A stretch of 64,000 nt of DNA. Source: Methanomassiliicoccales archaeon. Lineage in GTDB: Archaea; Thermoplasmatota; Thermoplasmata; Methanomassiliicoccales; UBA472. Numbering within the stretch: the stretch's first letter is position 1; each line of letters begins with the position of its first letter. Position numbers and translations under genes: made by a program. This document shows, one piece after another, positions 1-64,000 of the stretch. The stretch is from contig JAPKYK010000002.1 in assembly GCA_026394395.1 (NCBI GenBank), forward strand, positions 1-64,000, read 5' to 3'. A model generated the notes under the pieces. The model saw only the letters and a program-made list of their open reading frames with translations, did not search any database and was not told where the DNA came from.

Positions 1-171
1 ACCACCGGAACGCACTTCGGCGCGGTCAAATCATTATGTCAGGCCTGCCGCTCCCAGCTGCGCCGGGCGGACAAGGGGCTGTACTGCGACCTGTGCGAGG
101 CCTACGAGTCCCGCAAGGTCGCCGACGACTACGGCTTTGTCGAGACCATCCTCATAACCGGTAAGGAGTGA
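1..171 (+). CDS. C-terminal end of a zinc-ribbon protein (partial)
   Basis: The window opens inside a gene; 56 codons remain before a TGA. The visible tail has two CxxC pairs (residues 13/16 and 29/32 of the fragment) spaced like a C-terminal zinc ribbon, followed by about 25 residues without further motifs. The family cannot be told from this piece. The stop lies just upstream of the next small gene and a ThiI-type gene on the same strand, so the three may be co-transcribed. Confidence 0.6.
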   Translation, partial: TTGTHFGAVKSLCQACRSQLRRADKGLYCDLCEAYESRKVADDYGFVETILITGKE

Positions 172-185
172 GGGGGGAGTGGGTC

Positions 186-368
186 TTGGCCGAGACCAAC
201 CGCGAACTGGCCAAAGAGATACGCGAGCTTAGGGAAGAGGTTCGCCAGATGAAGGAGCTCATCGACATGCTGGTCACGCTGGTGGTGGAGAGCGACGACA
301 CTGACGAGGATGACATCTCAGACCTGCTCCTGACCGGAGGCGCGGAGGTCCCGCGCTTCAACACCTGA
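186..368 (+). CDS. small acidic coiled-coil protein, unknown function
   Basis: A 60-residue protein. Residues 1-30 are rich in Glu, Arg and Leu with heptad-like spacing, as in a short coiled coil, followed by a hydrophobic patch and an acidic stretch. The TTG at 186 is preferred because a G-rich Shine-Dalgarno-like run (about 172-179) lies 7 bases upstream. A GTG at 168 would overlap the preceding stop and has no spaced ribosome site. It ends 5 bases before the ThiI-like gene, which suggests translation from one message. I do not recognise a family. Confidence 0.5.
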   Translation: MAETNRELAKEIRELREEVRQMKELIDMLVTLVVESDDTDEDDISDLLLTGGAEVPRFNT

Positions 369-373
369 CCATC

Positions 374-1015
374 ATGAAGCTCACCGCCCTGCTCTCGGGA
401 GGCATCGATTCTCCAGTGGCCGCCTGGCTAATGGCCGAGAGGGGGGCGGAGGTGACGTTGCTGCACATGGACAACCGTCCCTTCGGCAGCGACCTGGGGG
501 TTCGTAAGGCGCAAATACTGGCCGAAGCGCTGCGCCGGGCCACCGGGCAGGAGATGCCGCTGTATATGGCCCCTCACGGCGAGAACCAGGCCATTAACAA
601 GGAGAGGTGCCACCCATCCTACCAGTGCGTGCTGTGCAAGCGGCTCATGCTGCGCACGGCCCAGGCCTTGGCCAGGCGCGTGGGCGATTCCGGCATCATC
701 ATGGGTGATTCCCTCGGCCAGGTGGCATCGCAGACCCTGAACAACATCAGGGCGGAGCAGCATGGCCTGGAGATGCCGGTGCTCCGTCCCCTCATCGGGC
801 TGGACAAACTGGAGATCGAGCGCATAGCCAAACAGATCGGGACCTACGAGATCTCCATAATGAGCGACGGGAGCAAGGATTGCACCGCCGTTCCCAGCCG
901 GGTCATAACCAGCGCCTCGCTCGACGACGTTCTGGCCGAGGAGGCCAAGGTGGACCTGGAGACCATGGCCATAATTTCCGCGGAAAAGGCGATCCGGGTC
1001 TATAGTCCAGGGTAG
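374..1015 (+). CDS. ThiI-type PP-loop sulfurtransferase, catalytic domain only
   Basis: A 213-residue protein matching the C-terminal adenylating domain of ThiI (tRNA 4-thiouridine synthase). The ATP-pyrophosphatase loop SGGIDSP is at residues 8-14 and the ThiI segment GDSLGQVASQT at 111-121. A CxxC pair at 85/88 and a Cys at 170 resemble the Cys set that holds a [3Fe-4S] cluster in archaeal ThiI lacking a rhodanese domain. The N-terminal ferredoxin-like and THUMP domains are absent, so a separate RNA-binding partner or another substrate is likely. The 3' end overlaps the convergent gene at 1000-1263 by 16 bases. Confidence 0.8.
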   Translation: MKLTALLSGGIDSPVAAWLMAERGAEVTLLHMDNRPFGSDLGVRKAQILAEALRRATGQEMPLYMAPHGENQAINKERCHPSYQCVLCKRLMLRTAQALARRVGDSGIIMGDSLGQVASQTLNNIRAEQHGLEMPVLRPLIGLDKLEIERIAKQIGTYEISIMSDGSKDCTAVPSRVITSASLDDVLAEEAKVDLETMAIISAEKAIRVYSPG

Positions 1016-1263
1016 TGGTTGCAGGACATGCCGACCTCGGGCTCGTAGATCATGTCCGCAGTGATCTTCCTGATGTACTTGGCCTGCACCCGTGAGACGT
1101 AAAGGGTGTGCTCCCCGACCTTTATAATTATGTCACTGGGCTTGGGGGATTTCAGGGCGATCGGCAGCAGGACCGGTCCGGAACAGGAGGTGCATATGCG
1201 ATGGTCCCCTCCGTTCTTCATGATATAATTGATCACCATCTGGTCAACAGCTATCTCCGACAT
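1000..1263 (-). CDS. conserved-looking small protein, unknown
   Basis: An 87-residue protein with one CxxC at residues 24/27 and a final Cys-His-containing tail (SCNHYPGL). The open frame continues upstream but composition changes there. The ATG at 1263 has a purine-rich site (GGGACGA) before it and a TATA-like box 28 bases upstream (1287-1295), so this start fits a near-leaderless message. Divergent from nob1 and convergent with the ThiI-like gene. No family recognised. Confidence 0.6.
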   Translation of the reverse strand: MSEIAVDQMVINYIMKNGGDHRICTSCSGPVLLPIALKSPKPSDIIIKVGEHTLYVSRVQAKYIRKITADMIYEPEVGMSCNHYPGL

Positions 1264-1286
1264 TCGTCCCGCTTTAACGATAGCTC

Positions 1287-1295
1287 GTATATAAG
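1287..1295 (-). promoter_or_regulatory. TATA-like box for the gene at 1000-1263
   Basis: On the minus strand the sequence reads CTTATATAC, centred about 28 bases before the ATG at 1263, the usual archaeal TATA-to-start distance. Confidence 0.45.
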
Positions 1296-1357
1296 ATGAA
1301 CGAAGGAAGGCCCTGAAAAAGGCAAACTTATTCAGCGCCGCAGATGATAACCGAGGC

Positions 1358-1822
1358 GTGAAGGTGGTTTTGGACACTTCGGCCCTGTTCTCGTTGGAAC
1401 AGGTGCCCCAGGACTGGGAGGCCTTCGTCACCGAAGGGGTGCTGGGCGAGCTAGAGAAGTACGGCGACCGCCGGGCGGACCATCTGCTGCCCATGCTCAA
1501 GGTCTCCCAGGCCACCTCCCGTACCCTGGGGGCGGTCAGGAAAGCGTCCAAAGGTACGGGCGACTCAGCGCGTCTCTCTCCGGTGGACGTGGAGGTGTTG
1601 GCCCTGGCCTTGGAGCTTAAGGCCAGCGTGGTGACCGACGATTATTCCATCCAGAACCTGGCCGTGGTGCTGGGGATAGATTACATGCCCCTGGGCATGA
1701 AAGGGATAACCAAGGTCATCAGGTGGAACTATCTGTGCACCGGGTGCGGGAAGGTCTTCAAGGAACAGCATCCCGATTGCCCGATCTGCGGCTCGCCTTT
1801 GAGGACCACGCGCAGAAAGTGA
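1358..1822 (+). CDS. nob1: rRNA maturation endonuclease Nob1
   Basis: A 154-residue protein with an N-terminal PIN nuclease domain (acidic residues D6, E31/E33, D77 and D94/D95) and a C-terminal zinc ribbon (C127/C130 and C141/C144). This is the archaeal Nob1 layout and usual length. Nob1 trims the 3' end of 16S rRNA precursor in the small ribosomal subunit. Start is GTG at 1358, with an AT-rich box near 1322-1331 that would give an almost leaderless transcript. Its stop abuts the convergent proC stop with no space. Confidence 0.85.
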   Translation: MKVVLDTSALFSLEQVPQDWEAFVTEGVLGELEKYGDRRADHLLPMLKVSQATSRTLGAVRKASKGTGDSARLSPVDVEVLALALELKASVVTDDYSIQNLAVVLGIDYMPLGMKGITKVIRWNYLCTGCGKVFKEQHPDCPICGSPLRTTRRK

Positions 1823-2644
1823 TCAGCTCTTCCCGCCCAGCTCCTCGCTTTTCTTGGCCGCGGCCTCCACGGCATCGATGAAGGCGCCGCGCACGGCCGC
1901 TTCCTCCAATACTCTGAGGCCTTCGATGGTCGTACCACCCGGCGAGGTCACCATGTCCTTGAGCTCACCAGGGTGTTTTCTGGTCTCCAGGTAGGTCTTC
2001 CCCGCCCCCAGGACCGTCTGGGCGGCCAATTGCAGCGCGACGTCTCGGGGCAGGCCGGCCAAGACCCCACCGTCGGCCATGGCCTCGATGACCATGTATA
2101 TGTAGGCCGGGCCGCTGCCGCTGAGGCCGGTGACCGCATCCAGGAGCTTCTCGTCCAAGCAGAAGGCCACCCCCACGGAATTGAGGATGCTCTGCACGGT
2201 CTCCTTGTCCTCCTTCTTGGCCGAGCGGCCCAGAGCGAAACCGGAGGCCGAAGCGCCGACCAGGCAGGGCTGGTTGGGCATGACCCGGACCACGCGCACA
2301 CCCCGGTTGAGGTGCGATTCTATAAGAGAGATCCTAACGCCTGCGGCAATGGATATGATCAGGTGTGACTCTTTGAGGTACGGCTTCAGCTCGTCGAGGA
2401 CCGGTCCCACATGGTACGGCTTGACCGCCAAGATGACCACGTCCGAGAAATGCACCACCTCGATGTTGTCCGAGACCGTCTGCACACCGACGGTCTTGGT
2501 TATAAAGTCCCTCCGTTCCGAAACGATCTCGCTCGCTATGATGTCCTCAGCCTTGGCCATCCCGGCCGAGATGATGCCCTTCATCATGGCCTCGGCCATG
2601 TTGCCCGCACCGACGAATCCGATCTTCATTCTTTCACCTGCCAT
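1823..2644 (-). CDS. proC: pyrroline-5-carboxylate reductase
   Basis: Last step of proline synthesis: NAD(P)H-dependent reduction of pyrroline-5-carboxylate. The 273-residue protein has an N-terminal Rossmann motif ([12 protein letters not shown], residues 8-19) and the C-terminal ProC signature region ending [11 protein letters not shown] chose ATG 2644 because GGAGGG lies 6 bases upstream; ATG 2629 is a weaker alternative, and an open frame to 2725 has no ribosome site. Divergent from the fpo operon across a very AT-rich gap. Confidence 0.9.
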
Positions 2645-2878
2645 TGGCAGCCCTCCCTCTATCCTCACTATCATATTAATCCGATTTGGTGTGATGTGAC
2701 GCCAGATGCAGAGCAGGCTCCGCATCGATGAGATGATTTAACTCATGTGTATTAATATCTCCTTGCTTTTTTCCCGAGTTAACAGGGCTTTAATTTTAAT
2801 TTTATATAATTTAAAATATTTAACTTGCTGGTCATGTTAAAAAATGTTTCATAAAAAGGCCCCATCAAATCTCAAAAG

Positions 2879-2886
2879 TTTAAATA
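2879..2886 (+). promoter_or_regulatory. TATA box of the fpo operon
   Basis: TTTAAATA preceded by a purine-rich stretch (AAAAG, BRE-like). Its centre is about 26 bases before the fpoA ATG at 2909, so the transcript should start at or next to the A of the start codon (leaderless). The 264-base divergent gap (2645-2908) is the most AT-rich stretch I saw and holds no gene. Confidence 0.65.
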
Positions 2887-2908
2887 AAGGAAGCATTATC
2901 CCCCTACA

Positions 2909-3268
2909 ATGCTCGTAGACGACTATTTCCCGGTTGCAATGTTTGCTCTGGTGGCTTTACTGATTCCCTTTATTGCCATTTTCATGGGAAAGCTATTCAG
3001 GCCGACGAAGCACGCTGAGCTGAGAGAATCCACCTACGAGTGCGGTGAGAGGCCTATCGGAGTGGCCCAGATCCAGTTCCATGTTCAATTCTATATCTAC
3101 GCCATCATCTTCGTGGCCTTTGACATCGTCACGGTTTTTCTGCTTGTTTGGGCCATGTCCTTTGAAGGACTCTCCGAGATCGCGAAAATCTCTGCGATCG
3201 CATTCCTCATCATCCTGCTCGTGGGAGTATACTACTCATTGAAGAAGGAGAGGATATTGTGGATATAG
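2909..3268 (+). CDS. fpoA: Fpo/Nuo-like complex subunit A
   Basis: A 119-residue membrane protein with three hydrophobic helices, first gene of the 10-kb operon. It has the NuoA-type loop after helix 1 (STYECGE, around residues 41-47) and an [12 protein letters not shown] helix. In complex I relatives this subunit, with H and the membrane ends of J and K, joins the peripheral arm to the proton-pumping arm. The ATG directly follows the promoter with no leader. The end overlaps fpoB by 10 bases. Confidence 0.9.
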
Positions 3269-3681
3269 ACCTGTCATTCAACGCCATGACCATGACCGCC
3301 AAGCAGTTCGGCGAGATGACGAAGAACTTCGTCCGCGAGACCATGGTGGCTACGGGCGGAAAGAAAGCCATTGATAAGCTGACCGCCCCCATATGGTCCT
3401 GGGGCCAGAGAAACTCGGTCTATCCGCTGCACTTCGGTATAGCGAAGGCCCTGTACGAGCAGATGCCTTCGCCCAAGTGGGTTGTCGCCATGGGCGAGTG
3501 CACAATATCCGGCGGCCCTTGGTATGACGCCTATAATGTCATTCAGGGCGCGGACACGTTCATTCCCGTGGACATATACATACCTGGATGCCCTACCCGC
3601 CCCGAAGCCATGATTCAAGGCTTCAATATGCTCAACCGCAAGATGACTGCTGAGAACCGCGGCAGCTTCCTGGACGATTGA
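3259..3681 (+). CDS. fpoB: Fpo/Nuo-like subunit B with internal deletion of the tandem-Cys segment
   Basis: Subunit B normally binds cluster N2, the last Fe-S centre before the quinone or phenazine. Here 140 residues match the family at both ends: [15 protein letters not shown] early, then [16 protein letters not shown] and the later PGCPTRPEA. Between FGIA and KALYEQMP about 48 residues are missing compared with the recalled family pattern, including the paired cysteines that give two of the four N2 ligands. The Cys in MGEC and in PGCP remain. The reading frame is intact. Start is GTG 3259, with a GAAGGAGAGGA ribosome site inside fpoA. Either a real in-frame loss or a sequencing/assembly collapse. 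Confidence 0.8.
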
Positions 3682-3690
3682 GGTGTTGCA

Positions 3691-4167
3691 ATGAGCCAAG
3701 TCATCGTTTACGACAAGCCCGACCGGTCCGAAGAAGAGGTCGCCAACGCCATAAAGTCCAAGTTCCCTGCGGTGGAGGTCGTCAAGGTCGCTCCCCGCAA
3801 CATCGTGCTCAAGGTGGGCCGGGAATCGTTCTTGGACATGTGCAAGTTCATGAAGGACGAGCTGTCCTTCGAGCACACCTCCTGCGTCAGTCCGGTCGAC
3901 TACCTGGACCATTTCACCGTTGCCTATCACATATCCTCGTGGGCCAACCACGTTATGGCCGAGGTCCTAGTGGACCTCCCCCGCGACGATCCCACCGTGG
4001 ACTCGATCACCCCGTTATGGGGTGGCGCCAACTGGCATGAGAGGGAGGCGTTCGACCTCATGGGTGTCGTTTTCAAGGGACACCCTGACCTGCGCCGCAT
4101 CATGCTCCCCGAGGAGTTCAAGTTCCACCCCCTGAGAAAGGACTTCCATGTTGGAAGGAGGGTCTGA
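3691..4167 (+). CDS. fpoC: Fpo/Nuo-like complex subunit C (30 kDa)
   Basis: 158 residues. The C-terminal half carries the NuoC signature: [20 protein letters not shown] followed by HPLRKDF. It is a peripheral-arm subunit that packs against subunit D and has no cofactor. Length fits a free-standing FpoC, not the fused NuoCD form. ATG 3691 follows a GAGGTG site. The stop lies one base before the chosen fpoD start. Confidence 0.9.
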
Positions 4168-4168
4168 G

Positions 4169-5254
4169 ATGTCTGATGAGATGTGGGTCAACATGGGTCC
4201 CCAGCACCCCTTCAACCATGGTCTGTGGAACCTCAGGGTAAGGCTCAATGGAGAGACCATAACCGCAGCAGAGCCGATCATCGGCTACCTGCACAGGGGC
4301 TGGGAGAAGATGGTGGAGAACCGCACCTACTCGCAGATAGTCCCCCTCGCTGACCGTCTGTGCTATGGGTCGTCCCTGTCCTGGAATCACCTTTATTGCT
4401 TGTCCGCGGAGAGACTTTACGGCATCGAGGCTCCAGAAAGGGCCAAATACATCCGCGTGGCCGCCTTGGAACTACAACGCATCACCTCTCACTTGACATG
4501 GCTGATGGCCGTCGGTACCGACCTCGGCAGCTACACCATCATGACCTGGACCATCAGGGAGAGGGAGCTGTTCCTCGACCTCCTGTGCCAATTGAGCGGC
4601 GCGCGCATGACCTACAACTTCACACGCATCGGCGGGGTCAGGAACGATCTGCCAGAGAATTTCGAGCGTGATGTCAACCGCGTGCTGGACGAGTTCGAGA
4701 AGCGCCTGCGCGACATGGAGGCGCTGTGCGACGAGAACGAGCCGTTCCGCATGAGGACCGTCGGCATCGGGAAGATGAGCGCCGAAATGGCCATCAACCT
4801 GGGGCTGACCGGCCCTATCATGAGGGCCAGCGGCGTGGACATGGACCTGCGTCGCCTCGACCCGTACGAAGTGTACGAGGACATGAAGTTCGAGGTCTGC
4901 GTGGCCACGGATGGCGATGTGTATTCACGATACCGCGTACGCATTGACGAGATGCGCGAGAGCGCGAAGATCGTCCGCCAGGCCTTGGCCGAGATGCCCA
5001 AGGGCCCCATCCGGGTCAAGGTGTCCAGATGCCCTCCGAAGGGAACGGTCGCCTGCCGTGTGGAAGACCCCCGCGGAGAATCGCTAATGTACATCGTAAG
5101 CGACGGTACGGAAAAGCCCTACCGCCTGAAGGTGCGCTCGCCGAACTTCGTCAACTTGTCCGCCTCCCCGCCCATGCTAGTTGGGTTCAAGATATCCGAT
5201 GTCCCGGCCATCATGGGAATGATGGACATGTGCATAGGAGAAACGGACAGGTGA
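4169..5254 (+). CDS. fpoD: Fpo/Nuo-like complex subunit D (49 kDa)
   Basis: 361 residues, homologous to the large subunit of [NiFe] hydrogenases without the nickel site. The N-terminal MGPQHP motif (residues 8-13 from the chosen start) and the C-terminal DVPAIMGMMDMCIGETDR region, ending in the usual Asp-Arg, are both present, so the protein is complete. With subunit B it forms the quinone/phenazine-reducing site. ATG 4169 is favoured over ATG 4148 because GGAAGGAGGG lies 7 bases before it. Confidence 0.92.
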   Translation: MSDEMWVNMGPQHPFNHGLWNLRVRLNGETITAAEPIIGYLHRGWEKMVENRTYSQIVPLADRLCYGSSLSWNHLYCLSAERLYGIEAPERAKYIRVAALELQRITSHLTWLMAVGTDLGSYTIMTWTIRERELFLDLLCQLSGARMTYNFTRIGGVRNDLPENFERDVNRVLDEFEKRLRDMEALCDENEPFRMRTVGIGKMSAEMAINLGLTGPIMRASGVDMDLRRLDPYEVYEDMKFEVCVATDGDVYSRYRVRIDEMRESAKIVRQALAEMPKGPIRVKVSRCPPKGTVACRVEDPRGESLMYIVSDGTEKPYRLKVRSPNFVNLSASPPMLVGFKISDVPAIMGMMDMCIGETDR

Positions 5255-5258
5255 TCAA

Positions 5259-6344
5259 ATGTCGACTCTCTATTTTGAACTGACAAATTTCACCGAGTGG
5301 CTGCTAGGATTGGTCGCCGCGCTCATCGACTGGACAAAACTGAGCTTCCTGAGCGGTCTGGCCGACTGGGTGGAGTCCGAGCCGGTGGTCACCGCCGTGG
5401 CCACTTTGTTGGTCGTAGCGATATTTTTGATCACTGCGATGATGTTCGGCCTATGCTTCATATGGCAGGAAAGGAAGTTCCTGGGAAGGTTCATGGACCG
5501 CCGCGGTACCCAGGTGGGCCTGCTCGGTTTCTTCCAGAACTTCGCTGACGGTATCAAGGTCATCCTGAAGGAGCACATCGTTCCCAAGGACTCCGACCAT
5601 GCCCTTTTCGAAATGGCCATATTCACATACCTGGCCTCGACCTTCATGCTCTTCGGATGCATTCCGTTCAGCGATAACTTCTACGTGATAAATGTCAACC
5701 TGGCCGTGCTGCTCGGAATAGCCATCTTCTCCTTCGGACCGTTCAGCATCCTGATCGGTGGATGGGCGTCCAACAACAAGTTCACCCTGATCGGCGGTAT
5801 GAGGGCTGCCGCCCAGCTGATTGCCCTGGAGATACCGCTCCTGCTGTGCGTCGTCTCTGTCGTCGTGCTGACCGGTGACCTTTCGTTCGTTGGTATAGTA
5901 TCCTGGCAAGAGCATAACATCTGGCTCATTGTACCTCTGTGCATCGGTGCGCTCACGTTCTTCGTGGCCGCTGTAGGTGAGTCTGAGCGTGTCCCGTTCG
6001 ACCTGCCTGAGGCCGAGGCCGAGCTCGTCGAAGGATGGGCCACTGAATACGGCGATGTAAGATGGGGCCTGCAAATGGCCTCCGATTACTTCCGCGCCTA
6101 CATCCTGTGTGGTCTGTTCACCATGCTCTTCCTGGGCGGATGGGCCGGCCCCGAGTTCATATGGGCCGAGATATGGTACCTTGCCAAGACCTTCATCGTG
6201 TTCTTCTTCTTCATCTGGGTCAGGGCTGCCACTGTGAGGATCAGGACCGACCAGATATTGAAGATGGGCTGGAGGAGACTCCTTCCCCTGGCCGTGATTA
6301 ACCTGCTCATAGCTATAGCCCTTAAGGTCGCGGAGGTGTTCTGA
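5259..6344 (+). CDS. fpoH: Fpo/Nuo-like complex subunit H
   Basis: A 361-residue membrane protein with about eight to nine helices. It contains the NuoH loops ERKFLGRFMDRRGTQVG (near residue 70) and ESERVPFDLPEAEAELVEG (near residue 245), the acidic loop that lines the quinone or phenazine channel. This subunit links the redox arm to the pump modules. The last base of its stop is the first base of the fpoI start (TGATG), indicating coupled translation. Confidence 0.93.
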   Translation: MSTLYFELTNFTEWLLGLVAALIDWTKLSFLSGLADWVESEPVVTAVATLLVVAIFLITAMMFGLCFIWQERKFLGRFMDRRGTQVGLLGFFQNFADGIKVILKEHIVPKDSDHALFEMAIFTYLASTFMLFGCIPFSDNFYVINVNLAVLLGIAIFSFGPFSILIGGWASNNKFTLIGGMRAAAQLIALEIPLLLCVVSVVVLTGDLSFVGIVSWQEHNIWLIVPLCIGALTFFVAAVGESERVPFDLPEAEAELVEGWATEYGDVRWGLQMASDYFRAYILCGLFTMLFLGGWAGPEFIWAEIWYLAKTFIVFFFFIWVRAATVRIRTDQILKMGWRRLLPLAVINLLIAIALKVAEVF

Positions 6345-7096
6345 TGAGGATGGAGGAAAGGACTTACACGAAGGCGGACCATCTTCGACCTACTGGATAC
6401 GTATTGAAGACCATGAAGGTCACCTTCAAAGGCCTGGTACGGGCCACTAAGAACCGTCCCTGCACCATCCTGTACCCATGGGAGAAGCTGATATACCCCG
6501 ACAACTTCCGAGGCCGCCCCGGGATCGTCCTGGAGAGGTGCATAGGCTGCGCCCGCTGCGCCAGGGAGTGCCCGAACCAGTGCATCGAGATGGTGCAGGT
6601 GGAACTTCCTAACGTGGGCAAGGTCAAGCGCCCCCAGGTGAACGTCGGACGTTGCATGATGTGCGGCAATTGCGCCGAGGCCTGCCCGACCAATGCCATG
6701 ATCGTCACCCCGGAGTTCGAGCTGGCATCATACAACCGCGCCGCCCTGATCTACGACCCGATCAAGCTGCAGCACCCTTACAAGCCCGGATATGAGGTGA
6801 ACTATCAGTTCGCCTTGCTCTCCGAGATGAAGGGAGGCGAGGTCAAGACCTACGCCAAGAACGACCATAACGTTCATGACACCATCCAGCTGGAGGGCAC
6901 CAAGTGCATCTCCTGCGGAAGGTGCGCCAAGACCTGCCCTGCCGGAGCTATCGAGATGGTCGAGACCGGCGAGATCAACCAAAAGACCAAAAAGCCGATA
7001 AAGCACCCCAAGTTCGAAAACACCAAGTGTGTGGTCTGCGAGCAATGCGTCGATGTGTGTCCTAAATCGGCCCTTTCCGTCAAGGAGGTGTTGTGA
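6344..7096 (+). CDS. fpoI: Fpo/Nuo-like subunit I with four [4Fe-4S] motifs
   Basis: Subunit I normally holds two [4Fe-4S] clusters (N6a, N6b) and is about 130-180 residues. This one has 250 residues and four CxxCxxCxxxC motifs: C66/69/72/76, C104/107/110/114, C188/191/194/198 and C229/232/235/239. The first pair is the normal NuoI core; the second pair is an added 2[4Fe-4S] ferredoxin-like domain after a linker of about 70 residues. Since FpoF and NuoEFG are missing, the extra domain may extend the wire for direct ferredoxin oxidation (inference). CGGAGGTG lies 5 bases before the ATG. Confidence 0.9.
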   Translation: MRMEERTYTKADHLRPTGYVLKTMKVTFKGLVRATKNRPCTILYPWEKLIYPDNFRGRPGIVLERCIGCARCARECPNQCIEMVQVELPNVGKVKRPQVNVGRCMMCGNCAEACPTNAMIVTPEFELASYNRAALIYDPIKLQHPYKPGYEVNYQFALLSEMKGGEVKTYAKNDHNVHDTIQLEGTKCISCGRCAKTCPAGAIEMVETGEINQKTKKPIKHPKFENTKCVVCEQCVDVCPKSALSVKEVL

Positions 7097-7389
7097 TGGA
7101 CCTCGACCTGTTGTTCTTCCTGATATTCTCAGGCCTGACCGTAGGATGCGCCGTCATGGTGCTGGCAACCAAGGACATCGTGCGCAGCGTGGTGTGGCTG
7201 GCGGCCACGTTCCTCGGCGTGGGCATAATCTATCTATTCCTGAACGCAGAATACCTGTTCCTCATCCAGATACTGGTGTACGTTGGCGCCATCAACGTCC
7301 TGATACTCTTCGGTATCATGCTAACCAAGCGTCGCATGATCGGCGCGGATAAATGCGATGACGAACCCAAAGGGAGGCGGTCGCCGTGA
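7096..7389 (+). CDS. fpoJ: Fpo/Nuo-like subunit J, N-terminal half
   Basis: 97 residues with three membrane helices, matching the first half of NuoJ, including the helix IQILVYVGAINVLILFGIML. In Methanosarcina fpoJ is also split in two genes. ATG 7096 is preferred to GTG 7093 because AAGGAGGTG ends 5 bases before it. The 3' end overlaps the next half-gene by 4 bases. Confidence 0.87.
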   Translation: MDLDLLFFLIFSGLTVGCAVMVLATKDIVRSVVWLAATFLGVGIIYLFLNAEYLFLIQILVYVGAINVLILFGIMLTKRRMIGADKCDDEPKGRRSP

Positions 7390-7634
7390 AGTACGATGAG
7401 ATCACGAAGATAATGGTCTACAAGGTGCTCCTGGCAGGTCTCCTGCTTGAGTTGATGCTGTTCTCCATCTTCTCCGTCGAATGGGGCGATGCGGGCAACA
7501 CGCTAATCGATACCGCCACCGTCGGAATGGCGGTCTTCAACGACTACGGGGTGGCCGTGCTCATGTTGGGCCTGCTTCTCCTCTCCGCTATCTTGGGCGG
7601 CGTCTTCATCGCACAGGAGGATGATGAGGAATGA
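7386..7634 (+). CDS. Fpo/Nuo-like subunit J, C-terminal half
   Basis: 82 residues with two membrane helices. The segment containing DYGVAVLMLGLLLLSAILGG is the usual C-terminal part of NuoJ (the helix after the periplasmic loop). Start is GTG 7386, overlapping the stop of the preceding half-gene, so the two halves are made together and must assemble as one subunit. The end overlaps fpoK (ATGA). Confidence 0.85.
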   Translation: MKYDEITKIMVYKVLLAGLLLELMLFSIFSVEWGDAGNTLIDTATVGMAVFNDYGVAVLMLGLLLLSAILGGVFIAQEDDEE

Positions 7635-7936
7635 ACATACCTCTGGAATACATACTGATGCTATCTTCATCCCTGTTCGTCATCGGGGCGGCCGGGGTAA
7701 TACTGAAGAAGAACGCCATCGTCGTGCTGATGTCCATTGAGATCATGCTCAACGCCGCGAACATCAACCTGGTGGCCTTCTCCTCGAACCTGGGCGACGC
7801 TCAGGGACAGGCCTTCGCCCTGTTCTCCATAGGCATCGCCGCGGCCGAAGTGACCGTGGCTCTGGCCATACTGCTCAACCTGAACAAGCTGAGGAAGACC
7901 GTGAACGTGGACGACATCAACCTATTAAGGTGGTAA
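7631..7936 (+). CDS. fpoK: Fpo/Nuo-like complex subunit K
   Basis: 101 residues and three helices, the normal NuoK length. The membrane glutamates of the family are visible in SIEIMLNAANINLV and in the AAEVTVALAI helix. The subunit carries part of the proton path beside the antiporter-like subunits. ATG 7631 overlaps the upstream stop by four bases. Confidence 0.92.
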   Translation: MNIPLEYILMLSSSLFVIGAAGVILKKNAIVVLMSIEIMLNAANINLVAFSSNLGDAQGQAFALFSIGIAAAEVTVALAILLNLNKLRKTVNVDDINLLRW

Positions 7937-7937
7937 A

Positions 7938-9905
7938 ATGAGCATACTCGAATACGCATGGTTGATCCCGGTCCTACCGTTACTGGCCTTCGTCATAGTC
8001 GGGTTCCTGGGCGGCAAGATGAAAGACAGTGGCCATTTAGTGGCCTTGATCGGTGTCGGAGGCGGCATGGTCCTGGCCCTGTGGACGGCCTTCGAGCTGC
8101 TGACCACCGGGACCGTCTACCGAGACTCCATGGACTGGGTGGTCCTAAGTTCGGACTACACCATCGAGATGGGGATCTTCCTGGACAACGTGGCGGCCAT
8201 GATGCTCATCGTGGTCTCCTTCATCTCCTTCCTGGTGGTCGTCTACTCCAAGGGTTACATGCACGACCAGGGGAAGAGGCAGCACCGTTACTTCACCGAG
8301 ATATGCCTCTTCGTGGGCGTCATGCTCGGGCTGGTATTGGCCAACAACTTCCTGCAGATGTTCATCTTCTGGGAACTGGTCGGTCTCTGCTCGTACCTGC
8401 TCATCGGCTTCTGGTTCGAGAGGCCTGCAGCGGCCCGCGCGGCCAAGAAGGCCTTCCTGGTGACCAGGGTAGGGGACGTCATGTTCATGATCGGCCTCTT
8501 CCTGCTGTTCACCGAGCTGCACACCCTAAACTATGAGCTGGTCTGGGCCTCCCTGGCCTCAGCGGACCAGACGACCCTGGCCTTCGCCGCCTTCTTCCTG
8601 TTCGGAGGGGCCATAGGCAAGAGCGCCCAGTTCCCGTTGCATGACTGGCTCCCGGACGCTATGGAAGGTCCGACCACCGTCTCCGCGTTAATACACGCGG
8701 CCACCATGGTCAACGCCGGTGTCTACCTGGTCGCTAGAGCCTTCCCGATCATAGCGACGAGCGCCGAGGTAAGCCTCTTCGTGGCCGCCATTGGAGGCAT
8801 CACCGCCTTCATAGCCGCTACCATGGCCCTCTGCGCCCCTAAGATCAAGGGAGTGCTCGCTTACTCCACCGTCTCACAGCTGGGGTACATGATATTGGCT
8901 CTTGGCTCTGGTGCGTTCCTATGGAACCAGGGTCATGAGCTCGCTGGAAGTTTAGCCTTCGGAGCTGGCCTGTTCCATCTGATGAACCACGCCTTCTTCA
9001 AAGGCATGCTCTTCCTTGGCGCCGGTTCGGTCATTCACTTCGTAGGCACCGAGAACCTGAACGAGATGGGCGGCCTAGGCAAGTACATGAAGGTCACAAG
9101 CATCACCATGCTGATATCCTCCCTGTCCATCGCCGGCATTCCGGTCCTGTCCGGGTTCTGGAGCAAGGACGAGGTGCTCGCCGTGGCCTTCGAGGCCGGG
9201 GACCTGAACCTCACGTTCATGCTGTTATGGGTGCTGGGAGTCGCCACCGCCTTCATGACCGCCTTCTACATGTTCCGCATGTGGTTCATGGCGTTCAAGG
9301 GCGAAGAGAAGGAGGGTACCAGGCGCGCTCTCGCGCACGGGCACCACGCTCACGAGGCCCCGATCACCATGTTGATACCTCTGATCGTATTGGTGATCCT
9401 GGCCTTCGGCTCCGGATTCGCGCTGTTCATCGGCGACGGGTTCTACTCGACCATCAATATGGGCGGTAATTTCGAGGCCATGGATATAGGCGAGCGCCTA
9501 ACCGAGGTGTTCACCTCCCCGCTGACCTACCTATCCATAGTCGCGGCGGTGGGCGGGATCCTTCTTGCATACTTCACCTTCTTCAAGACCAAGGTGTCCG
9601 CGGAGAAGGTCGTGTCCAAAGGCTTCCCCAAGGCCATGCGCCAGCTGTTACTGGACCGCTACAAGTTCCCCGTAGCTTATGACAAGATAGGCTACGTGGG
9701 CGTGTACGGCTTCTCCCTGCTGCTGGACAAGTTCGATCATTATATCATCGACGGCATAGTGAATGCCATCAGCGCCTTCCTGATCAAGGCCGGCGGAGTG
9801 GTCCGCAAGGCCCAGACCGGGCTGATTCAGAACTACACCACGCTCTTGCTGTTGGGAGTCTCGCTGATAATCGTTCTGCTCTATGTCGTAGGAGCGCTGA
9901 GGTGA
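7938..9905 (+). CDS. fpoL: Fpo/Nuo-like proton-pumping subunit L
   Basis: 655 residues, the largest membrane subunit, of the Mrp antiporter family. It has the family core with FWELVGLCSYLLIGFW (helix 5 glutamate, near residue 145), KSAQFPLHDWLPDAMEGPT (near residue 230) and a long C-terminal extension ending in a hydrophobic helix, as expected for the lateral helix of NuoL. No break or truncation seen. One base separates it from the fpoK stop. Confidence 0.95.
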   Translation: MSILEYAWLIPVLPLLAFVIVGFLGGKMKDSGHLVALIGVGGGMVLALWTAFELLTTGTVYRDSMDWVVLSSDYTIEMGIFLDNVAAMMLIVVSFISFLVVVYSKGYMHDQGKRQHRYFTEICLFVGVMLGLVLANNFLQMFIFWELVGLCSYLLIGFWFERPAAARAAKKAFLVTRVGDVMFMIGLFLLFTELHTLNYELVWASLASADQTTLAFAAFFLFGGAIGKSAQFPLHDWLPDAMEGPTTVSALIHAATMVNAGVYLVARAFPIIATSAEVSLFVAAIGGITAFIAATMALCAPKIKGVLAYSTVSQLGYMILALGSGAFLWNQGHELAGSLAFGAGLFHLMNHAFFKGMLFLGAGSVIHFVGTENLNEMGGLGKYMKVTSITMLISSLSIAGIPVLSGFWSKDEVLAVAFEAGDLNLTFMLLWVLGVATAFMTAFYMFRMWFMAFKGEEKEGTRRALAHGHHAHEAPITMLIPLIVLVILAFGSGFALFIGDGFYSTINMGGNFEAMDIGERLTEVFTSPLTYLSIVAAVGGILLAYFTFFKTKVSAEKVVSKGFPKAMRQLLLDRYKFPVAYDKIGYVGVYGFSLLLDKFDHYIIDGIVNAISAFLIKAGGVVRKAQTGLIQNYTTLLLLGVSLIIVLLYVVGALR

Positions 9906-9909
9906 TCCC

Positions 9910-11403
9910 ATGTTAGAGAACATACCGATACTATCCCTGCTGTTGTTATTCCCCCTGATCGGTGCAGTGGTCACCTTCTTCCTGGGGAAGAACCCCAAGA
10001 TGGCCAAGATGTCGGCGTTGGCTTTCTCCGCCATATCCTTGGCGCTCTCGCTGTTGATGCTCACGGAATACGTGCAGACCGCCGGCGGCTACCAGTTCCA
10101 TGAATCATTCACCTGGATAGACGCCCTCGGCATCCAATACATCGTAGGCGTGGACGGAATCAGCGTGCCCATGGTCTTCCTGAGCACCCTATTGGTTTTC
10201 CTGGCCGTAATATTCTCCTGGGACATCGAACACCGGACCAACCAGTACATGGCCTTGCTGCTAGTGCTGGAGCTCGGAGTGCTAGGTGTCTTCATGGCCC
10301 TGGACTACTTCGTGTTCTACATCTTCTGGGAGGTAGTGCTGATCCCGATGTACTTCCTGATCAGCATCTGGGGCGGTCCGAGGCGGTCCTATGCGGCGAT
10401 CAAATTCTTCATCTATACCCACATCGCCAGTTTGGTCATGTTGCTGGGCATATTCGCCATGTACTTCGAGGCCGGGTCCATCAGCGGAATCTACACCTTC
10501 AGCATGGAGACCATAAACGCGATCTCCCCGACGTTCGGGACCACCTTCCAGATAATTGTGTTCGGAGCCCTCTTCTTCGGCTTCGCCGTAAAGATGCCCA
10601 TGTTCCCCTTCCATACCTGGCTACCGGACACGCACGTGGAAGCCCCCACCGCCGGCTCCGTCCTCCTGGCCGGACTACTGCTTAAAATGGGCGCCTACGG
10701 TATCATCCGCATCGCCCTTCCCGCCCTGCCCACCGGTGCTGGTGAATGGCAATGGGTCATGGTCATAATGGCCATCCTGTCCATCATCTACGGCGCTCTG
10801 ATGTGCCTGGCACAGAAGGACCTGAAGAAGATGGTAGCATACTCCTCCATCAGCCACATGGGGCTGGTGCTGCTAGGATTCGCCACCTTCAGCGAGCTTG
10901 GGATCGCCGCAGGCGTGTTCCAGATGTTCGCCCACGGTCTCATCACCGCCGTCCTCTTCATGATGTGCGGCGTGGTGCAGCACAAGACGGGCACCAGGAA
11001 CATCCCCAGGCTGGGTGGCCTGGCGGCCAAGATGCCGTACGCCGCGACCTTCATGATGATCGGTTTCCTGGCCTCCCTGGGCCTGCCGGGAATGGTCGGC
11101 TTCGTGGCGGAGTTCTCGATATTCACCTCCACCTATGATGCCTTCGGCTGGCTGCTACTGATCCCGGTGATGAGCGTGGCCATAACCGCCGCCTATTACA
11201 TCTGGGCCATGCAGCGGACCCTCTTCGGCCCCCTGACCAAGGAAGTGGACACCGAGCACATGCACGACCTGTACTGGTACGAGGCGCTGCCCCTGGCGGT
11301 GCTTAGCGGTTTCATCGTGCTCTTCGGCATGTTCCCCGCACTGGTGATGGACTACATACGCCCCGCCGTCGGCGCGGTCGTGGGTCTTCTGGGAGGGATC
11401 TAA
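9910..11403 (+). CDS. fpoM: Fpo/Nuo-like proton-pumping subunit M
   Basis: 497 residues, about 14 helices, of the antiporter family. Characteristic segments are VDGISVPMVFLSTLL (near residue 80), YIFWEVVLIPMYFLI with the key glutamate (near 140) and KMPMFPFHTWLPDTHVEAPT with the key lysine (near 235). It follows fpoL by 4 bases with GGTGAT upstream, and the fpoN GTG directly follows its TAA. Confidence 0.95.
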   Translation: MLENIPILSLLLLFPLIGAVVTFFLGKNPKMAKMSALAFSAISLALSLLMLTEYVQTAGGYQFHESFTWIDALGIQYIVGVDGISVPMVFLSTLLVFLAVIFSWDIEHRTNQYMALLLVLELGVLGVFMALDYFVFYIFWEVVLIPMYFLISIWGGPRRSYAAIKFFIYTHIASLVMLLGIFAMYFEAGSISGIYTFSMETINAISPTFGTTFQIIVFGALFFGFAVKMPMFPFHTWLPDTHVEAPTAGSVLLAGLLLKMGAYGIIRIALPALPTGAGEWQWVMVIMAILSIIYGALMCLAQKDLKKMVAYSSISHMGLVLLGFATFSELGIAAGVFQMFAHGLITAVLFMMCGVVQHKTGTRNIPRLGGLAAKMPYAATFMMIGFLASLGLPGMVGFVAEFSIFTSTYDAFGWLLLIPVMSVAITAAYYIWAMQRTLFGPLTKEVDTEHMHDLYWYEALPLAVLSGFIVLFGMFPALVMDYIRPAVGAVVGLLGGI

Positions 11404-12858
11404 GTGGACTACTCAGCGATATACCCCGAGATCATATTGGCCCTGTTCGCCATAGCCATACCCGCCGTGGGCATGGTCATCAAGGACAGCAAGTACCTGG
11501 CGACAGTATCGTTGGCAGGCGTTGGGTTATCCATGCTAGCGGTCCTCATGCACTTCCTCAGCAGTGCCGGGGCCGTGGTATTCGACACCGGCATCCTGGT
11601 GCTGGATGACTTCAGCGGCCTGTTCATGATGATCTTCCTGAGCGTGGCCTTCGTGGTCATACTGGCCTCGGGCAAGTTCATCGAAGGCCAGAAGCACGCC
11701 TCGGAGTATTTCTCCCTGATTCTGCTAGCGACCGTAGGCATGCTGCTGGTGGCCTCTTCGACCGACCTCTTCGTGCTTTACGTAGGCATCGAAGTGACCA
11801 GCATATCCTCCTACGCCCTGGTGGCCTTCCGCAAGAAGGACCTGAAGGGGACGGAAGCGGCCACGAAGTACTTCATCTTCGGCGGCGTTTCCTCGGCCTT
11901 CACCCTGTTCGGTATATCCCTGCTGTACGGCGTGACCGGCACGACCTCCTTCGCCGGCATCGGGGCGGCAATGGCCACCCTGACCGGGTTCCAGGAGATC
12001 GTCTGGGTGGCGCTGGTCATGGTCATCGTGGGCTTCGGCTTCAAGGTGGCCATGGTACCGTTCCATTCCTGGGCCCCGGATGTGTACGAGGGTGCCCCGA
12101 GCACCATCACCGCCATGCTGGCAGCCGACTCCAAGAAGATGGGCTTCGTCGCCCTGTTCAAGTTCTTCCTGATCGGTATGATCGCCATCAAGGCGGACTG
12201 GGACATCGTGGTGGCCCTAATAGCCATAGTGACCATGACGGTGGGCAACCTGGCAGCGCTCAACCAGACCAGCATCAAGAGGATGTTGGCCTACTCGAGC
12301 ATCGCCCAGGCCGGCTACATACTGATCGCCATACCGGTGGGTACGGAATACGCCCTGACGGGCGGAATATTCCACATCATGACCCACGCCTTCATGAAGG
12401 GCGGAGCGTTCATCATCGTGGCCACCCTGTCCGTCGCGGCCATTGGCGAGAAGATTGCGGACTATAAGGGACTGGCCAAGAGGTCCAAGTTCATGGCCTT
12501 TTCCATGATGGTGCTGCTCTTCTCCCTGGCGGGCATACCGCCCCTGGCCGGGTTCGCCAGCAAGGTCGTGCTGTTCTCCGCCCCCATATCGGGTGCGGTG
12601 GCCGGCTCGGAATGGATGATCTGGCTGTCCGTGGCAGGCATCATCAACAGCGCCATATCCCTGTACTACTACGCCCGCGTGGTCAAGTACATGTACGTGG
12701 ACGAGCTGGAAGAAGGTGCCCCATCGGACAAGCTAAAGCTGCCCAAGAGCATGATGGCTGCGGTCGCGATATGCGTCGTAGCGGTCATCGTGATAGGGGT
12801 CTATCCGAACTTCTTCATACAGCTCTGCCAGAACGCCGCCCATGCCTTGTTCGCCTGA
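11404..12858 (+). CDS. fpoN: Fpo/Nuo-like proton-pumping subunit N
   Basis: 484 residues, third antiporter-like pump subunit, with KVAMVPFHSWAPDVYEGAPS (near residue 220) and the second-half lysine region (KRMLAYSSIAQAGY). GTG start immediately after the fpoM stop. It is the last gene of the operon: no FpoO gene follows, and a T-rich termination stretch begins 12 bases downstream. Confidence 0.94.
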   Translation: MDYSAIYPEIILALFAIAIPAVGMVIKDSKYLATVSLAGVGLSMLAVLMHFLSSAGAVVFDTGILVLDDFSGLFMMIFLSVAFVVILASGKFIEGQKHASEYFSLILLATVGMLLVASSTDLFVLYVGIEVTSISSYALVAFRKKDLKGTEAATKYFIFGGVSSAFTLFGISLLYGVTGTTSFAGIGAAMATLTGFQEIVWVALVMVIVGFGFKVAMVPFHSWAPDVYEGAPSTITAMLAADSKKMGFVALFKFFLIGMIAIKADWDIVVALIAIVTMTVGNLAALNQTSIKRMLAYSSIAQAGYILIAIPVGTEYALTGGIFHIMTHAFMKGGAFIIVATLSVAAIGEKIADYKGLAKRSKFMAFSMMVLLFSLAGIPPLAGFASKVVLFSAPISGAVAGSEWMIWLSVAGIINSAISLYYYARVVKYMYVDELEEGAPSDKLKLPKSMMAAVAICVVAVIVIGVYPNFFIQLCQNAAHALFA

Positions 12859-12870
12859 AATCCCTTACCC

Positions 12871-12892
12871 CTTTCTCTTATTTTTTCTTCTC
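12871..12892 (+). terminator. T-rich terminator after fpoN
   Basis: Pyrimidine-rich run with six consecutive T, just after the fpoN stop and before the next promoter. Archaeal RNA polymerase commonly terminates at such T tracts without a hairpin. Confidence 0.5.
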
Positions 12893-12920
12893 TGATGGGA
12901 ACGCTGGCCTGTTCGATGGC

Positions 12921-12928
12921 TTAAATAC
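12921..12928 (+). promoter_or_regulatory. TATA box for the prenyl diphosphate synthase
   Basis: TTAAATAC centred about 23-26 bases before ATG 12947, giving a leaderless transcript and starting a new unit after the fpo operon. Confidence 0.55.
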
Positions 12929-12946
12929 TTCCAGTAATGGTTAAGT

Positions 12947-13933
12947 ATGGATTGCTCATATCCAGCGACGATGTCTCAGTCATGGGAGGCCTCCATCAAG
13001 GATGAACTGCAGATGGTGGAACAGGAGATCCACCGTAGCATCCAGTCGGAGCAGCCCATTCTCACCGAGATAAGCGATTACGTCATAACCTCGGGCGGAA
13101 AGCGCATGCGCCCGGGGGTCACCATACTGTCCTATTTGACCAACGGGGGCAAGGACGTCTCCGAGGCGGTCAAGATCGCCGCGGCCTTCGAAATGATACA
13201 CTCCGCCACCCTCATCCACGACGACATCAACGACCGGTCGGAGATGAGGCGGGGCAAGCCCTCCGCATACAAGAAGTTCGGACTGCAGAAGGCCTTGGTC
13301 GGCGGGGACTTTCTTTTCGTGAAAGCCTTCGCCATCGGCGGCTTCTTCAACGAGGAGATCGTCAGCCTGGTGGCTGAGGCCTGCACGGCCATCGCCGAGA
13401 GCGAGATAATGCAGTTCGAGAAGGAGGGGCAGGTCGCTCCCATCGACGTTTACCTGAACATCATCGAGGGCAAGACCGCCAAACCGATAATGGCCAGTGC
13501 CCGCATCGGAGCGTATCTGGCCGATGCCAGCCCCGATCGGATCCACGCCATGGGCGATTACGGGATCAACATAGGGATAGCCTTCCAGATCGTGGACGAC
13601 ATCCTGGACATCGTAGGGAACGAGAAGGCCTTGGGCAAGCCCCGCATGGTGGACTTCGATGAGGCCAAGGCCACCCTGCCGCTAATCTATGCCATGGGAG
13701 ACCCCGCGGTGAGCGAGCGCCTCTCCAAGCTTTTCCAAAAGAAAAGCAAATCGGAGAAGGACATCGAGGAGGCCCTGTCCCTGATAGCCAAGACCACGGC
13801 CATCGAAAGGTCGAAGGTCAAGGCCAGGGAGTACGCCGACAAGGCGCTGAAGGCCTTGGAGGGCGTTCCCGAGTCCAATCACAAGGAAGGGCTGCGCAAG
13901 CTCGCCGAGACTGTGGTCAACCGCAGCTATTGA
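12947..13933 (+). CDS. geranylgeranyl (trans-polyprenyl) diphosphate synthase
   Basis: 328 residues. Builds the C20 (or longer) isoprenoid diphosphate for archaeal membrane lipids. Both aspartate-rich motifs are present: first HDDIND followed by RRGKPS, second DDILD near residue 220; the GGKRMRPG motif lies near residue 50. ATG 12947 fits the leaderless promoter; ATG 12971 would give a 320-residue form. It overlaps or abuts the geranylgeranyl reductase region on the same strand, consistent with a lipid operon. Confidence 0.87.
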   Translation: MDCSYPATMSQSWEASIKDELQMVEQEIHRSIQSEQPILTEISDYVITSGGKRMRPGVTILSYLTNGGKDVSEAVKIAAAFEMIHSATLIHDDINDRSEMRRGKPSAYKKFGLQKALVGGDFLFVKAFAIGGFFNEEIVSLVAEACTAIAESEIMQFEKEGQVAPIDVYLNIIEGKTAKPIMASARIGAYLADASPDRIHAMGDYGINIGIAFQIVDDILDIVGNEKALGKPRMVDFDEAKATLPLIYAMGDPAVSERLSKLFQKKSKSEKDIEEALSLIAKTTAIERSKVKAREYADKALKALEGVPESNHKEGLRKLAETVVNRSY

Positions 13934-13956
13934 GCGCGCGCCCGTTGGTGAGCAGC

Positions 13957-15045
13957 ATGAGCGAGGAACTCAAGGTGGATGTGGTAGTGGTGGGAGCCGG
14001 CCCGGCCGGCAGCACCACCGCCAGGTACGCGGCCGAGAGCGGAGCGGACGTGCTAGTTCTCGAACGCAGGTCCCAAGTGGGCGTGCCGGTCCGCTGCGGA
14101 GAGTTCATGCCCAGCTTGGAGGAGATGACCGCCATGTTCCCGAGCACCGGCGACATGGCCGAGCTCTTCGAAGTGCCCGCGGACCTGGTTTGCATTAAAT
14201 GCGACACCACGCGCATCTACTCCCCCAAGTTCACCCGTTACGAGATCCCTTTCATCGGCTACACCACCGACAGGGACCGACTGGACCAGTTCTTCGCCTC
14301 CCAGGCCGAGAAGGCCGGGGCCTGGATCATGACCGGTCAGCGGGTCACAAAGGTGAGCGAAGGGCTGGTGCAGACGGACGACCTGACCGTCAAGGCCAAG
14401 GTCATCGTGGGGGCCGACGGTCCCATGTCCATCGTGGGCAAGGCCTTCGGTCTGCCGCGTTCCAAGGACCTGTGCCCCGCCGTGACCACCCAGATAAAGG
14501 GAGATTTCGAGCCGGTATGCGAGATGTACTTCGGCACGGTGGCCCCGGGGGGATATGCCTGGATAATCCCCAAGAAGGGCGCAGCCAACGTCGGGCTGGG
14601 CGTGGCCCGCCGGTTCAGCAAGGACACGATCAACAATTATTTCGAGAGCTTCTTGGAGGTGAAGGGACTGAAGGCCGACAAGCCCGAAGGTAAGCTCATA
14701 CCCATGTCCATGCCCGCCAAGAGGACCGTGGCCGGGCAGGCTATCACCGTCGGCGACGCCGCCGGGCAGGTCATGGCCGTGAACGGCGGCGGCATACCCA
14801 TCGCCCGTATGGCCGGGCGGGTGGCCGGCAGGGCCGTGGCCGAGAACGTGCTCAAAGGGACGAGCCTGGAAAAGTACGAAGAGGAGTGGCGCAGGCAGAT
14901 CTTCAAGCAGCTACGCACCGCCGCCCACACCAAATTCCTGGCGGGACTGTGCTTCGGCAGCGCCTGGCGCACCGAGACGGCCATGAGGTTCCTGGGCGAG
15001 CGGAGGATGAACAACCTCATCCGCTGCCGCCGCATCCTGCCTTAG
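13957..15045 (+). CDS. geranylgeranyl reductase family flavoprotein
   Basis: 362 residues. These FAD enzymes saturate the isoprenoid chains of archaeal lipids. The Rossmann motif VGAGPAGSTTARYAA starts near residue 12, followed by the acidic end of strand 2 (LERR), a conserved PVRCGE loop near residue 47, and the second FAD motif VGDAAGQVMAVNGGGIP near residue 265. ATG 13957 has GGTGAG four bases upstream; a TTG at 13930 overlaps the previous stop and is less likely. The stop overlaps the convergent radical SAM gene by 4 bases. Confidence 0.85.
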   Translation: MSEELKVDVVVVGAGPAGSTTARYAAESGADVLVLERRSQVGVPVRCGEFMPSLEEMTAMFPSTGDMAELFEVPADLVCIKCDTTRIYSPKFTRYEIPFIGYTTDRDRLDQFFASQAEKAGAWIMTGQRVTKVSEGLVQTDDLTVKAKVIVGADGPMSIVGKAFGLPRSKDLCPAVTTQIKGDFEPVCEMYFGTVAPGGYAWIIPKKGAANVGLGVARRFSKDTINNYFESFLEVKGLKADKPEGKLIPMSMPAKRTVAGQAITVGDAAGQVMAVNGGGIPIARMAGRVAGRAVAENVLKGTSLEKYEEEWRRQIFKQLRTAAHTKFLAGLCFGSAWRTETAMRFLGERRMNNLIRCRRILP

Positions 15046-16754
15046 AGGCCCCGGATCAGGGATATCACCGCTCGGGGCATGCTGCGCACGAGGCTCTTGC
15101 TCATCCACTCCATCTCCCGCTTGTGGGTGATGGTGCTCTCCATGAGCTCCTCGGACCTCCTCTGAAGTTCCTGGAAGGCCTTCTTCTTCTCCTCCGGGTC
15201 CTGCATGGCCACAGCGGCATCCACCTTCTTCATCATCTCCGCCGCCTCGCTAGAGCGCTGCAAACGGTAGTCCAGCTCCTCCTTGGTGATGAGACCGCAA
15301 TCGAACCTGGCCTTGTTTATGGCGTCGGCGGCCTCGTAGCTGACCTCCGCGATGTCGTCGCGGGTCATCCATTTGGTCTCGTAGGACAGCACGTATTTCC
15401 AACTGGGCGAGGGAAGGCGGGCGCGGTGTTCCTCGAGCGTCCGCGCCAATGAGATGTATCCATACTTTTCTGGGTCCTCGAAGACCATGGAGCCAGGGTC
15501 CAGGAACGGGGCCAGGGGGGAGATGAACACGCAGAGCCGGGGGTCCTTGTTAGCGACCTCATACAGATGCTTGGCATATTCTGCGCTCTTGACCGCCGAC
15601 TCCCTGGTCTGCTTCGGCAGACCGATCATGAAGAAGACGTCGAACCTCTCTGCCCCGTACTTCAGGGCGTTCCTGATAGACTCATCCAGCTCCTCGTTGG
15701 AGTACTTACGTCCAAGGGCCTCGCGCACCTCAGGATCGTGGGAATCGGGGGATATCTCCACGGAGAACCCTTTGGTGTGCGTACTAGCTAGTTTGTAGAA
15801 CTCCTCGTCCGGGGGAGTGAAGAACTCGAAGACCAACGGATTGGTCACCTTGAGGCGCTTCACCTCGGCGAAGAAGCGCTCCATGTACTGCGGTCCGCCG
15901 CGGCGGGGGTCGCCGACGATGAACGTTGGCGCCTTGATGTAGTTCTGGATGTTACGCACGTCCATGGCCAGCTTCTCCGGGTCACGGAATGCGGGCTTCT
16001 TGCGGTTTAGGAAACGGTGCATGGCCGAGCAGGAGCCGCCGCACACCGAGCAGTTCAGGTGGCAGCCCTTGATGGAAAAGACCATGGTGATCGGGTAGCG
16101 GTCCCAGTCCTTGAAGGGCTTGTGACCTTCGATGTCGTGGTGCCTGATCACCGACCTGACGATCCAGCCGTAGTCCACGTCCTGATAGTCCAGGGTGTCG
16201 GGGACGTAGGAGATAGGGTTGTGGTGGACGCCCTTCTCGTCCTTCCAGCTGAGGTTCTCCACCTGTTCAAGGGGCGTTCCGCTCTTGAGCGCCTCCATCA
16301 AGTGCTGCAGTGGGACCTCGGTGGAATCGCCCTTCAGTATCAGGTCCACCTCGGGGCGGTCGAGGAGCTCCTCGTGGTAGTACGTGGCGGAGAACCCCCC
16401 CATGAGCACTTTGGCCTTCGGGTGGTGCTTCTTGACCAGCTTGGCGATCTCCAGCGCCCCGTGGGCGTGGGGCAGCCAATGCAGGTCGATGCCGAAAACC
16501 TTGGAATCGAGCTTGGAGATGAGCTTCTCCACGTCCAGCTTCCGGTCGTTCAGCATCATGCTGGCCAGGTTGACGATGCGCACCTTGTAGCCGTTCTTGG
16601 CCTGGTGCACGGCCATGGTGATGAAGCCGAAGGGGTACATCTCGAAGACCGGGGTGGACGGCACCATGTCGCTGACCGGCCCGTAGAACAGGAACTCCTT
16701 GCGAAAATCGTAGACGCTGGGTGCGTGCAGGAAGATGATGTCCTCTTTGCTCAT
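15042..16754 (-). CDS. B12-binding radical SAM protein
   Basis: 570 residues. The N-terminal part (about 1-170) looks like a cobalamin-binding Rossmann domain, with GIDLHWLPHAHGA and LMGGFSATYYHEEL. The radical SAM motif GCHLNCSVC (CxxxCxxC) lies near residue 235 with an additional CGGSC. The C-terminus is helical. It resembles the B12/radical SAM family typified by Thermoplasma Ta0216, whose reaction is not known to me. A TATA-like stretch near 16786-16798 serves it alone. It lies among isoprenoid lipid genes, so a lipid-modifying role is possible but only an inference. Confidence 0.78.
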   Translation of the reverse strand: MSKEDIIFLHAPSVYDFRKEFLFYGPVSDMVPSTPVFEMYPFGFITMAVHQAKNGYKVRIVNLASMMLNDRKLDVEKLISKLDSKVFGIDLHWLPHAHGALEIAKLVKKHHPKAKVLMGGFSATYYHEELLDRPEVDLILKGDSTEVPLQHLMEALKSGTPLEQVENLSWKDEKGVHHNPISYVPDTLDYQDVDYGWIVRSVIRHHDIEGHKPFKDWDRYPITMVFSIKGCHLNCSVCGGSCSAMHRFLNRKKPAFRDPEKLAMDVRNIQNYIKAPTFIVGDPRRGGPQYMERFFAEVKRLKVTNPLVFEFFTPPDEEFYKLASTHTKGFSVEISPDSHDPEVREALGRKYSNEELDESIRNALKYGAERFDVFFMIGLPKQTRESAVKSAEYAKHLYEVANKDPRLCVFISPLAPFLDPGSMVFEDPEKYGYISLARTLEEHRARLPSPSWKYVLSYETKWMTRDDIAEVSYEAADAINKARFDCGLITKEELDYRLQRSSEAAEMMKKVDAAVAMQDPEEKKKAFQELQRRSEELMESTITHKREMEWMSKSLVRSMPRAVISLIRGL

Positions 16755-16816
16755 CCTTGGGCCTCTGGCACGCTGACATTGTCGATTATATTTAAAATGT
16801 CATGCACCGAGGTTCA

Positions 16817-17599
16817 TCACTTGCCGAAGCGCCTCTGTCTCGCTTGATAGGAGCGTATCGCCCGCATGAAGTCCACCTTGCGGAAGCCGGGCCAGAAAAC
16901 GTCGGTGAAGTACAGCTCGGAATAGGCTAGCTGCCAGAGCAGGAAGTTCGAGACCCTCTCCTCGCCCGAGGTGCGCAGGACCAGGTCGGGGTCGGGGAAG
17001 TCGGCGGTGTATAGAAAGCTGGAGAACATCTTCTCGTCGATCTCTTCCACGTTCATCTCGCCGTCCTTGACCTTGGTGGCGATGCGCTTGATGGCCGTTA
17101 TCATCTCCTGCCGGCTGCCGTAGGCCACAGCGATGTTGTAGAAGTAGCGGTCGTAGTCCTTGGTTCGCTGCTCGGCCACCTCTATGGCCTTGATCACCCG
17201 CTCCGGCAGCAGCTCCTTCTGGCCCAGGACCGTCACCTTGATATGGTTCTTGTGCACCCGGGCGTCCTCCGCCAGCTTAAGAAAGCTCTCGGCGAAAAGG
17301 TCCATGAGGAAAGACACCTCGCCCTCATCGCGGTTGAGGTTCTCGGTGGAGAAGGCGTAGACCGTAAGCACGCGAATGCCCATCTCCTGGCACCATTCCA
17401 TGACCTCCTCCAACTTGTCTTTTCCCTTGGCGTGGCCCTCGTGCGCCGCCAGCCCGATCTCCTGGGCGAAGCGGCGGTTACCGTCCATGATGATAGCCAC
17501 GTGGTCCGGGATCTTGCCCTCCATGACCTCCTTGAACAGCCGCCGCTCGTAGGTCTGATAGGCGGTGTTGGCGATCGCGCGGGTAATCTCGTTGGACAT
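16817..17599 (-). CDS. uppS: cis-prenyl (undecaprenyl-type) diphosphate synthase
   Basis: 260 residues. Adds isopentenyl units in cis to make the polyprenyl carrier lipid used in glycan assembly. The UppS signature IMDGNRRFAQEIG (near residue 35), the AFSTENLNR motif (near 85) and the C-terminal RTSGEERVSNFLLWQLAYSE block are all present. ATG 17599 has AGGTG six bases upstream; GTG 17608 is an alternative. It follows the marker-11-like gene by 26 bases on the same strand. Confidence 0.92.
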   Translation of the reverse strand: MSNEITRAIANTAYQTYERRLFKEVMEGKIPDHVAIIMDGNRRFAQEIGLAAHEGHAKGKDKLEEVMEWCQEMGIRVLTVYAFSTENLNRDEGEVSFLMDLFAESFLKLAEDARVHKNHIKVTVLGQKELLPERVIKAIEVAEQRTKDYDRYFYNIAVAYGSRQEMITAIKRIATKVKDGEMNVEEIDEKMFSSFLYTADFPDPDLVLRTSGEERVSNFLLWQLAYSELYFTDVFWPGFRKVDFMRAIRSYQARQRRFGK

Positions 17600-17625
17600 C
17601 TGTGGCACCTAGGTCATTCGGTGTT

Positions 17626-18582
17626 CTACTTACTTTCGAAGTCCTCGGGAAGCCCGGCGGCCTTGAGCCCGAGGTCGAAGCAGCCTATCGCCGCCACGGC
17701 CCCGATGGTGCCGCGCTTCCCAGTGATCTCCACCAGCTGGACGCCGGTCCGCTTGGCCATGTCGATGGCCTGCTGGAGCTTGTAGATGACGCTCTTGGCT
17801 TTCCAGCCATAGTCCTCCAGCTCCTTCGGTATCTGGAGACCTACGAAGTAGGCCATGGTGGTCTCCTCCGAGAAGGTGTTCTTGCCCAGCTCCTTCTTGA
17901 AGTAGTCGATCAGCTCCGGCAGCTTGGACTCCTCGATGGCAAAGCTGACGCCTACGGAGACGCAGTTGGTGGTCTTCTCCGGCACATTGGGGTTCAGCTG
18001 CACGATCTTGTGCTTCAGCAGGTGGCCGACCGGGCAGTCCCGGGCCACCTTGAGCAGCATGGACCAGGAGGCCCCCTGCTGCTTGGTGTCCGTGTCGTCC
18101 ACTGATATTATGACGCGGATGAGCTTGGGGGTGACCACGGTCACCTCGATGCGGTGCGCCCCGCCGATCTTGACGTCGTCCGGGTACTCGACGAATATTG
18201 TTCCCGGGCCTTGGGGCATGCAGGCGCCCACGCCCACGCTGGCGCCGGCCAATCCCACCCAGGTGGTCCGCACATTCTGCCCGTCGACGACCACTGATCG
18301 CAACCCCTGTCCTCCCAGGTCCTTGGAGGCCGGGCCGAAGTGGATCTCCCCCTCGCCGATGATCGCATCCATGACGATGGTGTTCCCCTCCACCGTTATG
18401 TTGGTGATGGCCCCGCCCGCCCGCTTGCGGTTGCAGGCGTCCCATTCCACCGGACCCTTGGCCGAACATTCCTCGATTATCTGGGCCACGCCGTTCTTCT
18501 CGTCGATGAGCGTGAACACGCCCCGGCAGAACAGCTTTCCGTACTTCTTGGTCACTTCTTCCGGTAAGAGCCTTTGCACCAT
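17626..18582 (-). CDS. TiaS-related protein, methanogenesis marker 11-like
   Basis: 318 residues from ATG 18582; in-frame ATGs at 18603 and 18624 could extend it and none has a strong ribosome site. The central IIVSVDDTDTKQQGAS-like segment (DDTD motif) is the nucleotide site seen in TiaS and in the methanogen-associated 'marker 11' family. The overall layout, without an OB fold or C-terminal zinc ribbon, fits marker 11 better than full TiaS. Function is unproven. It lies 4-46 bases after the DUF2797 gene, so they are probably co-transcribed. Confidence 0.62.
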   Translation of the reverse strand: MVQRLLPEEVTKKYGKLFCRGVFTLIDEKNGVAQIIEECSAKGPVEWDACNRKRAGGAITNITVEGNTIVMDAIIGEGEIHFGPASKDLGGQGLRSVVVDGQNVRTTWVGLAGASVGVGACMPQGPGTIFVEYPDDVKIGGAHRIEVTVVTPKLIRVIISVDDTDTKQQGASWSMLLKVARDCPVGHLLKHKIVQLNPNVPEKTTNCVSVGVSFAIEESKLPELIDYFKKELGKNTFSEETTMAYFVGLQIPKELEDYGWKAKSVIYKLQQAIDMAKRTGVQLVEITGKRGTIGAVAAIGCFDLGLKAAGLPEDFESK

Positions 18583-18628
18583 GATGGCATCACTTCGCCC
18601 CATCGGCTGGAGGTGAAGAAACATAATC

Positions 18629-19528
18629 TTAGCATTTATTATTGTTTCCCTGCTTCAGCATCAAGAAGCGGGACGGCACCGAGGCCATGTCCAGCAATTG
18701 GACGCTCCCGTCCCGCAAGCGGTAGAACAGGAACTTGCCCTTGCATCCGAGCACCTCGCCGCGATGGCGGCCAGGAACGTCGGCGAACTGCGCCTTGGAC
18801 AGGTCCGCGTTGAGCAGCGGATATTGGTCCAGCATCTCCACGGGCGAAGGGTCCGTCGGGACGTCCGCTAGTGAGGACAACGACCTTTCCAGCATCTTCT
18901 GGTAGGCCTCCCGGTCGACCTGGCGCCCTTGCAGCTTGAGGAAGGTGGTCTTCCTCACCCATTGGGTAGCCTTCAGGGCTTTGGACAAGGCGTTCTCCGC
19001 CCTGCGCGCCTCCAGGCGGTTCAGGTACGTACCCAGGCGGGCGATGGCGTCCGCGCCCTGCTCTATGCCCCTCTCCCGGAAACGGGACGACAGGGTCATG
19101 CCCACCTTGATCATGTCGCCGTAGAAGGCCGCGTAGACGTGATGCTGCAGGGCGCAGATGTTCCCTCCCTTCCCGCAGGGCATGTCGTGGACGCCGTCGC
19201 ACTCCGGTTCGAACACGCAGCTCTGCCTGGGTATCCAGGAAGAGGCGCACTGCGGGCACTGGTCGTGCGGTCCGGAGACTATCTGGCGCAGCATGCACGG
19301 CTGATAGCCATCGTCGGCGAACGAGCCCACGCAGCGGCGCTCCGGGGACACCATGAGGTCCAGGCGGTCGCCCGGCAGGAAGCGAAGCGGATTATCCTTC
19401 ACGCATTTCTCCTTAAGATCGAAGACCGTCAGCCCGGGCTGGAAGCCGTCCCAGTCCCAGGAGAGGACGTGGCTGGAATAGGCCATCAACCCTTTGCGCC
19501 GCAGGATCTCGTCGGCGGTCTCGAACAC
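18629..19528 (-). CDS. DUF2797 family zinc protein
   Basis: 299 residues. The pattern of cysteines in the first half (CVGSFADDGYQPCMLRQ, then CPQC, CVFEPECDG, CGKGGNIC) followed by HHVYAAFYGDMIKVGMT is how I recognise the archaeal and actinobacterial DUF2797 family. Its function is unknown to me. No signal peptide or membrane helix. It is the first gene of the minus-strand group that continues into the marker-11-like and uppS genes. Confidence 0.72.
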   Translation of the reverse strand: MFETADEILRRKGLMAYSSHVLSWDWDGFQPGLTVFDLKEKCVKDNPLRFLPGDRLDLMVSPERRCVGSFADDGYQPCMLRQIVSGPHDQCPQCASSWIPRQSCVFEPECDGVHDMPCGKGGNICALQHHVYAAFYGDMIKVGMTLSSRFRERGIEQGADAIARLGTYLNRLEARRAENALSKALKATQWVRKTTFLKLQGRQVDREAYQKMLERSLSSLADVPTDPSPVEMLDQYPLLNADLSKAQFADVPGRHRGEVLGCKGKFLFYRLRDGSVQLLDMASVPSRFLMLKQGNNNKC

Positions 19529-19635
19529 GTAACTTCAACCGAACATCTGAGATTAATAGCTATGTCGCAACGCTCTGGAAGTGCTGAAAAAGGTCGGCCC
19601 AAGAGGTATCAATATCGAGGCCAATCCAATAATTC

Positions 19636-19643
19636 TTTTATAC
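19636..19643 (+). promoter_or_regulatory. TATA box for the small membrane protein
   Basis: TTTTATAC, centred 27 bases before ATG 19667, giving a leaderless message. The rest of the gap from 19529 shows nothing else. Confidence 0.55.
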
Positions 19644-19666
19644 CAGTTATCCTGTTCACATAGCTA

Positions 19667-19933
19667 ATGCTCAGCGTGATAAGTGTAGTGACCACATCCG
19701 CAGCAAGCAGCGCCATCTCCATAACCACCGCCATCGGCATTGGCGTGGGCGGCGCGCTCATAGCGATACTGCTGATCATACTGCTCTCCTCCCGTGAGCT
19801 GATATCCGCTTCCAGCAAGAGCTCGAAGAAGGTCCTGGCGACCCTCGACGCGGCCATCGTCCCGCTCCTGGTGGTCTTCTCCCTGACCATCGTGTTCCAG
19901 GTGCTGGAGATCGTCGGCACCATCTGCGTTTAG
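19667..19933 (+). CDS. small two-helix membrane protein, unknown
   Basis: 88 residues. Two hydrophobic helices, about residues 22-42 (rich in Gly and Ile) and 62-86, separated by a Ser/Lys-rich loop, with a Ser/Thr-rich N-terminus. Monocistronic with its own TATA box and a T-rich stretch shortly after the stop. No family recognised; size and layout are common among archaeal small membrane proteins. Confidence 0.65.
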   Translation: MLSVISVVTTSAASSAISITTAIGIGVGGALIAILLIILLSSRELISASSKSSKKVLATLDAAIVPLLVVFSLTIVFQVLEIVGTICV

Positions 19934-20047
19934 GCAGGTTTCTTCACCATTTTATTATCTTGATCCCAACGGCGGACCCGCTCGATCATCAATAAGATAA
20001 AATTGAAAACGATGCCGGCCGGTCGCCCAATCCTTCACTGAAAGATA

Positions 20048-20695
20048 TCAGAGGGTCTCTTCCTCTTCCTTCTTGGACAGGAACTCCGGCGGGATCTTGT
20101 GGGTCAGGAATACCGTCTTCCCCGCCTGGGAGATGACGTTCCCGGCCTTGATGGCTGCGTCGGCGTCGATCTCCAGTATGATGGGGGCGTCCACCCTCAC
20201 CTTACCGGCGGTGAAGGCGTCCTGGTAGGTCTTGGACAGGTGCACCATCTTGCGGTCCGAGGGCCTCAGGCCGGTCTCGAGGATGATGTCCGCCTCCTCC
20301 GGGGTGGCTGGATAGTACAAATGATCGGGTATGTTCTCCGTGGGCAGCTTGAGATCCAGCTCGATGGAGTGGCCGTAGGTCGCTCTCATGAGATCGTTGC
20401 TGATCTGGTACCGACCCTTGGGGTCGGTCTCGATGATGGCGATGACGTGATGCGGTCTCAGCCAATGGTAGCGGCGGTTGTTGTCCCGCAGGGCGTTTAT
20501 GAACTCCCGGATGTTGACGAAGCCCTGGTCGTCCATACTCAGCCCGAAGCGCTCCGGGAAGTGGCGCAGCACACCGGCCATGGTCCTTCCCAGCTGCTCG
20601 AGCTCCTGCTCGCTCATCAGGAACTTTCCAGGCTCTCCGCATATCGGGCAGGTCTCCCCGCGATAGTATCCGTGCTCACCGCATTCCCTTAACAT
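20048..20695 (-). CDS. kptA: RNA 2'-phosphotransferase KptA/Tpt1 with N-terminal zinc ribbon
   Basis: 215 residues. Tpt1/KptA removes a 2'-phosphate from RNA using NAD+. The KptA core is visible: LSMDDQGFVNIREFI, LRPHHVIAIIETDPKGRYQI, YGHSIELDL and LYYPATPEEADIILETGL. The N-terminus has a short zinc ribbon (CGEHG then CPICG), an addition seen in some archaeal members. ATG 20695 follows GAGGGG; it begins 30 bases after the folD stop on the same strand, suggesting one operon. Confidence 0.87.
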   Translation of the reverse strand: MLRECGEHGYYRGETCPICGEPGKFLMSEQELEQLGRTMAGVLRHFPERFGLSMDDQGFVNIREFINALRDNNRRYHWLRPHHVIAIIETDPKGRYQISNDLMRATYGHSIELDLKLPTENIPDHLYYPATPEEADIILETGLRPSDRKMVHLSKTYQDAFTAGKVRVDAPIILEIDADAAIKAGNVISQAGKTVFLTHKIPPEFLSKKEEEETL

Positions 20696-20724
20696 AACGT
20701 CCCCTCGAACATACAAAGTTGGAC

Positions 20725-21630
20725 TTAAACTTTAGGCTGCTGCGTTCTTTCCAGAGCCCTTTCCGCCGCTAGCACGGTGTTGTGCATGAGCATGACTATG
20801 GTCATGGGCCCCACTCCCCCGGGCACCGGGGTGATGGCCGCGGCCTTCTCTTTCACCGCCTCGAAGTCCACGTCCCCTACGAAACGGTAGCCTTTGGAGA
20901 AGCTCTGGTCGTCGATCCGGTTCGAACCGACGTCGATGACCACCGCTCCCTCCTTCACCATGTCGGCCTTGATGAAGTTGGCCTTTCCGATAGCGGATAT
21001 CAGGATGTCCGCCTGGGAGGTGATCCCCTTCAGGTCCTTGGTGTGCGAATGGCAGACCGTGACCGTGGCGTCGGCCCCCTCGCCCTTCTGCATGAGTATG
21101 GCGGCCATAGGCTTTCCTACGATGTTGCTGCGGCCCACGATGACCACGTGCTTGCCCGCCGTGTGATAACCGTAACTGTTCAGCATCACCTGGATGCCGT
21201 GCGGGGTGGCCGGAAGGAAACCGTCGCCCTCGCCGATGAGCATCTTGCCCACGTTCACTGGATGGAAGGCGTCCACGTCCTTGTCCGGATCGATGGCCTG
21301 GACCACCTTGCTGACGTCGATGTGCCCGGGCACCGGCATCTGCACCAGTATGCCATTGACCTGGGGATCGACGTTCAGCTCAGCGATGAGGCGCAGTAGT
21401 TCCTTCTCGGAAAGGTCCGCCGGTTTGTGTAGAGTCAGCGAATGCAGCCCCAGGTCCAGGCAGGCCTTGCCCTTCATCCTCACGTAGGAGGCGGAGGCCG
21501 GGTCGTCGCCCACCATTATGACCGCCAGTCCCGGGGTCACCCCTTTTTTCTGCAGCTCGGCGATCCTGACGGTCAGGTCCTTCCTTATCTGGTCCGCGAC
21601 CTGCTTTCCCTCGATTAACTTGGCACCCAT
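20725..21630 (-). CDS. folD: methylene-H4F dehydrogenase/cyclohydrolase FolD
   Basis: 301 residues. Interconverts methylene-, methenyl- and 10-formyl-tetrahydrofolate. The catalytic YVRMKGKAC (Tyr49, Lys53) and the C-terminal PGGVGPMTIVML motif are present, with the Rossmann segment VIVGRSNIVGKP near residue 160. It lies divergent from fhs, sharing a 102-base intergenic region in which each gene has its own TATA-like box (CATTATTAATCC on this strand near 21660-21669). An H4F rather than methanopterin route is implied. Confidence 0.94.
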   Translation of the reverse strand: MGAKLIEGKQVADQIRKDLTVRIAELQKKGVTPGLAVIMVGDDPASASYVRMKGKACLDLGLHSLTLHKPADLSEKELLRLIAELNVDPQVNGILVQMPVPGHIDVSKVVQAIDPDKDVDAFHPVNVGKMLIGEGDGFLPATPHGIQVMLNSYGYHTAGKHVVIVGRSNIVGKPMAAILMQKGEGADATVTVCHSHTKDLKGITSQADILISAIGKANFIKADMVKEGAVVIDVGSNRIDDQSFSKGYRFVGDVDFEAVKEKAAAITPVPGGVGPMTIVMLMHNTVLAAERALERTQQPKV

Positions 21631-21732
21631 TTCCAGCCCGGCTCTTGATGGATAGCCGGATTAATAATGATTGCCGGCCGGGGTGAAAATGCTTTATCCT
21701 TTGGCTGGATATCCGAAGCACCAAGGTGGCGC

Positions 21733-23406
21733 ATGAAGAGCAACATCGAGATCGCCCAGGAGGCCAAGGTCCTTCCCATCGATAAGATCGCGGCCAAGCT
21801 GGACATATCCTCAGACGAGATCATTCCGTACGGTCGGTACATGGCCAAGGTCCCATTGGCCGTCCTTCGCCGCTTCGACGGCCATAAGAACGGCAAGCTC
21901 ATCCTCACCACCGCCATAACCCCCACTCCGGCCGGCGAGGGGAAGACCGTCACCACCATCGGGTTGGTGCAGGCATTGGGGTATCAAGGGCGTGATGTCA
22001 TGGGAGCCATACGCGAGCCGTCCATCGGCCCTACGTTCGGTCTCAAGGGCGGCGCGACCGGCGGAGGCCTCTCCCAGGTCTACCCCATGTGGGACATCGA
22101 CCTGCACTTCACCGGCGACATCCACGCCGTGGGCGCGGCGCACAACCTTCTCTCGGCGATACTAGAGAACCATATCGCCAAGGGCAACAAGCTGAACATC
22201 GACCCGACGCGCATCTTCCTGAAGAAGGCCATCGACATGAACTGCCGCGAGCTGCGCAACATCGTCGTCGGTCTCGGGGGCCGCAAGGAAGGGGGCGTGC
22301 CGCACGAGAGCGGCTTCATTATTACGGTTGCCTCAGAGATCAGCGCCATACTGGCGCTCACCACCTCCTTGAAGGACCTCAAGGAGCGGCTCGGCCGCAT
22401 CATCGTCGGCTATACCAATGACAACCGCCCGGTGGAGGCCCGGGAGCTGGAGTGCGTGGGGGCCATGGCCACCCTGCTCAAGGATGCCATAAACCCCAAC
22501 CTAGTGCAGACGCTGGAGGGACAGCCCTTCTTCATACACGGGTCCCCGTTCGCCAACATCGCCCACGGTAACAGTTCCATCATCGCCACCAAGTACGCTC
22601 TCAAGCTATCGGACTACGTGGTCACGGAGGCCGGTTTCGGCGCCGACCTGGGGGCAGAGAAGTTCTTCGACATCGTCTGCCGCAACAACGGCTTCCGGCC
22701 CGACTGCGTGGTGCTGGTCTGCTCCATCAAGGCCCTGAAGATGCATGGCGGCTGCCCCCTGAAGGCCATCGGCTGCGAGGACCTGAAGACCTTGAAGGCC
22801 GGCTTCCCCAACCTGGACAAGCACATCGAGAACATACACCGTTTCGGCCTTCCGTTGGTCGTGGCCATCAACCACTTCCAGGCCGACACCGAGGCGGAGA
22901 TCGCCGCCGTCCGGGAGCACTGCCGGGAGCTCGGTGTCCGCTGCGCCCTCTCCGACGTTTTCGCCCGGGGAGGGGAAGGCGGGCAGGAGCTGGCCGACCA
23001 GGTCGTGGATGCCTTGGAAACGGAGAAGACCGATTTCCGCTTCCTTTACGAGCTGGACCAACCGCTGAAGGAGAAGATCAGGATAATCGCCACCGAGATG
23101 TACGGGGCCAAGCACGTGGAGTACGAGACCGCGGCCCAAAGGCACCTCAAGACCATCGAGGACTCCGGGATGGGGAACCTGATGGTCTGCATGGCCAAGA
23201 CGCAGTTCTCGCTCACAGACAAGCCGGAGATGAAGGGCGCCCCCCGGGACTGGGAACTGACGGTCAGGGAGATATTCGTCTCCGCTGGCGCCGGTTTCGT
23301 GGTCCCCATATGCGGGCGCATCATGCTCATCCCCGGACTACCGTCGCAGCCTGCGGCCAAGAACATAGACATCGACGACGAGGGCAAGATCACCGGTCTG
23401 TACTGA
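21733..23406 (+). CDS. fhs: formate-tetrahydrofolate ligase
   Basis: 557 residues, full length. Joins formate to H4F with ATP to give 10-formyl-H4F, the entry step of the bacterial methyl branch. The nucleotide loop TPTPAGEGKTVTT is at residues 63-75 and the family block REPSIGPTFGLKGGATGGG follows. ATG 21733 has AAGGTGG as ribosome site; a TATA-like GCTTTATCC at 21691-21699 gives a short leader. Upstream frame to 21667 has no start signal. Its 3' end overlaps the convergent DUF3786 gene by 17 bases. Confidence 0.95.
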   Translation: MKSNIEIAQEAKVLPIDKIAAKLDISSDEIIPYGRYMAKVPLAVLRRFDGHKNGKLILTTAITPTPAGEGKTVTTIGLVQALGYQGRDVMGAIREPSIGPTFGLKGGATGGGLSQVYPMWDIDLHFTGDIHAVGAAHNLLSAILENHIAKGNKLNIDPTRIFLKKAIDMNCRELRNIVVGLGGRKEGGVPHESGFIITVASEISAILALTTSLKDLKERLGRIIVGYTNDNRPVEARELECVGAMATLLKDAINPNLVQTLEGQPFFIHGSPFANIAHGNSSIIATKYALKLSDYVVTEAGFGADLGAEKFFDIVCRNNGFRPDCVVLVCSIKALKMHGGCPLKAIGCEDLKTLKAGFPNLDKHIENIHRFGLPLVVAINHFQADTEAEIAAVREHCRELGVRCALSDVFARGGEGGQELADQVVDALETEKTDFRFLYELDQPLKEKIRIIATEMYGAKHVEYETAAQRHLKTIEDSGMGNLMVCMAKTQFSLTDKPEMKGAPRDWELTVREIFVSAGAGFVVPICGRIMLIPGLPSQPAAKNIDIDDEGKITGLY

Positions 23407-23989
23407 CCAGCATATTGGCCAGGTCGATCCCGACCTCGGCCAGGTCCTCCGACGGCAGGGTGGCCGTCCCGCCCTTATCGAAAAGAAGGTTGGCTCCCGG
23501 AGGAACCTCGCCGTCACCCCGCCAGATGACCACGGCCAACCTCAGCCGGGGGAAGGCCTCGAACGACGCCGCGGCGTCGCCCATGGCCAAAGGTCGGCCG
23601 CCTAGGCTCCGTCCTCTGCTCAGCAGATCCTTCGGCTCGTTCCCAAAGCGAACGGCCAGCGGAAATAGCGCCCTCTCCCGGAAAGCGGCGGCAAAAGGTC
23701 GAGCGTCCGCCAACTGGTCGAAGGAAATCCATCCGTCGTCCCTCTTCCATCCCAGGCATCCTTTGAGGTGGTGCAGAGCGATGAGGCCCCAGGGGCTGGC
23801 CAGCTCTGGTGAGGTCATCACTATGCGGTCCCTCAGGTCCACCGAGGTCTCCCCGGCGAAGGTCCTCAGCCACAGTTCGTCGCCCTTCAGCTCCGCTCCG
23901 GAACAACGGGCCAGGTCCCTCGACGGTATCCCCTCCAAGGCGGCCCAGGCCAGGGCGACCGCTTGCCGGTAGGCGGGATTACAGGTCAT
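23390..23989 (-). CDS. DUF3786 family protein
   Basis: 199 residues. The order of conserved blocks fits DUF3786: PWGLIALHHLKG, WISFDQL, AFRERALFPLAVRFG, a GDAAASFEAFPRL block and a final IWRGDGEVPPGANLLFDKGG with EDL. The family is common in acetogens and other users of the Wood-Ljungdahl pathway but has no reaction known to me. ATG 23989 lies inside the end of the upstream deacetylase gene (11-base overlap), so the two are translationally linked. Confidence 0.72.
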   Translation of the reverse strand: MTCNPAYRQAVALAWAALEGIPSRDLARCSGAELKGDELWLRTFAGETSVDLRDRIVMTSPELASPWGLIALHHLKGCLGWKRDDGWISFDQLADARPFAAAFRERALFPLAVRFGNEPKDLLSRGRSLGGRPLAMGDAAASFEAFPRLRLAVVIWRGDGEVPPGANLLFDKGGTATLPSEDLAEVGIDLANMLVSTDR

Positions 23990-24812
23990 TCCAGCTCCGT
24001 AGATAATCGGCCAGGCGCACGAAGTGCGCTCCCGATCCCTGCGCGTGCTCGATGAGCCGACGTAGTCCCTCCAACCCACGGTCCGCCTCCTCTTTGGTCC
24101 TGATACCGGCGCAGTAGCTCTCCAATGGATGCCAGGAGTGCGTGGCCACCACTAAAAGGCCGTCCTCGAACTCGTTCAGCAGTTCCAGATAATCTTCGAT
24201 GGGGCGCTTGCCCTCGTGGAAGGGCCAAAGGTAGGAAACGATCCTCTTGCCCCTATGGTCCATGGTCCAGCAGACCGGCGCCTCCGGCAGGCCATTTTCC
24301 CTCCGATAAGGCTGAACGACACCATCTTCCAAGCGGACGGTCTCCGACGAATCATAGAGATAATTCTTTTCGGCTAGCTCTTGGAGCAGCGGACCGCTGG
24401 TCCTTTGATAGGGGGCGCGAAAACCTTTCTTTTGTTGGCCGAACACCTTGTTTAGCGCGGCCTCCGCCCGGTCCAGCACGTCCCGGACCTGTTCCCGGTC
24501 CAGAACGACCCCCGTCTCCTTCCCGGAGAAGTCCTCGTGGTCGTAGCCGTGCAGGGCCACCTCGTGCCCCTTCATCAGCGAGGACAGGTCAAGGTCTCGA
24601 GACATTACCTCGGCGCTCCTTCCCTCCCAGAAGAACGTGCCCTTTACCTCGGTGTCCCGGAACAGCTCCACAAGGCGTTCCAGGCCGCGGGCGGAGGAGG
24701 TGAAGCGCGGAGTATTCTTCCCATCCATTTCCTTGGATACGGAACAGGACTGCCCCTGGCAGGCCAGATTGACGTCCCGGTCCACGTCCACGGTGAAGGC
24801 CACGGCGCGCAC
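23979..24812 (-). CDS. polysaccharide deacetylase family (NodB-like) protein
   Basis: 277 residues. NodB-type metal site: the first catalytic block is FTVDVDRD at the N-terminus (residues 6-13), the His pair in EVALHGYDHEDF near residue 88, then GFRAPY near 130 and a late THSWHPLE block. Such enzymes remove acetyl groups from N-acetyl sugars. Start is GTG 24812; no ATG is available near the N-terminal motif. No signal peptide is apparent, so a cytoplasmic substrate is likely. Confidence 0.8.
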   Translation of the reverse strand: MRAVAFTVDVDRDVNLACQGQSCSVSKEMDGKNTPRFTSSARGLERLVELFRDTEVKGTFFWEGRSAEVMSRDLDLSSLMKGHEVALHGYDHEDFSGKETGVVLDREQVRDVLDRAEAALNKVFGQQKKGFRAPYQRTSGPLLQELAEKNYLYDSSETVRLEDGVVQPYRRENGLPEAPVCWTMDHRGKRIVSYLWPFHEGKRPIEDYLELLNEFEDGLLVVATHSWHPLESYCAGIRTKEEADRGLEGLRRLIEHAQGSGAHFVRLADYLRSWNDL

Positions 24813-24863
24813 GGAGGTATATCCCGCCCCGGTGACTTAAGAAGTGCGGTCCCTCGCAAAACA

Positions 24864-24873
24864 TTTTAATATC
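24864..24873 (+). promoter_or_regulatory. TATA box of the hdrA-metF operon
   Basis: TTTTAATATC, centred about 29 bases before ATG 24897. A transcript would begin at or near the first codon of a 25-residue reading frame that ends on the hdrA-like start. Confidence 0.5.
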
Positions 24874-24896
24874 TGGCTTATGGTGGCAAATCTATA

Positions 24897-24974
24897 ATGG
24901 AGCTGACACGCGGACCGTCTCGCAGCGCCGATCTGGCATCGCGTCCATCCCTTATCGACCGGGAGGGCGCCTGA
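24897..24974 (+). CDS. candidate 25-residue leader reading frame
   Basis: ATG 24897 sits at the expected leaderless start of the operon promoter. The frame runs 25 codons and its TGA overlaps the ATG of the hdrA-like gene (TGATG), the arrangement of coupled genes. The peptide is Arg/Ser-rich and matches nothing I know. It may simply deliver ribosomes to the next start, which has its own GGGAGGGCG site, or be chance. Confidence 0.3.
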   Translation: MELTRGPSRSADLASRPSLIDREGA

Positions 24975-26158
24975 TGGCCAAGGTCATCGTCGTCGGCGGC
25001 GGACCGGCCGGGCTGGCATGCGCCGCGGAACTGGCAAAGAAGGGCGTCAGCTGCACTATCCTGGAGAAGGGGGAAAGGCTGGGAGGGCGGTCGAACGAGC
25101 TCTCCTGCAAAGGCCAGGTCCATTGCCGCCAATGCGACGTGTGCCGGGTCCACCGCCTGCGGGACCAGGTCCTGGGCCATGGATCGGTCAGCGTCCTCAC
25201 CGGCGTGGAGCTGGAACAGGTGGAGCGTAGCAACGGCCGCTACCGCTTCGACCTGATCCGTCCGACGGAGGCCATCGACGCCGGAAGGTGCTCCCGCTGC
25301 GGCAAGTGCGTGGAGGTCTGCCCCACCGGGGCCATGACCAAGGTCGCCGGCAAGATAAGGCTGGAGCGGGGAAGATGCCGTTCCATCCAGGGGCTGGAAT
25401 GCGAAAGGTGCGTCAGCGTGTGCCCTGTTGCGGCCATCGACCTCTTCGGCGAGGAGCATCTGAACGTCTGCGGCGAGGCGGTGGTGGTGGCGACCGGTAG
25501 CTCCACATTCTCGGCGAAAGAGGACCGCCGGCTGGGATACGGTGAGGTCCCTGGCGTCATCACCTCCCTGGAGCTGGAAGCGCTCCTCGAAGGCCGAGGG
25601 CCACTAAATGGCGGGAACCGCCCCAAGATAGCGTTCCTGCTGTGTGTCGGCTCCCGGACCTGCCGCGCCGGCACCGCCATCTGCTCGTCCGTATGCTGCC
25701 AGTACTCATTGCGGCAGGCCCTTAGCCTGAAGGAGAAGCTTCCCCAGGCGAGCATAAGCATGTTCATCATGGATTGGCGGGGGATGAGGGAGGACGATCC
25801 GTTATTGACCGAACTGAGGGGGACCGACATCCAAGTGATCCGTTCCCGTCCGGCGGAGATAGGCGACGAAGGGGGGCGGCCGAACGTCAGATACGCGGCC
25901 GACGGACAGGTGTTCTCCACCACCTTCGACCTGGCGGTGCTGGCCGTAGGCCTGCTCCCCAATCTAAAGGACGAGCTCGCGGACCAACTGTCCATTCCCC
26001 GCAACACCCAGGGATTCCTCGACGACGGTAATTGCCAGGACCGGAACATTTTCCTGGCCGGGAGCTGCACCGGGCCGAAGGACATCAAGCGCTGCGTAGC
26101 GGAAGGAATCCTGGCGGCCAGCAAGGCCGCGGAACGCATGGAGGGCGAAGATGGCTGA
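24974..26158 (+). CDS. HdrA-like flavoprotein (FAD domain with inserted ferredoxin domain)
   Basis: 394 residues. The FAD Rossmann motif VGGGPAGLACAAEL starts at residue 7. A Cys cluster follows (C45, C51, C54, C57), then an inserted ferredoxin domain with C106/109/112/116 and C135/143/146/150. The HdrA-specific CVGSRTCRAG...CSSVCCQYSLRQA region is at 224-249, and the closing FLAGSCTGPKDIK segment of the thioredoxin-reductase fold near 360. The separate N-terminal and C-terminal domains of canonical HdrA are absent; equivalents lie in the next gene, overlapping by 8 bases. Probably the electron-splitting or electron-routing centre of the operon's complex. Confidence 0.83.
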   Translation: MAKVIVVGGGPAGLACAAELAKKGVSCTILEKGERLGGRSNELSCKGQVHCRQCDVCRVHRLRDQVLGHGSVSVLTGVELEQVERSNGRYRFDLIRPTEAIDAGRCSRCGKCVEVCPTGAMTKVAGKIRLERGRCRSIQGLECERCVSVCPVAAIDLFGEEHLNVCGEAVVVATGSSTFSAKEDRRLGYGEVPGVITSLELEALLEGRGPLNGGNRPKIAFLLCVGSRTCRAGTAICSSVCCQYSLRQALSLKEKLPQASISMFIMDWRGMREDDPLLTELRGTDIQVIRSRPAEIGDEGGRPNVRYAADGQVFSTTFDLAVLAVGLLPNLKDELADQLSIPRNTQGFLDDGNCQDRNIFLAGSCTGPKDIKRCVAEGILAASKAAERMEGEDG

Positions 26159-27467
26159 ACCTCTCAAGGCCACACTTTTCATATGCCGGGCGCACGGGGC
26201 GAACCCCAAGGCCCTCAGGACGCTCTTGAAGGACCCCCGCGTGGCCCATTCTGAGCTCATGCTGTCCTGCTGCTCCCCGGAAGGCCAGGTCCAGATCGCC
26301 CTGCATCTCAAAGCGGGGACCACCCAGGCGCTGGTTATCGCCGGTTGCTCCTCCGAGCATCAGGGCAAATATCAGGACCTGGCCAGATTCGCCGGTGTAC
26401 CCGTCACCCGCGTAGCGATGGTGCCGGCCTCGGCCTGCCGGAGCCCGGCCATGACCGACATGATGCTGTCCAAGGTGCTGGACCCCCGAGAGGCCTCGGT
26501 AGCCCCGGAAAGGACCAGCCAGGGGTTGTTGATCGTAGGCGAGGGCGCTTCGGCCGAAGAGGCCGTTCTGCAGGCCACGGCGGAAGGGATGAACTGTCAG
26601 AGGATGACCCCGTCAGAACTGCTGGCCGAGGGGAACCGCCTGCTCGGCGGCCCCGGCAACTTCGTTCTGGAACGCGGGGAGGAGCTCCACAGCTTCGGAG
26701 CGGTCCTGTTGGCCCTGGACCAGCAGGTGGAAGTGCAGAGAGAACGCCTGAACGAAGGCACCGGGACCGTCGTTCTGCTTCTAGGCGGCGAGGAATGCCA
26801 GGAAGCCTTCCGCGCCGAGATGGCGAGGGCAGAGGGCGCGAAGGTCTATGTGATCGCGCAGGAGACGCCGTTCCCTGGCACTGGCGAGCTGCTCTACGCC
26901 GAGCTTCAAGGCAACGGGGTCACCTTCCTCCGCGCAGCCCAGGCCGAGGTCCGGTCGGACGGGGTGCTAGTACGCGACGAGCATCTCGGAGAACACGTTC
27001 TACTGCCGGTGGGAAAGGTCACCGTCATCCGTTCCCAGAGGCCGTCGGAGGCCGGTCCGCTCCTGAAGATGTTCGGACTGCCAGAGCGACGTAAGGTCGA
27101 AGAGACGGAGCCTGGTCAGAGCGGCATGCCGGGGATATATCTGGCGGGATCAGCCTACACCGAGTTCGCCGGGCTTGACCCGGGACTGGCCGCCCGGTCC
27201 ACGGTCATATCATTAGCCTCTGAGCTGAGAATGGGACAGAGGCAGATACCTCTGGCTAGGGTTGACCCGGAAAAGTGCTCACTGTGCCTCACCTGCCTGA
27301 AAATATGCCCCTACCAGGCGCCCTATATCACCGATGAGAAGATGGCGATATCTCTGCAGAGGTGCCAGGGGTGCGGAATATGTCTGTCCATGTGCCCCAG
27401 CCGGGCCATCGATATGCCTCCAGCTGACCTGCGCCACGCCACCCGGACGGGAGGTGTCCCGAAATGA
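26151..27467 (+). CDS. second HdrA-related Fe-S protein, flavin fold degenerate
   Basis: 438 residues. The N-terminal 100 residues resemble the HdrA N-terminal domain (LSCCSPEGQ and VIAGCSSEHQGK). A central Rossmann-like segment reads IVGEGASAEEAV instead of the glycine-rich FAD motif, so flavin binding is doubtful. The C-terminus is a 2[4Fe-4S] ferredoxin with C376/379/382/386 and C405/408/411/415. Together with the previous gene this looks like HdrA divided between two polypeptides. It overlaps its neighbours on both sides (8 and 4 bases). Confidence 0.72.
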   Translation: MAEPLKATLFICRAHGANPKALRTLLKDPRVAHSELMLSCCSPEGQVQIALHLKAGTTQALVIAGCSSEHQGKYQDLARFAGVPVTRVAMVPASACRSPAMTDMMLSKVLDPREASVAPERTSQGLLIVGEGASAEEAVLQATAEGMNCQRMTPSELLAEGNRLLGGPGNFVLERGEELHSFGAVLLALDQQVEVQRERLNEGTGTVVLLLGGEECQEAFRAEMARAEGAKVYVIAQETPFPGTGELLYAELQGNGVTFLRAAQAEVRSDGVLVRDEHLGEHVLLPVGKVTVIRSQRPSEAGPLLKMFGLPERRKVEETEPGQSGMPGIYLAGSAYTEFAGLDPGLAARSTVISLASELRMGQRQIPLARVDPEKCSLCLTCLKICPYQAPYITDEKMAISLQRCQGCGICLSMCPSRAIDMPPADLRHATRTGGVPK

Positions 27468-27841
27468 TCGTCTGCTACTGCTGTTCCAGGTCAGGCCTGC
27501 CGGCCGCCCTCCAGGCCTTGGAGGCCGGAGGGATGGACGACGTGTTAATCAAGGAGGTCCCCTGCACCGCTTCGGTGGAAGGGGCCGAAGCGATCCGCGA
27601 GTTCAGGCAGGGGGCCCAGGGCGTGCTGTTCGTCGGTTGCCTGCTGGAGAACTGCGCCCACCATCATGGCAGCGAGGTGGCGGCCCGAAGGGCCATCTCC
27701 CTCGAGAGGACCGTGGCCGAGGCCGGGCTCGGAAAGGGCAGGGTGGCCATGGTGCACCTGGCCGAGCATCAGTCCGACCGGTTCAGGAAGGCGGTGGAGG
27801 ACATGAGGGCCATAACTAAGGATGCGGAGGGGAAAGCTTGA
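27464..27841 (+). CDS. mvhD: MvhD/FlpD-like electron transfer protein
   Basis: 125 residues. MvhD carries a [2Fe-2S] centre and links HdrA to its electron donor. The family pattern is clear: FVGCLLENCAHHHGSEVAARR in the middle, then ERTVAEAGLGKGRVAMVHLAEHQSDRF. The N-terminal CYCCSRSG holds further cysteines. No hydrogenase genes are nearby, so the partner is presumably MetVF, as in the Moorella MetFV-HdrABC-MvhD complex. Overlaps both neighbours by 4 bases. Confidence 0.82.
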   Translation: MIVCYCCSRSGLPAALQALEAGGMDDVLIKEVPCTASVEGAEAIREFRQGAQGVLFVGCLLENCAHHHGSEVAARRAISLERTVAEAGLGKGRVAMVHLAEHQSDRFRKAVEDMRAITKDAEGKA

Positions 27842-28530
27842 TAATCGCCGAAAGGAAGCCGCTGACCGAGGTCATAGGGATGCTGGATGGAACGAAGGAG
27901 ATCACCGTCCTCGGGTGCCGCTCCTGCACCGCTATCTGTCTCGCTGGAGGGGAGAAGGAGGTCAACGAGCTGACCGAGGCGCTCTCTTTGCACTCGGAAC
28001 TGAAGAGAAAAGGCTGGACGGTACGCTCCGTCACCGTGGAACGGGCCTGCGAGAAGGAGTTCCTCTCTCCCCTGGAAAAGCGGGAGGGCACCGTGGTCAG
28101 CCTGGCCTGCGGCGTCGGCGCCCAGGTGGCGCAGGCGATGTTCCCGTCCTTGCGTGTCGTGCCCGGGGTGGACACCTCCAACATGGGCGCCCCGGAGGGC
28201 CTGGGCGTCTTCATGGAGAAGTGCGCCGGCTGCGGCGACTGCATCCTGCACCTTACGGCGGGGATTTGTCCCATCGCCCGCTGTGCCAAGAGCTTGCTCA
28301 ACGGTCCCTGCGGCGGCAGCCAGAACGGCAAATGCGAGGTGTCCCCGGACACCCCCTGCGCCTGGGACCAGATCGTGCAGGCGCAAATGGCCCAGAGCAG
28401 GGCCGACCTACTGGACGTGATAATTCCTCCCAAGGACTGGCGCCCCAGCCGGCACGGCGGGCCAAGGCGAATCGTGAACCTGGAGGCCGCCCCCGGTGAG
28501 GTCCAGAAAGGATGGAGGGGTGAGGAATGA
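27838..28530 (+). CDS. metV: methylene-H4F reductase Fe-S/zinc subunit MetV
   Basis: 230 residues. The C-terminal Cys-rich domain is the MetV ('MTHFR C-terminal') family: EKCAGCGDCIL, GICPIARCAKSLLNGPCGG and NGKCEV then PCAWD. In acetogens MetV pairs with MetF and passes electrons to its flavin. Start is TTG 27838 with GGAGGGG just upstream, overlapping the mvhD stop. The presence of MetV places this with the acetogen-type enzyme rather than the one-subunit biosynthetic MetF. Confidence 0.9.
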   Translation: MIIAERKPLTEVIGMLDGTKEITVLGCRSCTAICLAGGEKEVNELTEALSLHSELKRKGWTVRSVTVERACEKEFLSPLEKREGTVVSLACGVGAQVAQAMFPSLRVVPGVDTSNMGAPEGLGVFMEKCAGCGDCILHLTAGICPIARCAKSLLNGPCGGSQNGKCEVSPDTPCAWDQIVQAQMAQSRADLLDVIIPPKDWRPSRHGGPRRIVNLEAAPGEVQKGWRGEE

Positions 28531-29429
28531 GCGTCAGCCTCCTACAGTCGACGCTCGACGGCGGCAAGTTCGTGGTCACCATGGAGATCGGCCCGCCCAA
28601 GTCCTGCGAGCCGGAACACCTGCGCAAGATGGCCCGAGAGCTCCGGGGCTGCGCCCACGCCTTCAACCTCACGGACAACCAGGCGGCCAACGTGCACATG
28701 TCCAGCTTGGCCTCCTCCTTGATATGTATGCAGGAAGGCCTGGAGCCGGTCATGCAGATGACCTGCCGGGACCGCAACCGCATCGCCATGCAGAGCGAGG
28801 TCATCGGGGCCAGCGCCCTGGGCATAAGGAACGTGCTGTGCCTGAGCGGCGACCACCAGGTCTTCGGGGGGCAGCTCCAGGCCAAGAACGTCTACGACGT
28901 CGACCCGCTGCAGCAGCTAATGATCTTCCGCCGCATGCGGGACGAGGGCAGGAACTGGTCCGGGGAAGCGCTCCCGCAGCCCCCGCAGCTGTTCCTCGGC
29001 GCGGCGGCCAACCCCTTCGCCGATCCCTTCGAGTTCCGCGTGACCCGCCTGGCCAAGAAGGTCAATGCCGGGGCGCAGTTCGTACAGACCCAGTGCGTCC
29101 TGGACCTGGAGAGGTTCAAGAGGTTCATGGAATTGGTCCGGGAGCGCGGGCTGCAGGAGAAGGTGCACATCATCGCCGGCGTCATCCCGCTGCGCTCGCA
29201 CAAGGCGGCGCTGTTCATGAAGGACAAGGTGGCCGGAATGAGCGTCCCCGATTTCGTCGTGGACCGCCTGCGCAACGCCGCGGACCCCAAGGAGGAAGGC
29301 ATCCGGCTCTGTCTGGAAACGATCGAGCAGCTGAGGTGCATGGACGGGGTGCACGGCGTGCACATCACCGCCATCGCCTGGGAGGAGATCGTGCCCCGCC
29401 TGGTCCGCGAGGCCGGTCTGATGCCGTAA
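28527..29429 (+). CDS. metF: 5,10-methylene-H4F reductase MetF
   Basis: 300 residues, a TIM-barrel flavoprotein that makes 5-methyl-H4F. The N-terminal TMEIGPPKSCEPE motif with the key glutamate (residue 20), the DRNRIAMQSEV block, NVLCLSGDHQVFGG and AQFVQTQCVLDLERF are all family hallmarks. It overlaps metV by 4 bases and closes the operon. No NADH-binding subunit is encoded here. Confidence 0.92.
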   Translation: MSVSLLQSTLDGGKFVVTMEIGPPKSCEPEHLRKMARELRGCAHAFNLTDNQAANVHMSSLASSLICMQEGLEPVMQMTCRDRNRIAMQSEVIGASALGIRNVLCLSGDHQVFGGQLQAKNVYDVDPLQQLMIFRRMRDEGRNWSGEALPQPPQLFLGAAANPFADPFEFRVTRLAKKVNAGAQFVQTQCVLDLERFKRFMELVRERGLQEKVHIIAGVIPLRSHKAALFMKDKVAGMSVPDFVVDRLRNAADPKEEGIRLCLETIEQLRCMDGVHGVHITAIAWEEIVPRLVREAGLMP

Positions 29430-29506
29430 TCACCCCTTCCCCCTTCTCGCGCCTTCGCAGTAAGCATTATTAACAGTCAGCGACCAATCATTACCGGGAG
29501 TTAACG

Positions 29507-29737
29507 ATGGTAGAGTTGAACGTCGATTGTTCAGGGAAGAATTGCCCGGTCCCCCTCATCGAAATGAGGAAGGCCATCAGGAAGGCGTCCAAGGGCGACG
29601 TGGTGGTGATCACCGGCGACCATCCCGCCTCCAAGAAGGAGATACCCATGGCCGTGGGATCTTTAGGCCAGGAGCTGGTGGACGTCAAGGAGACGGGGGA
29701 CAAGTGGACCATCCGCATCCGCAAGGTGAAGGATTGA
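29507..29737 (+). CDS. TusA-family sulfur carrier
   Basis: 76 residues with the TusA/SirA motif CPVP (Cys13) after strand 1. TusA proteins hold a persulfide and relay sulfur from a cysteine desulfurase. It heads a four-gene group with a DsrE-like protein, a cysteine desulfurase and an IscU-like scaffold, which supports a sulfur-relay role. ATG 29507 follows GGGAG. Confidence 0.87.
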   Translation: MVELNVDCSGKNCPVPLIEMRKAIRKASKGDVVVITGDHPASKKEIPMAVGSLGQELVDVKETGDKWTIRIRKVKD

Positions 29738-29741
29738 TGAT

Positions 29742-30161
29742 ATGACAGAGAAGGCCACCATAATCGTGCACAGCGGAGAACTGGACAAGATCTACAGCGC
29801 CCTCATAATCGGTACCGGTTCGCTCTCTATGGGCATAGAGGTGTCGCTCTACTTCACCTTCTGGGGGCTGCAGCGCCTGAAGAAGGGCGGATTGGACAAA
29901 GGGGCGCTATCCAAAATGAACATGCTCGGCCTGGGGCGGTGGATGGTCAAGAAGCGCATGAAGGCCGCTGGGGTCGAGGAACTATACAAACTTATGAGCG
30001 ACTTCCGCGAGCTCGGGGGGAAGATAATCGCCTGCGAGATGACCATGGAGGTCATGGGGATATCGCGCTCTGACCTGCGCGAGGACCTTATCGACGAGTA
30101 CGGAGCGATCGGGACGTACGTGAACGAGGCCAAAGGCTCGCAGATAACACTGTTCATCTGA
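29742..30161 (+). CDS. DsrE-like sulfur relay protein
   Basis: 139 residues of the DsrE/DsrF-like (peroxiredoxin-like, DsrE2) fold: N-terminal ATIIVHSGELDKIYSALIIGTGSLSMG, a central helical insertion and a C-terminal GKIIACEMTMEVMGIS strand with a candidate Cys. Proteins of this family accept persulfide from TusA. Located 4 bases after tusA and 9 before the desulfurase, so the operon context agrees. Confidence 0.82.
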   Translation: MTEKATIIVHSGELDKIYSALIIGTGSLSMGIEVSLYFTFWGLQRLKKGGLDKGALSKMNMLGLGRWMVKKRMKAAGVEELYKLMSDFRELGGKIIACEMTMEVMGISRSDLREDLIDEYGAIGTYVNEAKGSQITLFI

Positions 30162-30170
30162 GGTGCTAAG

Positions 30171-31334
30171 TTGCCGATATACATGGACAATGCCGCCGCC
30201 ACCCGCCTGGACGAGAGGGTGCTGGATGCCATGCGCCCCTATTTCCTGGACTCTTACGCCGTGGCCACCTCCGAGTTCGGCTACTCCATGGGCCTGGAGG
30301 CCAGGGAGACGTTGACGGAGGCCAGGCAGAAGCTGTCACAGACCCTCGGCGTCAAGGATCACGAGCTGATATTCACCTCTGGGGACACCGAGTCCAGCAA
30401 CATGGCGCTGAAAGGGGTCGCATTATCTTTGAGTAAAAAGAAGGGAAAGCACATCTTGGTCAACGCCATCGAGGACTTCCCAGTGCTCAATTCGGCGAAG
30501 GCCCTGGAGAGACGGGGGTACAAGGTCACATTGCTGCCGGTGGACACGGACGGAGTGCTGGACCTGGAGGCCTTGAAGTCCTCCCTGACCAAGGAGACCA
30601 TACTTCTCTCGGTGCAACAGGCCAATCAGGAGATCGGCACACTGCAGGACCTCAAGGCCGTCGGCGAGATAGCGCACGATAAGGACGTGCTATTCCACAC
30701 CGACGCCACCCACGCCTACACCCGGGTGCCGACGGACTACGGGCGGTTACCTGTAGATATGGTGACCATCAGCGCCCACACCATTCACGGTCCCAAGGGG
30801 GTGGGCGGGCTGCTGGTGAAGGAGGGGACGCCCCTCTCCAAATGGATGGACGGCGGATTCCAGGAGAACAACCTGAGGGCCGGACTAGAGAACATACCCG
30901 GCATCGTAGGCTTCGCCAAGGCCGTGGAGCTGGTCACCGAGGAGGAGAACGAACGCCTGCGGCAGATCAGGGACACGCTGATCGACCGTCTACTGACCGA
31001 GGTGGAGGACACCACCCTCAACGGGCATCGCAGCCAACGCGTCCCACAGAACGCCAACATAACCTACCACTATGTGGAGGGCGAGTCGATAACCTTGCAC
31101 CTGGACATGAGGGGGATAATGGTGTCCACCGGCTCCGCCTGCTTCAGCCGCTCGCTGGAGGCCAGCCACGTCATCATGGGCATCGGTGGGGACCATGAGC
31201 GGGCCCACGGTTCCATACGCTATTCGCTGGGACGGTTCAACCGCCTGGAGGAGACCGGGGAGGTCGTGGAGGCCATGAAGGACATCGTGAAGAGGCTGAG
31301 GGAGATCAGCCCTTTAAAGAGAGGAGGTAAGTGA
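30171..31334 (+). CDS. cysteine desulfurase (NifS/IscS family)
   Basis: 387 residues. PLP enzyme that releases sulfur from cysteine as a persulfide. Visible are the N-terminal YMDNAAATRLDE, the PLP-lysine block SAHTIHGPKGVGGL (near residue 205) and the active-site loop STGSACFSRS (near 325). Start is TTG 30171 with AGGTG 5 bases upstream; no nearby ATG keeps the N-terminal motif. It is followed after one base by the scaffold gene. Confidence 0.93.
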   Translation: MPIYMDNAAATRLDERVLDAMRPYFLDSYAVATSEFGYSMGLEARETLTEARQKLSQTLGVKDHELIFTSGDTESSNMALKGVALSLSKKKGKHILVNAIEDFPVLNSAKALERRGYKVTLLPVDTDGVLDLEALKSSLTKETILLSVQQANQEIGTLQDLKAVGEIAHDKDVLFHTDATHAYTRVPTDYGRLPVDMVTISAHTIHGPKGVGGLLVKEGTPLSKWMDGGFQENNLRAGLENIPGIVGFAKAVELVTEEENERLRQIRDTLIDRLLTEVEDTTLNGHRSQRVPQNANITYHYVEGESITLHLDMRGIMVSTGSACFSRSLEASHVIMGIGGDHERAHGSIRYSLGRFNRLEETGEVVEAMKDIVKRLREISPLKRGGK

Positions 31335-31335
31335 C

Positions 31336-31971
31336 ATGCCATTGCCGTACAACGCCATCGTGATGGAGCATTTCAAGAACCCGCGCAACGTGGGAAAGAT
31401 GGAGAACCCGGACGGGAAGTCCACCGTGGGCAGTCCGGCCTGCGGAGACATGGTCTCTGTCTACATAGAGGTGGACGAGAAGACCAAGGTGATAACGAAC
31501 GTGAAGTTCGAATCGTACGGGTGCGCGTCCAACATCGCCACCGGTTCTATCATAACCGAGATGGCCAAGGGCAAGACCTTGGAGGAGGTCAAGAAGATCA
31601 CCTGGAAGGAGGCGTCGGACGCCCTCGGCGGATTACCGAAGATCAAGTCGCACTGCTCGGTGCTCGCGGTGGAAGGGCTGCGCGACGCCATCACAAACTA
31701 CGAAGAGAAGCACGGCCTGGTCGTAGAGAAGGTGCCTACAACCTTGGAGGTCATACGGCGCCGGCTGAAGAACGTGCTGAACCCGTTGACCGGGCTGGAC
31801 ATCGTACGGACGAACCTGGTGACGGAGATGGGGATCAAGGACGGCGTGGTCACCATACGTGTCGACCTGCCGGAGGACCACCAGTTCGCCAACAACATCA
31901 AGGACGAGATAAAGGAGAAGATAGAGAACATCTGGGACGTGACCCGGGTGGACCTCTTCTTTAAAAAGTGA
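31336..31971 (+). CDS. IscU-type Fe-S scaffold fused to a MIP18/DUF59-like domain
   Basis: 211 residues. Residues 1-128 are IscU/NifU N-terminal type, with the three cluster cysteines C36 (ACGD), C63 (YGCAS) and C107 (SHCSV). Residues 135-211 do not match the CxxC NifU C-terminal domain; the VLNPLTGLDIVRTNLV start and DLPEDHQFANNIKDEI look like the DUF59/MIP18 Fe-S carrier family. That would be a scaffold-carrier fusion. GAGGAGG lies before ATG 31336. The stop abuts the convergent exchanger gene. Confidence 0.85.
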   Translation: MPLPYNAIVMEHFKNPRNVGKMENPDGKSTVGSPACGDMVSVYIEVDEKTKVITNVKFESYGCASNIATGSIITEMAKGKTLEEVKKITWKEASDALGGLPKIKSHCSVLAVEGLRDAITNYEEKHGLVVEKVPTTLEVIRRRLKNVLNPLTGLDIVRTNLVTEMGIKDGVVTIRVDLPEDHQFANNIKDEIKEKIENIWDVTRVDLFFKK

Positions 31972-33072
31972 TCAGCCGCCCAGGAATATGACCAGGGTCA
32001 GGAAGGCCAGGTAAAGCATACCGCCGATGAACAGCCCGGACATCTTGATCTCCCGGTGCGAGGATTCCTTATACAGGATCACCGCGGATATCAGGGCTAT
32101 CATCATGCTTATGCCCTGCAGCATCTGGGCGGACTGCGACCAGTCGATGGTCCACTCGGTGAAGATGACGCCGATGGTCACCGGGATACAGCTCTGGAAG
32201 ACCATGGCCCCGGTGATGTTCCCGATGGCGAAGGTGTCCTTTCCCTCCCTGATCCACAGGAAGGAGTTGAACTTCTCCGGCAGCTCCGTGGCCACGGGCA
32301 CGATGAGGATCGATAGAATGAGCGGGCTGAGGCCGATGGCCCCCGCCAGCGACTCGATCTCTCCCACGAACATGTTGGCGCCGACGATGATGGCGATCAG
32401 GGCCAAGGCGATCTGGAAAAATATCATGGGCGTGGATGGTTCACCGGTGCGGATGACGCTGTCCAGACCGCGCCCCACCGGGTCCTCCAGACAGGGTATC
32501 TCATTGCCCTCGCGATCGAAGCATTTCTTGGCGATGCGGTCGCAGTACAGACCGTCGACCTCATCATCGGCGCAGGTGTCGCCCATCTTCATGGCGTTGT
32601 AGACATAGAACACGTAAAGGCCGATCAGTCCGAACCCCAGGACCACCTTGGCCAGGTGCAGCTCGGCCGGCACCAGGGCCGCCAACACGGCCAGGGCGTA
32701 AGCCCCGATGAAGAACTTGAGGTCCCTGCGGATGAGCCTCCCGTCCACGCGCAGAATACCAACCCCCCGCCTCTTGCGGAAGACCAGGACGGCCATTCCG
32801 CACACGAACAGGGCCAAGGTGGCCAGCATGAACGGGGCTCCCAATATGGCGCCCACGCCGATCGCCCCGCCCGCTCCGCTGTCGTTCAGGAAGAAGATGG
32901 CTATGATGGGTATGACCGTCTCCGGAAGGGCGGTACCTACGGCGGCCAGCACCGAGCCGACCGCCCCCTCGGAGAGCTCGAAGCGCTTACCGGCCCACTC
33001 CACACCGTTGGTGAAGAACTCGCACCCGATGAGGATGATGGCGAAGCTGAGAACGAAGGCTATGATGTCCAT
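31972..33072 (-). CDS. sodium/calcium exchanger family membrane protein
   Basis: 366 residues, about ten helices in two halves. The two ion-binding alpha repeats are visible: SVLAAVGTALPETVIP near residue 45 and IVPVATELPEKFNSF near residue 265. The central cytoplasmic loop (about 165-215) is unusual in being Cys- and Asp-rich (GDTCADDEVDGLYCD, KKCFD, IPCLED), suggesting metal sensing (inference). A TATA-like TTTATTAG lies about 33 bases before the ATG at 33072. Confidence 0.88.
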   Translation of the reverse strand: MDIIAFVLSFAIILIGCEFFTNGVEWAGKRFELSEGAVGSVLAAVGTALPETVIPIIAIFFLNDSGAGGAIGVGAILGAPFMLATLALFVCGMAVLVFRKRRGVGILRVDGRLIRRDLKFFIGAYALAVLAALVPAELHLAKVVLGFGLIGLYVFYVYNAMKMGDTCADDEVDGLYCDRIAKKCFDREGNEIPCLEDPVGRGLDSVIRTGEPSTPMIFFQIALALIAIIVGANMFVGEIESLAGAIGLSPLILSILIVPVATELPEKFNSFLWIREGKDTFAIGNITGAMVFQSCIPVTIGVIFTEWTIDWSQSAQMLQGISMMIALISAVILYKESSHREIKMSGLFIGGMLYLAFLTLVIFLGG

Positions 33073-33149
33073 GGGGGATTGAACACGGATTCCGCTCCGT
33101 CTAATAAAGCTAATCTTGGAACGAGGTCGGCCTCAACGACGATCCAACC

Positions 33150-33236
33150 GTTCCGATGTGCGAAAACCATCCCGACCATTTCCGATGATGGTCGAAGGAT
33201 ATTCGCATCAGTGGTCGACCTGTATAGGTCTATCTC
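33150..33236. repeat. cluster of short inverted repeats between two minus-strand genes
   Basis: Within the 164-base gap there are nested arms: GATGTGCGAA (about 33155) pairs, with one bulge, with TTCGCATC (about 33202), enclosing ACCATC pairing with GATGGT. A second perfect hairpin, GACCT-ATAC-AGGTC on the minus strand, lies just after the stop of the downstream-reading gene at 33237. Could be a terminator plus a structured RNA; no known riboswitch recognised. Confidence 0.3.
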
Positions 33237-33779
33237 TCAGCTCCCTCCAGCCGCCGAGGCTCCTGCGGCGGCGGCCGCGTCCTCCGAGGCCATGACCGCC
33301 AGGTACCAGCATAGGGTTATCAGGAGCGCCAGGTCCCGGTTGTTGAGGCCGGCAGGGAATATGAGCACGTCCCCCGCATGCTTGAAGGCCGCCCATTCCT
33401 TCCTCAGCTTGAACATCGATTCGCCGCGCTGGTCCGTGACCTCATAATCGAAACGGGTCATCCCGGAACGGGCGAAATGGTACCTTTGCCCGTTGGTGAA
33501 GAGCAGGTCCCCGTTCCCCGACCAGTCCAGGGTGAGCTTGGCCAGTTCGACCTCGAACTCCTGCCGGCGCACAGTGATGTTCGGATGGAGGAAGCCACCC
33601 CGCTTGAAGGTGTACCTGCCCTCCCGAGACGACGACAGTCCCATGGACCGGAAGGCCTGCGGCCATTCGAGGGTGGCGTAGGCCTTCTCTCCGGATATCA
33701 GTCGGTGCCACCTCTGGGTCCATTTGGGCTGCTCCCAACGCAATACCGGAACGTCGATGCTGCCGAACTCGCCGGTCAT
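33237..33779 (-). CDS. hypothetical protein with C-terminal membrane helix
   Basis: 180 residues. The first 130 residues are beta-rich with many Trp, Arg and Phe, and vaguely recall the LURP-one/tubby-like lipid-binding fold (weak). A hydrophobic segment at about residues 145-163 (LALLITLCWYLAVMA) is a likely membrane anchor, followed by an Ala/Gly-rich tail. No firm family. Divergent from the corrinoid methyltransferase gene. Confidence 0.6.
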   Translation of the reverse strand: MTGEFGSIDVPVLRWEQPKWTQRWHRLISGEKAYATLEWPQAFRSMGLSSSREGRYTFKRGGFLHPNITVRRQEFEVELAKLTLDWSGNGDLLFTNGQRYHFARSGMTRFDYEVTDQRGESMFKLRKEWAAFKHAGDVLIFPAGLNNRDLALLITLCWYLAVMASEDAAAAAGASAAGGS

Positions 33780-33859
33780 GACGATACCATTGACTAGTTA
33801 GGTAATTATTTTGTCCGCACCGCAGGTTGCAAATACCTCCTGCTTCCCTGCCATGAATC

Positions 33860-34981
33860 ATGACCGCCGTGGAAAACCAGTTCGCTCCGATCGACGACAA
33901 ATGGTTCGATGAGGCCAGACAACGCTTCGCCTCCCCCTTCATAGGCACCAACCATGGCCATGTGCCCGTGGACCCCATGATGCTGTCGCACGCCGCAGTG
34001 GCCAGCGGTCACACCATACGCGAGTTCTACGAAAACCCCGAGCTGGGGTCGCAATGCGTAGCTTCCATACAAGAGCTCTACGACCTTCTACCGATTACGC
34101 ACTGGTACTTCTCCCTGCCCTGGTTGACCGAGCTGGGAATGGAGGCCCAGTACATGGACTACATGCCTCCCGTCCCCAAGGCCCCTATAGTCTTCGACCC
34201 TTCCCAGGTCGACGAGCTAGTGGTGCCGTCGAAGGAGGAACTATCCAAGGGCTGGACCATAAACCAGCTGTTCCGGGGCAACGACTACACGGAGAAGCAC
34301 TTACCCAAGATGTTCTCCCCCATCGCCATCGCCACCGACCTCACCGGCAGCGGGGCCCAGCTGTGCGGGGTGGAGAACTTCATCATGTGGACGATAACCC
34401 AACCGGACCTGGCCCATAAGCTGGTCCGAGCCTACATGGAGACCGCGGCCATCGGCGCCGGGATAATCGCCGACAGATACGGCACGGCAGCCATCACCAC
34501 CGGTTCCGTGCTGGGCAACAACGATATCTTCTCCGACGAAGCGGTGAGGGAGTTCTCCGGGAAGTACCTGAACGAGTTCGTGCTCAAGTGCTTCGAGAAC
34601 GGCGCCGGCCCGCAGGTGTTCTATCACCTTTGCGGCAACCACGAGACCGATTACAAGGTGCTCAAGGAAGAGATGGCCTGGTCCCCCATGACCATCGTCC
34701 ACGTGGGATACCAGGGCCGGGAGGTGTTCCCATCCGACCTGTTGATACAGGAGTTCGGCGGCTATGCCACCTGCATGGGGGCGGTGGACACCAAGCTGAT
34801 GCTCAATGGCACGCCTATGCAGGTCTACGAGCAGGCCAAGATGCAGTTGCTGAAGGGAAGGAATTGCTCTTCCGGCTACATACTCGGGACCGCTTGCGAA
34901 GTGCCGCCCTACACTCCACCCGGGAACATACTGGCCCTGAACAAGGCCGCCAAGGACTTCGGAACCTACGGAACCTGGTGA
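33860..34981 (+). CDS. uroporphyrinogen decarboxylase-like methyltransferase (MtbA/MtaA type)
   Basis: 373 residues of the URO-D superfamily. The zinc-thiolate ligands typical of the methylcobalamin-dependent branch are present: YHLCGNH near residue 253 and the late TACEVPPYTPPGN near 352. These enzymes move a methyl group between a corrinoid protein and a thiol or other acceptor. No cognate corrinoid protein or MttB-type gene is adjacent, so the acceptor is open. The ATG at 33860 lies about 27 bases after a CAAATAC box, giving a leaderless start. Confidence 0.8.
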   Translation: MTAVENQFAPIDDKWFDEARQRFASPFIGTNHGHVPVDPMMLSHAAVASGHTIREFYENPELGSQCVASIQELYDLLPITHWYFSLPWLTELGMEAQYMDYMPPVPKAPIVFDPSQVDELVVPSKEELSKGWTINQLFRGNDYTEKHLPKMFSPIAIATDLTGSGAQLCGVENFIMWTITQPDLAHKLVRAYMETAAIGAGIIADRYGTAAITTGSVLGNNDIFSDEAVREFSGKYLNEFVLKCFENGAGPQVFYHLCGNHETDYKVLKEEMAWSPMTIVHVGYQGREVFPSDLLIQEFGGYATCMGAVDTKLMLNGTPMQVYEQAKMQLLKGRNCSSGYILGTACEVPPYTPPGNILALNKAAKDFGTYGTW

Positions 34982-35028
34982 TAAATAATTTCATTATCTC
35001 GCGCCATAATCCAATCGTTGGTGGGTGT

Positions 35029-35421
35029 GTGGAGAAGAGCGATTACGATCTGCCATTAGAGGTTGACGAAGTAGTCGTCCAAAACCCATCCGATGAGGAG
35101 CACCGAACCAAGGAGCTCAGACTTTTTTTCTCCATGATCTCGATTGATTACGATGACCCGAACAATTACCTGACCACCCATGGGATCAACCTCATGGGTG
35201 ACGAGCACATCAGCCGGAAGAGCAAAGGCTCATTCCAATTTCAGAGCTACCTGGTCTTCATCTTCGCAACCATCATTTTCGGACTAGTGGCGATAGTGGG
35301 GTTCAACTCGTCATATCCGGTCCGGGGATTGTGGACGTTGCTGGTCTATCTCATCATCATCCTTCCCCTGGTAGCCCTGTATCTGTGGGTCATGTGGCCG
35401 CCCGCACCGTTCAGAGATTGA
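35029..35421 (+). CDS. two-helix membrane protein, unknown
   Basis: 130 residues from GTG 35029, which has GGTGG 4-5 bases upstream. The first 75 residues are charged and include an acidic DYDDPNN segment; two hydrophobic helices follow (about 80-98 and 105-124) and the chain ends in a short cytoplasmic tail. The same frame stays open far upstream across the methyltransferase gene, but that part is a shadow. No family recognised; the convergent acsE gene starts directly after its stop. Confidence 0.6.
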   Translation: MEKSDYDLPLEVDEVVVQNPSDEEHRTKELRLFFSMISIDYDDPNNYLTTHGINLMGDEHISRKSKGSFQFQSYLVFIFATIIFGLVAIVGFNSSYPVRGLWTLLVYLIIILPLVALYLWVMWPPAPFRD

Positions 35422-36198
35422 TCAGGCCTTCAGGAAGTCGTCGCAGTACAGCTTCTCCGCCCGCAGCATCTCCCCAGCCTTGATCAGTTCCATCAACTGG
35501 GCGTCCTGGACGTCAACGATGGCGGCGTTGAGCCCAGCCCCTATGAGCATTCCCAGGTAGGTACGGTTCAAAATGCCTCTTTCCTTGGATCCGTTGGAGA
35601 CGTTGGAGAGGCCGACCACGGTGCGCGGCGCCGGGTCGTTCAGTGTCTGGAAAAGGTGCATGGCCTTAATGACCTTCATGGCCTGGTCGGGAGCGGCCTT
35701 GATGGGCATGACCAGCGGGTCCAGGTAGAGCCGGTCGGGCATTATCTCGTGCTCCATGGCCGTGGTCATCATCAGCATGGCCATCTCGGCGCGCGACTCG
35801 GCGTCGTTCGGGACGCCGCGCTCGTCCATGGTCAAACAGATCACGTCGGCATTGTGCTCCCGGGCCAACGGAAAGATGGCCTGCATCTTCTTCACCTCGG
35901 CCGTGGTGGAATTGATGATGACCTTGTTACGGCAGGCTCGGACCCCGGCAGTCATGGTCTTGACGTCAGGGGTGTCGATGCATAACGGCAGGTCGGTCAC
36001 TTCCTGAACGATGCGCACCAGCCAGTCCATGGCCGCCGGGCCGTCGTCCCTTCCCGGCCCCACATTTATGTCCAGGGCTTGAGCGCCGCATTCGATCTGC
36101 TTCAGGGCGTGCTCGTGTATGAACTCGGCGTCCCGGGCGTCTATGGCCTTGCCCACCGCGGTGAACAGGCCGTTGATCCTTTCGCTGATGACCAACAT
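35422..36198 (-). CDS. acsE: methyl-H4F:corrinoid Fe-S protein methyltransferase (AcsE-like)
   Basis: 258 residues, the usual AcsE length (262 in Moorella). Pterin-binding TIM barrel: MLVISERINGLF at the start, DINVGPGRDD (residues 43-52), CIDTPD, INSTTAEVKK, and GLSNVSNGSKERG late in the chain. It would move the methyl group from methyl-H4F to the CdhDE corrinoid. MtrH and dihydropteroate synthase are relatives, but size and the absence of other mtr genes favour AcsE. ATG 36198 follows GAAGGAAG; frame further upstream has no start signal. Confidence 0.85.
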   Translation of the reverse strand: MLVISERINGLFTAVGKAIDARDAEFIHEHALKQIECGAQALDINVGPGRDDGPAAMDWLVRIVQEVTDLPLCIDTPDVKTMTAGVRACRNKVIINSTTAEVKKMQAIFPLAREHNADVICLTMDERGVPNDAESRAEMAMLMMTTAMEHEIMPDRLYLDPLVMPIKAAPDQAMKVIKAMHLFQTLNDPAPRTVVGLSNVSNGSKERGILNRTYLGMLIGAGLNAAIVDVQDAQLMELIKAGEMLRAEKLYCDDFLKA

Positions 36199-36383
36199 CT
36201 TCCTTCGGACGGCTATCGTCTGACGGTGTTTTAAGCGTTCCCGAAGAACGGCCTTCCGATGAACTGGGTCAACACTAGATACCGCCGATCGCATTCGTCC
36301 ATTGTCGTTATCTTTATTACGAAACGGGCAATATACCTGTGGCATACTACTTCGGCGGTGTGCTTCACGCTGAAGGAATTCAC

Positions 36384-37937
36384 ATGGTCAAGATCGAAAG
36401 GGCGGTTGTGAGCGTCTCGGACAAGGAAGGCATAATCGATTTCTGCAAAGCTCTCAGCCACATGGGCGTAGAGATAATATCCACCAGGGGCACGGCCAAG
36501 CTCCTGGCGTCCAACGGGTTGAAGGTCACCGGCATCTCCGAGTTCACTGGCTCCCCGGAGATGATGGACGGACGGGTCAAGACGTTGCACCCGGCCATAT
36601 TCGCCGGGCTTCTGGCCAGGCGCGATTCCCCGGAGCACATGCGTCAGCTCAAGGAGGCCGGACTGAAGCGCATCGACATGGTCGTGGTGAACCTCTATCC
36701 GTTCAAGCAGACGGTGCTGAAGGACGAGAACGACCTGGAAGAGATAATCGAGAACATCGACATCGGCGGACCGTCCATGATTCGCGCCGCGGCCAAGAAC
36801 TCCGATTCCGTGGCCGTCGTGACCGATCCGGCCAGGTACGCCGAGCTGCTCCAGGAGATGCAGGGGAACAGTGGAGACCTGTCGCCAGCCACTTTGCGCT
36901 CGCTCATGCTGGCCGCTTTCCGTTCCACCGCCTATTACGATTCCCTCATCGCCGCGCATTTGGGCGGGGCCTTCGGCGACACCAGCTTCCCGGACACCTA
37001 CTCCATGGGCCTGGAGAAGCGACAGGACCTGCGCTACGGGGAGAACCCGCACCAGACCGCCGCCTTCTACGCGGACCCGTTCGTCAAGGGCGTCTGCGTC
37101 TCCCGCTCCGAACAGCTGCACGGAAAGGAACTTTCATACAACAACATATTGGACCTGGAGTCCGCGCTGGAACTGGTAAGGGAGTTCGAGCGGCCCACGG
37201 CCATAGTCATCAAGCACACCAACCCCTGCGGGGTGGCCTCCGCGAACAGCATCTCCTCGGCCTTCGTCAACGCCTTCAACGTTGATCCGCTGGCGGCCTT
37301 CGGTTGCGTCATCGGGTTGAACCGGAACGTGGACCTGGTCACGGCCACGGAGATATCCGGGCACTTCGTGGATTGCGTCATCGCCCCCGGTTTCGACAAG
37401 GACGCGCTGGAACTGTTGGAGAAGAAGAAGAACATCCGTTTGCTCAGAACGAATGCCCCCATCACCCCCGACGCCTCCCCGGAATGGAAGATGAAGCGCA
37501 TTAAGGGCGGGCTGTTGGTGCAGACCAACAAGAGCGTCAGCATCACCCCGGCGGACCTCAAGGTCGTCACCAAGAGGGCGCCCACCGAGGAGGAGCTGCA
37601 CGGCCTGTTCTTCGCCAACAAGGTCTGCAAGCACGTGTGGTCCAACTCCATCATACTGGTCAAGGGCGAGACCGTCGTCGGTATCGGCGCCGGGCAGATG
37701 TCCCGCGTCGACTCCTCCATGATCGCGGCGCACAAAGCCGGGGAGAAAGCGAAGGGCAGCGTGATGGCCTCGGACGCCTTCTTCCCCTTCCGTGACGGCA
37801 TTGACACCGCGGCCCAGGCCGGCGTGACGGCCATCATTCAGCCAGGCGGCTCCATACGCGACCAGGAATCAATTGACGCTGCCAACGAGCACGGTATGGC
37901 CATGGTGTTCACCGGTGTGAGGCTGTTCCGACACTGA
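36384..37937 (+). CDS. purH: bifunctional AICAR transformylase/IMP cyclohydrolase
   Basis: 517 residues, full length. Last two steps of IMP synthesis; the transformylase half uses 10-formyl-H4F. N-terminal MGS-like domain (VSVSDKEGI, STRGTAKLL, DGRVKTLHP) and the C-terminal KHTNPCGVA catalytic block near residue 275 are present. ATG 36384 follows GAAGGA; a TATA-like AATATACC near 36328-36335 gives a leader of about 26 bases. Many archaea use PurP and PurO instead; PurH fits a cell that makes formyl-H4F with Fhs. Confidence 0.95.
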   Translation: MVKIERAVVSVSDKEGIIDFCKALSHMGVEIISTRGTAKLLASNGLKVTGISEFTGSPEMMDGRVKTLHPAIFAGLLARRDSPEHMRQLKEAGLKRIDMVVVNLYPFKQTVLKDENDLEEIIENIDIGGPSMIRAAAKNSDSVAVVTDPARYAELLQEMQGNSGDLSPATLRSLMLAAFRSTAYYDSLIAAHLGGAFGDTSFPDTYSMGLEKRQDLRYGENPHQTAAFYADPFVKGVCVSRSEQLHGKELSYNNILDLESALELVREFERPTAIVIKHTNPCGVASANSISSAFVNAFNVDPLAAFGCVIGLNRNVDLVTATEISGHFVDCVIAPGFDKDALELLEKKKNIRLLRTNAPITPDASPEWKMKRIKGGLLVQTNKSVSITPADLKVVTKRAPTEEELHGLFFANKVCKHVWSNSIILVKGETVVGIGAGQMSRVDSSMIAAHKAGEKAKGSVMASDAFFPFRDGIDTAAQAGVTAIIQPGGSIRDQESIDAANEHGMAMVFTGVRLFRH

Positions 37938-37979
37938 GCGCCGCATCGACACGTTCATCCTCGGGGCTGGCAAGGAACA

Positions 37980-37987
37980 TTAAATAA
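37980..37987 (+). promoter_or_regulatory. TATA box for the RACo-like gene
   Basis: TTAAATAA centred 27 bases before ATG 38011; leaderless start expected. Confidence 0.55.
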
Positions 37988-38010
37988 CGCCTGAGAGGAT
38001 TCGCTTGGGG

Positions 38011-39924
38011 ATGAGTCCCCAGATAACCTTCCATCCCAAGGGCCGGACCGTGGAGGTCCCACAGGGCACTAACCTCCTCGAGGCGGCCATACTGGCCGGC
38101 GTAGAGGTGAACAGCGCCTGCGCCGGAAAAGGTGTCTGCGGACGCTGCCGCGTGGTGGTCGAAGGGCCGGTCGATTCATCGCCTTCCAACAAGATCACCG
38201 AGGAGGAGTGGGCCACCGGATACCGCCTAGCCTGCCTTTCCAAGGTCACCGGGGACTGCACCGTATTCGTCCCTGAGGAGAGCCAGCTGCAACCCATGAA
38301 CATCGTAGGCGGCAAGGTGAAGAACGAACTGAAGGCACTTTCCCCGTTGGTAAAAGGAAAATACGTTCAGATGCGGAAGCCGACCCTGCAGGACAACGAC
38401 GGGGACCTGGAGAGGCTCTACAAGGCCCTGGGCATGGAACCTGGGGCTCTCGGTTTTCCTCTTCCGCTGCTCAGGTCGCTGCCCCGGGTGGTGCGCGAGA
38501 GCGCCGGGGCCGTCACCGTGTTCCTCAACGGGGACAGGTTCGTGGACGTCCGTCCCTGGAACGCCCTCTCCCGGGCCTACGGCGTGGCCATCGACATCGG
38601 TACTACCACGGTAGCGATGCAGCTGGTGGACCTGAGCACCGGGGAGATGATCTCCCAGGTGTCCGATTACAACAAGCAGCTGATCTACGGGGAGGATGTA
38701 CTCACCCGCATCATGTTCGCCGAGGAGCAAGGTCTGGAACGCCTGCGCCACCTCATCGTTGACACACTGAATCACATGATCGCCCGACTGACCACCATCG
38801 GCGCCTGCGTCCCCAAGGGGAAGAAGGTCTGCGCCGAGGAGATAGTCGCCGTCATCGTGGCCGGGAACACGGTCATGATACACCTGCTCCTGGGTTTGGA
38901 CCCCAAGAACATCCGTCACGACCCGTACGTGGCCGTGACCAATCTTCCTCCGTCCTTCACCGCTGAGGATCTGGGGCTGAAGGTGAATTCCCTGGCCGCG
39001 GTGCACCTGGTGCCCGGACGGGCCAGCTACGTGGGCGGTGACGTCATCGCCGACGTCGTGGCCAGCGGCATGGCCGAGAGGGACGAGGTGTGCCTGCTCA
39101 TCGACGTGGGCACCAACGGCGAGGTCGTGCTGGGGAACAAGGAATGGCTGCTGTCCTGCTCGGCCTCCGCCGGCCCGGCCTTTGAGGGCGGGGAGGTGGT
39201 CCACGGCATGCGCGCCGGCAACGGCGCCATCGAGAAGGTCTCGCTGCGCGACGGCGTGCAGATCCAGACCATAGGCAACGACCGCCCCAAGGGCATCTGC
39301 GGCTCCGGCCTCATCGACCTGTTGGCCCAGCTCTTCATCACCAGCGTGCTGGACAAGAAGGGGCACCTGCAGGACTCCGAGCACGTGCGGGAAGGGGAGT
39401 ACGGCCGGGAGTTCGTGCTGGTCTACTCCAAGGACGCCCAGAAGGATGGGTATGACCTTCGTGCAACGGGAATGAGCTGCTGCCCTATTGACAAGGTGGA
39501 GAGGCGCCGGGACATCACCGTCACCGAGGCAGACATCGCCAACGTGATACGCACCAAGGCGGCCATGTACGCCGCGGCGGAGGTGCTGCTGGACACCGCC
39601 GGCATAACCTTCACCGACCTGGACCGGGTGTACATCGCCGGAGGTTTCGGTCACCACATCGACCTGGACAACGCCGTGGCCATCGGGCTGCTGCCTGATC
39701 TTCCGAGGGAGAGGTTCACCTTCCTGGGCAACGCCTCCCTGGACGGGGCCAAGTTATGCCTTCTCTCAGACGAGAGGAGGAAGGAGGCCATGCGGGTGCA
39801 CAAGGCCATGACCTATGTGGAGCTGTCGACGGACCAGCGCTTCTTCGACCGCTTCTCCTCGGCGTCCTTCCTGCCGCACACCGACCTAGACCGCTTCCCC
39901 TCGTTGAAACAGGTCAGAAGATGA
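38011..39924 (+). CDS. RACo-like ATP-dependent corrinoid protein activator
   Basis: 637 residues. N-terminal plant-type [2Fe-2S] domain with cysteines in the CX5CX2C pattern (CAGKGVCGRC, about residues 37-46) and a fourth near 75; then a linker and the ASKHA-type ATPase (AIDIGTTTVAMQLVDLSTGE near 190, LLIDVGTNGEVV near 365, and VYIAGGFGHHIDL near 540). This is the RACo layout of carbon-monoxide-using acetogens, which reduces Co(II) corrinoid back to Co(I). RamA of methanogens has C-terminal 4Fe-4S clusters instead. Located between purH and the CODH/ACS genes. Confidence 0.88.
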   Translation: MSPQITFHPKGRTVEVPQGTNLLEAAILAGVEVNSACAGKGVCGRCRVVVEGPVDSSPSNKITEEEWATGYRLACLSKVTGDCTVFVPEESQLQPMNIVGGKVKNELKALSPLVKGKYVQMRKPTLQDNDGDLERLYKALGMEPGALGFPLPLLRSLPRVVRESAGAVTVFLNGDRFVDVRPWNALSRAYGVAIDIGTTTVAMQLVDLSTGEMISQVSDYNKQLIYGEDVLTRIMFAEEQGLERLRHLIVDTLNHMIARLTTIGACVPKGKKVCAEEIVAVIVAGNTVMIHLLLGLDPKNIRHDPYVAVTNLPPSFTAEDLGLKVNSLAAVHLVPGRASYVGGDVIADVVASGMAERDEVCLLIDVGTNGEVVLGNKEWLLSCSASAGPAFEGGEVVHGMRAGNGAIEKVSLRDGVQIQTIGNDRPKGICGSGLIDLLAQLFITSVLDKKGHLQDSEHVREGEYGREFVLVYSKDAQKDGYDLRATGMSCCPIDKVERRRDITVTEADIANVIRTKAAMYAAAEVLLDTAGITFTDLDRVYIAGGFGHHIDLDNAVAIGLLPDLPRERFTFLGNASLDGAKLCLLSDERRKEAMRVHKAMTYVELSTDQRFFDRFSSASFLPHTDLDRFPSLKQVRR

Positions 39925-40606
39925 CGTCGAAGCCGTTGCCCCGCACCCTCACCCGGGGGATGTGCTTCCGGGCCGCGCGCTCCATCTCCATCATCGTCTC
40001 CTGTGACGGTCCAGGACTGGTCTTGCTGCCGTAAGGCATGTCGCCAGGGTTGGACAGGAACTGGGTAAGGAGAAGTTCGTCCGCGTGCCCTTTGAGGTCC
40101 AGGGCGATCCTCTCCACCTTGGCGGCATCATACTCGTCCGGTATGACGCGCAGCGTGGCCCGGATCTTCTCGCCCTTCAAGATATCCAAAGTCCTCTTGG
40201 TCTTCTCCAGGTGCTCCTTGGATTTGGCCAGGTCGTAGCTGGTTAGCCGGCTGAACGTTTCCGGGTCATCTAGAGGTGACTTGACCTCCAGCACGTAGCG
40301 GGAGATCATGCCCTTGGTGGAGGCGACGAAGTCCGGGTCGAGCGCGGTGGTCTTGAGCAGGACCTCCTTCCCCCGCTTCTTCAGTATGCGGATGAGGTCC
40401 AGGGCGTCCTTGCCGTGTAGGGAAGGCTCCGTTCCCCCGATGAAAACGCTGCGTATGTCGTTATCGGACATGGCCTTCACCACGGTATCCAGATCATGGT
40501 CCCGGAACGCCGCCGTGGTGTGGGAGCAGTACTTGCACTGCATGGGGCAACCGTAGAACTCCACCGAAGCGTTGGGCTTGGCCCGGTTGATGGTGATGAG
40601 CCGCAT
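39914..40606 (-). CDS. radical SAM protein of the activating-enzyme type
   Basis: 230 residues from ATG 40606 (ATG 40615 also possible). The SAM cluster motif is FYGCPMQCKYC (CxxxCxxC) near residue 20, followed by FIGGTEPSLHG in the place of the glycine-rich SAM motif. Short, without auxiliary Cys clusters, like pyruvate formate-lyase activating enzyme relatives. No glycyl radical enzyme is nearby. An AACATTATTT box lies 21-30 bases upstream. Its end overlaps the RACo-like gene by 11 bases. Confidence 0.8.
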   Translation of the reverse strand: MRLITINRAKPNASVEFYGCPMQCKYCSHTTAAFRDHDLDTVVKAMSDNDIRSVFIGGTEPSLHGKDALDLIRILKKRGKEVLLKTTALDPDFVASTKGMISRYVLEVKSPLDDPETFSRLTSYDLAKSKEHLEKTKRTLDILKGEKIRATLRVIPDEYDAAKVERIALDLKGHADELLLTQFLSNPGDMPYGSKTSPGPSQETMMEMERAARKHIPRVRVRGNGFDVIF

Positions 40607-40751
40607 GCCGAACATATTCGCCGAAATAGGAAATAATGTTTTCCCGGCAGCGTTGATAAAATCGCTCGTCTCTCCATGGGCGCGAACCAGGGCGCGGTCC
40701 AGAAGGTGTTCGACGATAGGACATCGTTCTCAGCCATCAAGACCTCGAAAT

Positions 40752-40760
40752 GATTTAATA
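40752..40760 (+). promoter_or_regulatory. TATA box for the MetE-core and cooC genes
   Basis: GATTTAATA centred 27 bases before ATG 40783; leaderless start expected. The remaining 40616-40751 stretch shows no gene. Confidence 0.55.
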
Positions 40761-40782
40761 GCGCCTCGGCCCACTTTGGGGC

Positions 40783-41814
40783 ATGGCCTGGAACTGTGCC
40801 GCCACCGGCATCGGGTCGCTGCCCCACAAAGATCCCGCAGAGGCAGTGGAACTGGTGCTCTCCCGCATGGAGGAGGTGCCGTATTGGCCTCAGCTTCCGT
40901 CGCTGGGGTTCGGGGAGAACATGTACGCCCAGTTCTCCACCCGCCTCCCGGGGGTCAAGGTGGACGCTCACTGGAAGCGCATCTCGGTGGACCTGGACGA
41001 TTACGACCCGGAAGAGTTCTACATCGCGGTGGTGTCCGAGGATGTGGGGCATTTCGCCCATGCCCCCCAGGACTTCCACGGGCTGTACGCCCTTTTGGCC
41101 GCTGTCAAAGGAAAGAGGTTCAAGGCAGTCAAGGGACAGGTGACCGGACCGGTGAGCGCCGGACTGCAGGTGCTGGACCAGAACGGGAAGCCGGCGCTGT
41201 ACGACGAAGCGTACGGCGAGATCATCCGCCGCAACCTGAACATGCAGGCTAAATGGCAGGTGGCTAAGCTGAAAGAGGTCACCGACCGCCCGTTGCTGTT
41301 CCTGGACGAGCCTTCGCTGACCCTCGTAGGCACTCCCTTCGTATCACTATCTCCGAAGCAGGTGGTGGACTGGATAGACGAGGTCCTGGACGGGGTGGAC
41401 GCGCTGAAAGGATTACACTGCTGCGGCAACACCGACTGGCCCCTGGTCCTCTCCACCAAAATCGATGTGCTGAGCTTCGACGCCTACAACTATGCGCACA
41501 CCGTCTCGCTGTTCCCTCAGGAGATCTCCGCCTTCCTGGAACGGGGCGGGGCCATCGCCTGGGGGCTCGTACCGAACATGGAGGAGCATATCGCCAAGGA
41601 GACGGTGGGAACGCTTCTGGGACGCTTCGAGAAGGCCTTGGACGAGCTCTCCCGCAAGGGCCTGGACCCCGAACTGGTGCTGGAGCGCTCACTGATCACC
41701 CCGCAGTGTGGGCTGGGCGGGTTGGACGTGGCTCAAGCGGAAAAGGTGCTCGAGCTCCTCAACGGCACTGTGGCGGCCGTCAGAGAACGATACGACCTGG
41801 GCGGGATGTCATGA
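40783..41814 (+). CDS. MetE-core (cobalamin-independent methionine synthase C-terminal type) protein
   Basis: 343 residues, only the catalytic barrel of MetE. The N-terminal TGIGSLPHKD and the zinc ligands GLHCCGN near residue 210 and TPQCGLGG near 305 are present, so a thiol acceptor such as homocysteine is likely. Short archaeal MetE relatives take the methyl group from a methyl-corrinoid rather than folate. It overlaps cooC by 4 bases, and the CODH/ACS corrinoid genes are next, so methyl-CdhDE is a plausible donor (inference). Confidence 0.82.
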   Translation: MAWNCAATGIGSLPHKDPAEAVELVLSRMEEVPYWPQLPSLGFGENMYAQFSTRLPGVKVDAHWKRISVDLDDYDPEEFYIAVVSEDVGHFAHAPQDFHGLYALLAAVKGKRFKAVKGQVTGPVSAGLQVLDQNGKPALYDEAYGEIIRRNLNMQAKWQVAKLKEVTDRPLLFLDEPSLTLVGTPFVSLSPKQVVDWIDEVLDGVDALKGLHCCGNTDWPLVLSTKIDVLSFDAYNYAHTVSLFPQEISAFLERGGAIAWGLVPNMEEHIAKETVGTLLGRFEKALDELSRKGLDPELVLERSLITPQCGLGGLDVAQAEKVLELLNGTVAAVRERYDLGGMS

Positions 41815-42569
41815 GCTTCCTCCTGGCCGTGGCCGGGAAGGGAGGCGTGGGCAAGAGCACCATCTCCTCGCTGCTGGTGCGTTCGCTATCACAGAAGGGA
41901 AAGGTACTGGCGGTGGACGCCGACCCCAACAGCAACCTCGGACTGAAATTGGGCATCGAGGTGCCCGGCACGGTGGGTGAGATCCGTGAAGGTCTATTGT
42001 CCAAAGGAGGCGAGCCGCCCCGGGACATGAGCAAACAGGAATACCTCAAGCTCAAGCTCAGGCAGATATTGGCCGAGGGCGAGTCCGCCGACCTCCTGAC
42101 CATGGGCCGCCCGGAGGGTCCGGGCTGCTACTGCTACGTAAACAATCTTCTGCGGGTCTTCGTGGACCAGCTCATGGACGATTATCAGTACGTGGTGATC
42201 GACAACGAGGCGGGCATGGAGCACCTGTCGCGGCGGACGGCGAGGGACATAGACCTGCTCCTGCTGGTCTCCGACGCCACCCAGGTGGGAATATCCACCG
42301 CCCGGCGCCTTTCGGACCTGGCCGACGAACTGGGGCTGAAGGTGAAAAGGAAGCTGTTGCTGGTGAACGGCGTCCGGGACGGCCAGGAAACGGCGGTGTC
42401 GACCCTTGCCCAGGCCACTGGCCTGTCCTTCATGATCACGCACGAGGACGAGGCGGTGCGAACGGCCGCTTTGACAGGGGCCTTTTTGAAAGGCGATGGG
42501 CTACTGACGAAAGAGCTCGACCCGGTCATTCGGAGCCTTTCCCCTTCCAATAGGCGAAAAGAAGGGTGA
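41811..42569 (+). CDS. cooC: CooC/AcsF-type nickel insertion ATPase
   Basis: 252 residues, MinD/ParA-like ATPase. Deviant P-loop GKGGVGKST at residues 9-17 and the CooC-specific CxC (C106, C108 in GPGCYCYVNNLLR) that binds nickel between two subunits. These ATPases mature the nickel sites of CO dehydrogenase or acetyl-CoA synthase. ATG 41811 overlaps the preceding stop. Its last 44 bases overlap the convergent FN3 gene. Confidence 0.88.
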   Translation: MSFLLAVAGKGGVGKSTISSLLVRSLSQKGKVLAVDADPNSNLGLKLGIEVPGTVGEIREGLLSKGGEPPRDMSKQEYLKLKLRQILAEGESADLLTMGRPEGPGCYCYVNNLLRVFVDQLMDDYQYVVIDNEAGMEHLSRRTARDIDLLLLVSDATQVGISTARRLSDLADELGLKVKRKLLLVNGVRDGQETAVSTLAQATGLSFMITHEDEAVRTAALTGAFLKGDGLLTKELDPVIRSLSPSNRRKEG

Positions 42570-43032
42570 CCACGACCACGCTCAGAACGACGGTCATGAT
42601 CAAAGTTGAATATTCATCCGAAGGCGGGGGCACTTTCACTATCTGGCTCCAATCCCCTTCGCCGTCGGTGCCGTTGGCGCTGATCGCATAATAGTAGGTG
42701 GTTCCACGAAGCACCTCCGAATCATACCCGGCAGTGAAGTTGGCGTCCACGGTGTCATATAGTTCCAGATGGCCGGGGTCGGTGCCCCGGTAGACGTTGT
42801 AGCACAGGACGGTGACGTTGTCTGCGGGCGCCTCCCAGGACAGGTATATGTGCGCTCCATCCCGCTCGGCGACGAAGTTCATCGGTGCTCCTAGCACCGC
42901 CTCCGCTTCGACCAAAGGCGAGGCCGTCATCAGGAACAGGAACAAGATAAGGCCCAAGGACACCGCGCGCAGCACGTCAAAGCATGCCCTACCCTCATCT
43001 AAATGATTTCTGGGCGACGACTCGGGGTTCAC
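42526..43032 (-). CDS. membrane-anchored fibronectin type III domain protein
   Basis: 168 residues. A hydrophobic helix at about 22-42 (signal or anchor), one FN3-like domain at about 48-135 (PMNFVAERDGAHIYLSWEAP, VLCYNVYRG, TYYYAISANGTDGEG) and a C-terminal membrane helix at about 145-162 with a short basic tail. Probably faces outside. It sits between cooC and cdhE but reads like an unrelated surface protein. Start ATG 43032; the upstream 16 bases lead directly from the cdhE stop. Confidence 0.75.
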   Translation of the reverse strand: MNPESSPRNHLDEGRACFDVLRAVSLGLILFLFLMTASPLVEAEAVLGAPMNFVAERDGAHIYLSWEAPADNVTVLCYNVYRGTDPGHLELYDTVDANFTAGYDSEVLRGTTYYYAISANGTDGEGDWSQIVKVPPPSDEYSTLIMTVVLSVVVVTLLFAYWKGKGSE

Positions 43033-43048
43033 AGGAATAGGCGTTCGT

Positions 43049-44374
43049 TCAACTCAGGGACCTCAGGAACTTGGGGATCCCTGACGATTCCTTTGGACCG
43101 ACGATCACCTGCAGCCCGGTGGCCTCGTTCAGCTTCACGCTCATCCTGGCCACCATGCCGGGTATGACCAGCACGCCCTTGTTCGAGCGCCCCTTGGCCC
43201 CGCTGGCCTCCAAGGCCTTCTTCACCGTCTCGGCGGTGAGCTTGCCGGCGGAGAACGACGTCAGTACGGAAAGCCCTTCGGTGTCCACCACCTGCAGCCA
43301 CACCGGTATCTTGCTCTTCTCGATGTCCGAGAGGACGGTGAAGTAGGTGAGGGAGAAGTTGGTGGTGAAGAGCAGCGGCGCGTCCGGACCGGGGTTGTTC
43401 ACCGGGTAGAGGTCCGCCTTCACCTGGATGGGGACCTGCGGGTCGGTGAATATGTTCTGGCGCAGCACCAACAGCGGCAGGACCTGCGAGGCCGGAAGCT
43501 CTTCGAACGTTAGAACGCTGCCGTACTTCATGACCGCGGTCATGGCCATGAGCATACCGTCCTTCCCGATGGGCATGCTCAGGTAGATAGGGTAACCGAG
43601 GCCGCGGAAGGTCTTGCGTATGGCGCTGCGACGGATGATGGTGCATCTCTCCAGCATCTCCTTCATGTTCCCCGGCAAAGGGTCCAGCACCAGGTCTTCA
43701 ATACCCTCTTTGCGCGCCATCTCGACCATATCGGCCAGCTGTCCGAGGTCATCGGAGCTCAGGACCAGGGGGCACCCGGACGCCTTGGCCGCCGCGGCCA
43801 TCTCCTTGACGTTGTTAGCGTTGGCGCCGTGCAGCAAGGGCCGGCGCTCCTTGAACTTGGTCGCCGCCGCGGCCATCACAGTCGCGTCCTGGCAGCACAG
43901 GATCATAGGCCAGTCAGTAAGCTTGCCGACAATGTCGACGGCCTGAACGAACCTATCCGCGTTTCCGGTGCGACATTCCACCTCCACCGCATCCAGCTTG
44001 AGTACCTGGCCCACCCTCTCGAAGCGCAGGGAGCGGGCCTGTTCGACCTTCTCCTCTATCTTCTCCGCGCTGAGGTCGTCCGTCACCCGCAGAGCGAAGG
44101 CCGTGGGATGGAAGAAGCGCTTGTCATGCCGGTACAGCTCGGTCTCGTCGCCCATGTCCACCACGTTCTTCCCAGCGCCGAAGCGCACCAGACGGATGGG
44201 CGGGGCCGAGGAGCTGGCCAGGGCGTTCCTTCCCGCTTCGCTAAGATAAGGGCAGTCGTCCAGCTTGGCCTTGCTGTTGGCCAGCTGCATGGCGAACGCC
44301 AGGCAAGTAGGGTACTTGCACTCGCCGCAGTTCTTCTTGGGCAGGTGCTTGAAGATCTCGATGGCCGTGGGCAT
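43049..44374 (-). CDS. cdhE: corrinoid Fe-S protein large subunit (CdhE/AcsC)
   Basis: 441 residues. The N-terminal [4Fe-4S] motif C16/C19/C24/C41 (NCGECKYPTC...DCPYLS) is followed by the TIM barrel and a C-terminal cobamide-binding domain (about 330-441, including NFSLTYFTVLSDIE and a Gly-rich end). It carries the methyl group between AcsE and acetyl-CoA synthase. Its start codon shares the last base of the cdhD stop. Confidence 0.93.
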   Translation of the reverse strand: MPTAIEIFKHLPKKNCGECKYPTCLAFAMQLANSKAKLDDCPYLSEAGRNALASSSAPPIRLVRFGAGKNVVDMGDETELYRHDKRFFHPTAFALRVTDDLSAEKIEEKVEQARSLRFERVGQVLKLDAVEVECRTGNADRFVQAVDIVGKLTDWPMILCCQDATVMAAAATKFKERRPLLHGANANNVKEMAAAAKASGCPLVLSSDDLGQLADMVEMARKEGIEDLVLDPLPGNMKEMLERCTIIRRSAIRKTFRGLGYPIYLSMPIGKDGMLMAMTAVMKYGSVLTFEELPASQVLPLLVLRQNIFTDPQVPIQVKADLYPVNNPGPDAPLLFTTNFSLTYFTVLSDIEKSKIPVWLQVVDTEGLSVLTSFSAGKLTAETVKKALEASGAKGRSNKGVLVIPGMVARMSVKLNEATGLQVIVGPKESSGIPKFLRSLS

Positions 44375-45324
44375 CAGCCCTCACCCCCCAGTCCGAAGGC
44401 GGCCTGGCGTGCGAGTTCCAAGGCCCCCGGATGCCCGAGGATCAGGATGTCCGCCCCGGACAGCATGGCGGCCAGGGCGGTGGTGGCTTCCCACCATATG
44501 CCCCGCTCCAGCGTGTCGCCGGCCTTGGGCACCTCGTCCGTAGCCTCCCGGGCCTTCCAGGCCGAGGTGCAGTCGCAGATCATGGGCACCTGCAGCATGC
44601 TGTCGCCGGCCAGCGCCGAGATCCTTATGCGCTCGTTGACGGAATAGGAATATTCTAGGCCCATGCCGAGGGCGGCCATGAGCGGGTCGACCACGATGTC
44701 GCCCTTCTTGACCCCGAAGTCGGTGAGCAGGATGACTATCTGCTTGGCCAGGTTGATGTCCAAGTTCGAGAAACCGATGACCGCGTGGCCGTTGGCCACG
44801 GCCGCGGCCGCCGCCGACTTGTAAACGGTCTCCGTTGCCTGACCTAGCAGCAACCGTTCCCCTTTGGTCCGCTCCCCCACCCTCTCCAGCACCTTGGCGT
44901 CCTTCTCTTCGTGCCCGCTGCCGTAGACGATGAGCGGCAGCTCCATCGCTTTCAGCACGGCCATTACCGTCTCCGCGGCGCTCTCCGGGGAGGCATCCTG
45001 GCCTTCCGGGTTGGTGGAGACGAGGTGCAGGCAAATGAGGTCGGCACCGCGGACCGCCCAGGACCTGGCCCAGCTGACCGGGTCCTTGGCGTCGCTGCCG
45101 AAGGCCTCCTGGACCGCTTTAGGGACGTCGTCCAGGGCATCGGCCACCATTCCGGCCAGGGCCACCTTGCGCCGCGTGCCGTCCTCGAAGGACAGGAAAG
45201 GGGCGCCCTTATTGCCGCCCAATCGCACCGGTCTTCGCGAACCGCCCTTCTCCTGGAAGCTTCCGAGCTCCAGCTCGCCAATCGAACCCGTCCACTTCTC
45301 CTTCGGCACCGGCACTTGCGTCAT
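44374..45324 (-). CDS. cdhD: corrinoid Fe-S protein small subunit (CdhD/AcsD)
   Basis: 316 residues, close to bacterial AcsD length; methanogen CdhD is usually longer. TIM barrel that forms the heterodimer with CdhE and cradles the corrinoid. Recognised by IGELELGS, WARSWAVRGADLICLHLVSTNPEGQ and the VVDPLMAALGMGLEYSYSVNERIR region. Follows acsB by 9 bases and overlaps cdhE by one base: acsB-cdhD-cdhE form one operon. Confidence 0.92.
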   Translation of the reverse strand: MTQVPVPKEKWTGSIGELELGSFQEKGGSRRPVRLGGNKGAPFLSFEDGTRRKVALAGMVADALDDVPKAVQEAFGSDAKDPVSWARSWAVRGADLICLHLVSTNPEGQDASPESAAETVMAVLKAMELPLIVYGSGHEEKDAKVLERVGERTKGERLLLGQATETVYKSAAAAAVANGHAVIGFSNLDINLAKQIVILLTDFGVKKGDIVVDPLMAALGMGLEYSYSVNERIRISALAGDSMLQVPMICDCTSAWKAREATDEVPKAGDTLERGIWWEATTALAAMLSGADILILGHPGALELARQAAFGLGGEG

Positions 45325-45333
45325 CCATACACC

Positions 45334-48306
45334 TCAAAGCAACGGCGGCATCCTCAGCGCGGGATGGTCCACCTTGATCATCCAGTTCATCAGGCCCTCG
45401 GCGTCGGTGACGCTGGTCTCGTCCGCCACCTGGTCCAGGAAGCCTGGCGTTCCCAATTCCCTGGCCCTATTAATAAGCTCTTCCCTCATGGACTCCTTGA
45501 GCGCGGAGGGCATCCAGGCGATGCGCAGGAACCCGCCGTCCCCGGAGATGAACTTCCTGGAGATCAGGTAGCGGCGGCCGACCCCGATGAACCCCGGGGT
45601 CTGCTTGCCCCCGCCGATGCTCCCGGCCAAGGTGGAGAACTTCATGCCCACGGGGGTCATCTCGGCGAACTCCCGGTTGACGACGATGACCGATTGCATG
45701 TCCGGGCTCATGGCCACGATGACCTCGAAGCAGCCGCAGGAGGTCATGGGGTCCTCCATCATGCTGTAGGCGCAGAAGCGGGTGAGCTTCCCCCGGGTGA
45801 GGGCGGTCACCGCCTCGTTCACCCCTTTCCACGATCCCTTGGTTTCGTCCTCGACCTCCCTCTTGGCTATAGGCTGGTTCGGTCCGGATGGCACGATCTC
45901 CTTGCCGGTCTTGGCGTCCAGCCAGTTTATCGCTCCGCACAGCCCAGGCCGCTCCGGGGTTATCACGCACACGTGGTCCGGGGCGAAGGACTGGCACATG
46001 AGGCACGAATAGAAGGTGTCCACGCTCTCGTCGGTCAGCCCGGCCATACGCTCCTCCCTCTCCTGGTACGACTTCATTGCCTCCGGTAACCGCTGTTCCA
46101 GCTCCTTGTCGTCGGTGACGATGGTCACCTGGACCCGCGAGACGATGTTGCCGAACTCCTCCTTGAGCTTGGTGACCAGGATACGGCCCAAGTGCTCCAG
46201 GCGGAACCCGGCGCGGTAGGCCTTCTTACTGATACGCACCCAGTTCATGTTGCGCTGACCGGTGTGCCACACGCCCTCAGCGAAGTTCAGGTACAGGTGG
46301 ATGCGCCGCTCCATGACCGACTCGAAGTCCGCCTGCATGCGCTTGCCGAAAACGTCCACCAGGATGGCCAATGGGGACTGGGACCCCTCGGGCAGCTGGT
46401 CCACCTCCGGACCGATGACCCTGATCTCACCGTCCTTCACCTCCTCCTCCGGCCGGCTCTTCAGCAGCTCGAAGGCCGGGGTGCGCCCCCCTCCCGCCTC
46501 CAGATAAGTGTCCGGGCGGCGCACGGTCTCGCCCTCGAAGGCCGGGCCAAAAGGCACCGGGATGTCCACGACGGTAACGGCGGTGCGGATGTCCCGCGAT
46601 TCCAGGCCTCCCTGGAGCATGTCCGCCGGCTCCTTGTGGAACAGGAGGTCCGGTACGCCTTCAACGAACTGGTCCGTGACAATGGGGACATGATGTATCA
46701 GGGCGGCCAAGGCCAAGGAAGCCCGGGCGGCGTCCAGCGGTCCGTAGTGCAGCACGAAGGCCTTGGGCCGCTTGGCCAGGTAGGCGGACAAGCGCTCCGC
46801 GTCCCCCTTCTGCACCCCGCCGAAGGACAGCGCCGCTCTGGTCACGAAGTCCAGGGCGTGCACCAGCTGGGTGAAGTTGCCCAAGGGGTACAGCATCATG
46901 CCCAGCCCCATCTGCACCTCGTTCTCCTGCAGCACCCGGACCACCTCGTCCGCCGCCAGGACCAGCATGCCCCGGGCCTGCAGCTCGCGCACGGTGGTCA
47001 CCAGCTGCTTGTGGTCCTTAGGCATGCCCATCAGAACCGCCGCCCCGGGGATGGTGTCGTCCACGAAGGCTAGACCGAGCTCGCGCAGCACCTTGTCCGG
47101 GACAAAGCCTACGGTGGCCGTCCCGGTGTGCGGATCGCCGTCAAGGTAACGCAAGACTTCCAAGGCCTCGGCGCTCACCAGCGCCGCCTTTCCCGCCTCC
47201 AAGGCGTCCCCCAATCCTCGGCCCGAGGGCAACGCGGAATGCCTCTTGACCACATCCAGAAGTTCCGTCAGGGTGGTGATCTCCGCCCCGTCCCAACCGA
47301 AGATGCACGGAAGGCGGTACGCGGTCTCCGGGTATTCCACCGGGGCGTCACCCCTCCGTTCTATCGCAGAGAGCAAGGCCACCCTGGCCAGAGCGGTCAT
47401 GAGCTCCGCGCCCATGAATCCTATGGCGATGACCTGGGTGTTGCTGACCTGGGCCGGCGCCGGCGGATTGTAACGGTGGGGAAGCCCGCAGACCCACCTT
47501 CTCCTTTCGATCTCCCGGGCCAGCTCCTCCTCGTTAAATAACAGCGTTCCGCCGAACAGGTCCCGGCTGACGTTCACCAACAGCTCCCTGACCTTCCCTT
47601 CCATCGCCACGTTCCTGAGGACCACCGGGCAGCCCATGAGCACCTGCCATAGCGCCAGCCCCAGGTTCTCGGTCCTCAGTCCTATGGGCAGCTGTGTCGC
47701 CGGCATGCCCAGTTCCCTGGATAGCTCCCGGCGGGCCTGGTTGAAAGCGGCCAGCGTCACTGGGAGGTCCCCCTCGATCAAAGTTCTTACGCCTTCGATA
47801 TCCACTAAGCGCGAGGCGCTTCCGCGGTCCTCCATCATCAGACCCCGGCACACGCCTTCCCTAAGGTCCTGCCGCAGGGCTTCCAGCCCCTCGACCTCAT
47901 CCCGCCGGCCGTCCACGGCGTATCGGCAATAGGTGAGCATGAAGATCGCCAGGGCCTCGCGCAGGCAGAGCAGGAGGTCGTAGGCCTCCCCGGCCGGGAC
48001 CCCGTCCAGCGGGGCTAACAGACCGACCTGCTCCCAGGCGCGGCGCTCCCGCAGGGCCACAGGCTCGACGCCCGCGGCCTTGGCCAGGTCCCGTCCCAAG
48101 ATATCCATTCCGATGCCCAGGTCCGCCTTCCACAGGTCCTCCGGGCCCAAGACCTCAACCACTCGGCGCACCAGGTCCGAGATCCCCGTTCCGGATTCCA
48201 AATGCTTCACCGAGTCCAGGCAGCTCCGCCGCTCCTCTCGCAAGGTCGTGAGAAGGTCATGCGCCGTCAAGGGTCCGGACTGGATGGTGGGCTGGGTCAA
48301 AGGCAT
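45334..48306 (-). CDS. acsB: acetyl-CoA synthase AcsB, bacterial type, with long N-terminal extension
   Basis: 990 residues from ATG 48306 (1024 if read from 48408). All A-cluster ligands are present: C768, C771, C780, C790 for the cubane and C857-Gly-C859 for the distal nickel. Moorella AcsB has these at 506-528 and 595-597, a constant offset of 262, so the extra length is N-terminal. Methanogen CdhC lacks the Rossmann domain; this protein has it (from about residue 325), so it is bacterial type. The first 260 or so residues match nothing I know. ATG 48306 is favoured because it follows GGAGAG and a TATA box at 48343-48350. Confidence 0.9.
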   Translation of the reverse strand: MPLTQPTIQSGPLTAHDLLTTLREERRSCLDSVKHLESGTGISDLVRRVVEVLGPEDLWKADLGIGMDILGRDLAKAAGVEPVALRERRAWEQVGLLAPLDGVPAGEAYDLLLCLREALAIFMLTYCRYAVDGRRDEVEGLEALRQDLREGVCRGLMMEDRGSASRLVDIEGVRTLIEGDLPVTLAAFNQARRELSRELGMPATQLPIGLRTENLGLALWQVLMGCPVVLRNVAMEGKVRELLVNVSRDLFGGTLLFNEEELAREIERRRWVCGLPHRYNPPAPAQVSNTQVIAIGFMGAELMTALARVALLSAIERRGDAPVEYPETAYRLPCIFGWDGAEITTLTELLDVVKRHSALPSGRGLGDALEAGKAALVSAEALEVLRYLDGDPHTGTATVGFVPDKVLRELGLAFVDDTIPGAAVLMGMPKDHKQLVTTVRELQARGMLVLAADEVVRVLQENEVQMGLGMMLYPLGNFTQLVHALDFVTRAALSFGGVQKGDAERLSAYLAKRPKAFVLHYGPLDAARASLALAALIHHVPIVTDQFVEGVPDLLFHKEPADMLQGGLESRDIRTAVTVVDIPVPFGPAFEGETVRRPDTYLEAGGGRTPAFELLKSRPEEEVKDGEIRVIGPEVDQLPEGSQSPLAILVDVFGKRMQADFESVMERRIHLYLNFAEGVWHTGQRNMNWVRISKKAYRAGFRLEHLGRILVTKLKEEFGNIVSRVQVTIVTDDKELEQRLPEAMKSYQEREERMAGLTDESVDTFYSCLMCQSFAPDHVCVITPERPGLCGAINWLDAKTGKEIVPSGPNQPIAKREVEDETKGSWKGVNEAVTALTRGKLTRFCAYSMMEDPMTSCGCFEVIVAMSPDMQSVIVVNREFAEMTPVGMKFSTLAGSIGGGKQTPGFIGVGRRYLISRKFISGDGGFLRIAWMPSALKESMREELINRARELGTPGFLDQVADETSVTDAEGLMNWMIKVDHPALRMPPLL

Positions 48307-48342
48307 CTCTCCGATAACTGACAGGACCATCGAGTTCCCGCC

Positions 48343-48350
48343 GATATAAA
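48343..48350 (-). promoter_or_regulatory. TATA box of the acsB-cdhDE operon
   Basis: TTTATATC on the minus strand. The expected start of transcription, about 27 bases on (near 48320), lies downstream of the possible ATG at 48330 and 14 bases before ATG 48306, which decides the start. Confidence 0.5.
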
Positions 48351-48487
48351 TTTGTAGTGCCGGGGTCTGGCGTGAGAACACGAAGCACGCTTTCACTTCG
48401 TTCTCCAAGGAAAGGGCTCATTTCTCGACAGAAGCGTCAGGACGATAGAATTATTATCGACCCGACCGCTAATCGCCTAGGGAGAAT

Positions 48488-49069
48488 ATGTCGGGACTCG
48501 AGGACATCGTGGGCAAAGAGGTCATCAGCGCGGATGCCAAAATCATCGGGAAGGTCGAAGGTATCACCGTAGACTCGGACACCTGGAAAGTGCCGGCGAT
48601 AAGGGTCATCGTGCGCAAGGGCAACGAGGCCGCCCTCAATATCAAGAAGAAGGCCATAGGGACGCAGAAGGTCCACGTGGCCACCCCGCAGGTCTCCTCC
48701 GTCACGGACACCGTGACCCTGGCGGTCAAGATGGAGCAGGTCAAGGATGTGCTCATAGAGGACAAGAAGGTGCCCCTGAACGCCGACAAGATGATCAACA
48801 AGAAGGTCGTGGCCCAGGACGGCACGCAGGTCGGTTACCTGGACAACGTCTATTTCGAAAGAAGCAAGAACTGGGAGGTCACCAAGATAGGCATCAAGCT
48901 GGACAAGACCGCCAAGCAGACCTTGTTCATCAAAGGCGGGGCCACACCCTCGGCCCAGATAACCCTCATGACCAAGGACGTCAGGAGCGTGGGTGACATG
49001 ATCATGCTGCGACTGGACATGGAAAGTATCAAGGACTATCTGAACAAGAAACAGGTGTCCAGGAAGTAG
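48488..49069 (+). CDS. tandem PRC-barrel domain protein
   Basis: 193 residues with two PRC-barrel repeats: residues 5-95 (EDIVGKEVISADAKIIGKVEGI) and 100-190 (DKMINKKVVAQDGTQVGYLDNV). Single PRC proteins are common in archaea and are linked to RNA processing and cell division. Own promoter (ATTATTATC near 48450-48458) and a strong hairpin terminator directly after the stop, so it is transcribed alone. Confidence 0.8.
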   Translation: MSGLEDIVGKEVISADAKIIGKVEGITVDSDTWKVPAIRVIVRKGNEAALNIKKKAIGTQKVHVATPQVSSVTDTVTLAVKMEQVKDVLIEDKKVPLNADKMINKKVVAQDGTQVGYLDNVYFERSKNWEVTKIGIKLDKTAKQTLFIKGGATPSAQITLMTKDVRSVGDMIMLRLDMESIKDYLNKKQVSRK

Positions 49070-49071
49070 AA

Positions 49072-49108
49072 GGCGGTCCGGCCGCCGTTCTTTATTTCTT
49101 AATTTTTA
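49072..49108 (+). terminator. hairpin plus T-rich terminator
   Basis: GGCGG-TCCGG-CCGCC stem three bases after the PRC-barrel stop, followed by a T-rich run (TTCTTTATTTCTTAATTTTT). Intrinsic-terminator-like. Confidence 0.55.
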
Positions 49109-49169
49109 TTCCCGCAGGTCCCGAAAGCCTGGCGACACGCATATCAGCAAGATTGGCGATAGAGCAGTC

Positions 49170-50471
49170 GTGAAGAGCAAAGGGAATGGCGGACGCGGCG
49201 TGGAGCAGAAGATCGACACAGGCACCACGCCTGGCGGAATCAAGGTTATAGTGGAGAGCATGCCCCAGGTGCATACCGTGGCCCTCTCGGTCACCGCCAC
49301 GGTCGGCTCCCGGGACGAAAAGCGCAGCGAGTCTGGCGTGTCCCATTTCTTAGAGCACATGCTCTTCCGGGGGACCAAGACCAGGGACTTCCGCGAGATC
49401 AACGAGAAGATCGAAGCGTCCGGCGGCTACCTGAACGCCTACACCACCCATGAGTTCACCTGCTTCTTCACCTTCACCATCGACGAGTCGCTTAAGGTCG
49501 GCGAGGAACTGCTTTCCGACGTATTCCTGAACCCGCGCATGGACCCTTCGCTGGTGGAGCTGGAGCGCAGCATCGTCAAACAGGAGATCGGTATGCACAT
49601 GAACGATCCCACTTCGCATCTGCACACCAGGATGGCCGAGGCCATGTACAAGGGCAACCCCTTGTCGCGCCCAATTCTGGGGATGGCGGAGAGCCTAGAT
49701 ACCTTCACCTCGGACTTTTTGCTGGAGTATCATCACGCCCATTACCATCCCCCGCACGTGGTGGTCTGCGCGGTCGGCCGGGTCGACCTGCAGAGAGTAA
49801 TGGATTGGGCCAGCCGGTTCGACGACGTCGCTGGCCAGGCGGCCAGGAAAAGGCGCATCGCTCCTAAGCAGAACGTGGGCACGCACTTCTTCGTCAAGGG
49901 CGACGATCGTGCCTACATCGGGGTCGGCACGCCGGCGCTCCCGGCGCCGGACGAGATGGCCATGGCCCAAACGATGCTGACCACGGTGCTTTGCGGTGGG
50001 ACCTCCTCTCGCCTCAACCACCGCATAAGGGAGATGGAGGGGCTGGTCTATTCCATCGGCATGTACCCGTACGCCTACCAGGACTGCGGCTCCATAGTCA
50101 CCTATTGCTCCACATCCATGGAGCATGTCCCGCGGCTGTTCGATTCCTTCGGCCAGGAGCTCTCCCGTTTCAAGCGCGAAGGGCTGGAAAGGGATGAGCT
50201 AGACAAGGCCAAGAACATCCTGAAGGGCTCATTGTTGCGCAACGCCTGCCGCCCGGACCAGAACATGAGCACCTACCTGCACCACTACCTCGACACCGGC
50301 AAGGTGCAAGGCATCGAGGAGCAACTGAGCGAGATCAACGCGGTGACCGAAGAACAGGTCATGAAGGTGGCGCAGGACGTACTGCTCCGCAAGAAAGTGT
50401 GCACCGCCATCTGCGCCGGCGAGGACATGCGGGCGGAGATGACGGAGGCGGCGGACTCCTTAGACTTCTAA
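49170..50471 (+). CDS. M16 family zinc metallopeptidase
   Basis: 433 residues. The inverted zinc motif HFLEH (H59, E62, H63) with the downstream glutamate region ERSIVKQEIGMHMNDP near residue 130 shows an active-type N-terminal half, and a second inactive half follows (YCSTSMEHVPRLFDSF), so one chain has both domains like mitochondrial-processing-peptidase relatives. Start is GTG 49170; GTG 49200 is a possible later start. No signal peptide. Its stop overlaps the convergent biotin carrier gene by 4 bases. Confidence 0.87.
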   Translation: MKSKGNGGRGVEQKIDTGTTPGGIKVIVESMPQVHTVALSVTATVGSRDEKRSESGVSHFLEHMLFRGTKTRDFREINEKIEASGGYLNAYTTHEFTCFFTFTIDESLKVGEELLSDVFLNPRMDPSLVELERSIVKQEIGMHMNDPTSHLHTRMAEAMYKGNPLSRPILGMAESLDTFTSDFLLEYHHAHYHPPHVVVCAVGRVDLQRVMDWASRFDDVAGQAARKRRIAPKQNVGTHFFVKGDDRAYIGVGTPALPAPDEMAMAQTMLTTVLCGGTSSRLNHRIREMEGLVYSIGMYPYAYQDCGSIVTYCSTSMEHVPRLFDSFGQELSRFKREGLERDELDKAKNILKGSLLRNACRPDQNMSTYLHHYLDTGKVQGIEEQLSEINAVTEEQVMKVAQDVLLRKKVCTAICAGEDMRAEMTEAADSLDF

Positions 50472-50980
50472 GGCTCCACGACCAGGAGCACCTGGCCGCC
50501 CTCGACGGTCTCTCCGGCGCGGACCTTGATCTCTTTCACCTTGCCGGCCACCTCGGTCTGCACCTCGTTCTCCATCTTCATGGCCTCCAATACCAGCATG
50601 ACCTGGTTGGCCTGGACGGCGTCGCCGACCTTGACCTTGACCGACATGATCTTGCCAGGCATGGGGGCCAGCACGGCGCCTGATGCGCTGCCTTCCTTAC
50701 CGCCATCCTCGGACTCCTCCAGCACGATATGCTCGATCTCCCGCACCTGCTGCAGCTTCAGCTCCATGGTCCGGTCATCGACCATGACCTTGGCCCCGGT
50801 CTCAAGGTCCCCCTCGATGACCATCGGCGCGGCCTCGCCGTTGACCTGGACCTTATCCTCCTTGACTATACACTTGAAGACATGGTCCTCGATCTCCACG
50901 CGATAGTCGCCGCCGTTCTTCTCTACGGTGACCTCGTACTCCTGCCCATTTACGGTCATACGCAGCTTCACAGCGGCCAC
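50468..50980 (-). CDS. biotin carboxyl carrier protein (1.3S type)
   Basis: 170 residues. The C-terminal biotinyl domain has EAMKMEN with the biotin-accepting lysine at 135, preceded by a Gly/Ser/Ala-rich hinge (about 92-103). The N-terminal 90 residues form a beta-rich module typical of OadA/5S-associated carriers. GTG 50980 lies inside the end of the 5S-like gene (13-base overlap), so both are made together. Confidence 0.9.
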   Translation of the reverse strand: MAAVKLRMTVNGQEYEVTVEKNGGDYRVEIEDHVFKCIVKEDKVQVNGEAAPMVIEGDLETGAKVMVDDRTMELKLQQVREIEHIVLEESEDGGKEGSASGAVLAPMPGKIMSVKVKVGDAVQANQVMLVLEAMKMENEVQTEVAGKVKEIKVRAGETVEGGQVLLVVEP

Positions 50981-52482
50981 CCCCCTTGGCCCAAGGCCTC
51001 CCGACGGGCGGCCAACTTCCAGGCGTCGGCGGTGCCAGCGGTGGGCGTCTTGTCCATGGCGTGCTTCTCCGTGGAGCGCATGTAGAGCACGGCCACCGCG
51101 GCCAGGTCCTTGTAGTTCACGCCCTTCTCCATCATCTGGCGGTGCTTGAAATAGTCCAGAGCGACCTGGGGGAACAGGGCGTACGACAGCACGTCCTCCT
51201 CGGAGCAGGACACGTGCTCATTGCAGGCGTACTCCTCTACCTGGGCGCACAGCTTCTCGAACTCCGGCTCCAGCAGGTCGGCCGGGCGTACGGTGATGGG
51301 CTTCTCGTCCCCGATGATCTTCTTACGGATGGCCGGATCGATCTCCGCGGGCGTTTTGCCGTAAAGGCCGCGGACCAGGTTCTTGGTCTCGTTGGTCACC
51401 ATCTTGTAGCGCTCACCGGTGATGACGTTAAGGACCGCCTGCGTGCCCACGATCTGCGAGGTCGGCGTGACCAGCGGAACATGCCCCAGGTCGGCCTTCA
51501 CCCGGGGCACCTCGTCGTACACGTCGGTCAAGCGGTCCTCCTTCTTGGCCTCCCTCAGCTGGGAGATGAGGTTGGAGATCATGCCCCCCGGTATCTGATA
51601 GACCAGGACGTTGGTGTCTATGCCGGAGAACCCACTCTCGAAGGCGTGATACTTCTCCCGCACCGTCTTGAAGTACTCGGCTATCTCGGACAGCTTCTTG
51701 AGGTCCAGGCCGGTGTCGTACTCCGTGCCGCGCAGCATGGCCACGATCGCCTCTGTCGGCGGCTGGGAGGTGGCCAGGGACATGCTGGAGATGGCGGTGT
51801 CAATGATCTCCGCTCCAGCCTCCACCGCCTTCATGTACGTGCCCGTGACCATGCCGGAGGTGGCGTGGCAGTGCACGTGCACCGGCAGCCCGATCTCCTC
51901 GCGCAACTGCTTGACCAGCTCGTAGGCGTCCATCGGCGCCAGCAGCCCGGCCATGTCCTTTATGCAGATGGTGTCCGCCCCCATCTCCTGCAGCTTGCGG
52001 GCGAACTTGACGAAACCGTCTATGGAGTGCACCGGGGATATGGTGTAGGATATGCTGGCCTCTACGACCCCGCCGTACTTCTTCACGCAGCGTATGGCCA
52101 TCTGCATGTTGCGGTAGTCGTTGAGCGCGTCGAAGATGCGGAAGACGTCGATGCCCCGGCGGCAGGCGTTCTTGACGAACTTCTCCAAGATGTCGTCAGA
52201 ATAATGACGGTAGCCCACGATGTTCTGCCCCCTCAGCAGCATCTGGAAGGGGGTGTTGGGCATGACCTTCTTCAGTTTGGTGATGCGTTCCCACGGATCT
52301 TCGCGCAAAAAGCGCAGGCAGGTGTCGAACGTGGCCCCGCCCCACATCTCCACCGACCAGTAGCCGATCTCGTCCAGCTGGGGGGCGATTGGCAGCATAT
52401 CCTCCGTGCGCATCCTGGTGGCCAGGAGGGATTGGTGCGCGTCGCGCAGTACCGTGTCGGTGATCTTGATCTTCATGCTCAT
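50968..52482 (-). CDS. carboxyltransferase 5S/OadA/PycB-like subunit
   Basis: 504 residues. Transfers carboxyl groups between biotin and pyruvate/oxaloacetate. The metal site DTVLRDAHQS (residues 9-18), GATFDTCLRFL, the CIKDMAG block with the carbamylated lysine and HVHCHATSGM near residue 205 are present, plus the C-terminal PYC/OAD conserved domain. It has no fused biotin domain; the carrier is the next gene. No sodium-pump beta subunit is encoded nearby. It starts 3 bases after the 12S stop. Confidence 0.9.
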   Translation of the reverse strand: MSMKIKITDTVLRDAHQSLLATRMRTEDMLPIAPQLDEIGYWSVEMWGGATFDTCLRFLREDPWERITKLKKVMPNTPFQMLLRGQNIVGYRHYSDDILEKFVKNACRRGIDVFRIFDALNDYRNMQMAIRCVKKYGGVVEASISYTISPVHSIDGFVKFARKLQEMGADTICIKDMAGLLAPMDAYELVKQLREEIGLPVHVHCHATSGMVTGTYMKAVEAGAEIIDTAISSMSLATSQPPTEAIVAMLRGTEYDTGLDLKKLSEIAEYFKTVREKYHAFESGFSGIDTNVLVYQIPGGMISNLISQLREAKKEDRLTDVYDEVPRVKADLGHVPLVTPTSQIVGTQAVLNVITGERYKMVTNETKNLVRGLYGKTPAEIDPAIRKKIIGDEKPITVRPADLLEPEFEKLCAQVEEYACNEHVSCSEEDVLSYALFPQVALDYFKHRQMMEKGVNYKDLAAVAVLYMRSTEKHAMDKTPTAGTADAWKLAARREALGQGGWPL

Positions 52483-52485
52483 CCC

Positions 52486-54033
52486 TCACAGCGGCATGTT
52501 GCCGTGCTTCTTGGCCGGGCGGGCCTCGCGCTTGCGGTCCAGCATCTGCAGCGCCTCGATAAGGCGCATACGGGTGTTGTTAGGTTCGATGATGTCGTCC
52601 AGGTATCCGCGCTCGGCGGAGAAGAAGGCCGAGGCGTACAGCTTGCGATACTCGGAGATGAGAACATCCCTCTTCTCCTGGGGGTCGTCGGCCATGATCA
52701 GCTCCTGCTTGAACACGATGTTGATCGCTCCCTCCGGTCCCACGATGGCTATCTCGGCCGTCGGCCAGGCCAAGTTGACGTCGGAGCGCAGGTGCTTGGA
52801 GGACATGACGCAGTAGGCGCCCCCGATGGCCTTGCGGGTCACCAGCGTCACCTTGGGGGTGCTCGCCTCCGCGTAGGCGTACAGCAATTTGGTGGCGTCC
52901 CGGAGCAACGAGGTGTTCTCCTGCTCTACGCTCGGCATGTAGCCTGGCACGTCGACCAAGGTGATTATCGGGATGTTGAAGGCATCGCAGAAGCGCACGA
53001 AGCGCGCCGCCTTGAGCGAGGAGTTAGCGTCGAGCGTTCCGGCCAGCACCATAGGCTGGTTGGCCACGATTCCGACGGCCCGGCTGTCCATGCGGGCGAA
53101 GCCGATCACGATGTTCTTGGCGAACTGCTCCTGCACTTCCAGGAACTCGCCCTTGTCCACGGTCTTGCGGATGACCTCCTTCATGTCGTAGGGCTTCATG
53201 GGGTCCTCAGGGATTATGGTGTCCAGGGAGTCCTCCCTGCGCTCGGGGTCATCGCCCATGGCCTTCTCCGGCGACTGCTCCAGGTTGTTGCTCGGCAGGT
53301 AGCAGAGCAGCTTCCGCACCTGCTTTATGCAGTCCATGTCGTCCTCGGCCACGAAGTGTGCCGAACCGGAGCGGGTGGCATGAACGCTGGCGCCGCCCAG
53401 CTCTTCGAACGTCACGGTCTCGTTCTGCACCGCCTTGATGACGTCAGGACCGACCATGAACATGTACGATTTGTCCTTGACCATGAACACGAAGTCGCAG
53501 AGCATGGGGGCGTAGACGCCGCTTCCGGCGCAGGGCCCCATGACCATGGCCACTTGAGGTATGATGCCCGAGGCCAAGGAGTGCCTGAGCATGACCTCAC
53601 CGTAGCCTGCCAGGGAATCGACTCCCTCCTGCAGGCGCGCGCCTCCCGAGTCGAAGAGGCCGATGACCGGGCAGCCGGTCTTGACCGCCAGGTCGATGAC
53701 CTTGCAGATCTTCTTGGCGTGCATGCGGCCCACGGAGCCGGCGAAGACGGTGAAGTCCTGGGCGTAGACGAACACCTGCCTTCCCTCGATGGACCCGCGC
53801 CCGGTGACCACGCCGTCGCCGGGCATCTTCTGCTTTTCCATGCCGAAATGGTACGCCTGGTGGGAAACGAAGGTGTCCAGCTCCACGAAGGAGCCGGGAT
53901 CGAGCAGGGCGTCCACCCTCTCGCGTGCGGTCATCTTGCCCTGATTGCGGTGCATCTCCACGCGTTCGGCGCCACCGCCGGCCCTGGACCGCTTCTTCAT
54001 CTCCCGCAGTTCCTTGACCTTGTCCTCGCCCAT
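52486..54033 (-). CDS. methylmalonyl/propionyl-CoA carboxyltransferase (12S type)
   Basis: 515 residues, crotonase-fold carboxyltransferase of the PccB/MmdA/12S family. Both halves are present: N-terminal GRGSIEGRQVFVYAQDFTVFAGSVG and GLFDSGGARLQEGVD, C-terminal VDVPGYMPSVEQE and RKAIGGAYCVMSSKHL. Acts on propionyl- or methylmalonyl-CoA. Followed by the 5S-like and carrier genes; preceded by birA. No biotin carboxylase is in the window. Confidence 0.92.
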   Translation of the reverse strand: MGEDKVKELREMKKRSRAGGGAERVEMHRNQGKMTARERVDALLDPGSFVELDTFVSHQAYHFGMEKQKMPGDGVVTGRGSIEGRQVFVYAQDFTVFAGSVGRMHAKKICKVIDLAVKTGCPVIGLFDSGGARLQEGVDSLAGYGEVMLRHSLASGIIPQVAMVMGPCAGSGVYAPMLCDFVFMVKDKSYMFMVGPDVIKAVQNETVTFEELGGASVHATRSGSAHFVAEDDMDCIKQVRKLLCYLPSNNLEQSPEKAMGDDPERREDSLDTIIPEDPMKPYDMKEVIRKTVDKGEFLEVQEQFAKNIVIGFARMDSRAVGIVANQPMVLAGTLDANSSLKAARFVRFCDAFNIPIITLVDVPGYMPSVEQENTSLLRDATKLLYAYAEASTPKVTLVTRKAIGGAYCVMSSKHLRSDVNLAWPTAEIAIVGPEGAINIVFKQELIMADDPQEKRDVLISEYRKLYASAFFSAERGYLDDIIEPNNTRMRLIEALQMLDRKREARPAKKHGNMPL

Positions 54034-54061
54034 GGTGTTCCCCCATTATTCGTGCTACTAG

Positions 54062-54829
54062 CTAATGAACGTTACCTGTTTCGAACCTGACCTGCCCCCG
54101 GTCCAAGGGGACCACTTCGTGCACCGAGGTGGCGCGGTATATCATGCCGTCCTCGGAGCGCAGCACCAGGGAGCCGTCGGCCTCCAGATGCATGCCCTTC
54201 CCTTTGACCCTCTGGTCGCCCAGCCTGATCTCGAGGTCCTGGCCGAGGGACTCGGAGTACCTTTCGTAGAGGGACAGGTCCCTCTCGCCCCGTTTGAACT
54301 TGGAATAGAAGTCGTCCAGCTTGAACAGCAACAGGTTCAGGAAATGTTCCTGGTCCAGCTCCTTGCCGCAAATATGCTTGAGGCTGCCGGCCTCCGGCGA
54401 GGTGAGGTCGCCCGGCTGGGTGTTGAGGTTGACACCGATGCCCATGATCAGGAAGCGCGGCTCTCCGCCGCGGTAGCAGGCCTCCACCAGTATCCCGGCC
54501 ACCTTCTTCCCTTCCAGCTTCACGTCGTTCGGCCACTTGATGCGGGGAACGGCGTGGCAGGTCTCCTCGATGGCCTGCGCCACGGGCAGGCAGGAGAGCA
54601 CGGTCAGCAAGGTGAGGTCCGAGGCGGGCAGCTCGGGGCGCAGGATGATGGAAAGATAGACGCCGCCCTCCGGGGACTCCCAGCTGCGGCCCAGGCGCCC
54701 CTTCCCCCCGCTCTGGTGCTTGGCGGTGACCACTGTGCCCTCCGGCTCACCCTCGAGCGCCAGGGCCTTGGCCACCTGGTTAGTGGACTCCACTTCCTCC
54801 TTGACCAGCACCTTGCGGCCTATGAGCAT
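54062..54829 (-). CDS. birA: biotin-[carboxyl carrier] ligase
   Basis: 255 residues, catalytic and C-terminal domains only; the DNA-binding N-terminus of bifunctional BirA is missing, so it is probably not a repressor. The biotinyl-adenylate loop reads GGKGRLGRSWESPEGG (residues 41-56) and IKWPNDVKLEGKKVAGILVE follows with the catalytic lysine. Placed just upstream of the three biotin-dependent genes it serves. Confidence 0.92.
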   Translation of the reverse strand: MLIGRKVLVKEEVESTNQVAKALALEGEPEGTVVTAKHQSGGKGRLGRSWESPEGGVYLSIILRPELPASDLTLLTVLSCLPVAQAIEETCHAVPRIKWPNDVKLEGKKVAGILVEACYRGGEPRFLIMGIGVNLNTQPGDLTSPEAGSLKHICGKELDQEHFLNLLLFKLDDFYSKFKRGERDLSLYERYSESLGQDLEIRLGDQRVKGKGMHLEADGSLVLRSEDGMIYRATSVHEVVPLDRGQVRFETGNVH

Positions 54830-54839
54830 CGCGCAGGCC

Positions 54840-55763
54840 TCAGAAGGACACGCGCCCCTTGCTGCGGAGCTTGAAGTCCCCGCCCAGGGAGGCCACGGTC
54901 TCCTGGGATATCTTCTCCAGGTCCCCGGCGTGGCTCAGGTCCGCTACCAGGTCCAGGACCATCTTCTGTCCGTAGACCAGCACGCGGGACTGCACCGCCA
55001 GCAGATTGACGTTATGCGCGGCCAGAGCCTCGGTGGTCTTGAAGATGGCCCCGGGCTTGTCCGGAATCTCGAAGGACATTTCCACTAATTGGCAATCGTT
55101 AGGCAGGAAGGACATGGACAGCACCCAGGAGTCCACGTCCCCCACCATCATGACCGGCGTGCCGTCCTGGACCCCTTCCAGGTGCTCCAGGTAATCCTTG
55201 GGGATGGCGAAGCTGGCATCCTTGATGGCCGATGGCGAGCGGCTGACCTTGCGCAGGGTCTTGACCTTGATCTTGGAGGCCTGCGGGCTGGTGAACCCCT
55301 TGGTGTAGCGGTCGCTGATGTGAGATGTGTTGATCTCCAGCCCCTCCACCTTGGAAAGGGAAGCGGGGCTGCTGCGCCTGGTGTTGGCGAACTCCTCCAT
55401 CAGCTGGGTAGAGTCGCCGTAATAGGAAAGGTCGACCAGCATCTTCCACACCATAGAGATGCCGCAGGTCATGCTGACCGAGACCGAGTTGAGTATGTCC
55501 ACGTTCCGGTCGGCCAGGAACTTGGCGGCCTGGGCGCAGGCGCCCGGGGCGTCAATCATGTAGAAGGTGAGATTACATAGTTCCCGGTAGTTCTCCGGTC
55601 CGAAGGTGGAAAGGACCATCTCGTGCCCCCGCGTCCCGTTCTGCTCGTACCTGAAGAGGGTGGAGTACACCTGGCTCCCGTCCTCCAGGCCCAGGCGCTG
55701 GCGGACCTTGTCTCCAATCCTGACCTTGCCGTCCTTAACCCTGCCGAAATCCCATAGCTTCAT
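54840..55763 (-). CDS. ACT-domain protein with AbrB-like N-terminus
   Basis: 307 residues from ATG 55763, which lies about 23 bases after a TACAATATTT box (55781-55790). Residues 10-35 (KVRIGDKVRQRLGLEDGSQVYS) resemble an AbrB/MazE DNA-binding turn. Two ACT-like segments follow: about 48-125 (TFYMIDAPGACAQAAKFLADRNVDILNS) and about 230-300 (SFEIPDKPGAIFKTTEALAAHNVNLLAV). This combination suggests a ligand-sensing regulator. It is the first gene before birA and the carboxyltransferase genes, which it may control (inference). Confidence 0.68.
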   Translation of the reverse strand: MKLWDFGRVKDGKVRIGDKVRQRLGLEDGSQVYSTLFRYEQNGTRGHEMVLSTFGPENYRELCNLTFYMIDAPGACAQAAKFLADRNVDILNSVSVSMTCGISMVWKMLVDLSYYGDSTQLMEEFANTRRSSPASLSKVEGLEINTSHISDRYTKGFTSPQASKIKVKTLRKVSRSPSAIKDASFAIPKDYLEHLEGVQDGTPVMMVGDVDSWVLSMSFLPNDCQLVEMSFEIPDKPGAIFKTTEALAAHNVNLLAVQSRVLVYGQKMVLDLVADLSHAGDLEKISQETVASLGGDFKLRSKGRVSF

Positions 55764-55913
55764 ATGTGGACCCAAGCGCCAAATATTGTACCCCCTGATA
55801 AAGATTATCATGCGAATCTTAGGGGGATTCAAAAAATTCCCGGAGCTCCGTTATGGACGCGACGATCGGTCCACGAGCTTTTCCCGGGTGAACTGACAGC
55901 GCATGGGGCGGGC

Positions 55914-56687
55914 TCAGTCCTCGTCCCCGCCCATCTCGTACTCCAGGACCTCCTCGACCCGGCAACGGCAACTGAGGCAATCGTTCAGCGGCTCGGTCTG
56001 GGCCATCCTGGCCCCCCGCTCGGTGATGCGCCGCAGCTTACCCTCGGCCAGCTCGACCAGGCCACGGGTGGACAGCTCCACGATCGCCGAGTCCACGGCC
56101 TCGCGCAGAGAGTTGTCCTCGACCTCGATCAACGCTGAACTGACCTGGTCCAGGCTGCGAACGGCGGAAACGACCCCGATGACCGAGCGGTGCACGCCCA
56201 ACCGGCGCAGCGAGGGTATGAAAGGGTTGAAAAAGTCGAAGGAAAGGCTGTCCAGGTCCAGCTCCTTTCCCTCCAGTTCCTGGGGGACGTACCAAAGGAG
56301 CTCCGGAGGTTCCACGATGTCGTCCCAAAGGTTGGGCGATAGCTCGGCCACCTTCTCCGGGGGAAGCTTCCAACGCAGCACCAGGGGATAGTTGCGCAGC
56401 AGGAAGCCCAGGCTGCCCAGCACGTCGTCCGCGTCCCGGTGCACCGGTCGGCAGAGGTCGTTGGCGTCGTTGACCCCTTCCTCGTCCATTTCCAGCCGGG
56501 AACTCCACATGAGGTCGAAGAGCACCAGCTTGGGCAAGTTGACGGTGTACACCGAGGTGACCTGATAGGGGCTGCTGAGCAAGGTCTGGGTCTCCTCCTC
56601 CACCGCCTTCATCAGGCCGCCGGGAGACACCAGCCACACCCAGTCCTCCCACAGGTCCTCAGGGATCTCGTCGAAGGTCAGCTCCAT
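55914..56687 (-). CDS. hypothetical protein with C-terminal Cys cluster
   Basis: 257 residues. Acidic, no membrane helix. The middle (about 160-230) has helical segments that could be a winged helix (SIVELSTRGLVELAEGKLRRITERGARM), and the end carries CLSCRC near residue 242. A TTATTAAAAG box lies 28 bases before ATG 56687, so it starts leaderless and is divergent from the PadR regulator. No family recognised. Confidence 0.62.
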   Translation of the reverse strand: MELTFDEIPEDLWEDWVWLVSPGGLMKAVEEETQTLLSSPYQVTSVYTVNLPKLVLFDLMWSSRLEMDEEGVNDANDLCRPVHRDADDVLGSLGFLLRNYPLVLRWKLPPEKVAELSPNLWDDIVEPPELLWYVPQELEGKELDLDSLSFDFFNPFIPSLRRLGVHRSVIGVVSAVRSLDQVSSALIEVEDNSLREAVDSAIVELSTRGLVELAEGKLRRITERGARMAQTEPLNDCLSCRCRVEEVLEYEMGGDED

Positions 56688-56774
56688 GTTATTTCGAAAA
56701 GCCTTACTGCTTTTAATAACAACTGCTGGCGGCCGACGCCAATTATATTATAGCATGTGCACAGTACCGCCCTA

Positions 56775-56795
56775 CTTAGTAGAGGTCTACCTAAG
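56775..56795. promoter_or_regulatory. inverted repeat, possible PadR operator
   Basis: Arms CTTAG and CTAAG enclose TAGA-GG-TCTA. It lies about where transcription from the AATTATATTATA box (56741-56752) should begin, before the PadR gene, the usual place for an autoregulatory PadR site. Confidence 0.4.
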
Positions 56796-56807
56796 AGGTC
56801 GGAACGC

Positions 56808-57299
56808 ATGATGGGCAAGGTCCACGTTTACAAAGGCAACCGCATCAGCCCCTCGCAGCTGATAATGATGGTCCTGCTGCAGGAGAGGCCGATGTACGGT
56901 TACGAGGTCTTGAAATCCCTGCGCGAGAAATACGAGGGCGTCTGGGAGCCGCAGACCGGGTCGGTGTACCCCGCTCTGCGCCGGCTGCAGGAGCACGGTC
57001 TGCTCGATGTGAAGAAGACGGAGGGCAAGGACCATTACTCCCTGAGTGAGGAGGGGAGCGCCTGGTTGGAGGAGAAGCTGACCGCCCTGTCCTCCGGTGT
57101 TCTGTACATGTCCCGGACCATGGAGATACTGGGCCTGGCCGCCAAGAAGAACCGAGAGACCAGGGCCTTCGTCCCCCTGGACGAGGAACCGCTGGAGAAG
57201 CAACTGGCCATCATAAAGGAAATGCATGAAGCGATGCAGAACAACCTGCAGATGATAGAAGAGCATATCGCTGAACTGGAGAAGGAGATGAGGAACTGA
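56808..57299 (+). CDS. PadR-family transcriptional regulator
   Basis: 163 residues from ATG 56808 (ATG 56811 also possible). Winged-helix of PadR type at residues 15-85 with GYEVLKSLREKY, TGSVYPALRRLQEHGLL and YSLSEEGSAWLEEKL, then a C-terminal helical dimerisation region (about 105-160). PadR proteins often repress an adjacent drug exporter; here the ABC ATPase and permease follow at once, and an inverted repeat lies at the promoter. Confidence 0.9.
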   Translation: MMGKVHVYKGNRISPSQLIMMVLLQERPMYGYEVLKSLREKYEGVWEPQTGSVYPALRRLQEHGLLDVKKTEGKDHYSLSEEGSAWLEEKLTALSSGVLYMSRTMEILGLAAKKNRETRAFVPLDEEPLEKQLAIIKEMHEAMQNNLQMIEEHIAELEKEMRN

Positions 57300-58294
57300 G
57301 CGCGATAATCGAAGTCAAGGACCTTACCAAGGTCTATAATGGGTCAATAAAAGCCGTGGATGATATATCGTTCGAGGTCAAGGAAGGGGAGATATTCGGA
57401 TTCCTGGGACCCAACGGAGCTGGGAAGACGACCACCATCAAGATGCTGACCACCCTTTTGTTGCCGACCAGCGGTCTGTGCACCGTCTGCGGTTACGATT
57501 CGGTAAAGCATCCGACCGAGGTACGCAAGTCCATCGGCCTGGTGCCCCAGGAACTGACGGTGGATGACGACCTAACGGGGCGTGAGAACATGATTCTGCA
57601 GTCCACGCTTTACGGAGTCGACCTCAAGCTGGCCAAGGAGCGGATCGGCGAGCTCCTATTGCTGGTGAAGCTGGACGAGGCGGCCGACCGCATGGTCAAG
57701 ACGTACTCGGGCGGGATGCGCAAGCGCCTGGAGCTGGCCGAGGGTCTGATCCACCGACCCAAGGTGCTTTTCCTAGACGAACCGACGCTAGGGCTCGACA
57801 TCCAGACCAGGACGACCATGTGGGAGCACATCCGGGAACTGAAGAAGAGCTCGAACATGACGGTGTTCATGACCACGCATTACCTGGAGGAGGCCGATTC
57901 GCTGTGCGATCGCATCGGCATAATCGACCAGGGTAAGATCATGGCGATGGACACCCCTCAGGCGCTTAAAAAGTCCCTGGGGGGCGACGTGATATCGCTG
58001 AAAGTGGAGGAGGAAGGGGATTTCTCCCCAACCATCGGTGCTGTCGACGGAGTGTTCAGCGTAAAGAAAGAGGACGGCTCGTACCGGGTCAAGGTGCTCA
58101 ATGGCGAGACGGTGACCGCTCCGTTGCTGCAGGAGATCACCAAAATGGGAGGCAAGGTCACCTACGTGAGCCTGGAACGCCCTAACATGGACCAGGTGTT
58201 CCTAGAATACACTGGAAGGTCGCTGCGCGACGCGGAGCAGGCCGGGAGCTTCGATAAGATGGCGTCCGCAAGGCAGATGAGGAGGTCGAGGTGA
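57296..58294 (+). CDS. ABC exporter ATP-binding protein (DrrA-like)
   Basis: About 332 residues. Walker A GPNGAGKTT, signature YSGGMRKRLELA, Walker B VLFLDEP and switch THYLEEA are all present; the C-terminal 90 residues are the DrrA-type extension. The coding frame clearly runs upstream of the first usual start (GTG 57356) to include the first strand and the A-loop (IEVKDLTKVYNGSIKAV), yet no ATG, GTG or TTG exists there. CTG 57296, overlapping the padR stop and preceded by GGAGATGAGGA, is the best candidate; ATA 57305 is another. Confidence 0.85.
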   Translation: MSAIIEVKDLTKVYNGSIKAVDDISFEVKEGEIFGFLGPNGAGKTTTIKMLTTLLLPTSGLCTVCGYDSVKHPTEVRKSIGLVPQELTVDDDLTGRENMILQSTLYGVDLKLAKERIGELLLLVKLDEAADRMVKTYSGGMRKRLELAEGLIHRPKVLFLDEPTLGLDIQTRTTMWEHIRELKKSSNMTVFMTTHYLEEADSLCDRIGIIDQGKIMAMDTPQALKKSLGGDVISLKVEEEGDFSPTIGAVDGVFSVKKEDGSYRVKVLNGETVTAPLLQEITKMGGKVTYVSLERPNMDQVFLEYTGRSLRDAEQAGSFDKMASARQMRRSR

Positions 58295-58295
58295 G

Positions 58296-59096
58296 ATGAT
58301 CCGCGAAACATTATCGCTGACGGTGCGCGAGCTCAAGCATTGGTACCGGGCCAGGATACAGATCTTGATGACGTTGGTCCAGCCGATCATATGGCTCGGA
58401 CTTTTCGGTCAGGCCTTTCCCATCAATATGCCCCCGGCGATGCTCAATGGCGCGCCGGACTATATGTCGTACATGGCGGTCGGAATGCTGGCGGTGACAG
58501 CGCTGTTCACCTGCATGTTCAGCGGCATGTCCATCGTCTGGGACCGACGTTTCGGTTTCCTCAACAAGCTTCGGGCCGCCCCCATACCGCGCGGTGTGAT
58601 CCCGGTGTCCAGGGTCATGGCCTCGGTGGTCAGGGCGGTCATATCCGCTCTGATGGTGCTGCTGATAGCCCTGATCTTCACGCAAATACCTGGGCTGAAA
58701 GGCCTGACGGTCACCTCGGACTTCGGCGTGCTGAACGCGCTTGGGTTGCTGTTCATACTGATACTGCTGGCAACGGCGTTCGCCGCGATATTCGTGGCCA
58801 TCGCGCTGACCATCAAGCAACAGGAGACCTTGTTCGGCGTGATCAACCTGCTCAACCTCCCGTTGATGTTCGCCTCGGCAGCCCTGTTCCCGATAAGTGG
58901 TATGCCGGGATGGCTACAGTCGGTAGCCAAACTGAACCCACTGACCCTGGCGGTTGATGGTATGAGGCAGCTACTGTTCTCCGGTTCGGTGGGGATTTAC
59001 CCGCTGGCCACGGATATCATCGGTCTTACGGCGTTCGCGGCCGTCTTCGTGACACTAGGAATATTGGTGGCCATGCGCGCTCTGAAGGAGAAATAA
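58296..59096 (+). CDS. ABC-2 type exporter permease
   Basis: 266 residues with six membrane helices: one near 25-45, then five from about 55 to 260. The ABC-2 family block RAAPIPRGVIPVSRVMASVVR (intracellular helix) and the late FPISGMPGWLQSVAKLNPLT segment are present. It starts one base after the ATPase stop. Together they form a DrrAB-like exporter for a hydrophobic compound of unknown kind. A short T-rich region follows. Confidence 0.9.
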   Translation: MIRETLSLTVRELKHWYRARIQILMTLVQPIIWLGLFGQAFPINMPPAMLNGAPDYMSYMAVGMLAVTALFTCMFSGMSIVWDRRFGFLNKLRAAPIPRGVIPVSRVMASVVRAVISALMVLLIALIFTQIPGLKGLTVTSDFGVLNALGLLFILILLATAFAAIFVAIALTIKQQETLFGVINLLNLPLMFASAALFPISGMPGWLQSVAKLNPLTLAVDGMRQLLFSGSVGIYPLATDIIGLTAFAAVFVTLGILVAMRALKEK

Positions 59097-59140
59097 ACCT
59101 GAAAAGGGCGGCAACGCCCCCATCTCACAATTTTCCCAAC

Positions 59141-59149
59141 CTTTATTTT
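59141..59149 (+). promoter_or_regulatory. TATA box for the DUF1028 gene
   Basis: CTTTATTTT centred 28 bases before GTG 59173; supports a leaderless GTG start. Confidence 0.5.
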
Positions 59150-59172
59150 CATCTATTATCATCTGCGAAACG

Positions 59173-60123
59173 GTGTCCCCTTTGTCCGTCCCATCTGCCA
59201 GATCCGATCCTAAGTCACCGTTCACCCATACCTACTCCATAGTCGCCCGGGACGAAAGCACGGGAGAGATGGGAGCCGGCGTCCAGTCCCACTGGTTCTC
59301 TGTCGGTACGGTCGTACCATGGGCCTTGGCCGGGGTGGGAGCGGTGGTGACGCAATCCTTCACCAATCTGGCCTTCGGCCCGCGGGGGCTGGAACTGTTG
59401 GCCGAGGGATCGTCCCCGCAGGAAGCGGTGGAGCGCTTGACCGAAGCGGACGGAGGACGGGACTATCGGCAGCTGGCAGTGCTCGATTCCCGCGGGCAGG
59501 CCTTCGCCTACACGGGAAGGAAGTGCGTGGCCGAAGCCGGGCACAGGTGCGGCAAGAACTTCTCCGTCCAGGCCAACATGATGCTGAACGATACCGTCTG
59601 GGGGGCTATGGCCGAAGCCTTTGAAAGGTCCGAGGGACCGCTAGCGGAAAGAATCCTGACCGCCTTGGAAGCCGCAGAATCGGCCGGCGGGGACGCCCGC
59701 GGCCGCCAGAGCGCCGCTATCGTAATGGTCAAAGGCCAAAGCACCGGAGAGATATGGAAGGACCGGGCGGTCGACCTGCGCGTGGACGATCACCATGAAC
59801 CCTTGAAGGAGATGCGCCGGCTCCTGCAGGTGCACCGGGCCTATGAGAGCATGGACGCCGGGGACGCGGCCATGGAGAAAGAGAACATGACCGGGGCGCT
59901 GAGAAGCTATTCCGAGGCCGAGGCGCTCTTCCCGCAGAACGAGGAGATGGTCTTCTGGCACGCGGTGGCCCTGGCCAACAACGGTCGTTTGGAAGAATCC
60001 CTGCCGTTGTTCCATCAGGTGTTCAAAAGGAACGCCAACTGGAAGGTCCTGTTGCCACGTCTGCTGCCGAACGGGATGCTCAGGCTGAGCGAGGAGCAGG
60101 TCCGACGGATAATCGGTTCGTGA
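59173..60123 (+). CDS. DUF1028 family (Ntn-hydrolase-like) protein
   Basis: 316 residues. The first 215 residues match DUF1028: HTYSIVARDESTGEMGAGVQSHWFSVG, then VVTQSFTNLAFGPRGLELLAEG, GRKCVAEAGH and QANMMLNDTVWGAM. The family has an Ntn-hydrolase-like fold with no firm reaction. The C-terminal 100 residues are helical, with TPR-like pairs (ALRSYSEAEALFPQNEEMVFWHAVALANNG). GTG start set by the promoter position. Confidence 0.82.
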   Translation: MSPLSVPSARSDPKSPFTHTYSIVARDESTGEMGAGVQSHWFSVGTVVPWALAGVGAVVTQSFTNLAFGPRGLELLAEGSSPQEAVERLTEADGGRDYRQLAVLDSRGQAFAYTGRKCVAEAGHRCGKNFSVQANMMLNDTVWGAMAEAFERSEGPLAERILTALEAAESAGGDARGRQSAAIVMVKGQSTGEIWKDRAVDLRVDDHHEPLKEMRRLLQVHRAYESMDAGDAAMEKENMTGALRSYSEAEALFPQNEEMVFWHAVALANNGRLEESLPLFHQVFKRNANWKVLLPRLLPNGMLRLSEEQVRRIIGS

Positions 60124-60133
60124 CGGAAGGTGT

Positions 60134-60325
60134 TCACTCCTTCTCCAGGACCACGTTGTTGCTCAGGAGGTTAATCTCCTTGACCCGGACGTTGTGGAAC
60201 TCCAGTCGCTCCCCCACGTCGTCCAGGATGACCAGCATATCGCCCTCCTTCACCAGCCTGACGGCGTTCTGCATGAGCTCCAGCACCCCGTCTCCGGTGG
60301 ACATGTATACCGTGGAACGGCACAT
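60134..60325 (-). CDS. cooT: CooT-family nickel-binding protein
   Basis: 63 residues. CooT is a small dimeric beta-barrel protein that binds nickel through the Cys directly after the initiator Met and aids CO dehydrogenase maturation. Here the N-terminus is MCRSTVYM, followed by VKEGDMLVILDDVGE and VKEINLLSNNVVLEKE, matching the family length and pattern. It lies alone, 17 kb from the ACS genes. Confidence 0.75.
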   Translation of the reverse strand: MCRSTVYMSTGDGVLELMQNAVRLVKEGDMLVILDDVGERLEFHNVRVKEINLLSNNVVLEKE

Positions 60326-60373
60326 GCGTCTGATATATCCGTGCCAGGTAAAAAACGATTCTATGGAAGATCC

Positions 60374-60820
60374 TCAGGCGAACTTCCACTGGGCGTACTT
60401 GCCCCGTTTCTTGGTGAGTGGGACGATGACCCCCTGCATGGTGAAGGCGTAGCGCACCGGCACCCGCTTGCGCGGCCCGGTCCAGTAAGGGCACTTGGTG
60501 CACTTGAACCCCAGTTCCACCTGCTTGTCCTCGAGCGTCTGGTTATGCAGCTCTTCCGTGGGCGAGCAGCACACCGGGCAGCGCCCTTTGTGGCTCGGCT
60601 CCCTGGTCTCCCGGTACAGGATGGTGACCTTGGCCAAGTTCCGGTGCAAGGCCATCCGTCTCATCCGGACCTCCCCCACTTTATACTCGGGGTTCTTCTT
60701 CTTAAGGTCCTCCAGAACCAGCTCGGTGAAGCGACGTTGGGAGGGGATGTTCTGCTGCTCCCGGATTATCCTCCTTATGGAATCCTCAAGGACCTTGGCG
60801 GAGGGTATGCGGTAGGCCAT
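60374..60820 (-). CDS. archaeal zinc-ribbon protein, unknown
   Basis: 148 residues. The N-terminal half is helical and basic (EDSIRRIIREQQNIPSQRRF...), and the C-terminal half carries CPVCC near residue 81 and CTKCPYW near 108, a probable zinc ribbon. The ending region is basic. Layout suggests a nucleic-acid-binding protein; no family recognised. Reads in the same direction as cooT, 48 bases upstream of it. Confidence 0.65.
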   Translation of the reverse strand: MAYRIPSAKVLEDSIRRIIREQQNIPSQRRFTELVLEDLKKKNPEYKVGEVRMRRMALHRNLAKVTILYRETREPSHKGRCPVCCSPTEELHNQTLEDKQVELGFKCTKCPYWTGPRKRVPVRYAFTMQGVIVPLTKKRGKYAQWKFA

Positions 60821-60989
60821 CCGGAATGAATCGATACGTGAATACTCAAAACTTTGCTAAGCCTCATTTTCCGTAACGGTCCGAATGCCAATGATACGAC
60901 CCTCTGACCGGCGTCCATCAACGACCGGCCATGTTCCAAGGCAGAAAACTGTATTATCGACCGTCCCGATTGCCGGTACAAGGTAGCGC

Positions 60990-62348
60990 ATGAAACAGAG
61001 CAAGGTCGTCATCATGGGCGCGGCTGGGCGCGATTTCCATAATTTCAACACCTACTTCCGGGACAACGAGAGGTACAAGGTCGTGGCCTTCACCGCCGCC
61101 CAGACCCCCAATATAGAAGGCCGCTGCTACCCCGCGGCCCTGGCTGGCTCCCTCTATCCACAGGGCATCCCCATACTGGCCGAGGAGGACCTTCCGTCCA
61201 TCATCCGCAAGGAGAAGGTGGACCAGGTCATATTCGCCTACAGCGACATTTCGCACGCAGAGCTCATGCACAAGGCCTCCTGGGTGCTGTCCATGGGCGC
61301 CGACTTCCGCATGATGGGCAACAGCAAGATAACCCTGCGGGCGAACAAGCCAGTGATATCCATCTGCGCCGTGCGCACCGGGGCGGGAAAGACCCAGACC
61401 ACCCGACGGCTCTGCGCCATATTGAAAGGGAGGGGACTGAAGGTGGTCGTGGTACGGCATCCCATGCCCTACGGCGATCTCACGAAGCACACCCTGCAAC
61501 GCTACGGGGACAAATCGGACCTGGACCGGTTCGACTGCACCATCGAGGAGCGGGAGGAGTACGAACCGCTCATCGAGAACGGGGTGGTGGTCTATTCCGG
61601 CATCGACATGGAACTGCTGCTGAAGGACGCGGAGAAGGAGGCGGACATCATCGTCTGGGACGGCGGGAACAACGACCTGCCGTTCCTGGAAAGCAACCTT
61701 CACATCGTCCTCACCGACCCGCACCGCCCCGGGCACGAGATATCCTATCACCCGGGCGAAGTGAACCTGCGGCTGGCGAACGTGATAATAATCAACAAGG
61801 TGCAGACAGCCGACCGCCGCAACATACTCAAGGTCAAGGAGAACATCGCCAAGTACAACCCCAAGGCCATAGTGATCGAGGCGGCCTCACCGATAAAGGT
61901 CGACGACCCCTCCATGGTCAAGGGGAAGAGGGCGCTGGTGGTCGAGGACGGACCGACGCTCACCCACGGGGAGATGGCCTTCGGGGCGGGGACCATCGCC
62001 GCCGAAGACAGCGGGGCCCTGGACATCATTGACCCGAGACCTTATGCGGTGGGGTCCATCAAGGCGCTGTACGACCGTTACAGGCACCTGGGGCCGATAC
62101 TCCCGGCCATGGGCTACACCGACGAGCAGATCAAGGATATGGAGGAGACCATCAACCGCGCCGATTGCGACGTGGTCGTCGCCGGCACGCAGGTGGACCT
62201 CCGCCGGATCATGAACGTCAACAAACCTATCGTCCGCGTGCGGTACGAGCTGGCGGAGATCGGTCATCCCAACCTGGAGGACGTCATCGACCAGGAACTT
62301 GGGCCGATACTCTTCGCCTGCCACGACGGCTCCTGCAAGGTCAAATGA
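60990..62348 (+). CDS. cpgS: cyclic 2,3-diphosphoglycerate synthetase
   Basis: 452 residues. Makes the archaeal thermoprotectant and phosphate store cyclic 2,3-diphosphoglycerate from 2,3-diphosphoglycerate and ATP. The N-terminal Rossmann region (KVVIMGAAGRDFHNFNTYFR) and a P-loop RTGAGKTQTTR near residue 129 match the family. Relatives annotated only as GTPases also occur in bacteria, so product identity is not certain. ATG 60990 has AAGGTAG upstream and a TGTATTATC box about 37 bases before it. Confidence 0.78.
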   Translation: MKQSKVVIMGAAGRDFHNFNTYFRDNERYKVVAFTAAQTPNIEGRCYPAALAGSLYPQGIPILAEEDLPSIIRKEKVDQVIFAYSDISHAELMHKASWVLSMGADFRMMGNSKITLRANKPVISICAVRTGAGKTQTTRRLCAILKGRGLKVVVVRHPMPYGDLTKHTLQRYGDKSDLDRFDCTIEEREEYEPLIENGVVVYSGIDMELLLKDAEKEADIIVWDGGNNDLPFLESNLHIVLTDPHRPGHEISYHPGEVNLRLANVIIINKVQTADRRNILKVKENIAKYNPKAIVIEAASPIKVDDPSMVKGKRALVVEDGPTLTHGEMAFGAGTIAAEDSGALDIIDPRPYAVGSIKALYDRYRHLGPILPAMGYTDEQIKDMEETINRADCDVVVAGTQVDLRRIMNVNKPIVRVRYELAEIGHPNLEDVIDQELGPILFACHDGSCKVK

Positions 62349-62355
62349 CCTGCGG

Positions 62356-62943
62356 TCACTTACGGTCCCGAAGCCAATTCAGGCCGTCCTGGGCCTGCTT
62401 CTCCGTCTCGTAGATACCCATCTGCCTGCCCATCTCCACTGCGAACTCTGGATAAGCCTGTCCCTTTCCGGTGATGATGTTGCCGTCGACCGTCACATAC
62501 TCGTTGGTGAAGACGGTCTTGAAGAACATCTCTCCCGGGTCGTCGATGCTGTGCGTGCACCTGCGTCCATCTAGAACGCCGGCGTAGGCCAGCCACCTCG
62601 GTCCGCCACAGATGGCCGCCAGCTTGCCGCCTCTCTTGTTCACTGCTCTGATCAGCGATACAAGTACGTCGACCTTTTCCTTCATGGCCGGGTCGTTGAT
62701 GATATCCAATGGATGCCCTCCGGGTATGACCAACAAGTCGACGTCGTCCGGGTCGACCTCCGTGGCGTCCATGTCGACAACGGTCCAAAGGTTCTCAAGA
62801 GAGCGGCAAGGTTCCTTGCCGAGGCCGACCGTGGCGGTCCTTTTGTTCATGAGGTTGTTGGCTACAAATACTAGCTCGAAGCCAGCGTACCCGTCGTAGA
62901 GCAGATAGAAGATCCTGGGTCGGTCTTTCTTTGTCTCTGTCAT
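62356..62943 (-). CDS. DJ-1/PfpI family protein
   Basis: 195 residues. The nucleophile elbow is AAICGGPRWLA (Cys near residue 111), with VIPGGHP upstream and ITGKGQAYPEFAVEMG near the end. The family includes glyoxalase/deglycase-like and chaperone proteins. GGAGGTGAGGTGA directly precedes the ATG at 62943, inside the end of the small zinc gene, so the two are coupled. Confidence 0.87.
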   Translation of the reverse strand: MTETKKDRPRIFYLLYDGYAGFELVFVANNLMNKRTATVGLGKEPCRSLENLWTVVDMDATEVDPDDVDLLVIPGGHPLDIINDPAMKEKVDVLVSLIRAVNKRGGKLAAICGGPRWLAYAGVLDGRRCTHSIDDPGEMFFKTVFTNEYVTVDGNIITGKGQAYPEFAVEMGRQMGIYETEKQAQDGLNWLRDRK

Positions 62944-62948
62944 TCACC

Positions 62949-63131
62949 TCACCTCCAGAACTTACGTTGCGAGTTGCGTTTGGAATCCCCGAACAATCTC
63001 GACCATCGACTTGGGATATCCTTCCGTTCGATGTCCGTACCGCCGCAGAGCGGGCAACGCTCCAACCTGAGCTCGGTGCTCACCTCGAAATCGTGGCCGC
63101 TCGCGCAATGCCAGGCGATCTTTCGTTCCAT
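62949..63131 (-). CDS. small zinc-ribbon protein
   Basis: 60 residues from ATG 63131. One Cys-His pair (WHCASGHDF) and one CPLCGG form a probable zinc knuckle; the tail is basic (Arg/Lys-rich). An ATG at 63194 in frame would add 21 residues without a ribosome site. It ends 5 bases before the DJ-1 start. Family unknown; rubrerythrin-like or rubredoxin-like identity is not supported. Confidence 0.6.
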   Translation of the reverse strand: MERKIAWHCASGHDFEVSTELRLERCPLCGGTDIERKDIPSRWSRLFGDSKRNSQRKFWR

Positions 63132-63206
63132 TTGCCCGCACCCTTCCGACACCTCATTGGCGGCAGGCGATTTATTCATATCCCCACACGTCACATATTA
63201 TCGTTC

Positions 63207-63920
63207 ATGACCGTTTCCAGGAAGGTGGCCAAGACCATCGCCGGTCCACCTACCAGCAACGGTGCCGGTGTGAAGCTCATCAGGATGTTCAGCCGGGACG
63301 AAGCGAAGATGATGGACCCCTTCCTCATGCTGGACCTCTTCGGCTCCGACCGCCCCAAGGATTACATGGCCGGTTTCCCTATGCACCCTCACCGGGGCAT
63401 CGAGACGGTCACCTATATGCTGGAAGGACGCGTGGACCACCGAGACAGCCTGGGGAACGAGGGGACAATCGGCCCCGGGGACGTGCAATGGATGACCGCC
63501 GGGAGCGGGATATTGCACGAGGAGATGCCCCAGCTGGGGGAGGGACGGTTAAAAGGGTTTCAGCTGTGGGTGAACCTTCCCCACACCAGCAAAATGATTC
63601 CCCCGAAATACCGGGAAATCAAGCGCAACGATATACCTATATCCGGCGTCAAGAACATCTTCGTGGTGGTGTACGACGGGGCGGTCAAGCTAGGCGAGGA
63701 GAGGAAGGACGTGGCGTCCGGCAACCTAGCGCTGTTCGGTCCCGGTGACAAGGTCAGGATGGAAGTGGGCAAGAAGGCGGCGAAGTTCCTGGTGGTGTCC
63801 GGGGTTCCCTTGCGGGAACCGATCGCCTGGAGCGGGTCAATCGTCATGAATACCACCGAGGAGCTGAACCAGGCCTTAGCCGAACTGGAGGACGGTTCGT
63901 TCATCAGGAAGAACAGGTGA
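63207..63920 (+). CDS. pirin family cupin protein
   Basis: 237 residues. N-terminal cupin with the metal-binding HPHRGIETVTYMLEG block (near residue 57), then HRDSLGN and ILHEEMP; a second cupin domain follows with the FGPGDKV and PLREPI segments. Bacterial pirins can oxidise quercetin or act as regulators; the role here is open. The start follows an AT-rich box (TTTATTCATATC near 63171-63181) at leaderless distance. Confidence 0.88.
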   Translation: MTVSRKVAKTIAGPPTSNGAGVKLIRMFSRDEAKMMDPFLMLDLFGSDRPKDYMAGFPMHPHRGIETVTYMLEGRVDHRDSLGNEGTIGPGDVQWMTAGSGILHEEMPQLGEGRLKGFQLWVNLPHTSKMIPPKYREIKRNDIPISGVKNIFVVVYDGAVKLGEERKDVASGNLALFGPGDKVRMEVGKKAAKFLVVSGVPLREPIAWSGSIVMNTTEELNQALAELEDGSFIRKNR

Positions 63921-63969
63921 CCCGCTGAGAGCGCACGTTCTATTTTCCCAATCGCCCCTCTCATTGGCA

Positions 63970-63978
63970 AATTTATTA
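63970..63978 (+). promoter_or_regulatory. possible TATA box for a gene beyond the window
   Basis: AATTTATTA 22-30 bases before the window end; resembles the other boxes here, but its gene cannot be seen. Confidence 0.3.
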
Positions 63979-64000
63979 TGGTCATTCCGCCATCGCCGAA

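Follow-up and report, generated by a model that had tools for sequence, protein, structure and literature searches.

The window, a stretch of 64,000 nucleotides from a Methanomassiliicoccales archaeon, carries a reverse-strand gene for acetyl-CoA synthase (ACS) with a long N-terminal extension, accompanied by CdhD, CdhE and two further conserved neighbours:

38005-39924 (+), AcsV-like corrinoid reductive activator, conserved neighbour (NF040756 score of 588 bits against a cut-off of 800)
41811-42569 (+), CooC-like nickel-insertion ATPase, conserved neighbour (MinD/ParA-type; the name CooC comes from the context)
43049-44374 (-), CdhE, gamma subunit, corrinoid Fe-S protein (profile match and synteny)
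44374-45324 (-), CdhD, delta subunit, downstream of ACS in the same operon (profile match and synteny)
45334-48306 (-), ACS of 990 aa with a putative pseudo-CODH remnant at its N-terminus; ATG 48330 is an alternative start
45334-46596 (-), ACS domains A2 and A3, residues 571-990 and stop (family match and alignment)
45730-46005 (-), A-cluster ligands C768, C771, C780, C790 and C857-G-C859 (alignment to Moorella AcsB)
46597-47418 (-), ACS domain A1, CODH-contacting and tunnel-bearing, residues 297-570 (PF18537)
46714-46716 (-), L531, equivalent to the tunnel position A265 of Moorella (alignment)
46843-46845 (-), V488, equivalent to the tunnel position A222 of Moorella (alignment)
47419-47493 (-), linker GLPHRYxPPxP, residues 272-296 (comparison of congeners)
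47494-47751 (-), remnant of the C-terminal Rossmann domain of CODH, residues 186-271, ending in ERRRW (hhalign, Foldseek)
47752-47955 (-), joint lacking the first CODH Rossmann domain, residues 118-185 (match to G406)
47956-48306 (-), helical N-terminal part, residues 1-117, a presumed remnant of the CODH helical domain (AF2 helices)
48343-48350 (-), TTTATATC, resembling a TATA box and lying some 36 nt upstream of ATG 48306, by eye

The ACS reading frame has no internal stops and is present as a single copy in a genome that is 99.85% complete. The start codon is either ATG 48306 or ATG 48330; shortly upstream of ATG 48306, inspection by eye showed a GGAG as well as AAATTTATAT, which is TATA-like. 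The gene order AcsV-UroD-CooC-CdhE-CdhD-ACS is common to all genera of family f1.

From residue 297 (Moorella residue 26) to its end the protein aligns with Moorella AcsB and is an ACS of the bacterial type, with the domains A1-A2-A3, the full set of A-cluster cysteines and the CGC motif. It matches NCBIfam NF040764 (ACS alpha/beta, bacterial type) with 889 bits over residues 299-989, above the cut-off, and the Pfam A1 domain PF18537 at residues 313-388; the methanogen CdhC, by contrast, has no A1. The Moorella residues C506, C509, C518, C528, C595, G596 and C597 correspond to C768, C771, C780, C790, C857, G858 and C859, all shifted by +262. A sequence-only reading of the same DNA had given exactly this shift and had called the protein bacterial rather than CdhC-like, and the alignment, the family score and the presence of A1 agree with it on both counts. 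Some ACS sequences of relatives are unusual at the same sites: that of G014 (L002 / L031) has Phe (CLMFQ) at the C509 position, by sequencing error or loss, that of G032 (L125:2899-5568 (-)) has an intein-splicing domain (Pfam PF14890) within the A-cluster motif TSC|CGC, and that of G412 (L149:908-4510 (-)) has an intein with a LAGLIDADG domain at an A-cluster Cys (SCSLC...N-CQSFAP), with a reading frame that is broken farther downstream. A highly divergent ACS on a long branch (33-34% identity; C. autoethanogenum ACS is the closest solved sequence) is found in G399 and other members of f2g11 (L126:2528-4567 (+)).

The addition of about 270 residues in front of the ACS core is genuine. It is open and collinear in nine congeners from the genus of the window, and the linker at residues 272-296 is its most conserved stretch within the genus. 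We found dN/dS values of 0.12-0.4 in the three main extension segments versus 0.06-0.16 for the ACS part, with synonymous sites close to saturation for the more distant pairs; the extension is under purifying selection that is weaker than on ACS. In-frame ATG and GTG codons within the extension might be taken to point to an annotation artefact, either a real start at about residue 260 or two genes erroneously joined, but nine independent genomes, the selection, the conserved linker and the TATA-like box upstream make such an artefact next to impossible. The retention of the frame in nine congeners with these dN/dS values renders a late start unlikely, as do the box and the GGAG, and the collinearity in nine genomes speaks against a sequencing error that joined a separate gene.

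Searches of Pfam, NCBIfam and the PDB sequences with the extension on its own found nothing significant, and the initial impression had been that it resembles no known family; comparison with the sister genera revealed instead an eroded CO dehydrogenase (CODH) of the CooS/AcsA type. Its last 82 or so residues, together with the shared ERRRW motif, match the C-terminus of the fused CODHs described below (E 9e-9 in pairwise hhalign), and a match was also obtained with the pseudo-CODH of genus g3 (E 8e-10, likewise pairwise). Residues 118-271 of the window's genus (g1) match residues 105-258 of the extension of G406, a genome from a different family (E 1e-9); this G406 extension is partly eroded and in turn matches CODH in three collinear stretches: residues 25-100 with the CODH helical domain (E 6e-4), residues 133-150 weakly with CODH 464-481, the SGxVRGLxL stretch (E 0.1), and the C-terminal stretch with the CODH C-terminus (E 5e-7). 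Within residues 118-185, EGVCRGLMMED resembles SGxIRGIAL of CODH. Homology to the Ni-CODH fold, and with it the origin of residues ~118-271, is well supported. Residues 1-117 had no direct sequence match to CODH, and comparison of residues 1-185 with CODHs by local HMMER and hhalign gave only noise.

An AF2 model of residues 1-305 (pLDDT 81, pTM 0.81; a full-length model from 5 sequences reached pLDDT 45) contains helices at residues 15-34, 40-53, 63-78, 85-93 and 107-132. With this model all 50 PDB matches listed by Foldseek were CODHs, at a modest best E of 3e-3 and mostly via the C-terminal ~105 residues (rmsd 2-3). Since 6t7j_A was the only chain among the matches listed to align over the whole length, with a TMq of 0.47 and an rmsd of 13.6, the assignment of the N-terminal part is suggestive; its position and predicted fold hint at a CODH origin for residues 1-117 as well. 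The description of the extension as helical is correct for its first half, and that of an extension free of Fe-S motifs is borne out: its five cysteines are scattered, and it lacks the regions that carry the catalytic Lys and His and the ligands of clusters B, C and D. Judged by its residues, the extension is a pseudo-CODH and not a CODH. The initial proposal of an unrelated helical domain, recruited to adjust the binding of CODH or CdhDE, could appeal to the lack of a family match for residues 1-262 and of sequence homologues for residues 1-117. It is nevertheless very improbable given the homology of the C-terminal 82 residues and the linker to fused CODH, the bridge via G406 and the Foldseek matches, and it is already disfavoured for residues ~118-271; a contact of the extension with CdhDE is conceivable all the same.

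Recognizable by sequence, the extension is confined to the window's genus (9 genomes), as a survey of relatives showed; one weak match elsewhere in the phylum, in G281, was set aside because it has an internal TGA and is not the ACS gene. In other genera of the same family (G001, G006, G008 and G010) the orthologous ACS reading frame encodes 1364-1379 aa, with a full CODH of the CooS/AcsA type in front, and CODH-ACS fusions of 1362-1393 aa are found in other families of the phylum. In six genomes (G038, G063, G401, G192, G311 and G359) no CODH other than the fused one was found, an argument for the fusion being functional. In G032, G306, G393, G371 and G056 an unfused ACS gene is immediately preceded by a gene for CODH, which is likely the ancestral gene order, and at the same locus the CODH part has been wholly lost in G005, G009, G011 and other families. 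A different CODH remnant is present in f2g14 (E 8e-7). One and the same gene is found in all states: as adjacent genes, as a single-chain fusion, with a full-length pseudo-CODH devoid of clusters, with a remnant of 270 aa and without any CODH part. The window protein is not itself a single-chain CODH-ACS but probably an eroded derivative of one.

The ligands of the fused CODHs show different degrees of loss. All are present in g2, g6 and g7, whereas the nearly full-length fused CODH of g3 has largely lost the B- and D-cluster cysteines (G004 being a possible exception) as well as H261, C295 and K563, with C446, C476 and C526 kept; in G003, a member of g3, the first Rossmann domain is missing too. 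The fused CODH of G006 (g5, L043:5778-9869 (-)) is the only one found in that genome, yet has Arg for K563 and Gly for C294, and may represent an early stage of inactivation. The ACS tree places g3 with the fused g5 and g6 (100/100) but the window's genus with the unfused G005 and G011 (98/94), indicating that erosion occurred at least twice; these placements led us to reject family f1 as a single clade with one loss. In the CODH tree the g3 pseudo-CODHs fall on a long branch within the fused clade, and owing to such long branches the deeper branching order is unsure.

In the window's genome a single CODH, G000:C3, exceeds the family cut-off (674 bits versus 478). It is canonical, with its catalytic residues and the ligands of clusters B and C in place, and is complete apart from its D-cluster motif, C-X2-C-X5-C, a form designated type III in the classification of PMC6344411. 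This stand-alone CODH and the fused CODHs fall into different clades (100/100) and are 40% identical, and it is encoded apart from the ACS-complex genes. All genomes with an eroded domain that are at least 94% complete have a stand-alone CODH; in G018, which has the eroded domain and is 90% complete, none was found. No CODH was detectable in five genomes with an unfused ACS, namely G011 (L044:9953-12151 (+); one contig, 99% complete), G227, G414, G189 and G412.

The A1 domain of AcsB forms the face that contacts CODH and bears the CO tunnel. Among positions that are invariant in 16 CODH-coupled ACS sequences, 10 of 61 in A1 are changed in nine of the nine congeners versus 3 of 133 in A2 and A3 (Fisher p 0.0007, indicative only as the sequences are related). 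The same trend is seen in f2g14, in other unfused f2, in f3 and in G005 and G011, and is absent in g3. Two alanines of the CO tunnel are also replaced: the congeners have V, L or I at the A222 position and L or M at the A265 position, the latter being Ala in the ACS of Moorella, C. hydrogenoformans and C. autoethanogenum. Tunnel mutants engineered in Moorella ACS include A222L, A265M and A110C; the f2g14 ACS has A110C and A265L. The CODH-facing A1 has thus lost constraint, the two tunnel alanines included. Because Leu is the natural residue at the A222 position in the ACS of C. hydrogenoformans, these replacements do not establish closure of the tunnel, and a strong claim to that effect was weakened on this finding; C. 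autoethanogenum ACS is variable at several of the altered A1 sites. An ACS that does without substrate channelling, its tunnel narrowed or closed, its CODH half a dead cap and its CO taken from solution, with the erosion repeated in the phylum, is a possibility that we put forward tentatively.

We consider it very probable that the extension is an eroded CODH left from a CODH-ACS fusion; in our preferred reading ACS has become uncoupled and the remnant would serve as a structural cap or a docking element. Adjacent acsA and acsB genes of an ancestor would have fused, placing CODH and ACS in one polypeptide; with a separate CooS-type CODH present, the fused CODH half may then have lost its metal ligands, next its first Rossmann domain and then most of the second. 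In the window's genus about 270 of about 650 residues would be left in front of A1, made up of helices, the CODH C-terminus and the linker. The ACS half, its A-cluster intact, should still make acetyl-CoA with CdhDE, and its CO source would be the stand-alone CODH, with transfer by diffusion or during transient docking and not through a built-in CODH-to-ACS tunnel. Most likely the remnant would be kept to cover or position the A1 face formerly buried against CODH. The suspected connection of the extension with the CODH contact is in this respect borne out.

The main rival to this capping role is an active docking module, in which the remnant recruits the stand-alone CooS, itself acting as the CODH partner that a heterodimer would otherwise lack, and allows local transfer of CO. 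CODHs are homodimers, the helical part and the C-terminus are among the pieces retained, the linker is strongly conserved and the stand-alone CODH accompanies the eroded domain in the more complete genomes, all in line with such a module; the distant clade and separate location of that CODH and the bulky residues in place of the two tunnel alanines nevertheless make it rather unlikely. More improbable still is a nearly functionless relic heading for the full loss seen in G005, G009, G011 and other families. Several relatives indeed live without any remnant at this locus and the extension evolves faster than ACS, but none of the main segments has a dN/dS close to 1, all being far lower, and nine genomes have an invariant core and linker with no stop or frameshift.

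CODH-ACS, the textbook case of gas channelling, is among the oldest enzyme complexes. With the AcsA-AcsB complexes of Moorella and Carboxydothermus the window protein shares A1-A2-A3 and all A-cluster ligands, but in those complexes an active CODH forms a subunit of its own, whereas the window protein has an inactive CODH remnant covalently linked to ACS, and the gene for the functioning CODH lies elsewhere in the genome. The monofunctional ACS of C. hydrogenoformans can work apart from CODH and likewise has a residue other than Ala, namely Leu, at the A222 position, but has no N-terminal extension. The single-chain CODH-ACS of relatives (G001, G192, G038 and others) is the same gene with the same linker position, and within family f1 the same locus; it retains a complete CODH with its clusters, of which the window protein has kept no ligand. 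Methanogens offer another exchange of roles between CODH-derived sequence and A1, since in their CODH-ACS a CODH domain takes the place of A1 (PMC11474084), but CdhC has no A1, whereas the window protein combines A1 with an inactive piece of CODH in the ACS chain.

The range of gene states reveals under which circumstances coupling is required or dispensable. The fusions are natural single-chain CODH-ACS enzymes for biochemistry and work on CO2 fixation, and the altered A1 alanines are natural counterparts of tunnel mutants; if channelling has truly been given up, the relatives would form an evolutionary series that tests the purpose of the CODH-ACS tunnel. No description of a CODH-ACS fusion or remnant was found in the literature searched, which covers few subscription papers; Inoue et al. 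2019 (PMC6344411) classify CODHs fused to other proteins in the supplement to their paper. Methylotrophic acetogenesis with acsA-E has been proposed for related Thermoplasmata (PMC11264602), in a paper that does not mention any fusion. The window also contains FolD and formate-tetrahydrofolate ligase (20725-21630 (-) and 21667-23406 (+)), so that this archaeal genome has an H4F methyl branch of the bacterial type.
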